Shown here one piece after another: positions 1 through 36,553 of a DNA stretch of 36,553 nt (its first letter is position 1; the number at the start of each line of letters is the position of its first letter). The stretch is from IMG/VR virus record IMGVR_UViG_3300042987_000744, positions 1 through 36,553 of that record; one strand, 5' to 3'. The translations under genes and the position numbers were made by a program. This DNA comes from a virus. A model generated the notes under the pieces. It was not told the DNA's origin. It searched no databases and saw nothing but the letters and a program-made list of their open reading frames with translations.

Positions 1-31
1 CCTGACAATGTCACTGCTGGAGTGCCTGACA
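1..31. repeat. Terminal identity, left copy (map junction)
   Basis: Bases 1-31 are identical to 36523-36553. Because one reading frame passes through the junction without a break, the likeliest reading is an assembler overlap on a circular map. That is what a headful-packaged, circularly permuted P22-type genome would give. A genuine 31-bp terminal repeat is less likely. Confidence 0.85.
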
Positions 32-1760
32 CAGATACAGCCGGAACGTTATTTACCGCAACAGGGACCGACATTGATATGTCACCAGCAGGGCGCGGCA
101 GCAGTTCAACTCTCAGTCTTTCATAATCAAAGACGCGAACATAACTCACGCGTAAGTCAGTGCGTTTAATTATTGCTCCTCCGCAGTTGACAAGCGAAAA
201 ATCTGAAATAACTGGAGAAGAACCAATAATATCAACAAGTGTAAGGTTTGTTGTTGAGATGTTTGCAACCTTCCAAGCGCCATCAATACCAATTGAAGCG
301 CCTGTTGCATTATCACGGCATCCAACAATGTTCACGTAGTCGCCAATTGAAATACCAGACCAGTTCGCAGAACCAACTAAAACAATTTGCTGCTGAAAAT
401 CTGCAAGCGTTGTTTTTTGTGCGCTCTGAATTGACATTGTGAGCGCACCAGATTGCGGGCACGCTGCATTAACTTTGCTAATGTACCCACCATAGCTCAC
501 GTTAGTTGCGGCAGTTCCCCAAACAACTGTGAATGTAGTTGGTGTTAAAACAGTAATAGCAGCCGCTGTTGATAGCGCCGGATAAAAACCAGGGCCAACT
601 TCACGAACGCCATATCCAAAAACAAGGTCGCCAGTGGTTAAGTTATGAGGACGATCCATTGTTACTGTCGCCGTTGTTGTGCCTGCCTTCTCTACTGTGA
701 TTATTTGACCAATTGGAATTGTAGCGCTTGCCTCTTTACGCGCTTTAATCCTGACTGCGTAAGATTTTGTTGCCTGTGGTGTAACCTGGTTCCTTAGCAT
801 CAAATTATTTGACGCAGTAATTGAATCAATCGCAGAATCAGACCATTGAACACGATCAGATAATGCCGTGAGCCTGTATTCAGTTGTTGGTGCGAAAGAA
901 TAAGAATAAGGCAATGATCCTGAAATCTGATTTGATGCCGCGCTTCCAATTACTACGGCTTGTCTTGCTGTTAGTGAATTGCCTGAGCCAGACGCAAGCG
1001 GCAACGCATCGCCGGAATTTGATCGTGTATATAAAAAACCTAGAGTTGTCGAAGCCTCAAGATGCAGTGATGCGCCATTTTTGCTTCCTGAAAGTGCTGG
1101 CCGAGCGTAAACAATTCCTTTTGCGCCAACTGGGTCTGTTACTGTTTGCGAAGGCAAAGCGCCATTAGGCCCGCCTGTCACTGTAAAAGATGTTGGAGAT
1201 GTAACAGACGCGACAACAATTGCAGGATAGTTGACGCGAGCGTCGCTACAATTTTTAATTCCTATCCGCGCACCAGCTGACAGATTATGCGGCTGAAGCG
1301 TGCTAACTGATAAAGTTGTTGTTGTTTGCGTAATTGATGCAATTAGAATTTCAACAACAAAAGGCAAAAAACCAGGTATCACAGGGTATATCTGATCTCT
1401 ATCAATAAATTCTATGCTTAAGTCGTGCCCCCAGCTAATTTGCGATACGTGCAAGCCTGCAGCAATTTCAACAGGCATATTAAAACTTTCAACAGTTTCA
1501 ATATAACTTTCACTCCCCGCAGTTAAAGGATCAATTGAAATAACTGCATAGCTAGCGCCCATCGTATTTCCATCAACGGTGATAATATCGCCACTACTTT
1601 TTTCCTCAATCCATTCATCTGAAGGCCATGTCTCGAAACCTGATCTGAATTTTGTAAGTACGTTATTAGCAACAGAGCTAGTTACCTCTGCAAAAGTTCC
1701 ATCATTCATATCAGCATATCGAACAGGAACATTGTTTTGTGTTTTAATAATATCTGTCAT
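1..1760 (-). CDS. Large tail/virion structural protein, N-terminal part (continues at the right window edge)
   Basis: The frame opens with ATG at 1760-1758 and stays open to the window edge. The codon at 2-1 is completed by base 36522, and the frame continues to the stop at 36042, giving 2241 bp or 746 residues on the closed circle. I translated it by hand and found no internal stop. The protein is Thr/Ser/Val/Ala-rich with a beta-strand pattern. It has two PHNL...FTV-type segments (near residues 157-194 and from about 371) that resemble small beta modules common in phage tail proteins. It lies between the DUF7936-like gene and two small genes that precede the gp10 homologue, an interval where P22 has no counterpart. 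A structural role in the tail or fibre is inferred from position and composition; no catalytic motif is seen. Confidence 0.8.
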   Translation of the reverse strand, partial: MTDIIKTQNNVPVRYADMNDGTFAEVTSSVANNVLTKFRSGFETWPSDEWIEEKSSGDIITVDGNTMGASYAVISIDPLTAGSESYIETVESFNMPVEIAAGLHVSQISWGHDLSIEFIDRDQIYPVIPGFLPFVVEILIASITQTTTTLSVSTLQPHNLSAGARIGIKNCSDARVNYPAIVVASVTSPTSFTVTGGPNGALPSQTVTDPVGAKGIVYARPALSGSKNGASLHLEASTTLGFLYTRSNSGDALPLASGSGNSLTARQAVVIGSAASNQISGSLPYSYSFAPTTEYRLTALSDRVQWSDSAIDSITASNNLMLRNQVTPQATKSYAVRIKARKEASATIPIGQIITVEKAGTTTATVTMDRPHNLTTGDLVFGYGVREVGPGFYPALSTAAAITVLTPTTFTVVWGTAATNVSYGGYISKVNAACPQSGALTMSIQSAQKTTLADFQQQIVLVGSANWSGISIGDYVNIVGCRDNATGASIGIDGAWKVANISTTNLTLVDIIGSSPVISDFSLVNCGGAIIKRTDLRVSYVRVFDYERLRVELLPRPAGDISMSVPVAVNNVPAVSVSGTPAVTLS

Positions 1761-1769
1761 ATTAGCCTC

Positions 1770-2081
1770 TTATTCTGCTTCCCATGGCAAGCCAAATGCT
1801 GTTTGAGGAGATTTTAAATCGATAATTACAGCATCCAAAGATTTGTCAATCGCTTTAATTTTTTCATCACCTAATGCGGCTTTAAGCCATTCAATTGCAA
1901 TTTCTTTTGTTATGTTTTCATACTGCACAAAATCAATTTCATCAGGTGATTTTTCACGAAGGTTTACAGTACCATAAGTTGAAGCCTCATAGTCACCTTC
2001 CGCTTTTATTGCAATCCAATGAATAGTTATAACAACATTTCCATTTGTGTTTCGACACATATTATTAATAATTAAATCCAC
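1770..2081 (-). CDS. Small conserved phage tail-region protein (DUF7936-like)
   Basis: 103 residues. Visible features are an N-terminal beta region with an HW pair (TIHWIAIKAEGDY), the sequence STYGTVNLRE, a mid-region resembling 'PDEIDFVQYENITKEIAIEWLK', and a C-terminal proline/tryptophan ending (GLPWEAE). This order matches a small family found beside tail genes of many podoviruses, which I recall as DUF7936; the name is from memory. The gene is 9 bp downstream of the 486-aa fibre gene and just upstream of the large structural gene, so it is part of the late transcript. Its function is unknown, with a tail assembly or fibre-associated role inferred. Confidence 0.6.
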   Translation of the reverse strand: MDLIINNMCRNTNGNVVITIHWIAIKAEGDYEASTYGTVNLREKSPDEIDFVQYENITKEIAIEWLKAALGDEKIKAIDKSLDAVIIDLKSPQTAFGLPWEAE

Positions 2082-2090
2082 AATACTTCC

Positions 2091-3551
2091 TTATGAAATT
2101 CTATATACAGTAAATGAGTTTGTAGCTGTTTTTCGAAACCTAAATACTCCGCTAGTGTTCCCGCTCACCGTAAGGTTTCCTATTGTTGTGTTTCCATTTG
2201 CTGCGATTGTAATTGCGTTTGCTGTTGTCGCAATAAATACAACTTCAAACGAAGTGTTTACAGCCATAGCATTTGTATAACCTTCAAGCGCGGTGCCTGT
2301 TGGCAATGTTAGCGTTACCGCAGCATTTGAAGTAATAATTTGCGATTGAAGCTGTGCAATTGTAAGCGTTGCAGATGTATTTTGCGCTGATTCGGCTGGT
2401 TGATAATCAATTCGATTGCCTGCTGTTGTAAACCTTGATCTTTCTGTGCCGCCACCGGCAAAAATTATTAAATTTGAATCTGATCTTACTGCAAAATCAG
2501 CAGTTGGCGTAATTGCTGCTGAACCTTGAACAACGCTTGCTTTCCCGATGATTCCAGAGTATGTAGCGTCAGTGAAGTATGTTCCATTGCCATTTAGTGT
2601 AAATCTATAACCAGAATCAGATGTTGTGCCTAACAATAGATTATTATTAGCAAGCAAAGCCATTACCTGTGTAAATGCTGAAGTTGATCCGGCAGTGCCG
2701 GATGGTGCACTGTACCAAACATGCGCTCCAAGCTGCTGACTATATCTTGTTGCAGCATTGCTAGTTGAATAAGCAAAGTTTGATGCTGTTGTGTTATAGC
2801 AGTTATTTAATAATTCAGTATAACCAGTTGAAATAATACAAGAGACCGCGCCAAATGTGCCGATTTGAATAGCTTTTGTACCAGAGTGCCACCCTGCTGT
2901 TGGTGTTACGCCAACGCCTACATTTCCAGCAGAATCAATACGCATACGCTCTGCTGGAGAGCTGCTGCCTGAAGAAGTTTCAAACGATAAAAAACCAGCG
3001 CCAGTATTTGCGGCTGTTCCAAAGCCTACGCGAGCAAGCGCAGTGCCATCAGCTGTTGTTACAAAGGCATTCTGGAAAGCTAGATAACCAGAAAGTGTAG
3101 ATGATGCCGATGTTACGCCTTGCAATGCAGAGATTGCTCCAGAGGTTCTTCTTACAGTTAAAGGTGATACAGCATCTGCACCAACGCCTATTGTTGTGAA
3201 AGAACCAGACGAAGGCGTTGTAAGCCCAATAGTTGTTCCATTAATTTCACCACCATTAATTGCAACTGCTGTTGGCTGGTAACGTTCTTTTGTGGCAATT
3301 GGAGAGACTCCAATCACGTATTCAACCTCGCAAACAGCGGCATCAATTTTGACTTCTTGCAATGAAGAAAAAACAGGCGATAGCCATGAGTTGTTTTCTA
3401 TAACGACAGTATCAATAAACGATTCTGGAAATTGCGAAGGATTAGTTCCAATTGAAACTTTAGTTTGACCTGCACCATAAGATGTTATTAAAATTTTTTG
3501 CCCAGCTTGAACCTCAACAATTGTTTGCCCGCCAGATTGAATGAATGGCAT
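2091..3551 (-). CDS. Tail fibre-like structural protein
   Basis: 486 residues, low complexity, rich in Thr, Ser, Gly, Ala and Asn. A motif like ERMRIDSAGNVGVGVTPT (about residue 205) and a later 'ERSRFTTAGNRI' match the 'R(M)RIdssGNVGIG' repeats of trimeric phage fibre and spike proteins. The region near residues 100-120 (NGTTIGLTTPSSGSFT) is also typical of such shafts. The C-terminus is a beta-rich block ending in FTVYRIS. The start ATG at 3551 follows an AAGGAAAAA ribosome site. It follows the 151-aa gene by 10 bp in the late operon. It probably forms a trimeric fibre or a virion decoration; no peptidase chaperone domain is seen. Confidence 0.7.
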   Translation of the reverse strand: MPFIQSGGQTIVEVQAGQKILITSYGAGQTKVSIGTNPSQFPESFIDTVVIENNSWLSPVFSSLQEVKIDAAVCEVEYVIGVSPIATKERYQPTAVAINGGEINGTTIGLTTPSSGSFTTIGVGADAVSPLTVRRTSGAISALQGVTSASSTLSGYLAFQNAFVTTADGTALARVGFGTAANTGAGFLSFETSSGSSSPAERMRIDSAGNVGVGVTPTAGWHSGTKAIQIGTFGAVSCIISTGYTELLNNCYNTTASNFAYSTSNAATRYSQQLGAHVWYSAPSGTAGSTSAFTQVMALLANNNLLLGTTSDSGYRFTLNGNGTYFTDATYSGIIGKASVVQGSAAITPTADFAVRSDSNLIIFAGGGTERSRFTTAGNRIDYQPAESAQNTSATLTIAQLQSQIITSNAAVTLTLPTGTALEGYTNAMAVNTSFEVVFIATTANAITIAANGNTTIGNLTVSGNTSGVFRFRKTATNSFTVYRIS

Positions 3552-3561
3552 ATTTTTTCCT

Positions 3562-4017
3562 TTACCTGACTCTATACCAAATTTTATTTACATTATCAAA
3601 GCGCAAACAAAAAAAACCGCCTGCAGAGATTGTTGCAGGTGCGCCAGATAAACTAGAACCATTGCCGTTTACTGTCAATGTTGTAATTGTTTGCGTGCTG
3701 TGAACTAATACTTCTTGCCTGTCAATGCAATTTGCTTGTAGCGGCATCACAAGCGTGCCTGTTGCAAAAGTTCCAGTAGGCGTAAGCAATAAGAACACGC
3801 TATTTGAATCGTTATTAACTTGAACGCTAAATCCTGTTGCGCTTGGGCTTGAATACTGCGTGAGCTTATCATCGTTTGCAGTAATGCCGTCCTGACAATA
3901 TGCCTTCAACGCTGACGCGGCAATGCGCCTGCTAGCGCCATTGTTTGTGCTAAAAAACGGGAATTGGTCGCCGTTTTCTACGCTTGTCATTTCATTAAGT
4001 TGATTAAATGTTGTCAT
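3562..4017 (-). CDS. Hypothetical head/tail-region protein
   Basis: 151 residues. The N-terminus (MTTFNQLNEMTSVENGDQFP, then a Ser/Asn-rich stretch and SALKAYCQDG) resembles the short adaptor segments at the start of many phage fibre proteins. The remainder is a beta-rich domain (LMPLQANCIDRQEVLVHSTQ, then TLTVNGNG) ending FDNVNKIWYRVR. The gene directly follows the gp4 homologue with 6 bp between them and precedes the fibre-like gene. It could be a small fibre base or a decoration protein. I cannot assign a family. Confidence 0.6.
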   Translation of the reverse strand: MTTFNQLNEMTSVENGDQFPFFSTNNGASRRIAASALKAYCQDGITANDDKLTQYSSPSATGFSVQVNNDSNSVFLLLTPTGTFATGTLVMPLQANCIDRQEVLVHSTQTITTLTVNGNGSSLSGAPATISAGGFFCLRFDNVNKIWYRVR

Positions 4018-4023
4018 GTAACC

Positions 4024-4497
4024 TCAAATTTCTAATACTGAATCGCTGCCAACGTGAATTTGATCTTCTCGTGAAGCAAACGGATCGTCAATCGCGTAAG
4101 GCTTATATCCGGCGCCAATTGGGAATCCAGCAGGAATGAGCATCTCAGGTGGCGTTGCAAACTGAACAAGCAGAGCATCGTAAGCCTGTTTTGCCGCTGC
4201 TTTCGTTTCCGCCGAAACAACCTTTCCGTATGATGGAGCAAGTCGCGCGGCAAGTTGCAAGAACGCAGCTTCGACAGCCACATCAGGCATGTTTGTTTCG
4301 GAATCCAAATCGCTATTTTGAGGGCTGCCTGGGAGTGGATACCCCAGGCGAATACCTCTAGAATCCCACATGGCAATCATTGAATCCAACCGACGCAATG
4401 CGCTCTCTAACTGGTCTGCTGTAAGGTCGAACACATACGGCGCAAGACCTATCTCGTCAAACGCTTGTTGAATAATTTGGCGTTTCGTCCAGCTCAT
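4024..4497 (-). CDS. P22 gp4-like tail accessory / head completion protein
   Basis: 157 residues against about 166 in P22 gp4. The N-terminal WTKRQIIQQAFDEIGLAPYV and the following SALRRLDSMIAMWDSRGIRLGY pattern are characteristic of the gp4 family, as is the helix-rich ALRRLD/WDSRG core with GYPLP. In P22, gp4 binds the portal ring after packaging and, with gp10 and gp26, closes the DNA exit channel. The start overlaps the stop of the upstream 73-aa gene by 1 bp, implying coupled translation. Its position after the coat gene matches P22 order. Confidence 0.85.
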   Translation of the reverse strand: MSWTKRQIIQQAFDEIGLAPYVFDLTADQLESALRRLDSMIAMWDSRGIRLGYPLPGSPQNSDLDSETNMPDVAVEAAFLQLAARLAPSYGKVVSAETKAAAKQAYDALLVQFATPPEMLIPAGFPIGAGYKPYAIDDPFASREDQIHVGSDSVLEI

Positions 4498-4718
4498 TAT
4501 TCAGCCTTCGGCGGGCGCCCACGCCGCTTTGATGGCTCTTTCTCACCATCTGCATATTCTGTTGGTTTTCCTGCCTCTTTAATCGCATCTGACGTAGTTA
4601 ATGCCCATCCCTCAGACAGTGCTCGCATAATTTCATCATCGTTAACAATTGTATAAGTGTAAAACTCGCCTTCATACTCGAAATCGCCGCCAAGTTTATA
4701 CAACATAGTTTGAGACAT
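4497..4718 (-). CDS. Small conserved head-region protein with basic RGRPPK tail
   Basis: 73 residues, beginning [20 protein letters not shown], with an acidic middle and a C-terminal KRRGRPPKAE that looks like an AT-hook (R-G-R-P). It overlaps both neighbours by 1 bp (DUF6496-like upstream, gp4 downstream), so it is translationally coupled. Related short proteins with this GG..F...Y.Y..V pattern occur in the same position in other podoviruses. The role is unknown; the AT-hook-like end suggests contact with DNA, by inference only. Confidence 0.65.
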   Translation of the reverse strand: MSQTMLYKLGGDFEYEGEFYTYTIVNDDEIMRALSEGWALTTSDAIKEAGKPTEYADGEKEPSKRRGRPPKAE

Positions 4719-4873
4719 TATTTACCCTTCATCTTTTTGCCTGCTTTCTTTGCGGCTTCGCGAGCTGTCGAAAGTGCAATAGCAACAGCTTGTTTCTGCG
4801 GCTTGCCAGCTTTCATTTCTTTTTTTATATTAGCTGAAATAGTCTTTTGTGAATAGCCTTTTTTTAACGGCAT
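4718..4873 (-). CDS. Small basic protein, DUF6496-like
   Basis: 51 residues from ATG at 4873. An upstream in-frame start at 4918 would put the terminator hairpin inside the gene, so I reject it. The sequence runs from [20 protein letters not shown] through [18 protein letters not shown] to a lysine-rich end. This closely follows the consensus of a short phage family I recall as DUF6496. It is very basic. It sits between the coat gene terminator and the head-completion genes. Function is unknown; association with DNA or the head is plausible. Confidence 0.75.
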
Positions 4874-4880
4874 AAAACAC

Positions 4881-4909
4881 CCAAAAAAAAAGGCCGGAAA
4901 TCCGGCCTT
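4881..4909 (-). terminator. Rho-independent terminator after the coat gene
   Basis: A stem of 8-9 bp (4890-4898 with 4901-4909, effectively AAGGCCGG/CCGGCCTT) is followed on the minus strand by nine T residues (complement of 4882-4890). It is 13 bp beyond the coat stop. Placed here, it would cap strong coat transcription and let partial read-through supply the downstream tail genes. Confidence 0.85.
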
Positions 4910-4921
4910 GTTGATCAAAAA

Positions 4922-6190
4922 TTAAGGCTGACCGAACAACAAAATACCACTCATTTCAGGCTGTTTGTTCACAACGCCGAATAAGGTATCAAGACGATAT
5001 TTTGTAATCATGGTATCGATGTCATATTGCTTTTGCATGACGACCTCAAGACCTTGGTCCGTTGATGCCTTCATAATCGCAACGCCAGCATCGGCAGGTA
5101 CTGAATAACGGCCAGGTAGAATCTCAAGCGCGTCTTTTTGCCAGAATGGATTAACAGAAGCCGTGGCTGTATTTAAGAATGTAATAACCGCGCCGTTTGC
5201 TGGTGTTGCAGTAACGTTTTTATATTGCAACTCAGCATCAGTGCTGCCGCCGCCAGAAATGATGGGTGGAGTAATTTGTACTGTGCCAGTACCACCAGCG
5301 CCAGTTACAATTGAAACGATGCGGAAGGTTTTTAACTGGCCAGTATCGCCTTTAGTAATTTGATGAACTGCATTGACTCCAGCAATAGTGAAGCAATCGC
5401 CAACTTTAACTGTTCCAGATCCAACAGTAATAGAGATGGTTTGAAAGCGGTTATCAACGTTTGCCGTTTCTCCTGTAACTGCTGTGCTTGTTGCTTTTGG
5501 CGTGTAATACTGATTTGCGCCATTGATTGAAACAGTAGTTCCGGCACGAACAGCTAAAGAGTTAGCATAATCAAGTTTAAAAGTTTCAAAGCCAGCAATA
5601 TTCCCAACATATGCTTTTTCGTAAGCTGTCGTTGGCTTTCCAGTCATTGTGCCACGGTTAGCTAAGTTGCTTGCCATATTGTTGTAGTCGCGGCTTGATA
5701 ACGCTGCGTATCGGTCAAATTGCTGAATTCCTTGCTCATTCATAACTGCATCAGCTGCGGCTAAATCGTCGAAACCAGAAGCGGCAGCGGTACGTTTAAC
5801 TACTAATGAACCAAAGTTTGCCGCTGCTGTCATAATCGCTACGTTAATATCTGACGCAAGTTTTTGCTTTGCTGAGTCATTCAGCCTGCCTTCTTGCATG
5901 GCGTCGCGCAACTCTCGCGCGTTCATAGTCCACGGAACAGAACGGCTTGTGCTGATTGATACAGGCACAGCAAGTTGAGTGAAGTCTTTAAAGTTTGACG
6001 TTTGATTCGTGCCGCTGAAAGACTGAGCGACATAAGGCATTGGACGCCAAATAATATCGTTCGAACGCTCCATCATCGCTTGGTCTGTGTTGTATATAGA
6101 TACATTGCGTGACAATACTAGCGCGTCATTAAAGCCTTCTAAAATATTTTCAAAGGCAACGCGTTCTTCTTTGCTAAAAGAATTAGCCAT
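4922..6190 (-). CDS. Major capsid (coat) protein, P22 gp5-like
   Basis: 422 residues; P22 coat is 430. Diagnostic matches are ERSNDIIWRPMP near residue 42 (P22: QRSSNTIWMPV), the ARELRDAMQEG segment, and ANVDNRFQTISIT near residue 245 (P22: VNVDNRFATVTLS) with a following G-rich insertion-type domain. The fold is expected to be HK97-like with an inserted beta-barrel domain. The ribosome site GGAG lies 6 bases before the ATG. It follows the scaffold gene by 15 bp and is followed by a strong terminator, consistent with the most abundant virion protein. Confidence 0.92.
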   Translation of the reverse strand: MANSFSKEERVAFENILEGFNDALVLSRNVSIYNTDQAMMERSNDIIWRPMPYVAQSFSGTNQTSNFKDFTQLAVPVSISTSRSVPWTMNARELRDAMQEGRLNDSAKQKLASDINVAIMTAAANFGSLVVKRTAAASGFDDLAAADAVMNEQGIQQFDRYAALSSRDYNNMASNLANRGTMTGKPTTAYEKAYVGNIAGFETFKLDYANSLAVRAGTTVSINGANQYYTPKATSTAVTGETANVDNRFQTISITVGSGTVKVGDCFTIAGVNAVHQITKGDTGQLKTFRIVSIVTGAGGTGTVQITPPIISGGGSTDAELQYKNVTATPANGAVITFLNTATASVNPFWQKDALEILPGRYSVPADAGVAIMKASTDQGLEVVMQKQYDIDTMITKYRLDTLFGVVNKQPEMSGILLFGQP

Positions 6191-6205
6191 AATTACTCCA
6201 AAAAA

Positions 6206-7081
6206 TTAAGATTTGTTGCGGATTTGCCGCTTATACATAATGACTTTTGTTAAGTCACCAGTTTTGGCAGCTTCTTCACGTAAACGTTCTAAAGTTGAGT
6301 CAACCGTTCCTGATAATGGCGCGGTTCCTTTAATTCGCTTTTCTGGTGGCGGCGGAGGTGATTTTTTCGTTGTCACTTTTAAATCCTTTTCCAAGCTGCC
6401 AAGCATATAAGCAAACTTTACAGCATCATTAATTGAAGCAAGCTCACGCACTTTTTTTGGATTTTTACCAAGCGCATATACTAATAGCGCAGGGTCTTTC
6501 GCTGCGTGCAAAATGATTCCTTGCTTTGTTTCATCAAGTGTATCAGTCACAACGCTTTCAGCATCTTCAAAGTCTTTTACTTTAAGCTGCGTTTTCTTCG
6601 CTTCATAAGCTTTTAAAGTTTCGTGCCACTGCTGCTGCTGTTTTTCAATAGCTGCTTTGGCTTCAGCCTCTTTATGCTCAATCATCCGTTTGGTTTCATA
6701 CCAAACTTCAAGAGCCGCTTCGTATTTCTCGGCATCATAATCAAACTGGTCGAGCGATGGTTTTGCGCCCAATTGAAGCGGTTTTTCTGCTTCTTTTAGA
6801 GCGTTTAACTTGCTTTCAAATTCTTTAATGCGCCGCTCTTTTTCGCGGTTCTCTTTGCGAAGATTGCGAACCCAATCAGGCGCTGGTTTTGCTTCCTCTT
6901 CGGTTGGCGATTCCTCACCTATTGAAACAACAATATCATCTTCTTCTTTCTGTTCTTCTGAACTTGAATCATCGACTTCGCCAGCGGCTGCGGTTTCTTC
7001 GCTTGTTTCGTCGCTTGATGCAACTTCATCATCTTGAACATCATCTAAATTTGGTAATTGTGCCTCTTGGTTTTCTGCCAT
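6206..7081 (-). CDS. Scaffolding protein, P22 gp8-like
   Basis: 291 residues, close to the 303 of P22 gp8. The N-terminal 65 residues are very acidic (runs of D/E/S). The middle (about 70-180) is charged and predicted coiled-coil (REKERRIKEFESKLNALKEA and onwards). The C-terminus is short and basic (MYKRQIRNKS), as expected for the coat-binding helix-loop-helix of gp8. An AAGGA ribosome site precedes the ATG. Its place between portal and coat is the P22 order. It guides procapsid assembly and leaves before DNA packaging. Confidence 0.87.
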   Translation of the reverse strand: MAENQEAQLPNLDDVQDDEVASSDETSEETAAAGEVDDSSSEEQKEEDDIVVSIGEESPTEEEAKPAPDWVRNLRKENREKERRIKEFESKLNALKEAEKPLQLGAKPSLDQFDYDAEKYEAALEVWYETKRMIEHKEAEAKAAIEKQQQQWHETLKAYEAKKTQLKVKDFEDAESVVTDTLDETKQGIILHAAKDPALLVYALGKNPKKVRELASINDAVKFAYMLGSLEKDLKVTTKKSPPPPPEKRIKGTAPLSGTVDSTLERLREEAAKTGDLTKVIMYKRQIRNKS

Positions 7082-7101
7082 TTATTAAATCCTTTTTTAA
7101 C

Positions 7102-9192
7102 TCATTCACTTAAAGGCGGAACGGTTGCCTGATAATTTATTGTTTCATCTTTTTGATTCGCTTGCAATAAATTGCCGACTATCTGTAAATCTTCTATTGC
7201 TTGTTTTCTTTCAACTTCGCTAATATCAGCCATAGTTTTAATTGTTTTTGCTTGCGTTTCTTCTGCTTTAGCAACTGTCAAAACAGTATCAGCTCGCGCT
7301 TTTGCTGCTTCCGCATTAGCTTGCTCTGCCGCTGCGAGCATATATTGCGATTGCGGATCCGGCTGTGCGCCTGCGGCCGCTTGCTGCATTTCCATCATTT
7401 CCTGTTCGGTCGGCTTAACTACGCCCATATTCACCAAACGTTTGCGGAAATAATCACGAACTTCGGAAATGCCTTCGCCTTCCATGTTCATCATTGCCAT
7501 TGCGCCAAGAACCTGCATTGTTTCTTGGTCTTGTGTAATCTGCATCATGCCTGTTAGAGCGCGAACTGTCGCTGCCTTCTTGCTGCTGCTGGTCGGGCCA
7601 ACATCAACGGCAATATCAAACTTGGCTTGTGCTAGGTCATTTTCAAACTCAACCTCTTCTGTTTCTTGATTGATTGTAGGCACTAGCAGAGTAATAGATT
7701 CGCTTTCGTTATTCTTGCCAATGGTTTTAACCTTGCGTCCTTCTTCTACAAAAATATCTTTCGCCATGCTCAACCATATTTCGCCGCTTCGCTTGATTGC
7801 TTTCGCAAAGTTACTCATATAAATGAAAGCATGACCATCAAGGCGCTGCTGGATCATTTCAACGGCTTTACCACTGATATTAGAAACCATCTTTTCAGCG
7901 CCAGGATTGCTGCTCAGAATCTCTTGCATGTCCACTTCAGTTACTTGCAACAGAGCAGCCATTGCCGGAGGGATATTCGGCGGTGTTTTCATGCCAACAG
8001 GACCTGACAGAACAGTATTACCGTTTGAATCGGTCACTGGGTTAATCAGCAGATACGGATATTGCTTGATATTGTCCTCTGACCACATCACTTGGTGTCC
8101 TGCCATTTGCTCAGGCGTGAAAATAGGCTTTTCGGTAGATGAATATGCCGACAACTCACCTAGTTTTGACAGTTGCATATTCTTTAAGCGTTGCGGGTCT
8201 TTTGCCAATCGCACATGACCCATGCATCTTTCGATGTTGTCAACGAACCAACGCTTCCCGTAGACAGGCACAATCGGAATGCACTTGCCAGCGATGTATC
8301 CGCAATCCTCTAGGATTCTCCCGCCGCTCATGATGTACTTGTGAACACGCTTTCGCTTGACACGCTTTGATTTAACTTCCTTCGCTCCGGTTGCTTTGAG
8401 CATGGATTCTAATTCTTCGTCCTCATCAAAGTCATCTTCAGTGTATCTTTGCTCTTTCCCGTCCAAACCCTCAAACACGCGCACAAGCTCAGTTGTTTCT
8501 TCAATTCTGTAATACTCAGCAATGTAAACAACGTCAGGCGTATTCCAATCAAACTCGGTCTTTTCAATGTCTTTTGGCCATGTTGCAGGACTATCGCCAT
8601 ACTCAGCCTCATAAGCTTCTGGAGTAATGGAAAACAAAACCCAACAATGTTTAGCGTCAGATTTATCCTGACGTTTAGCGTCTAAGTCAAAGAACACTGA
8701 CGAATCAGCATCAAAAATAGGCTCTATTTTTATTTTTTGATAATCGTTTTCGTCATCTTCTTCATCTTCATATTCAGCGCACAGCCGCCAAGCGCCAAAT
8801 CCGCCTGCAACGGCTTCTTCGAAAGCGTTGTCGTATGCTTCTTCAGCGCAGCTATCTTGCTCTGTTGCTCTGTATAGACCATCGCACACATCAGCAAGCT
8901 TTGAATTGTCGGAACCGTCTTTGCTGACAAAATCAACAGTTATTCTGTTGTTCCGGTATTCATTGATGATTTTTATAACTGCAAGGTGAACTTTGTTAAC
9001 TTCAAGTTTTAGCCTATTTTCAAATTGCTCACCTAAAGAGCCTTCCCATTGCGCACCTGCAATAGAATAAAATCTGCGGTCTTCTAAGCATTGTTTGCGC
9101 TCGTTTCTAACGGCTTTTTGTACAGTATCAAATAAAGATAAAGCCTCTGCGTGTATATTAATTAAATTCTGAGATTTTGAAATTCTTGGCAT
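7102..9192 (-). CDS. Portal protein, P22 gp1-like
   Basis: 696 residues; P22 gp1 is 725. Conserved stretches include AVAGGFGAWRLCAEYEDEED (P22: QIEAGVGAWRLVTDYED), FDLDAKRQDKSDAKHCWVL (P22: DSNSKLMDKSDARHCTVI), VYIAEYYRIEE, and KRKRVHKYIMSGGRILED followed by IPIVPVYGKRWFVD. The C-terminal 120 residues are Gln/Ala-rich and helical, corresponding to the barrel seen in P22-type portals. The dodecameric portal is the DNA entry vertex and docks the terminase and later gp4. It lies 30 bp after the large terminase gene. Confidence 0.93.
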   Translation of the reverse strand: MPRISKSQNLINIHAEALSLFDTVQKAVRNERKQCLEDRRFYSIAGAQWEGSLGEQFENRLKLEVNKVHLAVIKIINEYRNNRITVDFVSKDGSDNSKLADVCDGLYRATEQDSCAEEAYDNAFEEAVAGGFGAWRLCAEYEDEEDDENDYQKIKIEPIFDADSSVFFDLDAKRQDKSDAKHCWVLFSITPEAYEAEYGDSPATWPKDIEKTEFDWNTPDVVYIAEYYRIEETTELVRVFEGLDGKEQRYTEDDFDEDEELESMLKATGAKEVKSKRVKRKRVHKYIMSGGRILEDCGYIAGKCIPIVPVYGKRWFVDNIERCMGHVRLAKDPQRLKNMQLSKLGELSAYSSTEKPIFTPEQMAGHQVMWSEDNIKQYPYLLINPVTDSNGNTVLSGPVGMKTPPNIPPAMAALLQVTEVDMQEILSSNPGAEKMVSNISGKAVEMIQQRLDGHAFIYMSNFAKAIKRSGEIWLSMAKDIFVEEGRKVKTIGKNNESESITLLVPTINQETEEVEFENDLAQAKFDIAVDVGPTSSSKKAATVRALTGMMQITQDQETMQVLGAMAMMNMEGEGISEVRDYFRKRLVNMGVVKPTEQEMMEMQQAAAGAQPDPQSQYMLAAAEQANAEAAKARADTVLTVAKAEETQAKTIKTMADISEVERKQAIEDLQIVGNLLQANQKDETINYQATVPPLSE

Positions 9193-9222
9193 AATAATAA
9201 ACTTTCATTTTTTTGCTATTGT

Positions 9223-10692
9223 TTACCATTTGTTCTCTACTGGCAATGGTATAAAGGCTTTGGCTTTGTTTTGGGCTGGCATTTTCTGAACAATGTTTAC
9301 CGCATCAAACATCGGGTCTAATTGGTCATCATGTGCGCCAGCAGGGAACTCCTGCACTTCTGCTAAAAACTCAGACAACCACGGCACATCCTGCGGAAGC
9401 ATTACATTACCAGCCTCAATGAATGGTGCGGCATCATATGCTCGTGTAATCTTGTCTTTGTTGCGTTGCACTGGGATAACTGGCAAACCTTCCCTGCGTA
9501 ATGTCTGAATCAATCCTGTTCCAGATACTTTATCTTCTACATACATGCCACGCAACGTAGCACGTTGTGCCAATGGTCTTTCGTCATGCAAATGCTTCAG
9601 CCAGAACGCCCGAGCCTGCGTAAGCAATTCTGGCGCTTCCCACTTCCCACGAATACGGTCTAGTTTAATCGCCTTGCCTGTTGCGGTACGTCCCCAACAT
9701 TGCAAAACAGAATAATCGTTCTGCTGTCCTGTTTTCTGCGCCGTGTCCACTGTAATAAATCTGAACTCCAAAGCAGGCATGGCTTCCCAGTATTGGAACC
9801 ATTCCGTCTTGATTACGCCACCGCCCCGAGGTGCTGGACGCTGTTGTAACTGACCCGCTGTTCCATACGTTCCAAGTGTCTTTTCAAGTTCAAGAACTTG
9901 CGATTCACTGAATCGCTCAGGGAACATCAATTCACCCTCAACAGTGCGAGGGTCTGCCCATCCAATCTCTGTTACGCACCGTCTGGACGGCTCGAAACGC
10001 ATTGGGATGCAAAGATGCACATATGGCAACTTCATGTCTAGGATTACGCCAGAAACGTCTTTTTCACTCAGGCGCTGCATAATCACAACGATTGCAGATT
10101 TTTCGTTGTTTACACGTGTTGGCAATGTCTCGGTGAAAGCAATGCGGGCATCCTCAAGCGCAGCCGCACTGTTTGCATTGTGTGCTGATATCGGGTCATC
10201 GAGAATGATTCTGTCGCCACGTACACCCGTCATGGATGTAAACGAACGAGCCTGCCGCACCCCTTTGTGTACGTTTCCAAACTCACGCTTACCATCCAAA
10301 TCCGCAGCCAGTTGCACAGGCCAAAGTGATTGATACCACTCCGACTTAATCAAGTCACGGCACCGGCGACTGTCTCGGATTGCGAGTTGTTCCTCATGCG
10401 CTGTACCAATGAAGCGCATCTCCGGCATTCCTCTCGGACCCCACTCCCATGCAGGCCAGATAACACCAGTCAGGAGAGACTTCATCGAACCAGGGGGGAC
10501 ATTCATCAGCAGACGGGTTATACGACCGTCTGTGACCGCTTCCAAGTGCAGGCAAATAGCATCTAACGCCCAGCCCCATTTAAGCGGCTGCGCTGGCTCT
10601 AAAACCTTCCAAGCACGTTTAGCGAACTCAGCCAAAGACCGGCGGCAAAGTTCACGCTCTACATTCAAAAGGTCAGTCTCTGTCAGTTGCAT
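9223..10692 (-). CDS. Terminase large subunit (packaging ATPase/nuclease)
   Basis: 489 residues; P22 gp2 is 499. The ATPase part shows a Walker A variant NVPPGSMKS (64-72), Walker B RIILDD (161-166) and a coupling segment IVVIMQRL (201-208). The nuclease part begins FITVDTAQKTG with Asp316 as a likely metal ligand, and a late acidic GAHDDQLDPM fits the RNase H-like active site. The start overlaps the terminase small subunit by 20 bp. Headful cleavage, as in P22, is inferred and agrees with the circular map. Confidence 0.93.
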   Translation of the reverse strand: MQLTETDLLNVERELCRRSLAEFAKRAWKVLEPAQPLKWGWALDAICLHLEAVTDGRITRLLMNVPPGSMKSLLTGVIWPAWEWGPRGMPEMRFIGTAHEEQLAIRDSRRCRDLIKSEWYQSLWPVQLAADLDGKREFGNVHKGVRQARSFTSMTGVRGDRIILDDPISAHNANSAAALEDARIAFTETLPTRVNNEKSAIVVIMQRLSEKDVSGVILDMKLPYVHLCIPMRFEPSRRCVTEIGWADPRTVEGELMFPERFSESQVLELEKTLGTYGTAGQLQQRPAPRGGGVIKTEWFQYWEAMPALEFRFITVDTAQKTGQQNDYSVLQCWGRTATGKAIKLDRIRGKWEAPELLTQARAFWLKHLHDERPLAQRATLRGMYVEDKVSGTGLIQTLRREGLPVIPVQRNKDKITRAYDAAPFIEAGNVMLPQDVPWLSEFLAEVQEFPAGAHDDQLDPMFDAVNIVQKMPAQNKAKAFIPLPVENKW

Positions 10693-11143
10693 CTTTTGCA
10701 GCCATTATTTCGGCTAGTGTTTCAGTAGACAATTTCGAAGCGTCAAAAGTAACCGTCTTAATAGGCTCACCATCTTTTCCTGTGATTTCGTGCTGCTGCA
10801 CCTCTTTCCACCGCATCTGAGTCTTTGACCACCAAATCATAGCCGTGGTATCGCCGCCCATTGCCTTTTGAAATAGTGTCTTTCCAATCTGACCGTTTGC
10901 TTTGGCTTTTCCTCTAATCAATTCTTCGGAAAAATGTTTTCTCAGAGTATCCGCATCAATTCCATTGCGAATCAAAACGGCGATCTGCTCAATCGGTAGG
11001 CCATATCCAGATAGCGCTTCTACTTGTTTTCGCTCTGCATCTGTCGGTTTAAAAGGTGGCTGACCTGCACCAGGGCGAGCCCCGCCGTGTCCGTTTGTCT
11101 TTTTTGCTTCCGAAGTTTCAAGTTTAGGTTTGCGTGTTGCCAT
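10673..11143 (-). CDS. Terminase small subunit
   Basis: 156 residues from the ATG at 11143, which follows a strong GGAGG site; a longer in-frame start at 11200 lacks this and lies in the preceding gene. The N-terminus carries a GARPGAGQPPF motif, and residues about 45-80 (IEQIAVLIRNGIDADTLRKH) look like a helix-turn-helix for pac recognition, followed by ELIRGKAKANGQIGKTLFQKA and MIWWSKTQMRWKE. This arrangement is typical of the small terminases that begin with a GxRPGAG segment. It is immediately upstream of the large subunit. The pac site may lie in or near this gene, as in P22. Confidence 0.85.
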   Translation of the reverse strand: MATRKPKLETSEAKKTNGHGGARPGAGQPPFKPTDAERKQVEALSGYGLPIEQIAVLIRNGIDADTLRKHFSEELIRGKAKANGQIGKTLFQKAMGGDTTAMIWWSKTQMRWKEVQQHEITGKDGEPIKTVTFDASKLSTETLAEIMAAKDATDRD

Positions 11144-12251
11144 TATTATTAACCTCCGCGAAAGGTTTTCCAGTTTCTGCGTTTTTTGATTTGAATTCAA
11201 ATGTGGCTGTTAATCTTGCATCCGATGTTGTTCCAGCTAATGCGCCTGTTTTTGCCGTGGTTTGCAATCGTCCGGGCTTTCTAGTCATTACCCAATCATC
11301 GTTTCTTTGCAAACCATGAATGAATGATGGAGCACTTGTTACCAATGTAATTCTATGTTTTGTTTTTGCGTAAATTTTTGCAATTTCTGACATGAATTTT
11401 ACGCCCAACCCAATTCCCTGATAATCTGGCCGAACCACAATTCTATGTATTCGTTTCATATTTTTTATTTTCGGGTGCGGGAAATGCAAAACACTACACC
11501 ATGCGGCAGGTATACCATCAATTTCCGCAATGTATTTGTGCGCTGCTTTGTTGTGATCTGAACTTAAATAATGAAAGTTTTCAAATAATTTCCATTCGCT
11601 CTGTTCAGCCTTTCTGATTCCAACGTTGATTGATGGGCGTCGAAGTGACCTCCGTAAAAACTGATGTGTATTTACATCATAAATCCAATCAGGTTCTAAC
11701 CAATCTTCAATGTCATAATGACAACTTACGGCTATAAATTGTTTATTTTGCCTTCTTATGAATTTTTGTATGGCTGCGCTTCCAATTTTTGCAACTTGCC
11801 TATCAACGACAGATGTAAATTCGTCGTAAATAACGGGTTTTGTAGATTCAAGCATCAATCTTGCAAGTTCAACCCTCATTTTTTGCCCGTTTGACAAGAC
11901 GGCAAACGGCTTGAGCCAATCAGGCGGAGATGCAAAACCAACGCTGCTAAGTGCTTCTGTTATTTGTTTTGGTTTGAATTCATCGGAAAAATCATCCAAT
12001 ATAGATTGAGCATTCCATTCAAAACCTTGAAACAAATAAAATTCATCAAATAATCGTTTGGCGATAGTTGTTTTACCTGTTCCTGATGCTCCAACTATTA
12101 AACCAATGTTCCAATTTATTCCTTCAATTGGGATTGATACATCGTATTCTTTGCGTATAACGTTAACTTCCACATCAAACATGGATTTAACTTTATTAAT
12201 TCTAAAGGAATTTCCAATTGGAGATTCAATTACAAACTTTGAACTCGGCAT
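11124..12251 (-). CDS. ABC-type ATPase fused to a GNAT-fold acyltransferase domain
   Basis: 375 residues, two domains. The N-terminal half is an ABC ATPase: Walker A GASGTGKT (54-61), signature LSNGQ (119-123), Walker B VIYDEF with D143-E144, and a switch His in SCHYD (178). The C-terminal half (about 210-345) is GNAT-like, with IVVRPDYQGIGLG (271-283) giving the R-x-x-x-x-G-x-G acyl-CoA loop. There are no membrane segments, so it is not a transporter. The start overlaps the ParB-like gene by 22 bp and its end overlaps the small terminase by 20 bp. Mu Mom is a GNAT-fold enzyme that modifies adenine in phage DNA; a similar role here is inference. A regulatory acetyltransferase is the alternative. 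Confidence 0.85.
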   Translation of the reverse strand: MPSSKFVIESPIGNSFRINKVKSMFDVEVNVIRKEYDVSIPIEGINWNIGLIVGASGTGKTTIAKRLFDEFYLFQGFEWNAQSILDDFSDEFKPKQITEALSSVGFASPPDWLKPFAVLSNGQKMRVELARLMLESTKPVIYDEFTSVVDRQVAKIGSAAIQKFIRRQNKQFIAVSCHYDIEDWLEPDWIYDVNTHQFLRRSLRRPSINVGIRKAEQSEWKLFENFHYLSSDHNKAAHKYIAEIDGIPAAWCSVLHFPHPKIKNMKRIHRIVVRPDYQGIGLGVKFMSEIAKIYAKTKHRITLVTSAPSFIHGLQRNDDWVMTRKPGRLQTTAKTGALAGTTSDARLTATFEFKSKNAETGKPFAEVNNNGNTQT

Positions 12252-12793
12252 TTGTAACCCTCGGCGTCTAATTTATTGAAAATTTTTTGTTGATCTTCTT
12301 CGTTTGAACATTCAATAATGATGTTGAACACTTCTTTATAATCAACACTTTCAGGTTGTTTAATTTCGTTTTGATCGTCCAAAATGTTGGAGATTTCTTG
12401 CAAATCAAAACCAATTAATTCTAAGTTGTAATTTAATTCGCCCAAATCTAAAAGTTCAATTTTTAATAATTCGTTGTCCCATTCAGCATTCAGCGCCAAC
12501 TTGTTGTCCGCGATGATGTAAGCGCGTTTCTTCGCATCAGACCACCCAGAAGCCACCATAACCGGCACAGTTTTCATGCCAAGTTTCTTTGCAGCCATTG
12601 TGCGGCCATGACCGGCAATAATCCCTCCGGCTTCATCAACCAGGATAGGAACAGTCCAACCCCATTCCTTAATACTTGCCGCAATCTGGTCTACTTGCTC
12701 AGATGAATGAGTTCGGCTATTCCTTGCATATGGAATAAGTTTTTCAATATCCCATTGCTCAACCTTATCTGCAGGGTTTGTTTTTTGATTCAT
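12230..12793 (-). CDS. ParB/sulfiredoxin-fold nuclease-like protein
   Basis: 187 residues. Residues 10-95 form a ParB N-terminal domain: IEKLIPYARNSRTHS, then IAASIKEWGWTVPILVDEAGG, IIAGHGRTMAAKKLG with the GHGR motif at 61-64, and AYIIADNKLALNAEWD. In phages this domain is often fused to a DNA methyltransferase; here the methylase part is absent and the C-terminus ends in a small domain (EVFNIIIECSNEEDQQKIF). A GGGGA site precedes the ATG. It is translationally linked to the ABC-ATPase/GNAT gene. Possible roles are a DNA-targeting or CTP/ATP-using partner for that enzyme, or nicking; neither is shown. Confidence 0.85.
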   Translation of the reverse strand: MNQKTNPADKVEQWDIEKLIPYARNSRTHSSEQVDQIAASIKEWGWTVPILVDEAGGIIAGHGRTMAAKKLGMKTVPVMVASGWSDAKKRAYIIADNKLALNAEWDNELLKIELLDLGELNYNLELIGFDLQEISNILDDQNEIKQPESVDYKEVFNIIIECSNEEDQQKIFNKLDAEGYKCRVQSL

Positions 12794-12795
12794 GA

Positions 12796-13074
12796 TTATT
12801 TCCCCGACAATCTATTTGCCACCAAAGTAGCGTAACCGGCAATATCTGCCCAATGGTCTACATAATCAGCATTGCCATTCAAGATTCTTGCGATTTTATG
12901 TGCGATCATGTCTAACGCTTCTTTCTGGTCACTAGAAAGTAATTCCCATTTTTCATTGTCTGAATAATGCAGAATTGTTTTCAAGTCTTGGCTGATTTTT
13001 GCATGATCTTCAAATTTTCCATGCGTTTTGCCTCTTTCAGCCAGAATTGCGTTCACGTTTACATTGTCGGTCAT
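12796..13074 (-). CDS. DUF6378-like small phage protein
   Basis: 92 residues from ATG at 13074, only 8 bp after the upstream stop. Features are ILAERGKTHGKFEDHAKISQ near the N-terminus and MIAHKIARILNGNADYVDHW then DIAGYATLVAN near the C-terminus. This HG.F..HA...Q plus HK.aRil.G....DhW.DiaGYa pattern is shared by a widespread phage family that I recall as DUF6378. The His/Asp pattern is reminiscent of small nucleotide-hydrolase-like all-alpha folds, which is only an analogy. It lies in the replication/accessory operon. Confidence 0.8.
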   Translation of the reverse strand: MTDNVNVNAILAERGKTHGKFEDHAKISQDLKTILHYSDNEKWELLSSDQKEALDMIAHKIARILNGNADYVDHWADIAGYATLVANRLSGK

Positions 13075-13082
13075 TTTATTTT

Positions 13083-13463
13083 TTATCGTTTTGTTAGGCT
13101 TGACTTCAATTCGTAGCCCATAAGCGGCCACACTTTGTTTATTGCGTTTTGTCTGGCCACACGGCGACCGATCTCGTCGTCGAAGTTCTCTGGACTAACG
13201 CAGGCTGACTCACCGGTAACAGTAAATCCATTTCGCAGCACCAAAACGCAAAAGGTCAGTAGATCAAGGGCCTGAAGATCCAGCTCATCTTGCTGTGGTT
13301 TCTCACGCCCGACATAAGAGCCATCAGCAATAGCTCCGCGTCGTCCGTCTCTTGCAGTAAAGTAATGCTCCGATACGATGTTTGCCTCAATGTCGACCAA
13401 CGTGATGCGCGGCGCGGTCATGCCATTGGCTTGGAGTTCTTTCTCGATGTCTTGGTCATTCAC
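13083..13463 (-). CDS. Phage Gp49-family protein
   Basis: 126 residues from a GTG at 13463 preceded by GAAAGG. This start gives the usual family N-terminus (VNDQDIEKELQANGMTAPRI); the longer frame from 13583 would overlap rusA and adds an unrelated segment. The C-terminal half carries the family signature LTFCVLVLRNGFTVTGESAC, then SPENFDDEIGRR and VWPLMGYELKSSL. The family is common in proteobacterial phages next to replication genes, and its function is unknown. The 97 bp between it and rusA hold no other gene that I can see. Confidence 0.82.
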   Translation of the reverse strand: MNDQDIEKELQANGMTAPRITLVDIEANIVSEHYFTARDGRRGAIADGSYVGREKPQQDELDLQALDLLTFCVLVLRNGFTVTGESACVSPENFDDEIGRRVARQNAINKVWPLMGYELKSSLTKR

Positions 13464-13560
13464 GGTTATGCCTTTCACAAAATTGCCGCCACTGAGCCGG
13501 GGGCGTGCGTCCGGTTTGCGAACGAATATTGCAAAAACTGATTGATGTTCAAATTGTATT

Positions 13561-13998
13561 TTACGCTGTAATTTCTTTAACATCCAACACCCGGATTAAA
13601 ACATTTGTCCGGTCACTTGTGCCATACCGTTTTTTTACGGTCAAACAGACCACTTGCTTATCGTCAACCCAAACAGTCCCATTCAGACCGTCTAAAACCG
13701 CCTTAGCGAGGTTGTCAGCATCTGGCGATACCAAGTGATGCTCCATGCCTTCCGACGCTCTCTTGCGCTTTTTTGCCGACCACGATGCAGGCGGCAGAAA
13801 CTCTGCCTCGATGACGACCTCACAGGCTTGCTCAGTGGCCGGTGCGTTACCGATGGCCTGCTTTGCTGTCCATGCGACGAGCTGCTCAAAATTCACCGTT
13901 TTTTCAGGCGTGAAAGCGCGAACAAAACCGCCTTGCCTTGAGAAGCGAGGGCGACCTTTCCCAATTGGCTTGCCGGGTATAGTGAACTCAATCATCAT
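13561..13998 (-). CDS. rusA: RusA-family Holliday junction resolvase
   Basis: 145 residues, typical RusA size. The N-terminal strand MIEFTIPGKPIGKGRPRFSR and the conserved acidic motif SPDADNLAKAVLDGLNG, then TVWVDDKQVV, supply the metal-binding aspartates (D93, D95, D103, D112/D113). RusA cuts four-way junctions; in this phage it would resolve recombination or replication branches before packaging. The start sits in an ATGATG hexamer that contains the stop of the preceding gene. Confidence 0.92.
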   Translation of the reverse strand: MMIEFTIPGKPIGKGRPRFSRQGGFVRAFTPEKTVNFEQLVAWTAKQAIGNAPATEQACEVVIEAEFLPPASWSAKKRKRASEGMEHHLVSPDADNLAKAVLDGLNGTVWVDDKQVVCLTVKKRYGTSDRTNVLIRVLDVKEITA

Positions 13999-14180
13999 GA
14001 TTTACTTTTGATTTGCTCTGCCGCTTCTCTGGCCTGCGCTGCTGTCGGAAAACTCTTGATGATGTTTTTCCCGTCCCAAAGTGTGAATTTATCAATTCCA
14101 CTGCAAACCGCTCTGGCAATGTGGAACCGTTCGTCATGTGTTGCCACGCTGTAATCGCTTGTGCGCTTCCATTCCATCAT
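13995..14180 (-). CDS. Small hypothetical protein in the replication operon
   Basis: 61 residues, mixed charge, with no membrane segment or metal motif. The middle (IDKFTLWDGKNIIKSFPTAA) and the end (AQAREAAEQIKSKS) suggest a small beta-hairpin plus helix. An AAAGGA site precedes an ATGATG start pair at 14180/14177. It is coupled to the genes on both sides by TGA stops embedded in ATGATG. Function unknown. Confidence 0.6.
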   Translation of the reverse strand: MMEWKRTSDYSVATHDERFHIARAVCSGIDKFTLWDGKNIIKSFPTAAQAREAAEQIKSKS

Positions 14181-14803
14181 TGAATCCTTTTGATTGTCGA
14201 GAGCAATTGGCGCAAAGCGATTTTGCCGGCTTCCGTCGGCTGTCCGCTATCTGGGGCAGGCAACAGTCCAGCCGAATGTTCTGCCGTCAGCCTTCCCATT
14301 CTTACCGCCGCTTCTAAAGCATCAGCCCGTCTCGATGGCTCCGTTCCGAATGATGCGAACCACTTAACCTCAGCACCAATCGGCATTTCTGACATGATTC
14401 GCTCATACGCCGATTTGAATGCCATTCTTGCGCCAACCTTATCCGGCATCACATCACGCGCAATTCCCCACGCTGTGGCAATAGGCTGATTCCAGACAAC
14501 GGTCGTCGATTCGTCCTGTGCCTGTACCGCAATCGCCCAGGCTTCATCGGCAGACAATGGTGCGTTTTTCTGAGGATTCATCTTTTCGATTTTGCCCACA
14601 ATGTGAGCTGGCATAGGCATAAACCGACCTGCATCAGAATCCATCATGTGCGCTTCAAAAGCCGCTTTTACCTCAGACACGTTAAAACGGCTCAGGAGCC
14701 TCCACCACAGTCTGATGCTATCCACACTCATTTCGCGTGAATAAACGTCTGCTACACCCCTTAAAATCGCTGCAAACGCCTTTTTATCTTCGTCAGTCAT
14801 CAT
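14177..14803 (-). CDS. Putative replication protein (helicase-loader-like)
   Basis: 208 residues from ATG 14803; starts at 14812 and 14800 are also possible. An N-terminal helical region (DEDKKAFAAILRGVADVYSR, then SVDSIRLWWRLLSRFNVSEV) and the MDSDAGRFMPMPAHIVGKIE segment resemble small phage proteins that follow DUF1376 genes and act as loader- or DnaT/lambda-P-like factors. No ATPase motif is seen, so it is not a DnaC-type loader. The loader role comes from its position directly after the initiator-like gene. Confidence 0.55.
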   Translation of the reverse strand: MMTDEDKKAFAAILRGVADVYSREMSVDSIRLWWRLLSRFNVSEVKAAFEAHMMDSDAGRFMPMPAHIVGKIEKMNPQKNAPLSADEAWAIAVQAQDESTTVVWNQPIATAWGIARDVMPDKVGARMAFKSAYERIMSEMPIGAEVKWFASFGTEPSRRADALEAAVRMGRLTAEHSAGLLPAPDSGQPTEAGKIALRQLLSTIKRIQ

Positions 14804-15582
14804 TGCACCCATTTTGCGGTTGAATCAATCACGTTTCTGTCATCAGGCTCACCAAGAAACCCGTCAAAGTTTTCCGACCTTCTCACCGATGCGGCTGCGG
14901 CTTTCCCTGCTACGTTTTGCAGCCATTCAGCCTTAAACCCCGTCCAACCCCTCTCGCACATTGTCTGCAATGCTGTCTGCATGGTGATGTTCGCTTTCGT
15001 GGCTTCTCTTGCAATCCCATCGAGTGCCGTTTGCGTTACAGGCGCTTTCTTCGCTTTCCTGTGAGCAACCCAATCCGACCAGACTTGTATGTCCACATCA
15101 TCGGGTTTGGAGACACTAGAGCGCGAAGCGCGTTCTGCCGCTTGCGGCTTTTCTTTATCTTGTTTATTGGTTATTGGTTCTTGGTTATTGGTTAATGGTT
15201 TATGGTTAGGTGGCGGTTCGTTCACGCATGGTGACGGTTCGTGCACGGTTCGTGCACCGCCCTTACGCTTTTGCTCACGTTCCGTTGCAATTCTCTTGTT
15301 TATTTCAGCATTTTTGACGTAAGCAGCAATTTCCTCGGCAATCCTGCTTTGGATGTAAACACCGTCTTTTAGATCAAAAAATCGACTCAAAACAAACTTA
15401 ACAGCCTGCTCCTCCTCCTCAGACCTTGCCCAACACCAGTCCAATGCCTCATCAATCGTTGGAAACCGTTCACGGTCATAGCACGCATCGATCAAAAGCG
15501 TATACGCTCCGTGCTCAAGCATAGACAGCCTTCCGGCCTTCTTTGCGTAGTCACCAATGTTTCGTTTGTAGTAGTGCATCAT
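14800..15582 (-). CDS. DUF1376 (YdaU-like) replication initiator-like protein
   Basis: 260 residues. The N-terminal 85 residues match DUF1376: MHYYKRNIGDYAKKAGRLS, EHGAYTLLIDACYDRERFPT, then FVLSRFFDLKDGVYIQSRI. A low-complexity linker (about 110-150) contains two 7-residue units (PLTNNQE, PITNKQD) and VHEP/VNEP repeats; its DNA is repeat-rich and may be the origin. The C-terminal domain (about 160-230) includes IQVWSDWVAHRKAKKAPVTQ and WTGFKAEWLQ, as in phage replication proteins of the lambda O style. It is coupled to its neighbours by ATGATG junctions. Confidence 0.82.
   Translation of the reverse strand: MMHYYKRNIGDYAKKAGRLSMLEHGAYTLLIDACYDRERFPTIDEALDWCWARSEEEEQAVKFVLSRFFDLKDGVYIQSRIAEEIAAYVKNAEINKRIATEREQKRKGGARTVHEPSPCVNEPPPNHKPLTNNQEPITNKQDKEKPQAAERASRSSVSKPDDVDIQVWSDWVAHRKAKKAPVTQTALDGIAREATKANITMQTALQTMCERGWTGFKAEWLQNVAGKAAAASVRRSENFDGFLGEPDDRNVIDSTAKWVQ
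15118..15148. repeat. Two adjacent hairpins beside the origin-like repeats
   Basis: 15118-15125 pairs with 15129-15136 (8 bp including one G-T pair, loop AAG), and 15137-15141 pairs with 15144-15148. Both lie inside the DUF1376 linker coding sequence, 17 bp from the 7-bp repeats. Confidence 0.6.
15165..15206. repeat. Six tandem 7-bp repeats (consensus TATTGGT) in the DUF1376 gene
   Basis: Units begin at 15165, 15172, 15179, 15186, 15193 and 15200. Three are perfect TATTGGT; the others are TCTTGGT, TAATGGT and TTATGGT. Being AT-rich and inside an initiator-type gene, they could be the unwinding element or binding sites of an origin, as in lambda O. Confidence 0.75.
15215..15257. repeat. Three 11-bp iterons (GGTTCGTKCAC) in the DUF1376 gene
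   Basis: Copies at 15215-15225 (GGTTCGTTCAC), 15236-15246 and 15247-15257 (both GGTTCGTGCAC). Their spacings are 21 and 11 bp, near one and two helical turns, which fits side-by-side binding of an initiator. Confidence 0.7.
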
Positions 15583-15773
15583 TCACCAGCCTTTTCTTTT
15601 GCTTGCTGCAATCCTTCGCTTATTTTTTTTCTGTGCCGATATGTGTTTTCACGCAAACAATGCACACATCCGTCACTCACAACATACCTACGAGTTGCAC
15701 CGCATTTTGAACACGGTTTGCCGTCATATTGCTTGTGGCCTTTTTTTGCAGCATCAAATCTTAATTCGTTCAT
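15579..15773 (-). CDS. Small zinc-ribbon protein
   Basis: 64 residues. Two Cys pairs, CSKC (21-24) and CVHC (36-39), separated by a beta-hairpin (GATRRYVVSDG), form a treble-clef/zinc-ribbon-like unit. The preceding GHKQYDGKPC and the basic C-terminal helix match a small phage family with the pattern yxGkPCxkCGxTeRYvs. ACGGAG lies 6 bases before the ATG. It is the first gene leftwards of the divergent control region, so it leads the replication operon. A DNA-binding role is inferred. Confidence 0.75.
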   Translation of the reverse strand: MNELRFDAAKKGHKQYDGKPCSKCGATRRYVVSDGCVHCLRENTYRHRKKISEGLQQAKEKAGE

Positions 15774-15901
15774 TTTTTCTCCGTTTTTTTCGTAGCGTTT
15801 ATAATACTATCACTATCACAAGAAGCGAAGCATTTTTAATATAGATTTAATTTTTTAACTGTTGGCGATATAATTTAAATATCTTAACAAAAGGAAAAAA
15901 A
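15774..15901. promoter_or_regulatory. Divergent early control region
   Basis: This gap separates the leftward replication operon from the rightward regulator gene. Rightwards, a perfect TATAAT lies at 15869-15874 with a weak TTTAAT 17 bp upstream (15846-15851). Leftwards, a TATTAT/TATAAA box lies near 15799-15808. Between them a tandem 6-bp motif (CTATCACTATCAC) may be an operator for the Cro/YdaS-like protein. Ribosome sites AAAGGA (right) and ACGGAG (left) close each side. Promoters are read by eye only. Confidence 0.5.
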
Positions 15902-16315
15902 ATGAACGTAGGAAAATTAATTGACGCGCTTGGTGGCGCGCAGGAAATGATCAAAATCACCGGAATGACTGGCGGTCGGATTTCACAAATGCGGAGCAAA
16001 AACAAGATGCCAAAATCTTGGTTAATGTTCTTTGAAAACAAGTATCCAGACGCAGTACATCAAGCAAATGATCAAAATGCAGAAGAAAGGCAAAAACAAA
16101 CGCTAATTTATTTACACAATGGCGCGTTGATTGTCGGCCTTGCAACGAGCGACAATACTTTTACTCGCGTTGAAGAAGCGCACGAAGTGAAACAAAGTGA
16201 CGTTTCTATATTTGAAAAAATAGACAGCGTACTAAACAAATCAGCAGAGCTAAAAAAAATAACTGGCTCTTTGAAAATAACAAATAGCTCCATTGTTTTT
16301 AGTATTGATTTCTAA
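15902..16315 (+). CDS. Cro/YdaS-type regulator with an extra C-terminal domain
   Basis: 137 residues. Residues 5-42 (IDALGGAQEMIKITGMTGGR, ISQM, NKMPKSW) follow the YdaS/Cro helix-turn-helix pattern ALGG..a.a..TG.t...vSqw...g.iP. Residues from about 60 to the end form a different domain (IYLHNGALIVGL, then coiled-coil-like IFEKIDSVLNKSAEL) that I do not recognise; Cro proteins usually lack it. As the first rightward gene it probably acts on the adjacent control region. No CI-type partner is seen in the genome. Confidence 0.65.
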   Translation: MNVGKLIDALGGAQEMIKITGMTGGRISQMRSKNKMPKSWLMFFENKYPDAVHQANDQNAEERQKQTLIYLHNGALIVGLATSDNTFTRVEEAHEVKQSDVSIFEKIDSVLNKSAELKKITGSLKITNSSIVFSIDF

Positions 16316-16342
16316 AAAAACAAAAAAATATTTATTTAGTAC

Positions 16343-16371
16343 TTTACAAAAGTAAAAACATAGTTTAATAT
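16343..16371 (+). promoter_or_regulatory. Probable sigma-70-like promoter for the early rightward genes
   Basis: TTTACA (16343-16348), a 17-bp spacer and TAATAT (16366-16371), lying 37 bp before the next start. A related 31-mer occurs at 18354-18384 (25 of 31 identical to 16342-16372), so the same upstream segment flanks both ends of the GC-rich block. Confidence 0.5.
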
Positions 16372-16408
16372 TACAAACATCAACAACATAACAACTGAAA
16401 GGTAAAAA

Positions 16409-17014
16409 ATGAGACAAATTACTAAAAAAGATATCGAAGCAGCTAAAGATGCTGCATCTTATCTCGATTTAGACCTCGATTTAGAGGTCGAAGGCACACC
16501 ATCTTCGGAAGAAGGGTGGGGCGAAGCCCCAACCCAATCCCCCTGCCCACGGGCAGAGGCAGAGGCAGTCGTGCTCACCACCGGCGAGCGCGGCTACGTC
16601 CGCAAGGAACTGGCCAAGCTGCTCGGTTTTCACGAAAACAACACGGGTCACCGTTTTCGGCAAATTTTGGCCGATTACGCGCCTAACTCATTGTCAGAGT
16701 TAGATAAATTTGACTCACCGATTTGCCTTCCGAACGGTCGTCGGGCGCAGTTTTTCCCTGCAGGTGTGATCACCATGATTGCGTCCGGCGTAATCGACGC
16801 CGCGCTCAGCCGGACACTGCACCGTGCCCGGCAAAAGCTCGTGCCAAACTGCATGAAGATCATGCGGGCTCTCGCAACCACCGGCGAGGTCGCGCTGATG
16901 ACGGCAGTACCTACCGCGCCTTCGTCACCCACACCGTCAATCCCTACGGCTTCCCGGCCAAAGACCGCAGCGGTCGCCTCGACCTGCTGGAGCCGCCGCA
17001 TCTCGGTGCGCTGA
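16409..17014 (+). CDS. GC-rich block gene 1, paralogue of the gene at 17729, probably frameshifted
   Basis: 201 residues as read. The first 20 residues are AT-rich phage-like. Residues 20-52 are encoded by hairpin-bearing DNA. Residues 54-145 are homologous to the 17729 protein (VVLTTGERGYVRKELAKLLG, then HRFRQILADYAPNSLS and RRAQFFPAGVI). From about residue 163 the reading becomes Pro/Ser/Thr-rich and non-protein-like, while the other frame encodes convincing protein (see 16894-17088). I therefore suspect a frameshift near 16890-16900. The shared domain is unknown to me; RxELAxLLGFHE suggests a small DNA-binding helical unit. It starts after ACAACTGAAAGG. Confidence 0.55.
   Translation: MRQITKKDIEAAKDAASYLDLDLDLEVEGTPSSEEGWGEAPTQSPCPRAEAEAVVLTTGERGYVRKELAKLLGFHENNTGHRFRQILADYAPNSLSELDKFDSPICLPNGRRAQFFPAGVITMIASGVIDAALSRTLHRARQKLVPNCMKIMRALATTGEVALMTAVPTAPSSPTPSIPTASRPKTAAVASTCWSRRISVR
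16446..16556. repeat. Left hairpin cluster at the GC-rich block border
   Basis: Short inverted repeats with unrelated stems: 16446-16460 (AAGATG/CATCTT, loop CTG), 16472-16489 (GACCTC/GAGGTC, loop of 6), 16517-16531 (TGGGGC/GCCCCA, loop GAA) and 16543-16556 (CTGCC/GGCAG, loop of 4). A direct repeat CTCGATTTAGA also occurs at 16463 and 16475. All lie in frame inside the coding sequence of the gene at 16409. Confidence 0.75.
16562..16636 (+). repeat. 75-bp near-identical repeat, copy 1
   Basis: Identical to 17792-17866 at 74 of 75 positions (the difference is G at 16621 against T at 17851). Flanking protein sequence is clearly homologous but far more diverged at DNA level, which suggests gene conversion or recent recombination limited to this segment. 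Confidence 0.9.
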
Positions 17015-17088
17015 TCGCCAAGTGCGCGGGCACAACCGCCGCGCCTGCCTGCGCCGCCACCCCCGCACACATCGAATCTCAGGAGTAA
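16894..17088 (+). pseudogene. Out-of-frame 3' coding remnant upstream of the ssDNA-binding-like gene
   Basis: This frame reads ADDGSTYRAFVTHTVNPYGF, then PAKDRSGRLDLLEPPHLGAL and IAKCAG, a well-formed, high-GC3 protein segment ending 5 bp before the next ATG; its final codons carry the CAGGAG ribosome site. It has no plausible own start: the open frame begins at 16723 with Arg/His-rich shadow sequence. It probably is the rest of the 16409 product after a one-base indel, or the tail of a separate gene truncated by rearrangement. Confidence 0.5.
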
Positions 17089-17093
17089 TCGCA

Positions 17094-17717
17094 ATGACCG
17101 CATGGAATGATTTCAACGACGCCGACGCCCAGCAATCCGGCTTTGATCTGATCCCCAAGGGCACCGTTGTCCCGGTGCGCATGACCCTCAAGCCCGGTGG
17201 TTACGACGACCCGTCGCAGGGCTGGGGCGGCGGCTACGCCACCGAGTCTTTCGAGACCGGCTCGATCTACCTTGCCGCCGAATTCGTGGTCACCGCTGGT
17301 GACCACGCCAAACGCAAGATGTGGTCGAACATCGGCCTGCATTCCAAGAAGGGGCCGACCTGGGGCCAAATGGGGCGCAGCTTCATTCGCGCGGCGCTCA
17401 ACAGCGCCCGCAACGTCCACCCGCAGGACAACAGCCCACAGGCTTCTTCTGCGCGCCGCATCCAGGGCTTCCACGAACTGGATGGCCTGGAGTTCCTCGC
17501 CCGCGTCGACATCGAGAAGGACGGCAAGGGCCAGGACCGCAACGTGGTCAAAGTAGCGGTCGAACCCGACCACCCCGACTACGCCAAGTTGATGGGCGTG
17601 CCGACCAAGGCTGCAGGCGGCGGCACTTCCGGTGCACCAGCGCAGGTAGCACCCGCGTACCAGACCCCGGCTCAGCAACGCGCACCCGTGACGGGCAAAC
17701 CGTCGTGGGCGCAGTGA
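17094..17717 (+). CDS. Putative ssDNA-binding-like protein (DUF669-type), GC-rich
   Basis: 207 residues from ATG 17094 after CAGGAG; the frame is open further upstream, but those codons are shadow. Order: N-terminal FDLIPKGTVVPVRMTLKPGG, then IYLAAEFVVTAGDHAKRKMW, GRSFIRAALNSARNVHPQDN, GLEFLARVDIEKDGKGQDRN-VVKV, and a disordered Ala/Pro/Gln tail (about 175-207). The 'PKGT..VR.....F.v..G....RK.W' layout resembles DUF669/phage ssDNA-binding proteins. GC content and codon use are far higher than in the AT-rich backbone, indicating acquisition. A second, backbone-type SSB is present at 20813. Family assignment is tentative. Confidence 0.6.
   Translation: MTAWNDFNDADAQQSGFDLIPKGTVVPVRMTLKPGGYDDPSQGWGGGYATESFETGSIYLAAEFVVTAGDHAKRKMWSNIGLHSKKGPTWGQMGRSFIRAALNSARNVHPQDNSPQASSARRIQGFHELDGLEFLARVDIEKDGKGQDRNVVKVAVEPDHPDYAKLMGVPTKAAGGGTSGAPAQVAPAYQTPAQQRAPVTGKPSWAQ
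17285..17307. repeat. 10-bp perfect hairpin inside the ssDNA-binding-like gene
   Basis: CGTGGTCACC (17285-17294) pairs perfectly with GGTGACCACG (17298-17307), loop GCT. It encodes ordinary protein sequence (VVTAGDH), so it is tolerated within a gene. Confidence 0.7.
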
Positions 17718-17728
17718 GGGAGGTGGCC

Positions 17729-18328
17729 ATGAACGCATCCATGCTCACTGCCAGCCACTACGGCGTCGTCCATTTCGGCGATCTCGACTGCGAGGCAGTC
17801 GTGCTCACCACCGGCGAGCGCGGCTACGTCCGCAAGGAACTGGCCAAGCTTCTCGGTTTTCACGAATCGCACAAGGGTGGCCGTTTCGCCCGTTTTCTGG
17901 CTGACATTGCACCTAACTCATTGTCTCTATTGGAGAAATCATCCGGGCCGATTTTGCTGCCATCGGGACGCCAGACCCAGTTCTTCCCTGCAGGCATCAT
18001 CGCGGACGTGGCCACCTCCGTTGAGGACGCTGCCGCTGCACGCGCAGCGGTAAGAAAAAATATCGATGATTTCAGATCATCGAGGGGGCGCAAGCCAACA
18101 AACGCCCAAGCCGCGTTTGCTGCAAGGGCCGAAGCCGAACGCCGCGCGTTTGAAGTCGGGACTATTCATTTTGCCCAAAATGGGAGGATAAGCTTTGGAA
18201 AATCCACCCGATATTTCGGGTGGCAAACCCAGCGGGACTACCCGCACTTATTCACCTCTTGCGAGGTGAAGGTGAGAATAACAAAGTATGACCCGCTTTC
18301 GAGCGGGGTGGAGGTAGAGCCTGCGTAG
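17729..18328 (+). CDS. GC-rich block gene 2 (paralogue of 16409), with hairpin-encoded C-terminus
   Basis: 199 residues from ATG 17729 after GAGGGAGG. Residues 20-112 are homologous to the gene at 16409 (VVLTTGERGYVRKELAKLLG, ADIAPNSLSLLEK, QTQFFPAGIIADVA). Residues 110-199 are encoded by DNA that is nearly all hairpins, yet read as protein (KNIDDFRSSRGRKPTNAQAA, then FGKSTRYFGWQTQRDYPHLF). The first half is GC-rich; towards the end composition falls back to backbone levels. The family is unknown to me. Paralogues flanking an ssDNA-binding gene suggest a transferred three-gene module; a DNA-binding or regulatory role is a guess. Confidence 0.65.
   Translation: MNASMLTASHYGVVHFGDLDCEAVVLTTGERGYVRKELAKLLGFHESHKGGRFARFLADIAPNSLSLLEKSSGPILLPSGRQTQFFPAGIIADVATSVEDAAAARAAVRKNIDDFRSSRGRKPTNAQAAFAARAEAERRAFEVGTIHFAQNGRISFGKSTRYFGWQTQRDYPHLFTSCEVKVRITKYDPLSSGVEVEPA
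17792..17866 (+). repeat. 75-bp near-identical repeat, copy 2
   Basis: Partner of 16562-16636, in the same orientation, 1230 bp apart. Recombination between the copies would delete the ssDNA-binding-like gene and fuse the two paralogues in frame. Confidence 0.9.
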
Positions 18329-18397
18329 GCTCGAAAGCGGTTTTATTCAACCGCTTTACAAATTTAAAAAAATAGTTTCAGTTTAAAGAAAACTGAA
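18033..18397. repeat. Hairpin array, part 1 (end of the GC-rich block)
   Basis: Successive inverted repeats (outer limits; stem/loop): 18033-18050 (7/4), 18064-18082 (7/5), 18099-18119 (7/7), 18138-18150 (5/3), 18167-18182 (6/4), 18204-18223 (8/4), 18232-18245 (5/4), 18251-18270 (8/4), 18292-18307 (6, loop TTCG), 18317-18332 (6/4), 18334-18357 (9/6) and 18377-18397 (8/5). Stem sequences are all different. Most fall inside the gene ending at 18328; the last two lie in the following 83-bp gap, where 18334-18357 could also end transcription, though it lacks a T run. Confidence 0.85.
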
Positions 18398-18411
18398 CAA
18401 TAAAAGGAAAA

Positions 18412-18735
18412 ATGAAAATGGAAAAATTCATAAATTTAACCCCCCATTCTTTAACTGTTGAAGGGCTGGGGACTATCCCAGCCAGCGGGCAGATTGCTCG
18501 CGTTGAAACCCGACGCTGCTGCGTCGGGAGTATAAATGGCATACGTCTGGTTAGCCAGACGTTCGGAGAGGTTCAGAACCTCCCCGAGCCACGCGAAGGC
18601 GTGGTGTACATTGTTTCAGCGCTCGTACTGAGCGCACTAGCAGGAACGCGGCGCGATGTAGTCGCGCCTGATACAGGGGCTGACGCTGTCCGTGAAAACG
18701 GGCAGATTGTGGCTGTACGTGGATTTGTACAGTAA
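18412..18735 (+). CDS. Conserved small phage protein (INLTPH...SALV family), tiled with hairpins
   Basis: 107 residues. FINLTPHSLTVEGLGTIPAS, GQIARVE, QTFGEVQNLPEPREGVVYIV, then SALVLSALAGTRRDVVAPDT and AVRENGQIVAVRGF match a small family found in many proteobacterial phages and prophages; I know no function for it. The protein is full length and its conserved positions are intact. The DNA, however, carries nine hairpins in sequence, covering most of the gene. AAAGG precedes the ATG. It is followed directly by the 57-aa gene. Confidence 0.78.
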   Translation: MKMEKFINLTPHSLTVEGLGTIPASGQIARVETRRCCVGSINGIRLVSQTFGEVQNLPEPREGVVYIVSALVLSALAGTRRDVVAPDTGADAVRENGQIVAVRGFVQ

Positions 18736-18893
18736 ATGAAAAATTATAAATGGTGGGAGATAGTCGAGCCCCTCCCAGAGGGTTGGAGAATTGACTATAA
18801 CGCAGGGTCACCACTGCACGGACACGTTTTCATTATCAGCGGAAGCCCCCTAAAAGGGGGAAAGCGTGCACTTCTGCGGGTTTATCCGCAGAA
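18464..18893. repeat. Hairpin array, part 2 (within two intact small genes)
   Basis: Inverted repeats (outer limits; stem/loop): 18464-18483 (7/6), 18509-18528 (8/4), 18543-18562 (8/4), 18564-18586 (6/3, extended by 3 after a mismatch), 18589-18604 (6/4), 18619-18635 (6/5), 18650-18668 (7/5), 18686-18705 (8 with one G-T pair, loop GAAA), 18713-18732 (6/8), 18770-18782 (5/3), 18846-18860 (6/3) and 18872-18893 (8/6). A weaker one at 18902-18917 holds the next ribosome site. With part 1 this gives about twenty stems of 6 bp or more in 860 bp. Confidence 0.85.
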
Positions 18894-18909
18894 AAACAAT
18901 AACAACTGA
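18736..18909 (+). CDS. Small conserved phage protein (57 aa)
   Basis: 57 residues, starting at the base after the upstream TAA. WWEIVEPLPEGWRIDYNAGS, then PLHGHVFIISG and GKRALLRVYPQ match small proteins that in other phages directly follow genes of the preceding family (pattern LP.gW..d..aGSPL.G..F...G....G.kRALLRV). That paired order supports both calls. Two strong hairpins (18846-18860, 18872-18893) fall in the second half. Function unknown. Confidence 0.7.
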   Translation: MKNYKWWEIVEPLPEGWRIDYNAGSPLHGHVFIISGSPLKGGKRALLRVYPQKNNNN

Positions 18910-18921
18910 AAGGTTGTAGAA

Positions 18922-19005
18922 ATGAAACTTAATGAACTGTTAGCAATTATCGGATTCGGCTTGGGGTGGGCTTGGATCATATTCGACGGTATGAGGCTAT
19001 ATTGA
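18922..19005 (+). CDS. Very small membrane peptide
   Basis: 27 residues, MKLNELLAIIGFGLGWAWII then FDGMRLY. A single hydrophobic helix of about 17 residues is visible. The ribosome site is GGTTGTAG/AAAGG. Its TGA overlaps the next ATG by one base (TGATG), so it could also serve to couple translation of the DUF3310 gene. Real expression is not certain. Confidence 0.45.
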   Translation: MKLNELLAIIGFGLGWAWIIFDGMRLY

Positions 19006-19214
19006 TGGAAACAAATGCACATTACAAAAAAATGAATGTTGAGCCATGGGACGTTATTGACTCTTGGCCAAGAGAGCAAAGAGTAGGTTTTTATCGCGGA
19101 AATATAATTAAATACGCGATGAGGATTGGAAGTAAAGACGAAAATCTAAAAGAAGCTTTGAAACTTTTAGATTATGCAAAAAAACTTGTAGAGATATTAG
19201 AGCAAAAAGAATAA
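19005..19214 (+). CDS. DUF3310 family protein (SaV-like)
   Basis: 69 residues from ATG 19005. NAHYKKMNVEPWDVIDSW, then GFYRGNIIKYAMRIGSKDEN and ALKLLDYAKKLVEIL give the family pattern HY....iepwDvI......yl.GNiiKYv.R...K....dl.Ka..yl..li. DUF3310 proteins are widespread in phages and often annotated as nucleotide-kinase-like; the biochemical role remains uncertain. It overlaps the membrane peptide by one base. Confidence 0.82.
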   Translation: METNAHYKKMNVEPWDVIDSWPREQRVGFYRGNIIKYAMRIGSKDENLKEALKLLDYAKKLVEILEQKE

Positions 19215-19240
19215 TAAATATTTAAAAACGGAGAAAAAAA

Positions 19241-19411
19241 ATGAAACATCAAATTAAAGCATTTTCTGATCAAGAAAGTGCAGCAATCTCAAAAATTTTA
19301 CTTCTATTACAAGAAGTAAAATCAAAAGAAAAAAAAGCCTCTTTGTGGGATGATATATCTAGTTTGGCGCTTTCATGCGCGATTAAATATAAAAAAAATG
19401 AAAACACATGA
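19241..19411 (+). CDS. Small hypothetical protein (56 aa)
   Basis: 56 residues, start preceded by ACGGAG. It is Lys/Ser-rich with a helical middle (AAISKILLLLQEVKSKEKKA). No motif is recognised. It overlaps the next membrane protein gene by 14 bp. The good ribosome site and coding composition like its neighbours support it. Confidence 0.5.
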   Translation: MKHQIKAFSDQESAAISKILLLLQEVKSKEKKASLWDDISSLALSCAIKYKKNENT

Positions 19412-19538
19412 ATATATCTTCGTGGCCTTTGAAATATTAACAAAGGCTACTTTAGCGGTAGCGCTATCAGCGGCTGCAATATGCTGCATATCTTTTAGCG
19501 TATTTTTTTTAGTATTGTTTTTAATAAAATTAGTTTAA
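19398..19538 (+). CDS. Small membrane protein (46 aa)
   Basis: 46 residues from ATG 19398: a polar start (MKTHEYIFVAFEILTKATLA) and one or two hydrophobic segments (VALSAAAICCISFSVFFLVL). The upstream extension to 19350 lies in the preceding gene and is rejected. A small inner-membrane peptide is likely. Its role is unknown. Confidence 0.5.
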   Translation: MKTHEYIFVAFEILTKATLAVALSAAAICCISFSVFFLVLFLIKLV

Positions 19539-19559
19539 GTTTAAAACGGAGAAATAAAA

Positions 19560-20129
19560 ATGGAAATGTCAGGATCAATTACTGAATTATCAGCAGCTTT
19601 AGCAGCAGCGCAAACAGAGTTAAACAACCCTGCTTTTGACTCAAAGAATCCGCACTTTAAAAGCTCATACGCTTCTTTAGCTTCAGTGCGCAATACGGTT
19701 GTACCTGTTCTTGCGAAGCATGGACTAAGCGTTATACAAGACGTTTCAGCGGTTGAAAACGGTGTTGTATGCGTTCAAATGCTGCTTCACAAATCAGGCC
19801 AGTGGATTAGAACGGCTGGTTTAAAAGTCCCGTTTGATAAAGCTAATGCACATGGTTACGGATCCGCGACAACATACGCCCGCAGGTTTAGCCTTATGGC
19901 TTTAGTTTGTGTGGTCGGTGACGACGACGATGACGGTAACGCTGTATCTATGCAACAAATCCAAAGAACAGAAAAAAAAGTTGAGCCGGATTTAGCCTGG
20001 ATCGCAAAGATAGATGAAGCATCTACGTTAGATGCACTTGCTAGTGTTTGGACTGCTATGCCGAAACAGCAGCAAGAATTGTTAAAAAGATTAAAAGACA
20101 AAAAGAAAAAAGAATTAACAGCAGAATAA
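19560..20129 (+). CDS. erf: ERF-family single-strand annealing recombinase
   Basis: 189 residues. The N-terminal helix and LNNPAFDSKNPHFKSSYASL, then the signature HGYGSATTYARRFSLMALVC-VVGDDDDDGN (99-127), are those of the P22 Erf family. The C-terminal 60 residues are basic and helical. Erf forms rings on ssDNA and anneals complementary strands; P22 uses it for circularising its terminally redundant genome. It works with the YqaJ-like exonuclease next to it. ACGGAG lies before the ATG. Confidence 0.92.
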   Translation: MEMSGSITELSAALAAAQTELNNPAFDSKNPHFKSSYASLASVRNTVVPVLAKHGLSVIQDVSAVENGVVCVQMLLHKSGQWIRTAGLKVPFDKANAHGYGSATTYARRFSLMALVCVVGDDDDDGNAVSMQQIQRTEKKVEPDLAWIAKIDEASTLDALASVWTAMPKQQQELLKRLKDKKKKELTAE

Positions 20130-20168
20130 AAAATGTTATTAAAAAAACTTACAACTGAAAGAATAAAA

Positions 20169-20798
20169 ATGGACCTCAAAACAATAACTTATGAATATCC
20201 ACAAAGAAGCACTGATTGGATTAACGTTAGGATGGGATGTGTAACTGGATCAGGTGTTACAAATGTTTTTGCCAAAACAAAAACAGGAGAATCAGAAGCA
20301 AAGAAAAAATACAAAACAAAATTAATTGTAGAACGCCTTACAAATGAATCGCAAGATAACGATTTTGTAAGCACAGCGATGCTGTGGGGAATCGAAAAGG
20401 AAGAAATGGCTCGCGTAGCATATCAAGAACAAAACGAAGTTTTTGTTAAACAAGAAGGCTTTATAAAAATAGAAAATGAATTTATAGGTTATTCACCAGA
20501 TGGCCTTGTAAGTGAAAACGGTTTAATAGAAATTAAATGTCCTAGCAGTGCTAAACATTTTGAATATTTGGACAGCGAAGAAATCCCAAATGAATATATA
20601 AATCAAATGATATTAGGCATGATAGTAACTAATCGCAGCTGGTGTGATTTTATTAGTTATGATCCAAGGTTTACAAAAAGCATGCAATTATTTGTAAAAA
20701 GAATTTTTGCAAAAGACTACGATACAGAAGGATTTTTAAAATCAGTCAGAGAATTTAACAACGAAGTAGAGCAATCAATTAGAAAACACATTTTTTAA
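20169..20798 (+). CDS. YqaJ/lambda-Exo-like exonuclease
   Basis: 209 residues from ATG 20169, preceded by ACAACTGAAAG; an in-frame ATG at 20133 adds 12 residues. QRSTDWINVRMGCVTGSGV (12-30) is the family start, EKEEMARVAY gives the middle acidic helix, and SPDG...LIEIKCPS supplies the PD-ExK nuclease residues D111, E121 and K123. It degrades DNA ends to leave ssDNA tails that Erf anneals. The order annealer, exonuclease, SSB is a standard phage recombination set. Confidence 0.9.
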   Translation: MDLKTITYEYPQRSTDWINVRMGCVTGSGVTNVFAKTKTGESEAKKKYKTKLIVERLTNESQDNDFVSTAMLWGIEKEEMARVAYQEQNEVFVKQEGFIKIENEFIGYSPDGLVSENGLIEIKCPSSAKHFEYLDSEEIPNEYINQMILGMIVTNRSWCDFISYDPRFTKSMQLFVKRIFAKDYDTEGFLKSVREFNNEVEQSIRKHIF

Positions 20799-20812
20799 AA
20801 AAGGAACTTAAT

Positions 20813-21175
20813 ATGTTTAGCAATGTTTTTAGAATCGGAAAAGATGCAGTTGTTCGCAGAACACAAAACAATGATGCAGTTTGCACGCTTTCTCTGTGCT
20901 ATACATTTGGATATAAAGAAAAAAAAACAACTCAATGGATAGAAGGAACAATTTTTGGGAAAACGGCCGAAGCGTTAGAGCCTTATTTAACAAAAGGCAA
21001 ACAGATTTACGCAATGCTTGATGATGTATACAACGAAGAATACGAAGGAAAAACAAGGTTAAAAGGAAGAATATTAAAAATCACGCTTTTAAGTGATAAC
21101 AGCGCAGCAACAAAAGAAGCTCCGCAGCGACAAAAACAAATGCAAGACATTGAAGAGGATGACGTACCATTTTAA
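20813..21175 (+). CDS. ssb: Single-stranded DNA-binding protein
   Basis: 120 residues with one OB-fold: NVFRIGKDAVVRRTQNNDAV, TFGYKEKKTTQWIEGTIFGK, LTKGKQIYAMLDDVYNEEYE, LKGRILKITLLS. The C-terminus is the acidic tip EEDDVPF, the standard SSB tail that docks partner proteins. It is somewhat shorter than bacterial SSB and typical of phages. It directly follows the exonuclease and precedes a terminator, closing the recombination cluster. Confidence 0.92.
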   Translation: MFSNVFRIGKDAVVRRTQNNDAVCTLSLCYTFGYKEKKTTQWIEGTIFGKTAEALEPYLTKGKQIYAMLDDVYNEEYEGKTRLKGRILKITLLSDNSAATKEAPQRQKQMQDIEEDDVPF

Positions 21176-21204
21176 AAAATGGCAGGTGAAACCCTGCCTT
21201 TTAA
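21176..21204 (+). terminator. Rho-independent terminator after ssb
   Basis: GGCAGG (21181-21186) pairs with CCTGCC (21193-21198), loop TGAAAC, flanked by an A-run before and TTTT after. It begins just after the ssb stop. The short T-run suggests partial termination. Confidence 0.7.
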
Positions 21205-21253
21205 TTATTGCTTTACTTTTTAATTAATTTACTTTAACAACTGAGGAAAAAAA

Positions 21254-21469
21254 ATGATGGAACAGACAATTTTTAAGTATGAAGGTTTAGAGTTCGTAGT
21301 TGATTATGAATTCGACAAAGGCGAAAAAGAGACCGATACTGACTTCGGTTGGGCCCCTTATGTTGAGGTACACGCAGTTTGGCTAAATGGCGTTGACATG
21401 TATGACATGCTTCAAAAAAGCATACTAGATTATATCGAAGCTCAATTATTATCTGAACACATAGATTGA
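21254..21469 (+). CDS. Small acidic hypothetical protein
   Basis: 71 residues, preceded by CTGAGG. It is acidic, with VVDYEFDKGEKETDTDFGWA then EVHAVWLNGVDMYDMLQKSI, and looks like a compact alpha/beta unit. No family is recognised. Its last codons lie in the first copy of a 24-bp tandem repeat, so the end LLSEHID may be recent. It is the first gene after the ssb terminator and may have its own promoter in the AT-rich 21205-21253 stretch. Confidence 0.6.
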   Translation: MMEQTIFKYEGLEFVVDYEFDKGEKETDTDFGWAPYVEVHAVWLNGVDMYDMLQKSILDYIEAQLLSEHID

Positions 21470-21498
21470 CACATATCTGAACACATAGATTGACACAC
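21451..21498. repeat. 24-bp direct tandem duplication
   Basis: 21451-21474 and 21475-21498 match at 23 of 24 positions (unit begins ATCTGAACACATAGATTGAC). The first copy contains the stop of the upstream gene; the second lies just beyond it. It looks like a recent slippage duplication. Confidence 0.9.
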
Positions 21499-21547
21499 TA
21501 TGCGCCTAGCATGGCGCATATTTAAATACAGCTGCTTTCTAGCAGCT
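21499..21547 (+). repeat. Two strong hairpins in the intergenic gap
   Basis: TATGCGCC/GGCGCATA (21499-21506 with 21513-21520, loop of 6) and AGCTGCT/AGCAGCT (21530-21536 with 21541-21547, loop TTCT). Neither has a T-run, so termination is doubtful. They resemble the distinct-stem hairpins of the 18-kb array and sit just before the next ribosome site. Confidence 0.7.
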
Positions 21548-21565
21548 TTAAAAACTGAGGATAAT

Positions 21566-21775
21566 ATGAATAATATTGAAAATTTAGTAAAAGAATGGCT
21601 CAGAACAAAAGCAAAAGAAGAATTACTGAGCGTTCAAAGAAAAGAAATAGAACGGCAAATAAATCAAGCTCTGATTTCTGGTGAAATCATTAAGCCAGAG
21701 ATTTTAAACCTTTTAGGCAGAGTTTTAAAAAAAACCGGCGCAAGGCCGGAACAAACATCAAAGGAGAAAAAATGA
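21566..21775 (+). CDS. Small coiled-coil protein (69 aa)
   Basis: 69 residues from ATG 21566 after CTGAGG; an upstream in-frame ATG at 21500 falls inside a hairpin and is rejected. The sequence is almost wholly helical and charged (WLRTKAKEELLSVQRKEIER, QINQAL). A small hairpin, CCGGC/GCCGG at 21735-21749, lies in its 3' end. Its TGA overlaps the next ATG (ATGA). No function is recognised. Confidence 0.55.
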   Translation: MNNIENLVKEWLRTKAKEELLSVQRKEIERQINQALISGEIIKPEILNLLGRVLKKTGARPEQTSKEKK

Positions 21776-21825
21776 AAATGCAAAAAAATAATAACAAAAA
21801 AAAATATCAAAATCAACAATTTTAA
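21772..21825 (+). CDS. Possible micro-ORF (17 aa)
   Basis: 17 residues, Lys/Asn/Gln-rich, with AAGGAG upstream and an ATGA overlap with the previous gene. It may be real or act only as a translational bridge. The low-complexity, A-rich sequence carries little evidence of its own. Confidence 0.25.
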   Translation: MKMQKNNNKKKYQNQQF

Positions 21826-21833
21826 GGAAAATC

Positions 21834-21902
21834 ATGATCAATTTAATTTTAATTTGTTGCGCTTTTATAGGTTGCGCTGTAGTTCCTGATGATTTTTGCT
21901 AA
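21834..21902 (+). CDS. Possible very small hydrophobic/lipoprotein-like peptide (22 aa)
   Basis: MINLILICCAFIGCAVVPDD plus FC. AAGGA precedes the ATG. The hydrophobic start and cysteines in LICCAF/FIGCAV resemble a miniature lipobox, but the peptide is too short to be sure. It could be a membrane toxin-like or regulatory peptide, or not expressed at all. Confidence 0.3.
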   Translation: MINLILICCAFIGCAVVPDDFC

Positions 21903-21913
21903 ATGAGGTGATT

Positions 21914-22315
21914 ATGCTAATCAATAAAATAAAACCAGCAACAAAAACAATTTTAAACATTTTGCAAGAAAAGCATAACATTTTTGACTTGCAGCAAAAA
22001 GTTAATATTAACTTAAGCGCAACAAGACAAGTGGTCGTAAGGCTAATGGATTATAAACTTGTGTATGCATGCGATACAAAATTAGACGATATCCGGCAAA
22101 GAAGATTAACGTATTATCAAATAACAGAAGCAGGAACAGAGCTTTTAAACAAAATAAATAAGCTATATGGCGTTGAAGAAACAAAAACAAATAGCAAAAA
22201 AAACTATCTATTTGGCCATACTATGTCACTAAATAAAACAAGGGAATTTATAGAAACACTTAAACATAAAGCCACGCCTTGGGACGCTCTTTTATTAAAG
22301 GATAAAAATGCTTAA
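21914..22315 (+). CDS. Winged-helix (MarR-like) DNA-binding protein
   Basis: 133 residues from ATG 21914 after GAGGTG. Residues 10-80 read as a winged helix: ILNILQEKHNIFDLQQKVNI, then ATRQVVVRLMDYKLVYACDT and RRLTYYQITEAGTELLNKIN, where the TYYQITEAG wing-to-helix step is typical. The C-terminus (SLNKTREFIETLKHKATPWD) is separate. It is probably a regulator of middle or late phage genes; its target is unknown. It overlaps the next gene by 8 bp. Confidence 0.65.
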   Translation: MLINKIKPATKTILNILQEKHNIFDLQQKVNINLSATRQVVVRLMDYKLVYACDTKLDDIRQRRLTYYQITEAGTELLNKINKLYGVEETKTNSKKNYLFGHTMSLNKTREFIETLKHKATPWDALLLKDKNA

Positions 22316-22541
22316 ATTGAATTTAAAAAACAGTAGTTTTGTTTGCGTTCCAAACACGCAAAATAGACCTTACTTATTAAATGAACAGATAAACACAAAT
22401 ATACAAGATTCTGTAAAAAAACAAGATGTAGATGAAATTAAGTTTGATGGAAAAAACTGGGCTAGAACTATTTTAAGCAATGAAAACGCACATAATAAAA
22501 TAGCCGTGATGTGGGCTAGAGGAATATTAAAAAATGGCTGA
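22308..22541 (+). CDS. Small hypothetical protein (77 aa)
   Basis: 77 residues, overlapping both neighbours by 8 bp. It has a beta-like start (LKLNLKNSSFVCVPNTQNRP) and a helical end (NWARTILSNENAHNKIAVMW, ARGIL). Tight packing between two recognisable genes supports it. No motif is recognised. Confidence 0.55.
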   Translation: MLKLNLKNSSFVCVPNTQNRPYLLNEQINTNIQDSVKKQDVDEIKFDGKNWARTILSNENAHNKIAVMWARGILKNG

Positions 22542-22887
22542 AAAGTCAATTCTTTCGGAACATCAAGAACAAAAAATATTTATATCTTGGTTTGAACTTG
22601 CATATCCCGATAAATTAATCTTTGCAATACCAAATGGCGGTAAAAGAAATATTGTTACTGCTGCAAAATTAAAAGCAGAAGGCGTAAAATCTGGCGTTCC
22701 TGATTTGTTTATACCTGAGCACAATGTTTGGGTTGAAATGAAAAGAAAAGCAAAAGCAAGTCTATCAACTTCTCAGAAAGCAATGATAGAAAAGCTAAAA
22801 AATTGCGGTCACGTTGTTTTAGTGTGCTACGGTTGTGATGACGCAATATTGCAAGTAACAAATTATTTAAAAATAGAGGCCAAATAA
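22534..22887 (+). CDS. VRR-NUC domain nuclease
   Basis: 117 residues, a stand-alone VRR-NUC domain. AIPNGGKRNIVTAAKLKAEG, then VKSGVPDLFIP (D57), VWVEMKRK (E68, K70) and LSTSQK (Q81) give the PD-(D/E)xK site with the family's glutamine. Phage single-domain VRR-NUC enzymes are related to Holliday-junction resolvases and flap nucleases. This is the second branch-cutting type nuclease after RusA. It overlaps the preceding gene by 8 bp. Confidence 0.88.
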   Translation: MAEKSILSEHQEQKIFISWFELAYPDKLIFAIPNGGKRNIVTAAKLKAEGVKSGVPDLFIPEHNVWVEMKRKAKASLSTSQKAMIEKLKNCGHVVLVCYGCDDAILQVTNYLKIEAK

Positions 22888-22888
22888 A

Positions 22889-23077
22889 ATGAAAAAAATA
22901 ATTGATTTATTAAGAAGTGTTTATGTGCTGCCAAGCGCAAGAGTTTTAGCAATTAAAGATCTTGAAGACTCAAAAAGAAAGTTGCTAGAAATGGAAACTA
23001 ACCTTGATTACGCTCAAAGCATGTGCAATTACTACAAAGCAAAAATTAACAGACTTGAAAAATATGTGTTAAAATAA
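22889..23077 (+). CDS. Small coiled-coil hypothetical protein (62 aa)
   Basis: 62 residues. After VYVLPSARVLAIKDLEDSKR the rest is a long charged helix (KLLEMETNLDYAQSMCNYYK, AKINRLE) with heptad-like spacing. It follows the VRR-NUC stop by 1 bp. Similar short helical proteins with a 'LPSA..lA..dLe...r.Lle' start are common in phage early regions. Role unknown. Confidence 0.55.
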   Translation: MKKIIDLLRSVYVLPSARVLAIKDLEDSKRKLLEMETNLDYAQSMCNYYKAKINRLEKYVLK

Positions 23078-23104
23078 TTAACAATTAACAACGGAGCAAG
23101 AAAA

Positions 23105-23746
23105 ATGAGTTTAATTCAAAATCTTTTTTATACAGAAAAGAAAAAACCAAAATATTTGGTTATAAAAGATAAGCCCTTATGTTCTCTTCATGGCATTTTA
23201 AAAAAATGCAATCATTGTAATGATGGTCATCTTGAAATATTTTATTTCAAATTTGTTCTGCTTAGAACAAAAATAAATAATTTTGGAGCATTTACATTCT
23301 TAGGTTGCGATAAATGCAACACCTACAAAATCAACGCCGGAAAGTTCATAGAATTAAACGTCTATGACGTATGCAACAAACAATCTGTTAATGAAAAAGA
23401 ATATAAGGAGCTTTTAAGTCTATATGAAAACTCTAACAATGTTGTTAAGTTTCTTGATGATTTTCCGCAACGAAGATTCTCAAAAGACCTGACATTGGCA
23501 GGTATAAAAAAAATGCTCAACCATGATCAAATTTACTCTATGGTTGTTAATGAAATTCAATTTTATAGGCCGAGTATGAAAAATTGCAAACTAAAACGTG
23601 ATTTTAATTGTTTTTCAATCTTAGCATCTAGTTTGTTGATTTTTACTTCAATCTTGTTATTTTTTTTATTTGTTTTAATATACGGTGAAAACATAACTGG
23701 TTATATAAGTAACGTATTAGAAAGTATTATATTCAGTTCTTTTTAA
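23105..23746 (+). CDS. Cys-rich protein with C-terminal membrane segment
   Basis: 213 residues. The N-terminal half has Cys/His clusters (CSLHGILKKCNHC at about 26-38 and CDKC near 69-72) that could bind zinc as a split ribbon. Residues about 167-192 (FNCFSILASSLLIFTSILLF onward) form a strong membrane helix, followed by a second weaker hydrophobic stretch. It is a backbone-type AT-rich gene and the last rightward one; its end overlaps the holin gene by 14 bp on the other strand. A membrane regulator, exclusion or lysis-timing protein is possible; I do not recognise the family. Confidence 0.6.
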   Translation: MSLIQNLFYTEKKKPKYLVIKDKPLCSLHGILKKCNHCNDGHLEIFYFKFVLLRTKINNFGAFTFLGCDKCNTYKINAGKFIELNVYDVCNKQSVNEKEYKELLSLYENSNNVVKFLDDFPQRRFSKDLTLAGIKKMLNHDQIYSMVVNEIQFYRPSMKNCKLKRDFNCFSILASSLLIFTSILLFFLFVLIYGENITGYISNVLESIIFSSF

Positions 23747-24143
23747 CTTTTTCGTATGTTCGCAAGCTTGCCAAACCTAACAAAGGTAGTAACAAAGCCA
23801 AAATTGATTCAACATCAATCTGCGGAAATGTTACTATCTTGTTTGTTAAGATTAGAAAAATCGATGGTGCGATAGGCTGAAAAATATAATTGTAAAAAAG
23901 ACCAAACGCACAAATCCATCCACATGACGACCTCCATCCTGATTTATAAAAATTTTCGCTTGCTGCGTCTATTTTATTTATTTCAGTTTGATTGTTTGAT
24001 AACTGAATAGCGGCATCTAATTGCTTTGTTTCGCTTTCTTGAGTTAATTTTAAAATCTCAATTTGCGCTTGTGATTTCTTTTCATTATCTGGAATTAGTC
24101 TATCAATAATTCCAAAAACGCCATTTAATAATAAAGGATTCAT
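23733..24143 (-). CDS. Holin (3TM phage holin type)
   Basis: 136 residues. A polar helical N-terminus (to about 60) is followed by YKSGWRSSCGWICAFGLFYN (the GWR..cGW motif of 3TM holins), IFQPIAPSIFLIL and ILALLLPLLGLASLRTYEK, giving about three membrane helices. It overlaps the endolysin gene by 4 bp (ATGA). It would form the lesion that releases or activates the endolysin. It is the last gene of the leftward late transcript. Confidence 0.8.
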   Translation of the reverse strand: MNPLLLNGVFGIIDRLIPDNEKKSQAQIEILKLTQESETKQLDAAIQLSNNQTEINKIDAASENFYKSGWRSSCGWICAFGLFYNYIFQPIAPSIFLILTNKIVTFPQIDVESILALLLPLLGLASLRTYEKVKKN

Positions 24144-24661
24144 TGTTCACCTATCAAGTTTTTTGCTATTCTGACAGCCCAACCTTTTCCATACACGCCC
24201 CACGAGTTTAATTGCGTGAGAAACATTAGGCGATAACCGTTAAACATCATTGCAAGTTTTAAGCCGTTTGCGTTATTTAAAGCTGCGATAGTCTTGTTAC
24301 CTATGATTCCATCAGCAGTAACGCCTAATGCCTTCTGAAGCCATATAACAGCGCCTTGACGTGTTTTACCTCCTGGGCCACTATTAACAAGCGCATCAAA
24401 GTAGCTAAAACGAGCATCGGAAGGAACTTTCTCGCAATGATATTTTAGCCAATAGTCACGTTTATATATTTCTTTTGCGTGATCAAGCGTAATGTTTTTT
24501 ATATCCAGTGCCGGATAGACTGCTGCGCTTATACCGTATTTCGTGCCGTTTAATTTACCAATGCCGACTTTTCCACTTGTCCAGTTTCCTGTGTCTTTTG
24601 GGTCATCTGTAAAGCCACCTTCATGACCTACAACAAGTTTAAAAGCATCATCGAAATTCAT
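24140..24661 (-). CDS. Endolysin, glycoside hydrolase family 108
   Basis: 173 residues. The N-terminus FDDAFKLVVGHEGGFTDDP carries the GH108 catalytic Glu in HEGG (E14), followed by GTKYGISAAVYPALD, DYWLKYHC, YFDALVNSGPGGKTRQGAV and, in the C-terminal peptidoglycan-binding region, LGVTADGIIGNKTIAAL. No signal peptide, so export depends on the holin. It overlaps the flanking genes by 4 bp on each side. Confidence 0.92.
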   Translation of the reverse strand: MNFDDAFKLVVGHEGGFTDDPKDTGNWTSGKVGIGKLNGTKYGISAAVYPALDIKNITLDHAKEIYKRDYWLKYHCEKVPSDARFSYFDALVNSGPGGKTRQGAVIWLQKALGVTADGIIGNKTIAALNNANGLKLAMMFNGYRLMFLTQLNSWGVYGKGWAVRIAKNLIGEQ

Positions 24662-24999
24662 TTCTTAGCCTTTGTTTCAACTTCTGCACGTAATGCGTTA
24701 GCAAGTGCTGCGCCGCGTTTTTCTGCTGGAAAAGAACTTAAATGTAACTCTATTCTTTTTAAAGTATCCCAGCCGACCATTTGCCCCTTGGCCTCTGCTA
24801 AATCATATTCTAGTCGCGCAATTCTCGCATCATGCGATTTATAAATATTAGCAATTTCAACAAATCTTTGCGTTATTTCTTGCTTCATTAAGGTTTGTTC
24901 TTTGTAAGTTTGCCACTGCAACCCCGCGCTTGCAGTAATTACAGCGCACAAACCCCAAAATAAAAATTTGCCTAAATAATCAGTAACTTGTTCTGACAT
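24658..24999 (-). CDS. Membrane-anchored lysis accessory (spanin/holin-accessory-like)
   Basis: 113 residues from ATG 24999 after GAGG. One membrane helix near residues 10-27 (LGKFLFWGLCAVITASAGLQ) is followed by a long charged helix (KEQTLMKQEITQRFVEIANI, then ARIARLEYDLAEAKGQ) facing the periplasm. This N-anchor plus coiled-coil plan suits an inner-membrane spanin or holin accessory. No separate outer-membrane spanin lipoprotein was identified, so the call is by topology and position. Confidence 0.55.
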   Translation of the reverse strand: MSEQVTDYLGKFLFWGLCAVITASAGLQWQTYKEQTLMKQEITQRFVEIANIYKSHDARIARLEYDLAEAKGQMVGWDTLKRIELHLSSFPAEKRGAALANALRAEVETKAKK

Positions 25000-25420
25000 T
25001 TCCAGCCTCAATAATTGAATTTAAAAGAATATATGCAGAATTTGGAGTAAATCTCCAAGCTTCTTTTATATTTAACGCAGACAAACAAGCCTCGCTACAA
25101 AAAAACTTTGTGCGATTTTCCGGCAAAGCGTCAGCAACAAATCTAATTAACCCAGAAAAATCATATTTGCGACCTTGATTAACATCAAACCAATTTCTTG
25201 CATCGCGCTCATTAAATAATCGTTCTGGTAACTCGATAAAATCCCATCTAGAACCATCAAATTTGATAGACTTAAAGCGTATACCGCCATCACTAAAACT
25301 CGACGACGCAGCAACTTGATCACTAAAAACTAACTCCATGTGGGTATATATTCCATTATCCCACCACGCCGTTAGCTTGTTAAACAATCGGTGATTACCC
25401 TTATAAAAGGCTGCCTTCAT
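24980..25420 (-). CDS. Papain-like cysteine peptidase/amidase (YiiX/NlpC-P60-like)
   Basis: 146 residues from ATG 25420; a GTG at 25432 would add 4 residues. IYTHMELVFSD (H27, E29), ASSSFSDGGIRFKSIKF, RWDFIEL and KFFCSEACLSAL (C108) give the permuted NlpC/P60 (YiiX/YaeF) pattern of catalytic Cys and His. It has no signal peptide. In the lysis cassette it could cut peptidoglycan peptides or protein-lipid linkages during lysis; similar proteins appear in several podovirus genomes. Substrate unknown. Confidence 0.72.
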   Translation of the reverse strand: MKAAFYKGNHRLFNKLTAWWDNGIYTHMELVFSDQVAASSSFSDGGIRFKSIKFDGSRWDFIELPERLFNERDARNWFDVNQGRKYDFSGLIRFVADALPENRTKFFCSEACLSALNIKEAWRFTPNSAYILLNSIIEAGNVRTSY

Positions 25421-25424
25421 ACAT

Positions 25425-25784
25425 TCACCCACATTTAATGTCTTTTTGGTATATTACTCGCTCAAACCTATCTTTTCCAGTTTTTTCTTTTGATTTCAAT
25501 TCATTAGGAAGCCATTGCATGTTTGACACTGCATCGCAACCACCGCACGCAAGCGGTATTACGTGATCAATTGCCCATCCTTCGCACGCGCCTTTTGTAT
25601 TTCCGTTTGACGGGCATGGGTGTAACTCTTTAAATCTATTTATTACTTTTGTGCTGCGCTTAATCTTGCCGTTTTTATCGCGCAGAGGCTCACCGCAGTA
25701 CCTAAATTCTGTAAATGCATCTATATGTGCTGAAGCATCCACGCAGAGAAAAAACAACAAACACATGATAACTTTTTTTATCAT
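25425..25784 (-). CDS. Exported HNH endonuclease-like protein
   Basis: 119 residues from ATG 25784, which overlaps the tailspike stop as ATGA. The longer frame to 25832 is rejected. Residues 1-19 form a clear signal peptide (MIKKVIMCLLFFLCVDASA). The mature part has HPCPSNGNTKGACEGWAIDH-VIPLACGGCDAVSNMQWLP, with the HNH core DH (73-74) and N88, and paired cysteines for disulfides. A secreted nuclease next to lysis genes might degrade DNA outside the cytoplasm, for example of competitors or released host DNA; this is inference. Confidence 0.8.
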   Translation of the reverse strand: MIKKVIMCLLFFLCVDASAHIDAFTEFRYCGEPLRDKNGKIKRSTKVINRFKELHPCPSNGNTKGACEGWAIDHVIPLACGGCDAVSNMQWLPNELKSKEKTGKDRFERVIYQKDIKCG

Positions 25785-28456
25785 GGTTCGGTAGAGATAA
25801 CAGAAACTACATTGCTTGGCCATAAAATACATAATTGAGTTTTCCCGCTCCCGTTGTCTCGTGTAAAAAGCCTTGCGCGATTTGATAATGGTTGACTAGG
25901 CGTTGCTGCCATTTCTTGCATCTCAACAAATTCACGCGCAATTAAACGTCTCGGCCTGTTGTTTGTAGTGCCTAAATCATAAATTCCATCATCAACAAAT
26001 TCAAGGTTGCCACGTGCTTTACCTTGCCACAATGATAGCTCGCCTTGCGTTGCCAGCGGATTCACAATCATTGAACGCATAGCGAAGGCATAACACAAGT
26101 CGGAAAACATGAACGTGCCGAGTTGCGGTAAACCTTGACGCAAATGGTGAGCCATTGCATGCTCAAGCGCAACAGCACCTTTTCTTGGTTCTTGTCTGAA
26201 TCTAACTGCAACGTATGCAATAACAAGCGACGCTAAAGTATCTGGATGACGATTCCACCAGGACGGGAATACTCGATTAATGAATTCATAGCCGTGCCCG
26301 TACAGGTCTGCTGTTAATTCAGCAGACGCTCCAACTGGGACTTGGTGCAATTCTGGAAATATTGCAGCCATCATATCTGGATAAAACGCAGAATTTACGG
26401 ACAAAGCATTGTCAGCAAATCGCCATTCTTTTGTCGTTGCCAGATAAAGGCCTTTAACGCCAGTTGCAACGCCTGCAGCTATATTTCCATAGTAAGTAGC
26501 ATCAGCATCGCCGATTGACGCCAGCATATCTGAAAACGCTTTTAAACCGCTATAATTTTCACAGTTGTCCTGCAAATAGCACACAGGCCACTTGTCAACA
26601 GCATTGCTGTGCAATTCATTCTGGAATGTCGTAATCAAGCCTTGAGCTAGCGGGTATTGATAACGCCATTGGCATGTACCGTCGTTGATAGTTATAGTTG
26701 GGTCAGTACTGCTTGGTCCTGAGCCAGTTGCCGCAGAAGTGCCAGAAGTGACGCATAAATAAACAGAGTTATTAGCTTCTCGATAAATACCGCGAGTGTA
26801 TGCAGTAGAAACAGTCCAAGCCGTATAAGTTTTTTGGCACCTAGCAAGGTTTGCAAACGCAACATTTTTAAGCGTTGCTAAGTTTGTTTGCCCGTGAACA
26901 TTAGTTAAATTAAGCCAAGAATAATCATTTTTTATTTTTAACCATTGAGCCACTAATCTGAGCAAAGACGACGCATAGGCATCGTGAGAGTCTGCTGGCC
27001 TTACTGTATAACGGTCTGTCTGTACGTCATGCACATACCAGTCTGAGCCTTGCGAAAATACGCCAATTGGATTTAAAAAAGCCCATGTCACACCACCATC
27101 GTTGATGCTGTCAGATGTTCCGGTTGGCGCTGTTGCTCCTGTTGTGCCTGTTGTGTTGGCTTGATAGATATTCCCTGCCGATGTTCTGCGCTGTCCTGCT
27201 GTTATTGCTTGACCGGATGCCCATGCCGGATATTCGCCAACGTGCGGATATATATATTTCCACGTTACAGTGCCATCATCAATTGCTGCGCCAGTTCCGC
27301 TTGGCGCTATAGCTCCTGTTGTTCCTGCAACAGTGCATTTGTAGACGTTACCGTTAATGTAGCGCTTCATCCCTTTTTGAATCGCAACGCCTGACAGCCA
27401 GCGAGTAATCAAGTTGAAAATGTATGCTTCAACATATTCTTGAACTCGTGTATTGCTTAGACGGTCGAGGACGTAATAAATCCCAAGGTTTGAGAAATAC
27501 CATACGACACCGTTATTCACGCCCCAACGATATGCGCCTTGCATGTCAAATTCAGCAATGAAATACCATTTTACAGAGCCATCAACGAACACGAATTGCT
27601 CTAAAACCGGATCCCATGTTGGCCCAACATAACCGGATGGGGGGCTTGCTGCTCCTGTTGTTCCGCTTTGCAAACAAATATAAAGATTGTCACCAATTTT
27701 TACTTTTGCGCCATAATTAAAAAAAGTATTTGCAGCGTATGAAAGCGTTGTTTTTGGAATATCAAAATCGCCAAGAATCTTATTAAAATCTAAAGACGCT
27801 TCAGGAACATAAACGCGGTCAGATGTGACACGGTTCCTCATGTCTGATAAACCTGTTATTTTTGATGCGTCAGTTTGTACACGGCAAATTTTTGCTTTAT
27901 CGTTTTCTTCTGTTAAAAGCCAATAAGTAGCATTTGATTTTGTAAATAACTGGCCAGCTTTGTCTATATACACATCAGTATAAGTATTTGCTGCAAATGT
28001 AATAGTCTGGCCTGGGAATTCAACGCGGATGCCTTCAACCCATGCCACACCAATTGGAAATGTTGCTGTTCTAGTTGCCCACCCACCAGCCGGAGGGGAT
28101 GGGAGAAGGCCGCTAATCACATACGGATACGAATTGTTCGCGCCGTCCGCAGCTTCTGTCGATTCAACTTCTTCATACAATGACGATGCAACAAGTTCGC
28201 CGCGTTTATTTTTAATCGTGATTGAATAATTGCCAGGCACATAAATTTTTGCAGGCGAGCCGTTCAAGTCGGCATAGCCATTTACAGTGCGAATGGGCTG
28301 TGATGCAATATTCGTAAAGCCAGAATCCCAGTAAACTTGAACTTGGTTTGTTTCTGGATTTAGGCCATAAGCGCCGAAATACAAATAACCGTTTTCAAGC
28401 GGCATCCCGTTTATGTCGTAATAAACCTCAAACGGTGTTTTAGCGAGTTGAACCAT
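25781..28456 (-). CDS. Tailspike with P22-type head-binding domain and repeated binding modules
   Basis: 891 residues. Residues 1-100 match P22-like head-binding domains (FEVYYDINGMPLENGYLYFG, NPETNQVQVYWDSG, IRTVNGY, NYSITIKNKRGELV). Four related units of about 40 residues occur at 256-300, 368-402, 428-461 and 562-601, each with the pattern (N)xYxCxxxGTTGAxAP....I.DG.vtW.Y. Residues about 605-800 are Trp/His/Asp-rich and look like a helical enzyme domain (HGYEFINRVFPSWWNRHPDT, VALEHAMAHHLRQG). The end carries GSGKTQLCILWPS. It is probably an enzymatic receptor-binding spike, with the glycan target unknown. Confidence 0.82.
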   Translation of the reverse strand: MVQLAKTPFEVYYDINGMPLENGYLYFGAYGLNPETNQVQVYWDSGFTNIASQPIRTVNGYADLNGSPAKIYVPGNYSITIKNKRGELVASSLYEEVESTEAADGANNSYPYVISGLLPSPPAGGWATRTATFPIGVAWVEGIRVEFPGQTITFAANTYTDVYIDKAGQLFTKSNATYWLLTEENDKAKICRVQTDASKITGLSDMRNRVTSDRVYVPEASLDFNKILGDFDIPKTTLSYAANTFFNYGAKVKIGDNLYICLQSGTTGAASPPSGYVGPTWDPVLEQFVFVDGSVKWYFIAEFDMQGAYRWGVNNGVVWYFSNLGIYYVLDRLSNTRVQEYVEAYIFNLITRWLSGVAIQKGMKRYINGNVYKCTVAGTTGAIAPSGTGAAIDDGTVTWKYIYPHVGEYPAWASGQAITAGQRRTSAGNIYQANTTGTTGATAPTGTSDSINDGGVTWAFLNPIGVFSQGSDWYVHDVQTDRYTVRPADSHDAYASSLLRLVAQWLKIKNDYSWLNLTNVHGQTNLATLKNVAFANLARCQKTYTAWTVSTAYTRGIYREANNSVYLCVTSGTSAATGSGPSSTDPTITINDGTCQWRYQYPLAQGLITTFQNELHSNAVDKWPVCYLQDNCENYSGLKAFSDMLASIGDADATYYGNIAAGVATGVKGLYLATTKEWRFADNALSVNSAFYPDMMAAIFPELHQVPVGASAELTADLYGHGYEFINRVFPSWWNRHPDTLASLVIAYVAVRFRQEPRKGAVALEHAMAHHLRQGLPQLGTFMFSDLCYAFAMRSMIVNPLATQGELSLWQGKARGNLEFVDDGIYDLGTTNNRPRRLIAREFVEMQEMAATPSQPLSNRARLFTRDNGSGKTQLCILWPSNVVSVISTEP

Positions 28457-30330
28457 TATTCACCCAATGCTTTCTTTACACGAGCCTTCAATCTGGAATC
28501 TTTAACATATTTGCCAGCCATGCGAACACCGCTCAATACAGGAGCAGGAACACCAGCAGCCCCGCTAATGCCCATGTCTAATGCAGCCAATATCACAGAT
28601 GCAGTGTTGCTTGTGTTTATTGCCCCCGGCGGAGACGTAAGCACATCTTTTGCAATGTCATTCAAAAGTCTGATTTTTTCAGCGCCCTTTTTCCCGTAGA
28701 TAAAATCAAGTTTTCCTGATTTATCTAACCCGGCAATTGCTCTATCTAACTGCGCCGCCGACACGATAGGATTGCCCATTGTGTCTCGGGCTACATTCTT
28801 TGTTGCTTGGTCACGAATATAAGCTAGAGTGCCGCCCTGCAATTCACGCCATGCTTGCATTCCCTTGTCGCCCTCAGTTTGCAATAAGCGTCTAATTTGT
28901 CGAACTGAGTCAAGCGAAGCAGTTGGAGCAACAATTGAACGGTTCAAAACATCTTCAAGAGCGATGACTCTATCTACAGAACCACGTTTTGTTCCAAGCA
29001 TGTTTTTGACGATGCCGATATTTTCATAATTCTGAGCGTATCTCGCCCTTGCTGCTCTAGCTTTTGAATATAGATTGCCACCTGCACCTTCCGTTTGTGC
29101 ATCAATCAATGCCTTCAATTCAGATGCCACACGCAAATCATTTGGGTCATTTTGTTTTGCAAATCGGTTAATAGCAGCACGGATTTTTTCTGCTTGTTGA
29201 AGCGTCACAGTACCAGCCGAAACCGTACCCTCTGCCAATGCGCCACCGCCAACCTCTTGAACCTTCAATTCATCGGCGATAGTTTGCAAGATTGGAGCGG
29301 ATGAACGACCGGCACGGTTCTGATTGAGGTAATCAGCAATCGGGGCAAAATCAACAGGCGCGGCAAGTTCCCCCGCTTTCTCTGCTTCTTTATAAAGAGT
29401 GCGAATCTGCGCTTTATCTTTTGCCGCACGAGAACGCAATGCCTCAGTGACAGACACGCCGATTGATCGCAAATCAGGAGCCTGCGCCCCAGTCATGTCA
29501 ATGAACGCATCCATGTTCTGAATGAGTTGCTTATTCTGCTGTGCGAATCGTTCACGAATTGGCTCTCCGATTTCCGGATTTTTTGCCATTTCACGCTCAA
29601 ATCGCTGCTGCTCAAATGTTCGTGTTTTTTGCCCTTCGGTCAATTTAATTGGCACAGGCAATTCAGCAGCACCAGTTTCACGCATCAATGCTTCTGGCGT
29701 TGCAGCCGCACCGACAGAGCCACGTTGAGTAGAAGGAGCGGCGACTCTTTCACGCACTGCTGTGACAGCCTTTTGTACTGCTGGCTTGACGGCTTGTGCG
29801 GCCTCAGTAGCAATACCGGCACCGGCCTGTACTGCTGGCTGCGCTGCTCTTGTTCCCTGTGCAATCATGCCAAGTTCACCTGTAAGCGGTGTAACCGGCA
29901 ACACCTGTTGCATAGCCTGTCCAATCGCTTGCAATTGCTCTTGGCCTGCTTGTGTACGTGGCGCATAAGTAAGAGCCTGGGAGCCTTTTGCAGCAGATTG
30001 CTCGACAAGCCTTGCAGCCTGCGGGGTCCCGAACTGACCAGACAGGATTTGCTCTGCCAGCCCTTTGAGAGTGCCGCCAATCATCCCAACAGTGCCACCG
30101 ATCGCACCAGTTCCAGCAGCTAATGCAGCCTCTCCGGCACCGACCAATTGTTCACCAATGCCCGGTTGGACAGGAGCGGGTACGGTTTCTGGAACTTGTG
30201 CATCAGGTATTTGCAAAGACACGTCCTGACGTGCACGGGTAATCACTGCCGCAAGTTTACGAGCTGCGTCAGTATCACCAGCCTTGTCAGCGTTAATTAA
30301 CGCACGTTCAAGTTGTTGCAAAGTTGCCAT
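28456..30330 (-). CDS. DNA ejection (injection) protein, P22 gp16-like position
   Basis: 624 residues from ATG 30330; a TTG two codons earlier is rejected because the upstream TGA lies between it and the ATG. The N-terminus LERALINADKAGDTDAARKL is a repeat-like motif common in podovirus ejection proteins. A Gly/Ala-rich segment (70-200) with possible membrane-inserting helices follows (GEAALAAGTGAIGGTVGMIG), then a long charged helical region. P22 gp16 is 609 residues. It overlaps the tailspike start by 1 bp. It would be packaged in the capsid and ejected into the cell envelope ahead of the DNA. Confidence 0.75.
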   Translation of the reverse strand: MATLQQLERALINADKAGDTDAARKLAAVITRARQDVSLQIPDAQVPETVPAPVQPGIGEQLVGAGEAALAAGTGAIGGTVGMIGGTLKGLAEQILSGQFGTPQAARLVEQSAAKGSQALTYAPRTQAGQEQLQAIGQAMQQVLPVTPLTGELGMIAQGTRAAQPAVQAGAGIATEAAQAVKPAVQKAVTAVRERVAAPSTQRGSVGAAATPEALMRETGAAELPVPIKLTEGQKTRTFEQQRFEREMAKNPEIGEPIRERFAQQNKQLIQNMDAFIDMTGAQAPDLRSIGVSVTEALRSRAAKDKAQIRTLYKEAEKAGELAAPVDFAPIADYLNQNRAGRSSAPILQTIADELKVQEVGGGALAEGTVSAGTVTLQQAEKIRAAINRFAKQNDPNDLRVASELKALIDAQTEGAGGNLYSKARAARARYAQNYENIGIVKNMLGTKRGSVDRVIALEDVLNRSIVAPTASLDSVRQIRRLLQTEGDKGMQAWRELQGGTLAYIRDQATKNVARDTMGNPIVSAAQLDRAIAGLDKSGKLDFIYGKKGAEKIRLLNDIAKDVLTSPPGAINTSNTASVILAALDMGISGAAGVPAPVLSGVRMAGKYVKDSRLKARVKKALGE

Positions 30331-30332
30331 TG

Positions 30333-31550
30333 TCAACCGCCATATTTTTTGAGGATTGCGTCAATATCTTGCGTACTAGGCTGAACCGCTGGGGTATCTG
30401 GAGCAGTGTCAGGAACACCGAAACGAGTTGAGATGTTTTTTCTGGCTTTCAACATCAAACGTTGCGCTTCATTCAGATTTTCTCTGAATTGCTTTTCAGA
30501 TTGCTTGCGAGAAAGATTCTGCAATGCACTTTGCAGTTTTTCGCCTTCAGCATTTGACAGCGCACCCATACCTTTTACGTTTGGAATCTGAGACAAAAAA
30601 GCCTGAGAACCAAGTGTGTCAATCAATGCGATAGCATCGTTTGCTTCGTCAGATAACACAGCAGGCAAACGTCCTTGAATCGAACCGAGCACAGAATTAA
30701 GCGATGGGTTTTTGAGAACCCTATCCGCAGTGTTCAGCATGTTGTCGATATTGAATCGAGCCGATTCTACCTCCGCAGTTTTCCCGCGAATTGCTTCATC
30801 TCGCTTGTCTTTCAATTCTTGCAGTTTGATTCCCATTTCTTCACGCTTCAGCGCATTTCCCTCTCTGGCAATTTGGGCATTCAATGCGGCAATGCGATTG
30901 TTCTCTCTTGCAATCTTGATATCTTCTTGAATCTTGGTAATGTCCCAACCTTTTTTCTGCAAATCGAGAACGGCTTCAGATTCCGCAAACTTTGCTTTTG
31001 TCGCGGCTTGCGCTGCTTTTGATTTTGCTTCCTCAATCTCAGGCGCTGCTTTAAATGTTTCAGTCCATTTTTTCGGGTCGATGGATGAGCCAATTAGCCC
31101 GACAGTTGCCTTTGCAGCCTGTGGGTTTGTGTTAATTGCCTCAATCATCGAGTCATAATCAGTCGTTTCACGACCAGCGTTTTTTAATGCATCACGTTTG
31201 ATTGTGGCAATCTTCAATGCGGCATCCTTGTTGCCAAGTTCAAGCGCATTAAAAATCTTTGAGGCATCATTGAACGCAGATGTTTGTTGCGCTTCGGTCA
31301 TCAACTTACTTGATGCAACAATAGCCTCACGTTGTCCGGGATATTTCAATGCCAATTGCCCAAATGCCTCAGCGGTTGGATTTTGCATTGTTGTTTGCAA
31401 ATCCTTTTGATAATCAGCCAGAACTTGTTGTTGACGTTCACGTTCGCGTGATTGCTGAATAGTATTTGAAATAGATTCGCCAATTTGTAGACCAATCAAT
31501 GCTTTTTGCATTGGGTCTACTGGCTGTGGAATGTATTGAATAGGTTGCAT
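30333..31550 (-). CDS. DNA ejection protein, P22 gp20-like position
   Basis: 405 residues. The start MQPIQYIPQPVDPMQKALIG is a recurring opening of podovirus ejection proteins. The rest is nearly all helix, with long charged coiled-coil regions (about 170-280) and little beta structure. P22 gp20 is 471 residues and has the same place between gp7 and gp16. It is preceded by the gp7-like gene (9 bp). The role is inferred from gene order, size and composition. Confidence 0.75.
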   Translation of the reverse strand: MQPIQYIPQPVDPMQKALIGLQIGESISNTIQQSRERERQQQVLADYQKDLQTTMQNPTAEAFGQLALKYPGQREAIVASSKLMTEAQQTSAFNDASKIFNALELGNKDAALKIATIKRDALKNAGRETTDYDSMIEAINTNPQAAKATVGLIGSSIDPKKWTETFKAAPEIEEAKSKAAQAATKAKFAESEAVLDLQKKGWDITKIQEDIKIARENNRIAALNAQIAREGNALKREEMGIKLQELKDKRDEAIRGKTAEVESARFNIDNMLNTADRVLKNPSLNSVLGSIQGRLPAVLSDEANDAIALIDTLGSQAFLSQIPNVKGMGALSNAEGEKLQSALQNLSRKQSEKQFRENLNEAQRLMLKARKNISTRFGVPDTAPDTPAVQPSTQDIDAILKKYGG

Positions 31551-31559
31551 TTTTAATCC

Positions 31560-32207
31560 TTAAAACGGTTTCCCGCCAGTTGCGCCCATTGCTTTTGACC
31601 CGGCTGAAACAATCGACATAATGTCGCCAAATACTTGGCGCTGCAATCCTCCCTTAGCCATCACCCCGCCAGCAATTGCCGCTCCTTGTTGCGCCAACAA
31701 ATTGCCAACGGCGCCAGCAGATTGCATGCCTTGCGCTGCTTGTCCTGCTGCCGATGCTTGACCAATTTGGGTCAACCCGCTTAGGTTCGCCATTTGTTGT
31801 TGAACCATTTGATTTAGCAATCCTGGGCGAAATTGAGCCAATGCTCCTTGAGTATTGCCGCCACGCAAACCCCCTGTTGCGCTAGCCTGCTGCAACAAAG
31901 CATTTTCACCTTGTTGTGCCAAAGCAGAAAAAAATGGTGACTTTTCAATTGCGCCAATCGCAGCCTGTTGCGCTTGCTCACCGCCAAGACCAAGTAGGGC
32001 TTGCTGTTGTTCCATTGCACTTTTCCCTGCTGTCACATAAGGAGACATGAGTTCCACAAGCGCATCGAATTGCCTACGCTGTTCCGCTATTCCTTCTTGG
32101 GCCATTCCCGCTTGTACACCAGCTGCCTTTTCTGCCGCTTTTGCTTGTTGCGTAGCCCCCGTGAACGTCCCGATTACTTTACCGACAGAATTAACAACAC
32201 CACTCAT
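31560..32207 (-). CDS. DNA ejection protein, P22 gp7-like
   Basis: 215 residues; P22 gp7 is 229. It is Ala/Gly/Gln-rich and helical (GVQAGMAQEGIAEQRRQFDA, LVELMSPYVTAGKSAMEQQQ, ATGGLRGGNTQGALAQFRPG, LLAQQGAAIAGGVMAKG). The RRQFDALVELMSPYV plus TGGLRGGN segments occur in many gp7-type proteins. The start overlaps the gp14-like gene by 4 bp (ATGA). First of the three ejection genes. Confidence 0.8.
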   Translation of the reverse strand: MSGVVNSVGKVIGTFTGATQQAKAAEKAAGVQAGMAQEGIAEQRRQFDALVELMSPYVTAGKSAMEQQQALLGLGGEQAQQAAIGAIEKSPFFSALAQQGENALLQQASATGGLRGGNTQGALAQFRPGLLNQMVQQQMANLSGLTQIGQASAAGQAAQGMQSAGAVGNLLAQQGAAIAGGVMAKGGLQRQVFGDIMSIVSAGSKAMGATGGKPF

Positions 32208-32653
32208 ACTTCACCTCTCAAAATCCTAAACATAACCACATTTTGTAATATGCCGTCTTTTAAATCGGCATTTTGCTTGAAACCTTCAATTTTGAAGCCT
32301 ATTTTCAAGCAAAAATTGATTACACTACGATGGACGTACATCACTTGCGTACAAACTCTTGCTATTGGCTTTGAATCAAATAACTGATTAATAAATATCA
32401 ACGCCAATTTTCTACAATGCTTTGCTGCGCTCTTAAATAAAAGTGAATGCACCTCGCTTTCAATTGGCGAGCGCATTATCTCTAAAAAACAGCCAACAAA
32501 ATTACCATCGATATAACATGAGTGATATTTAACAATTTCACTTTCTATTGGCTCGCGCGTATGTAGTTCACCAAACGCTGATAACACATAATCATTTTTA
32601 TATACCTGTTGCAACTGTTCACTTGTTGAGTTTTCAGATACAGTTAAAATCAT
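32204..32653 (-). CDS. P22 gp14-like protein (DUF2824, GNAT-like fold)
   Basis: 149 residues; P22 gp14 is about 153. Features are a short GNAT-like fold: SCYIDGNFVGCFLEIMRSPI, ESEVHSLLFKSAAKHCRKLA, ARVCTQVMYVHRSVINFCLK and IGFKIEGFKQNA. The late 'vh...infclkiGFk.EG' strand-helix-strand step is as in GNAT enzymes, but the acyl-CoA loop R/Q-x-x-G-x-G/A is not seen, so catalysis is doubtful. In P22 the protein is needed for normal head function. It overlaps neighbours by 4 bp on both sides. Confidence 0.8.
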   Translation of the reverse strand: MILTVSENSTSEQLQQVYKNDYVLSAFGELHTREPIESEIVKYHSCYIDGNFVGCFLEIMRSPIESEVHSLLFKSAAKHCRKLALIFINQLFDSKPIARVCTQVMYVHRSVINFCLKIGFKIEGFKQNADLKDGILQNVVMFRILRGEV

Positions 32654-32985
32654 GTAATCTCACTTCCGGCCGCGCTAATGGTAATTGCTGATGCAGCACT
32701 TGCAAGCGTAGAAATAAATCCGCCAGCCTCAAGAACTTGGCCGACAACCTCATGGCAAATATAACATTCTCCTGAAGAAATCGCACGAGTATTTAAGACA
32801 CGATTTGCAGCAGATGCAGAGCCACCGTTTTGCACAAGATTAATACTTAATGCAACTGTAACGCCACTATTATTTGTAGCTGTAAATTTTGTAATAATTG
32901 TTTTGCAATCAACTGCTGTATATTGTGAAGTTTGCGCATTTTCGGCAAATTTTCGCGGTATTATGTTTTTTACTGTTTCAGTCAT
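32650..32985 (-). CDS. Small beta-rich virion-associated protein
   Basis: 111 residues. It is rich in Thr, Ser, Ala and Ile with a strand pattern (CKTIITKFTATNNSGVTVAL, VLEAGGFISTLASAASAITI) that resembles small beta-sandwich domains at fibre or needle tips. It shares one base with the stop of the needle-type gene and overlaps the gp14-like gene by 4 bp. Unknown family; a decoration or tip protein is likely from position. Confidence 0.6.
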   Translation of the reverse strand: MTETVKNIIPRKFAENAQTSQYTAVDCKTIITKFTATNNSGVTVALSINLVQNGGSASAANRVLNTRAISSGECYICHEVVGQVLEAGGFISTLASAASAITISAAGSEIT

Positions 32986-34172
32986 TACAATACCTGATAA
33001 GTGAAGATAAATTGATATGTGGCGTTAGCAATGTTTGCAGCATTGAAAAAAAACTCTGCCGCATCGTTGGTTACGTTTGCAGCGATTGAGCCTGTATCTT
33101 TTTGAAATGCCGCCCTCGTCGAGAATGTGCCGCCTGCCTGTGATGTTGCTGTGAAATTACTAGCCACAGGAAGCGACATACGCAACGTACAATCGCCCGC
33201 TGCCGTTGGGTCAATATCAACAGACCCACTAACTGTAACAACGTCTCCAACACGCAGCCACTGGCACACTGCGGCTGTACTAGCAGCGATGTTCGTTACA
33301 TTTGTGAGCGTTGGCGTGTAGGTTCCAGATTTGATTACCGGACCTGCCTCCCATCTTGTATTTGTTGCGTTATAAACTAACGAATTATCAGCGGTAGGCG
33401 ATGGCAGATAAACATTGTGCAATTCGTCAAGCTCATAACCATTATCAATTTTAATGAAAATTTCGCCAACGCTTGCGTGAACACGTACAACAAAGCCGAC
33501 GATCACAAGATGATCTGGCGATGTTGGCTTTACTTTTGTGTATCCACCGGATGTGAGCGGCGATAAGTAAAGCGTGTCGCCAGCGGTCAAAGAATTTCCG
33601 TCAGAGTCTGTAATTGTATTAATTTTTTTAATTAACCCTGAATTTATTACATAACCTTCAGCACCATTTGCTATTGTTTCAGCAACAAAACCAAATGTAT
33701 GATTAGACGTAGCCTCTGCGTCTGCCTTAGCGCGATCAATTTTGATTCGATTGCCTTGAGCACCTGTAATTTGAACAACAGTTCCACGAGCCATTGTTAT
33801 TGAAGAACCGTTAAAGCAACGTTGTATCTCGCCTTGCCCAAGCTTAGAAGAAACATTACCACCTTTTAGCACAAGTTCAAGCGTTCCATCGCCGTCGTCG
33901 TAAAATATGCGCCTTGCTTGTGATGCAGGTGTCATTGATTCAGGGAAATCAATGTAATCGAATTGCTTGGTATTGCCTGAGTTTGATTCAGCGATTGCAC
34001 GAACAGCCAGGGTTTTTAAATACCCGTCTTGAATAGCCTGAGTAAGAGTTGCAACATCCTCTGGGAGAAGGCTATAGACCTCATCCATGAGGCGCTCGAA
34101 TGCCTTGATAGCCTCGTGGTTAGGAAGGAACTCAGCCAGTTGATTGCGGGTAAGCGGTCGCTTCCTAGACAT
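32985..34172 (-). CDS. Tail needle/knob-type structural protein (gp26 position)
   Basis: 395 residues. The N-terminus MSRKRPLTRNQLAEFLPNHE, then AIKAFERLMDEVYSLLPED, is a common start for podovirus proteins in the gp26 position and probably binds gp10/portal. After a helical stretch the protein becomes beta-rich (GDTLYLSPLTSGGYTKVKPT, and a C-terminal block SGTYTPTLTNVTNIAASTAA that looks like a trimeric tip domain). P22 gp26 is shorter (233) and more helical, so this may combine needle plug and tip. It overlaps the gp10-like gene by 8 bp. Confidence 0.6.
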   Translation of the reverse strand: MSRKRPLTRNQLAEFLPNHEAIKAFERLMDEVYSLLPEDVATLTQAIQDGYLKTLAVRAIAESNSGNTKQFDYIDFPESMTPASQARRIFYDDGDGTLELVLKGGNVSSKLGQGEIQRCFNGSSITMARGTVVQITGAQGNRIKIDRAKADAEATSNHTFGFVAETIANGAEGYVINSGLIKKINTITDSDGNSLTAGDTLYLSPLTSGGYTKVKPTSPDHLVIVGFVVRVHASVGEIFIKIDNGYELDELHNVYLPSPTADNSLVYNATNTRWEAGPVIKSGTYTPTLTNVTNIAASTAAVCQWLRVGDVVTVSGSVDIDPTAAGDCTLRMSLPVASNFTATSQAGGTFSTRAAFQKDTGSIAANVTNDAAEFFFNAANIANATYQFIFTYQVL

Positions 34173-35604
34173 TCAATGCCTCAATATTTGCTTCTAATCT
34201 GATAACAGCAAGATTAGCGTCGCTACTACCTTTAAACCGTTGGATTCGCCAATTCCGCATAGCGCCCTGCTGAAACCACACAAGCCGCTTGGAATAATTG
34301 CCTACCGTGCCGATGTTTATAGGCTTTTCAACACTCCAAGTCACACCATCGAGCGAATACGATGTGCGGATTTGTGGATCCGTTCCGATAGCATTACGAC
34401 CAGGCAGCGACACCAATTCGAGCGAATGGATGATTGCGCCACGGCTTTCGTTGTACAGAATGTCAGTTGAGAACTCCCACGCTGTAGGCTGTCCGTAATG
34501 TGTCGAAATTGTCGAATCCATACGCCCGTGAACAGCACTGGTAGGGTCGCCGACTAACCATTTGTCGTAGCAGTAAACAAAGTTTCGAGCGCGATATTGC
34601 CCGTAGTAGGACACACCACTTGTCAGTACAAACCAGATAGGAACTTGCGATGCTTTAGACGCACCACCATCAAATACAAGCGTTTGGTTAGGTAGGTGAA
34701 TATAAAGAAACTCATGCGCTTTGGTCGCTATCGATTCAACGACCACGGATTGTAGTTGAGTTTCAGTATAGCCGGACAGAATCTCGTCAATTTCACGGGT
34801 TGCCAGTTTTGTGCTTTGCCCGTTTGCACCAAGCCACACAGAGATAGCCTCATTGCGCCCACCGCCAACAAATGCAACAGCATCAGAAAAAATACAGGCG
34901 GCATGAGTACCAACAGAGCCACGTTGAAGCTGCGCACCTTCGATTCGTGAAAATGGGAATAAGTCGCCGCCGACGTTATCGAACACTTCAACAGTGTGAC
35001 GGTTGAGCGCGTAAACCTCATTGCGAACTTTGAGCAGCGCTTTCACGGAGTCTGGGTCTGCTTCTGAGCTTCCGTACTTCAACGGATTCACAGAAAGTGG
35101 ATTATTCAATTCAGTGACGATAAGGAACTCACCGTCAGTGGTCATGAAATAACCATCTACCCAAACAACATCAACGACCGTCCCAATATCTGGGTCTGTT
35201 ACCTGCGTAAATGTTGTTCCATCGTAGTAGTACAGATTACCGCCAGACGCAACGCAAATACGGTCAAACGAATAATCAAAACTTACCTGACCAGCACCAC
35301 CAACATCACCAAGAATAGCAACAGTGCCAACAGAATCAATGCTAACCAGCTTGGTTCCCATTACTCGGTAGCAAACGCCATTCCATTCAATTCCGCCACG
35401 GTCAACACCTGGCCCCGTTCCTAATTGCACAATGCCATCAGCGGGGCGCAAATACCCTTCCGATAGCCCGCTTGGCTTCGGCACTGGAACCATGTTGCGA
35501 GGGAATGCCGTTCGCAAGTCTGGTTTGCTGTCTGCGTAAATGCCGCTCAAGATTGGGATTTGCACGTTATCACCATTTGACCTTTGAACTCCAAAACGCC
35601 GCAC
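34165..35604 (-). CDS. Packaged DNA stabilisation protein, P22 gp10-like
   Basis: 479 residues; P22 gp10 is 472. IPILSGIYADSKPDLRTAFP, RNMVPVPKPSGLSEGYLRPA, then WNGVCYRVMGTKLVSIDSVG, SFDYSFDRICVASGGNLYYY and FPFSRIEGAQLQRGSVGTHA are typical of the gp10 beta-propeller-like tail hub. In P22, gp10 hexamers sit under gp4 and bind the needle and tailspikes. It overlaps the 93-aa gene by 35 bp. Confidence 0.88.
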   Translation of the reverse strand: MRRFGVQRSNGDNVQIPILSGIYADSKPDLRTAFPRNMVPVPKPSGLSEGYLRPADGIVQLGTGPGVDRGGIEWNGVCYRVMGTKLVSIDSVGTVAILGDVGGAGQVSFDYSFDRICVASGGNLYYYDGTTFTQVTDPDIGTVVDVVWVDGYFMTTDGEFLIVTELNNPLSVNPLKYGSSEADPDSVKALLKVRNEVYALNRHTVEVFDNVGGDLFPFSRIEGAQLQRGSVGTHAACIFSDAVAFVGGGRNEAISVWLGANGQSTKLATREIDEILSGYTETQLQSVVVESIATKAHEFLYIHLPNQTLVFDGGASKASQVPIWFVLTSGVSYYGQYRARNFVYCYDKWLVGDPTSAVHGRMDSTISTHYGQPTAWEFSTDILYNESRGAIIHSLELVSLPGRNAIGTDPQIRTSYSLDGVTWSVEKPINIGTVGNYSKRLVWFQQGAMRNWRIQRFKGSSDANLAVIRLEANIEALNV

Positions 35605-35851
35605 TCATTTTGCCTTTGGCAATGTTCTTTGCGTGCCTGGCCTTGAATGATTCACGCCGGTTTTTATCTGCCTCGGATTCGCCCTCACGCTTGGGAGAGC
35701 CGCTCACGCCTTGCTGTCCGAATCGAATAGTTTTCACTTTGTCGCCCTCTTTAGCAACGACAACGTGAGACTTTGTTGGGTGTGACGGGGTGCGTTTGGG
35801 CTTGTTATACCCAGACACACCAACTTTTTCTAATCGGTGGTCTTTTTTCAT
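35570..35851 (-). CDS. Small basic conserved phage protein (possibly DUF6321)
   Basis: 93 residues, highly basic. LEKVGVSGYNKPKRTPSHPT, KSHVVVAKEGDKVKTIRFGQ, QGVSGSPKREGESEADKNRR and SFKARHAKNIAKGKMSAAFW follow closely a strongly conserved small phage protein family that I recall as DUF6321. It occurs in many phages near head or tail genes. The conserved GQQG and KARH segments suggest nucleic-acid binding. It overlaps gp10 by 35 bp and the next upstream gene by 4 bp. Confidence 0.75.
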   Translation of the reverse strand: MKKDHRLEKVGVSGYNKPKRTPSHPTKSHVVVAKEGDKVKTIRFGQQGVSGSPKREGESEADKNRRESFKARHAKNIAKGKMSAAFWSSKVKW

Positions 35852-36033
35852 GCTACGTCATAAACATTTTTCAGTTGTGCAATCACGTAATCTTCAGTCG
35901 GAAGTTCTTTATTGCTTTCGACTTCAATTTTGTAAGTTGCCACTCGTGAATCGGCTCCTTTCAAAACGGTCACATTGGCAAAAATGCAACCGTTAGAACG
36001 GAAAATACTTTCAACAATAATTTTGTCAACCAT
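35848..36033 (-). CDS. Small hypothetical protein (61 aa)
   Basis: 61 residues, beta-rich then helical (DKIIVESIFRSNGCIFANVT, KIEVESNKELPTEDYVIAQL). It follows the large structural gene by 8 bp and overlaps the basic protein by 4 bp; AAGG lies before the ATG. No family recognised. Likely a small virion or assembly protein by position. Confidence 0.55.
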   Translation of the reverse strand: MVDKIIVESIFRSNGCIFANVTVLKGADSRVATYKIEVESNKELPTEDYVIAQLKNVYDVA

Positions 36034-36041
36034 ATAACCCT

Positions 36042-36553
36042 TTAAGGAGCAGTGTAACCTTGGAAGTTTGCACGTACTGTACCAGCAGCAGACAAATTAG
36101 CGTTGAGTGCCGTGTTTGCAGTCGTGGTCACTTCCGTCGGGAAGGCAAAGAATACAGGAACATTAATAGGTAGCGTAAGCCTCCAACGTTCTGTTACGCC
36201 GTCAAGAATAATCAAATCAACAGCAGCCGCGCCAGTGTTAATTGCTTGGCATGCCGTAAGGTGACGTTTGATACCAGCGCCAGCAGCCGCAGCGATAGCA
36301 ACAGCAGTAGTTGTGGTCAACGCAAGTGAAGCGTTAAAACCAGCCTCTGGGATTGCATATGGTTTTGTAATTTGAGCGCCAACAGTCGTGGCAATCAAAT
36401 CAGCAGCATCGCCAGTAGCAACGGCTGTATAGTTTGCAGTTACAGCACGTCCACCAATTCGCACAGGGTTGCCAGCGATTGCAGCATCATGAGCGGCACC
36501 GCCACTGACAGCGTTTGCAGTTCCTGACAATGTCACTGCTGGAGTGCCTGACA
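36042..36553 (-). CDS. Large tail/virion structural protein, C-terminal part (continues from the left edge)
   Basis: C-terminal part of the 746-residue product that starts at 1760 and crosses the map junction; bases 36523-36553 repeat 1-31. A GTG at 36536 is in frame but is an internal valine, not a start. This region is Ala/Thr-rich, with NASLALTTTTAVAIAAAAGA then GIKRHLTACQAINTGAAAVD and RVTLP-like strands, ending ANFQGYTAP. It matches a small beta domain often found at the C-terminus of podovirus structural proteins (IKR.lt..q..Nt......v.ildG...rw...lp). Confidence 0.8.
   Translation of the reverse strand, partial: SGTPAVTLSGTANAVSGGAAHDAAIAGNPVRIGGRAVTANYTAVATGDAADLIATTVGAQITKPYAIPEAGFNASLALTTTTAVAIAAAAGAGIKRHLTACQAINTGAAAVDLIILDGVTERWRLTLPINVPVFFAFPTEVTTTANTALNANLSAAGTVRANFQGYTAP
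36523..36553. repeat. Terminal identity, right copy (map junction)
   Basis: Identical to 1-31. Removing one copy gives a 36,522-bp circle in which the 746-codon structural gene is intact. Confidence 0.85.

Follow-up and report, generated by a model that had tools for sequence, protein, structure and literature searches.

Hairpin-dense coding sequence around a Crn4-type ring nuclease gene in a tailed phage: possible structural protection of a counter-defence mRNA

The locus and its features

The sequence studied, referred to here as the window, is a virus record of 36,553 bases from a tailed phage, in which the terminase, portal, and major head genes lie on the minus strand and the early genes on the plus strand. 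The early cluster includes a DUF3310 gene and genes for an ERF annealing protein, a YqaJ exonuclease, and an SSB, the last three located closely 3′ of a dense array of hairpins. A megablast search of 12–24 kb of the record against phages returned no match. The features of the locus are as follows.

16894–18043, plus strand: foreign GC-rich segment, with DNA identity of up to 97% to many GC-rich phage contigs
17729–18328, plus strand: chimeric ORF, 199 aa; N-terminal ~104 aa resembling phrog_2384 (GC-rich phage family), C-terminal ~95 aa matchless; hairpins in the tail only
18033–18893, plus strand: hairpin array; 20 perfect stems of at least 6 bp with loops of 3–8 nt and unrelated sequences, plus nested longer pairings
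18033–18050, plus strand: hairpin, CCGCTGC acgc GCAGCGG
18063–18083, plus strand: hairpin, TCGATGAT ttcag ATCATCGA
18099–18119, plus strand: hairpin, CAAACGC ccaagcc GCGTTTG
18167–18182, plus strand: hairpin with a loop of 2, CATTTTG cc CAAAATG
18204–18223, plus strand: hairpin, CCACCCGA tatt TCGGGTGG
18251–18270, plus strand: hairpin, TTCACCTC ttgc GAGGTGAA
18292–18307, plus strand: hairpin, CCCGCT ttcg AGCGGG
18317–18332, plus strand: hairpin, GAGCCT gcgt AGGCTC
18334–18357, plus strand: hairpin, AAAGCGGTT ttattc AACCGCTTT
18377–18397, plus strand: hairpin, TTCAGTTT aaaga AAACTGAA
18398–18463, plus strand: A-rich, unstructured stretch in which the Crn4 gene has its ribosome-binding site and start; no stems
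18412–18735, plus strand: Crn4-type ring nuclease gene, 107 aa, assigned by profile and fold; candidate catalytic residues T10, H12, and R94
18464–18483, plus strand: hairpin in the Crn4 CDS, GGCTGGG gactat CCCAGCC
18509–18528, plus strand: hairpin in the Crn4 CDS, CCCGACGC tgct GCGTCGGG
18543–18562, plus strand: hairpin in the Crn4 CDS, ACGTCTGG ttag CCAGACGT
18563–18587, plus strand: hairpin in the Crn4 CDS with one mismatch, TCGGAGAGGTTC / GAACCTCCCCGA
18589–18604, plus strand: hairpin in the Crn4 CDS, CCACGC gaag GCGTGG
18619–18635, plus strand: hairpin in the Crn4 CDS, GCGCTC gtact GAGCGC
18650–18668, plus strand: hairpin in the Crn4 CDS, GGCGCGA tgtag TCGCGCC
18713–18732, plus strand: hairpin in the Crn4 CDS, CTGTAC gtggattt GTACAG
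18736–18909, plus strand: ORF, 57 aa; homologue in the near relative L080 located elsewhere, on the opposite strand
18846–18860, plus strand: hairpin, CCCCCT aaa AGGGGG; L080 has CCCCAT/AGGTGG, with two positions unpaired
18872–18893, plus strand: hairpin, TTCTGCGG gtttat CCGCAGAA; identical in L080

The flanks of the central gene are poor in relatives: searches with the tail of the 199-aa protein found none, and those with the 57-aa gene found the L080 copy and no other. Similarity of the foreign segment at 16894–18043 to other phages stops where the hairpins start. Two phrog_2384-type genes lie in tandem at 16409–18328, and the GC-rich foreign DNA at 16562–18043 has one part that is 99% identical to contig L054 and another that is 97% identical to the L002 group, a mosaic attributable to recombination or to an assembly chimera. 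In L080, a short and different arrangement stands in place of 16429–18917 of the window, and the L080 record contains no Crn4.

Identity of the central gene

A profile built from 65 members of the family of the 107-aa protein was compared with the PDB, and the strong matches were Crn4 structures (Crn4b and Crn4a) alone, with E values of 4.5e-20 (9r7b), 3.2e-14, and 4e-12. The AlphaFold (AF2) model of the protein has a pLDDT of 96, and its comparison with known folds gave Z scores of 11.5–13.1 for Crn4 structures—the best being 9r7b, with a Z of 13.1 and an rmsd of 2.3 over 101 residues—and no significant fold family besides Crn4. PADLOC matched the protein to Unk_01, described as a "small protein, sometimes fused to CARF" (3e-22). 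Within the family, T10 and H12 are invariant and R94 is conserved in at least 90% of members; these residues correspond, by position rather than by superposition of side chains, to the conserved T13, H15, and R112 of the Crn4a active site (PMC12830947). Thus, by profile and fold, 18412–18735 encodes a Crn4-type ring nuclease, with the activity itself predicted from these matches.

Phage copies of Crn4 have been proposed to act as anti-CRISPRs (PMC12830947), and the profile and fold matches, together with the phage context, make the 107-aa protein a likely anti-type III CRISPR protein. Such an enzyme should erase the alarm signal of type III (RNA-sensing) CRISPR immunity. The protein shares its profile, fold, and T/H/R positions with the CRISPR-associated Crn4 proteins described earlier; unlike the hairpin-rich gene here, those are presented, in the available part of that account, with no mention of mRNA structure (PMC12830947).

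The hairpin array

A sequence-only reading of the window had pointed to a dense array of unrelated hairpins at 18033–18893, and it was found exactly there, with 20 stems of at least 6 bp, 12 of at least 7 bp, and 8 of at least 8 bp (loops of 3–8 nt). In 500 dinucleotide shuffles of the same segment, the corresponding means were 1.15, 0.27, and 0.06, and the maxima 5, 3, and 2. Codon-preserving shuffles, suggested in that reading as a check, did not yield a similar count in any of the three reading frames: 8 stems were observed versus 0.85 expected in the 107-aa gene, 6 versus 1.0 in the tail of the 199-aa gene, and 2 versus 0.33 in the 57-aa gene. The 3′ end of the 199-aa gene is covered as had been described, though the hairpins are confined to the last ~290 nt of what is a chimeric gene. 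Folding of the whole array as RNA gave z scores of −14.5 for the plus strand and −13.4 for the minus strand, and that of the 107-aa CDS, evaluated against synonymous shuffles, a z of about −6. None of the remaining 900-base steps of the window came near the hairpin count of the array, which is a local island and not one portion of genome-wide structure. The downstream early region at 20001–23500 has a smaller surplus of hairpins (6–9 per 900 bases, with about 2–3 expected).

Several kinds of stem-loops in or near genes are familiar, namely intrinsic terminators, REP/BIME elements, and Rickettsia palindromic elements. The array differs from all of these in lacking a shared sequence or U-tract, and in being dense, inside CDSs, and codon-compatible; intrinsic terminators were ruled out, the hairpins lying within CDSs and having no T runs. 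Pervasive internal structure in coding RNA is also known from RNA viruses as GORS, which is thought to aid evasion of host RNA sensing or decay. The array has such pervasive coding-RNA structure in common with GORS; however, GORS is genome-wide, whereas the structure here is local to one gene cluster of a DNA phage and centred on a counter-defence gene.

Recurrence at other ring nuclease loci

When 187 loci were ranked by hairpin density, the top of the ranking was dominated by loci fetched with the 107-aa Crn4 protein. Alignment of 65 distinct phage Crn4 loci on the gene showed a density peak at Crn4 (observed/expected 4.1), with values of about 1.8–2.3 at distances of 1.4–2.5 kb. Expectations in these density profiles derive from the base composition of the local stretch, and the CDS tests, which use codon shuffles, are the stronger evidence. 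By synonymous shuffling, the Crn4 CDSs contained 119 stems versus 48.5 expected and 29 long stems versus 6.5, and the control-locus ORFs showed 1.27-fold and 1.64-fold enrichment of stems and long stems, respectively. The comparison with relatives encoding the same protein, which had also been proposed, did not refute the observation in aggregate: these relatives have an excess made up of different stems, but the effect is uneven, with about half of the Crn4 loci showing little of it. The loci were deduplicated by shared 12-mers, which leaves some phylogenetic non-independence. The first whole-genome maps, which show a hairpin island including or abutting the Crn4 gene, came from genomes picked for a strong signal and serve as illustration only.

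If the hairpins belong to the function of ring nucleases, a viral ring nuclease of a different protein family should carry them as well. This prediction was examined with AcrIII-1 (DUF1874), a viral ring nuclease unrelated to Crn4, whose loci were gathered without regard to hairpins. The 69 distinct AcrIII-1 loci showed a gene-centred peak, 4.3-fold at the gene versus 1.4–2.0 distally, and AcrIII-1 CDSs contained 153 stems versus 52.7 in synonymous shuffles and 42 stems of at least 8 bp versus 6.3. AcrIII-1 is thus like Crn4 both as a counter-signalling gene and in its gene-centred hairpin peak. Alignment on phrog_2384 and ERF genes as anchors showed no hairpin peak.

Since the first maps used genomes chosen for dense hairpins, the test was redone on 21 unselected genomes, taken in list order irrespective of hairpins. 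In 11 of the 21, by a tally made from printed peak positions, the 900-base segment with the highest hairpin density in the genome lay no more than 1 kb from the ring nuclease gene (expected 1.9; P = 3e-7). Six of the genomes had no ring nuclease ORF passing the filter for the folding test; in the other 15, all of the ring nuclease CDSs had folding z scores below −2 against synonymous shuffles, compared with 24% of 260 size-matched small genes from the same genomes (p = 8e-9), and genes within 800 bases of the ring nuclease had intermediate scores. In larger sets, the mean z was −3.3 for Crn4 and −3.2 for AcrIII-1, with −2.2 for adjacent ORFs, −0.9 for distal ORFs, and −0.8 for phrog_2384. The identity of the central gene as Crn4 and the recurrence of such arrays at ring nuclease genes had both been missed in the sequence-only reading, which described the proteins of the two small genes as normal family members and could name no known element type that fits the array. 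Plasmid-borne ring nucleases showed weak and mixed enrichment, and the Crn4 matches on genome contigs were mixed or prophage-like and thus not a clean cellular type III sample.

Probable selection on RNA structure

Stems containing one G·U pair are enriched about threefold in the coding sequences, and those containing one A·C pair little or not at all. The sense Crn4 CDSs contained 27 one-G·U stems versus 9.2 expected and 10 one-A·C stems versus 6.6; the corresponding values were 48 versus 15.6 and 20 versus 20.9 for the CDSs neighboring Crn4, and 25 versus 7.6 and 6 versus 4.9 for AcrIII-1. Furthermore, folding favors the sense over the antisense strand in 37 of 45 Crn4 CDSs (p = 3e-6) and 31 of 45 AcrIII-1 CDSs (p = 9e-4). 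The stems of the window itself are nearly all Watson–Crick, and its sense and antisense strands fold equally well, so the case for the RNA level rests on the relatives. One window stem, TGCACG/CGTGCA, reads TGCATG/CGTGCG in L080, where two U·G wobbles keep the pairing in the sense RNA. Selection acting on the mRNA of ring nuclease genes is well supported by these data, in agreement with the earlier suggestion of a structured early mRNA under selection.

Two processes at the level of DNA had been suggested alongside it, namely template-switch correction that perfects quasipalindromes and binding sites for a single-stranded DNA-binding or annealing protein such as ERF or SSB. The nearly pure Watson–Crick stems of the window and the ERF, YqaJ, and SSB genes just downstream would suit either, and the window alone does not discriminate. 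Both processes would treat the two strands alike, however, and the strand asymmetry of the relatives—G·U stems enriched with A·C stems not, or much less so, and the sense strand favored—contradicts this. In addition, the density peaks track ring nuclease genes and not ERF genes, and a DNA-level cause is very improbable. The very low folding energy could also come from a conserved noncoding RNA with a defined structure, or from some other known type of palindromic element that overlaps the genes, but the sequences and numbers of the stems vary among relatives, the reading frames encode conserved proteins, and an Rfam search of 16001–24000 gave no match at E ≤ 1, making an element of this kind more improbable still.

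With respect to translation, the fraction of sequence in stems is 1.5% at 0 to +20 of the start and mostly 7–12% in the gene body, and the commonest loop length is 4 nt. The 4-nt loops and the stem-poor start region together give these messages the look of having been built for translation.

Possible function of the structured mRNA

Pairing of crRNA with a transcript leads type III effectors to raise cyclic oligoadenylate levels, and Csm6 and other non-specific RNases are thereby switched on (PMC10702470); in one system secondary structure in the target RNA cut type III activation by up to about 100-fold, an effect that its authors considered may matter in vivo (PMC8682760). The array is best read, with a probability of roughly 0.6, as secondary structure for which the mRNA of the Crn4 gene and its close neighbors has been selected, and which would guard this mRNA from RNA-directed immunity. 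In the proposed mechanism, type III CRISPR would detect phage transcripts by crRNA pairing and make cyclic oligoadenylate, which would in turn activate ribonucleases that cut single-stranded RNA. A ring nuclease could silence this alarm only if its own message persisted until translation had taken place. With a short, tight hairpin every 20–60 nt, the message would be shielded both from crRNA pairing and from nucleases specific for single-stranded RNA, while an open ribosome-binding site would still allow ribosomes to initiate and to unwind the hairpins. The need for this message to outlive the response would account for a structure centred on the ring nuclease gene. The gene-centred peak fits escape from activated RNases somewhat better than escape from crRNA pairing, because one transcript hidden from crRNAs leaves others detectable. 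Ring-nuclease activity, resistance to nucleases or crRNAs, and benefit to the phage are all predictions of this proposal.

The intended negative control did not behave as one. The CDSs of Acb1 (T4 57B, anti-CBASS) are structured, with mean z scores of −3.4 to −4.2 for fixed CDS stretches and −2.8 for the subset called as ORFs (neighbors −1.0 to −1.5), and no island comparable to those of ring nuclease loci was found at Acb1 loci. The Acb1 set consists of related T4-like phages in which the hairpins recur at two shared positions, and within T4, gene 57B is unexceptional (z −2.1; genes 1 and 2 lower). CBASS is not RNA-guided. As Acb1 is also structured, what the genes have in common may be the erasure of cyclic-nucleotide alarms and not action against type III systems, or part of the structure may reflect self-protection of the phosphodiesterase messages. 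In the T4 stretch L305 (2650–4886), genes 1 and 2 are strongly structured, with z scores of −3.7 and −4.8 against synonymous shuffles.

Self-protection would mean that the phosphodiesterases Crn4, AcrIII-1, and Acb1 have weak RNase activity, and that structure spares their own messages during translation. Crn4a has indeed been observed to cleave poly(A) RNA at high concentration, but it does so slowly, and the authors doubt that the activity is relevant (PMC12830947); structure in Acb1, a 2H phosphodiesterase directed against another defence, would likewise be expected, but the armouring of neighboring genes would not, and as the cause of the array self-protection seems quite unlikely. Tuning of mRNA stability or expression in small early accessory genes, unconnected to immunity against RNA, would accommodate the partly structured adjacent genes and a background hairpin density in these phages that is about twice random. 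It is nevertheless unlikely, given that small genes of matched size in these genomes show far less structure, that the ERF and phrog_2384 anchors lack a peak, and that the open starts speak against down-tuned initiation.

Protection of the message from RNA-directed immunity, if extended beyond the window, would mean that phages of many lineages independently evolve armoured mRNAs for erasers of cyclic-nucleotide alarms (Crn4, AcrIII-1, and perhaps Acb1), in which hairpin recoding lets translation of these messages continue during the destruction of other transcripts by RNA-guided or signal-activated nucleases, a generalization that we consider slightly favored by the present data. If true, this would be a form of evasion that works through the counter-defence gene's own nucleic acid, with an anti-CRISPR message shielded from the RNA-directed immunity that it has to stop; it would account for the production of a ring nuclease after the alarm has sounded, and would suggest selection on RNA structure in DNA phages. 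No published account of such mRNA armour was found in the open-access literature. Hairpin islands could then mark counter-defence genes, including further anti-type III genes, without recourse to homology, for example among the unidentified neighbors within the islands.

Other hairpin-rich regions were noted in passing. In L359, two uncharacterized genes directly upstream of AcrIII-1 (13986–15023) are richer in hairpins than AcrIII-1 itself, with a 16-bp stem within CDS, and are candidate counter-defence genes. In L160, small zinc-ribbon-like genes precede Crn4 (1900–2820), and in some of them a hairpin of 10–12 bp comes immediately before the ribosome-binding site. Several perfect stems of 10–14 bp surround the Crn4 locus of L079, a 150-kb phage record (693–8811), and the ~6.5-kb hairpin island of L206, a 371-kb phage record (10900–17900), also carries a dispersed repeat with the translation PVLKTFFFDP, which sits between small genes.
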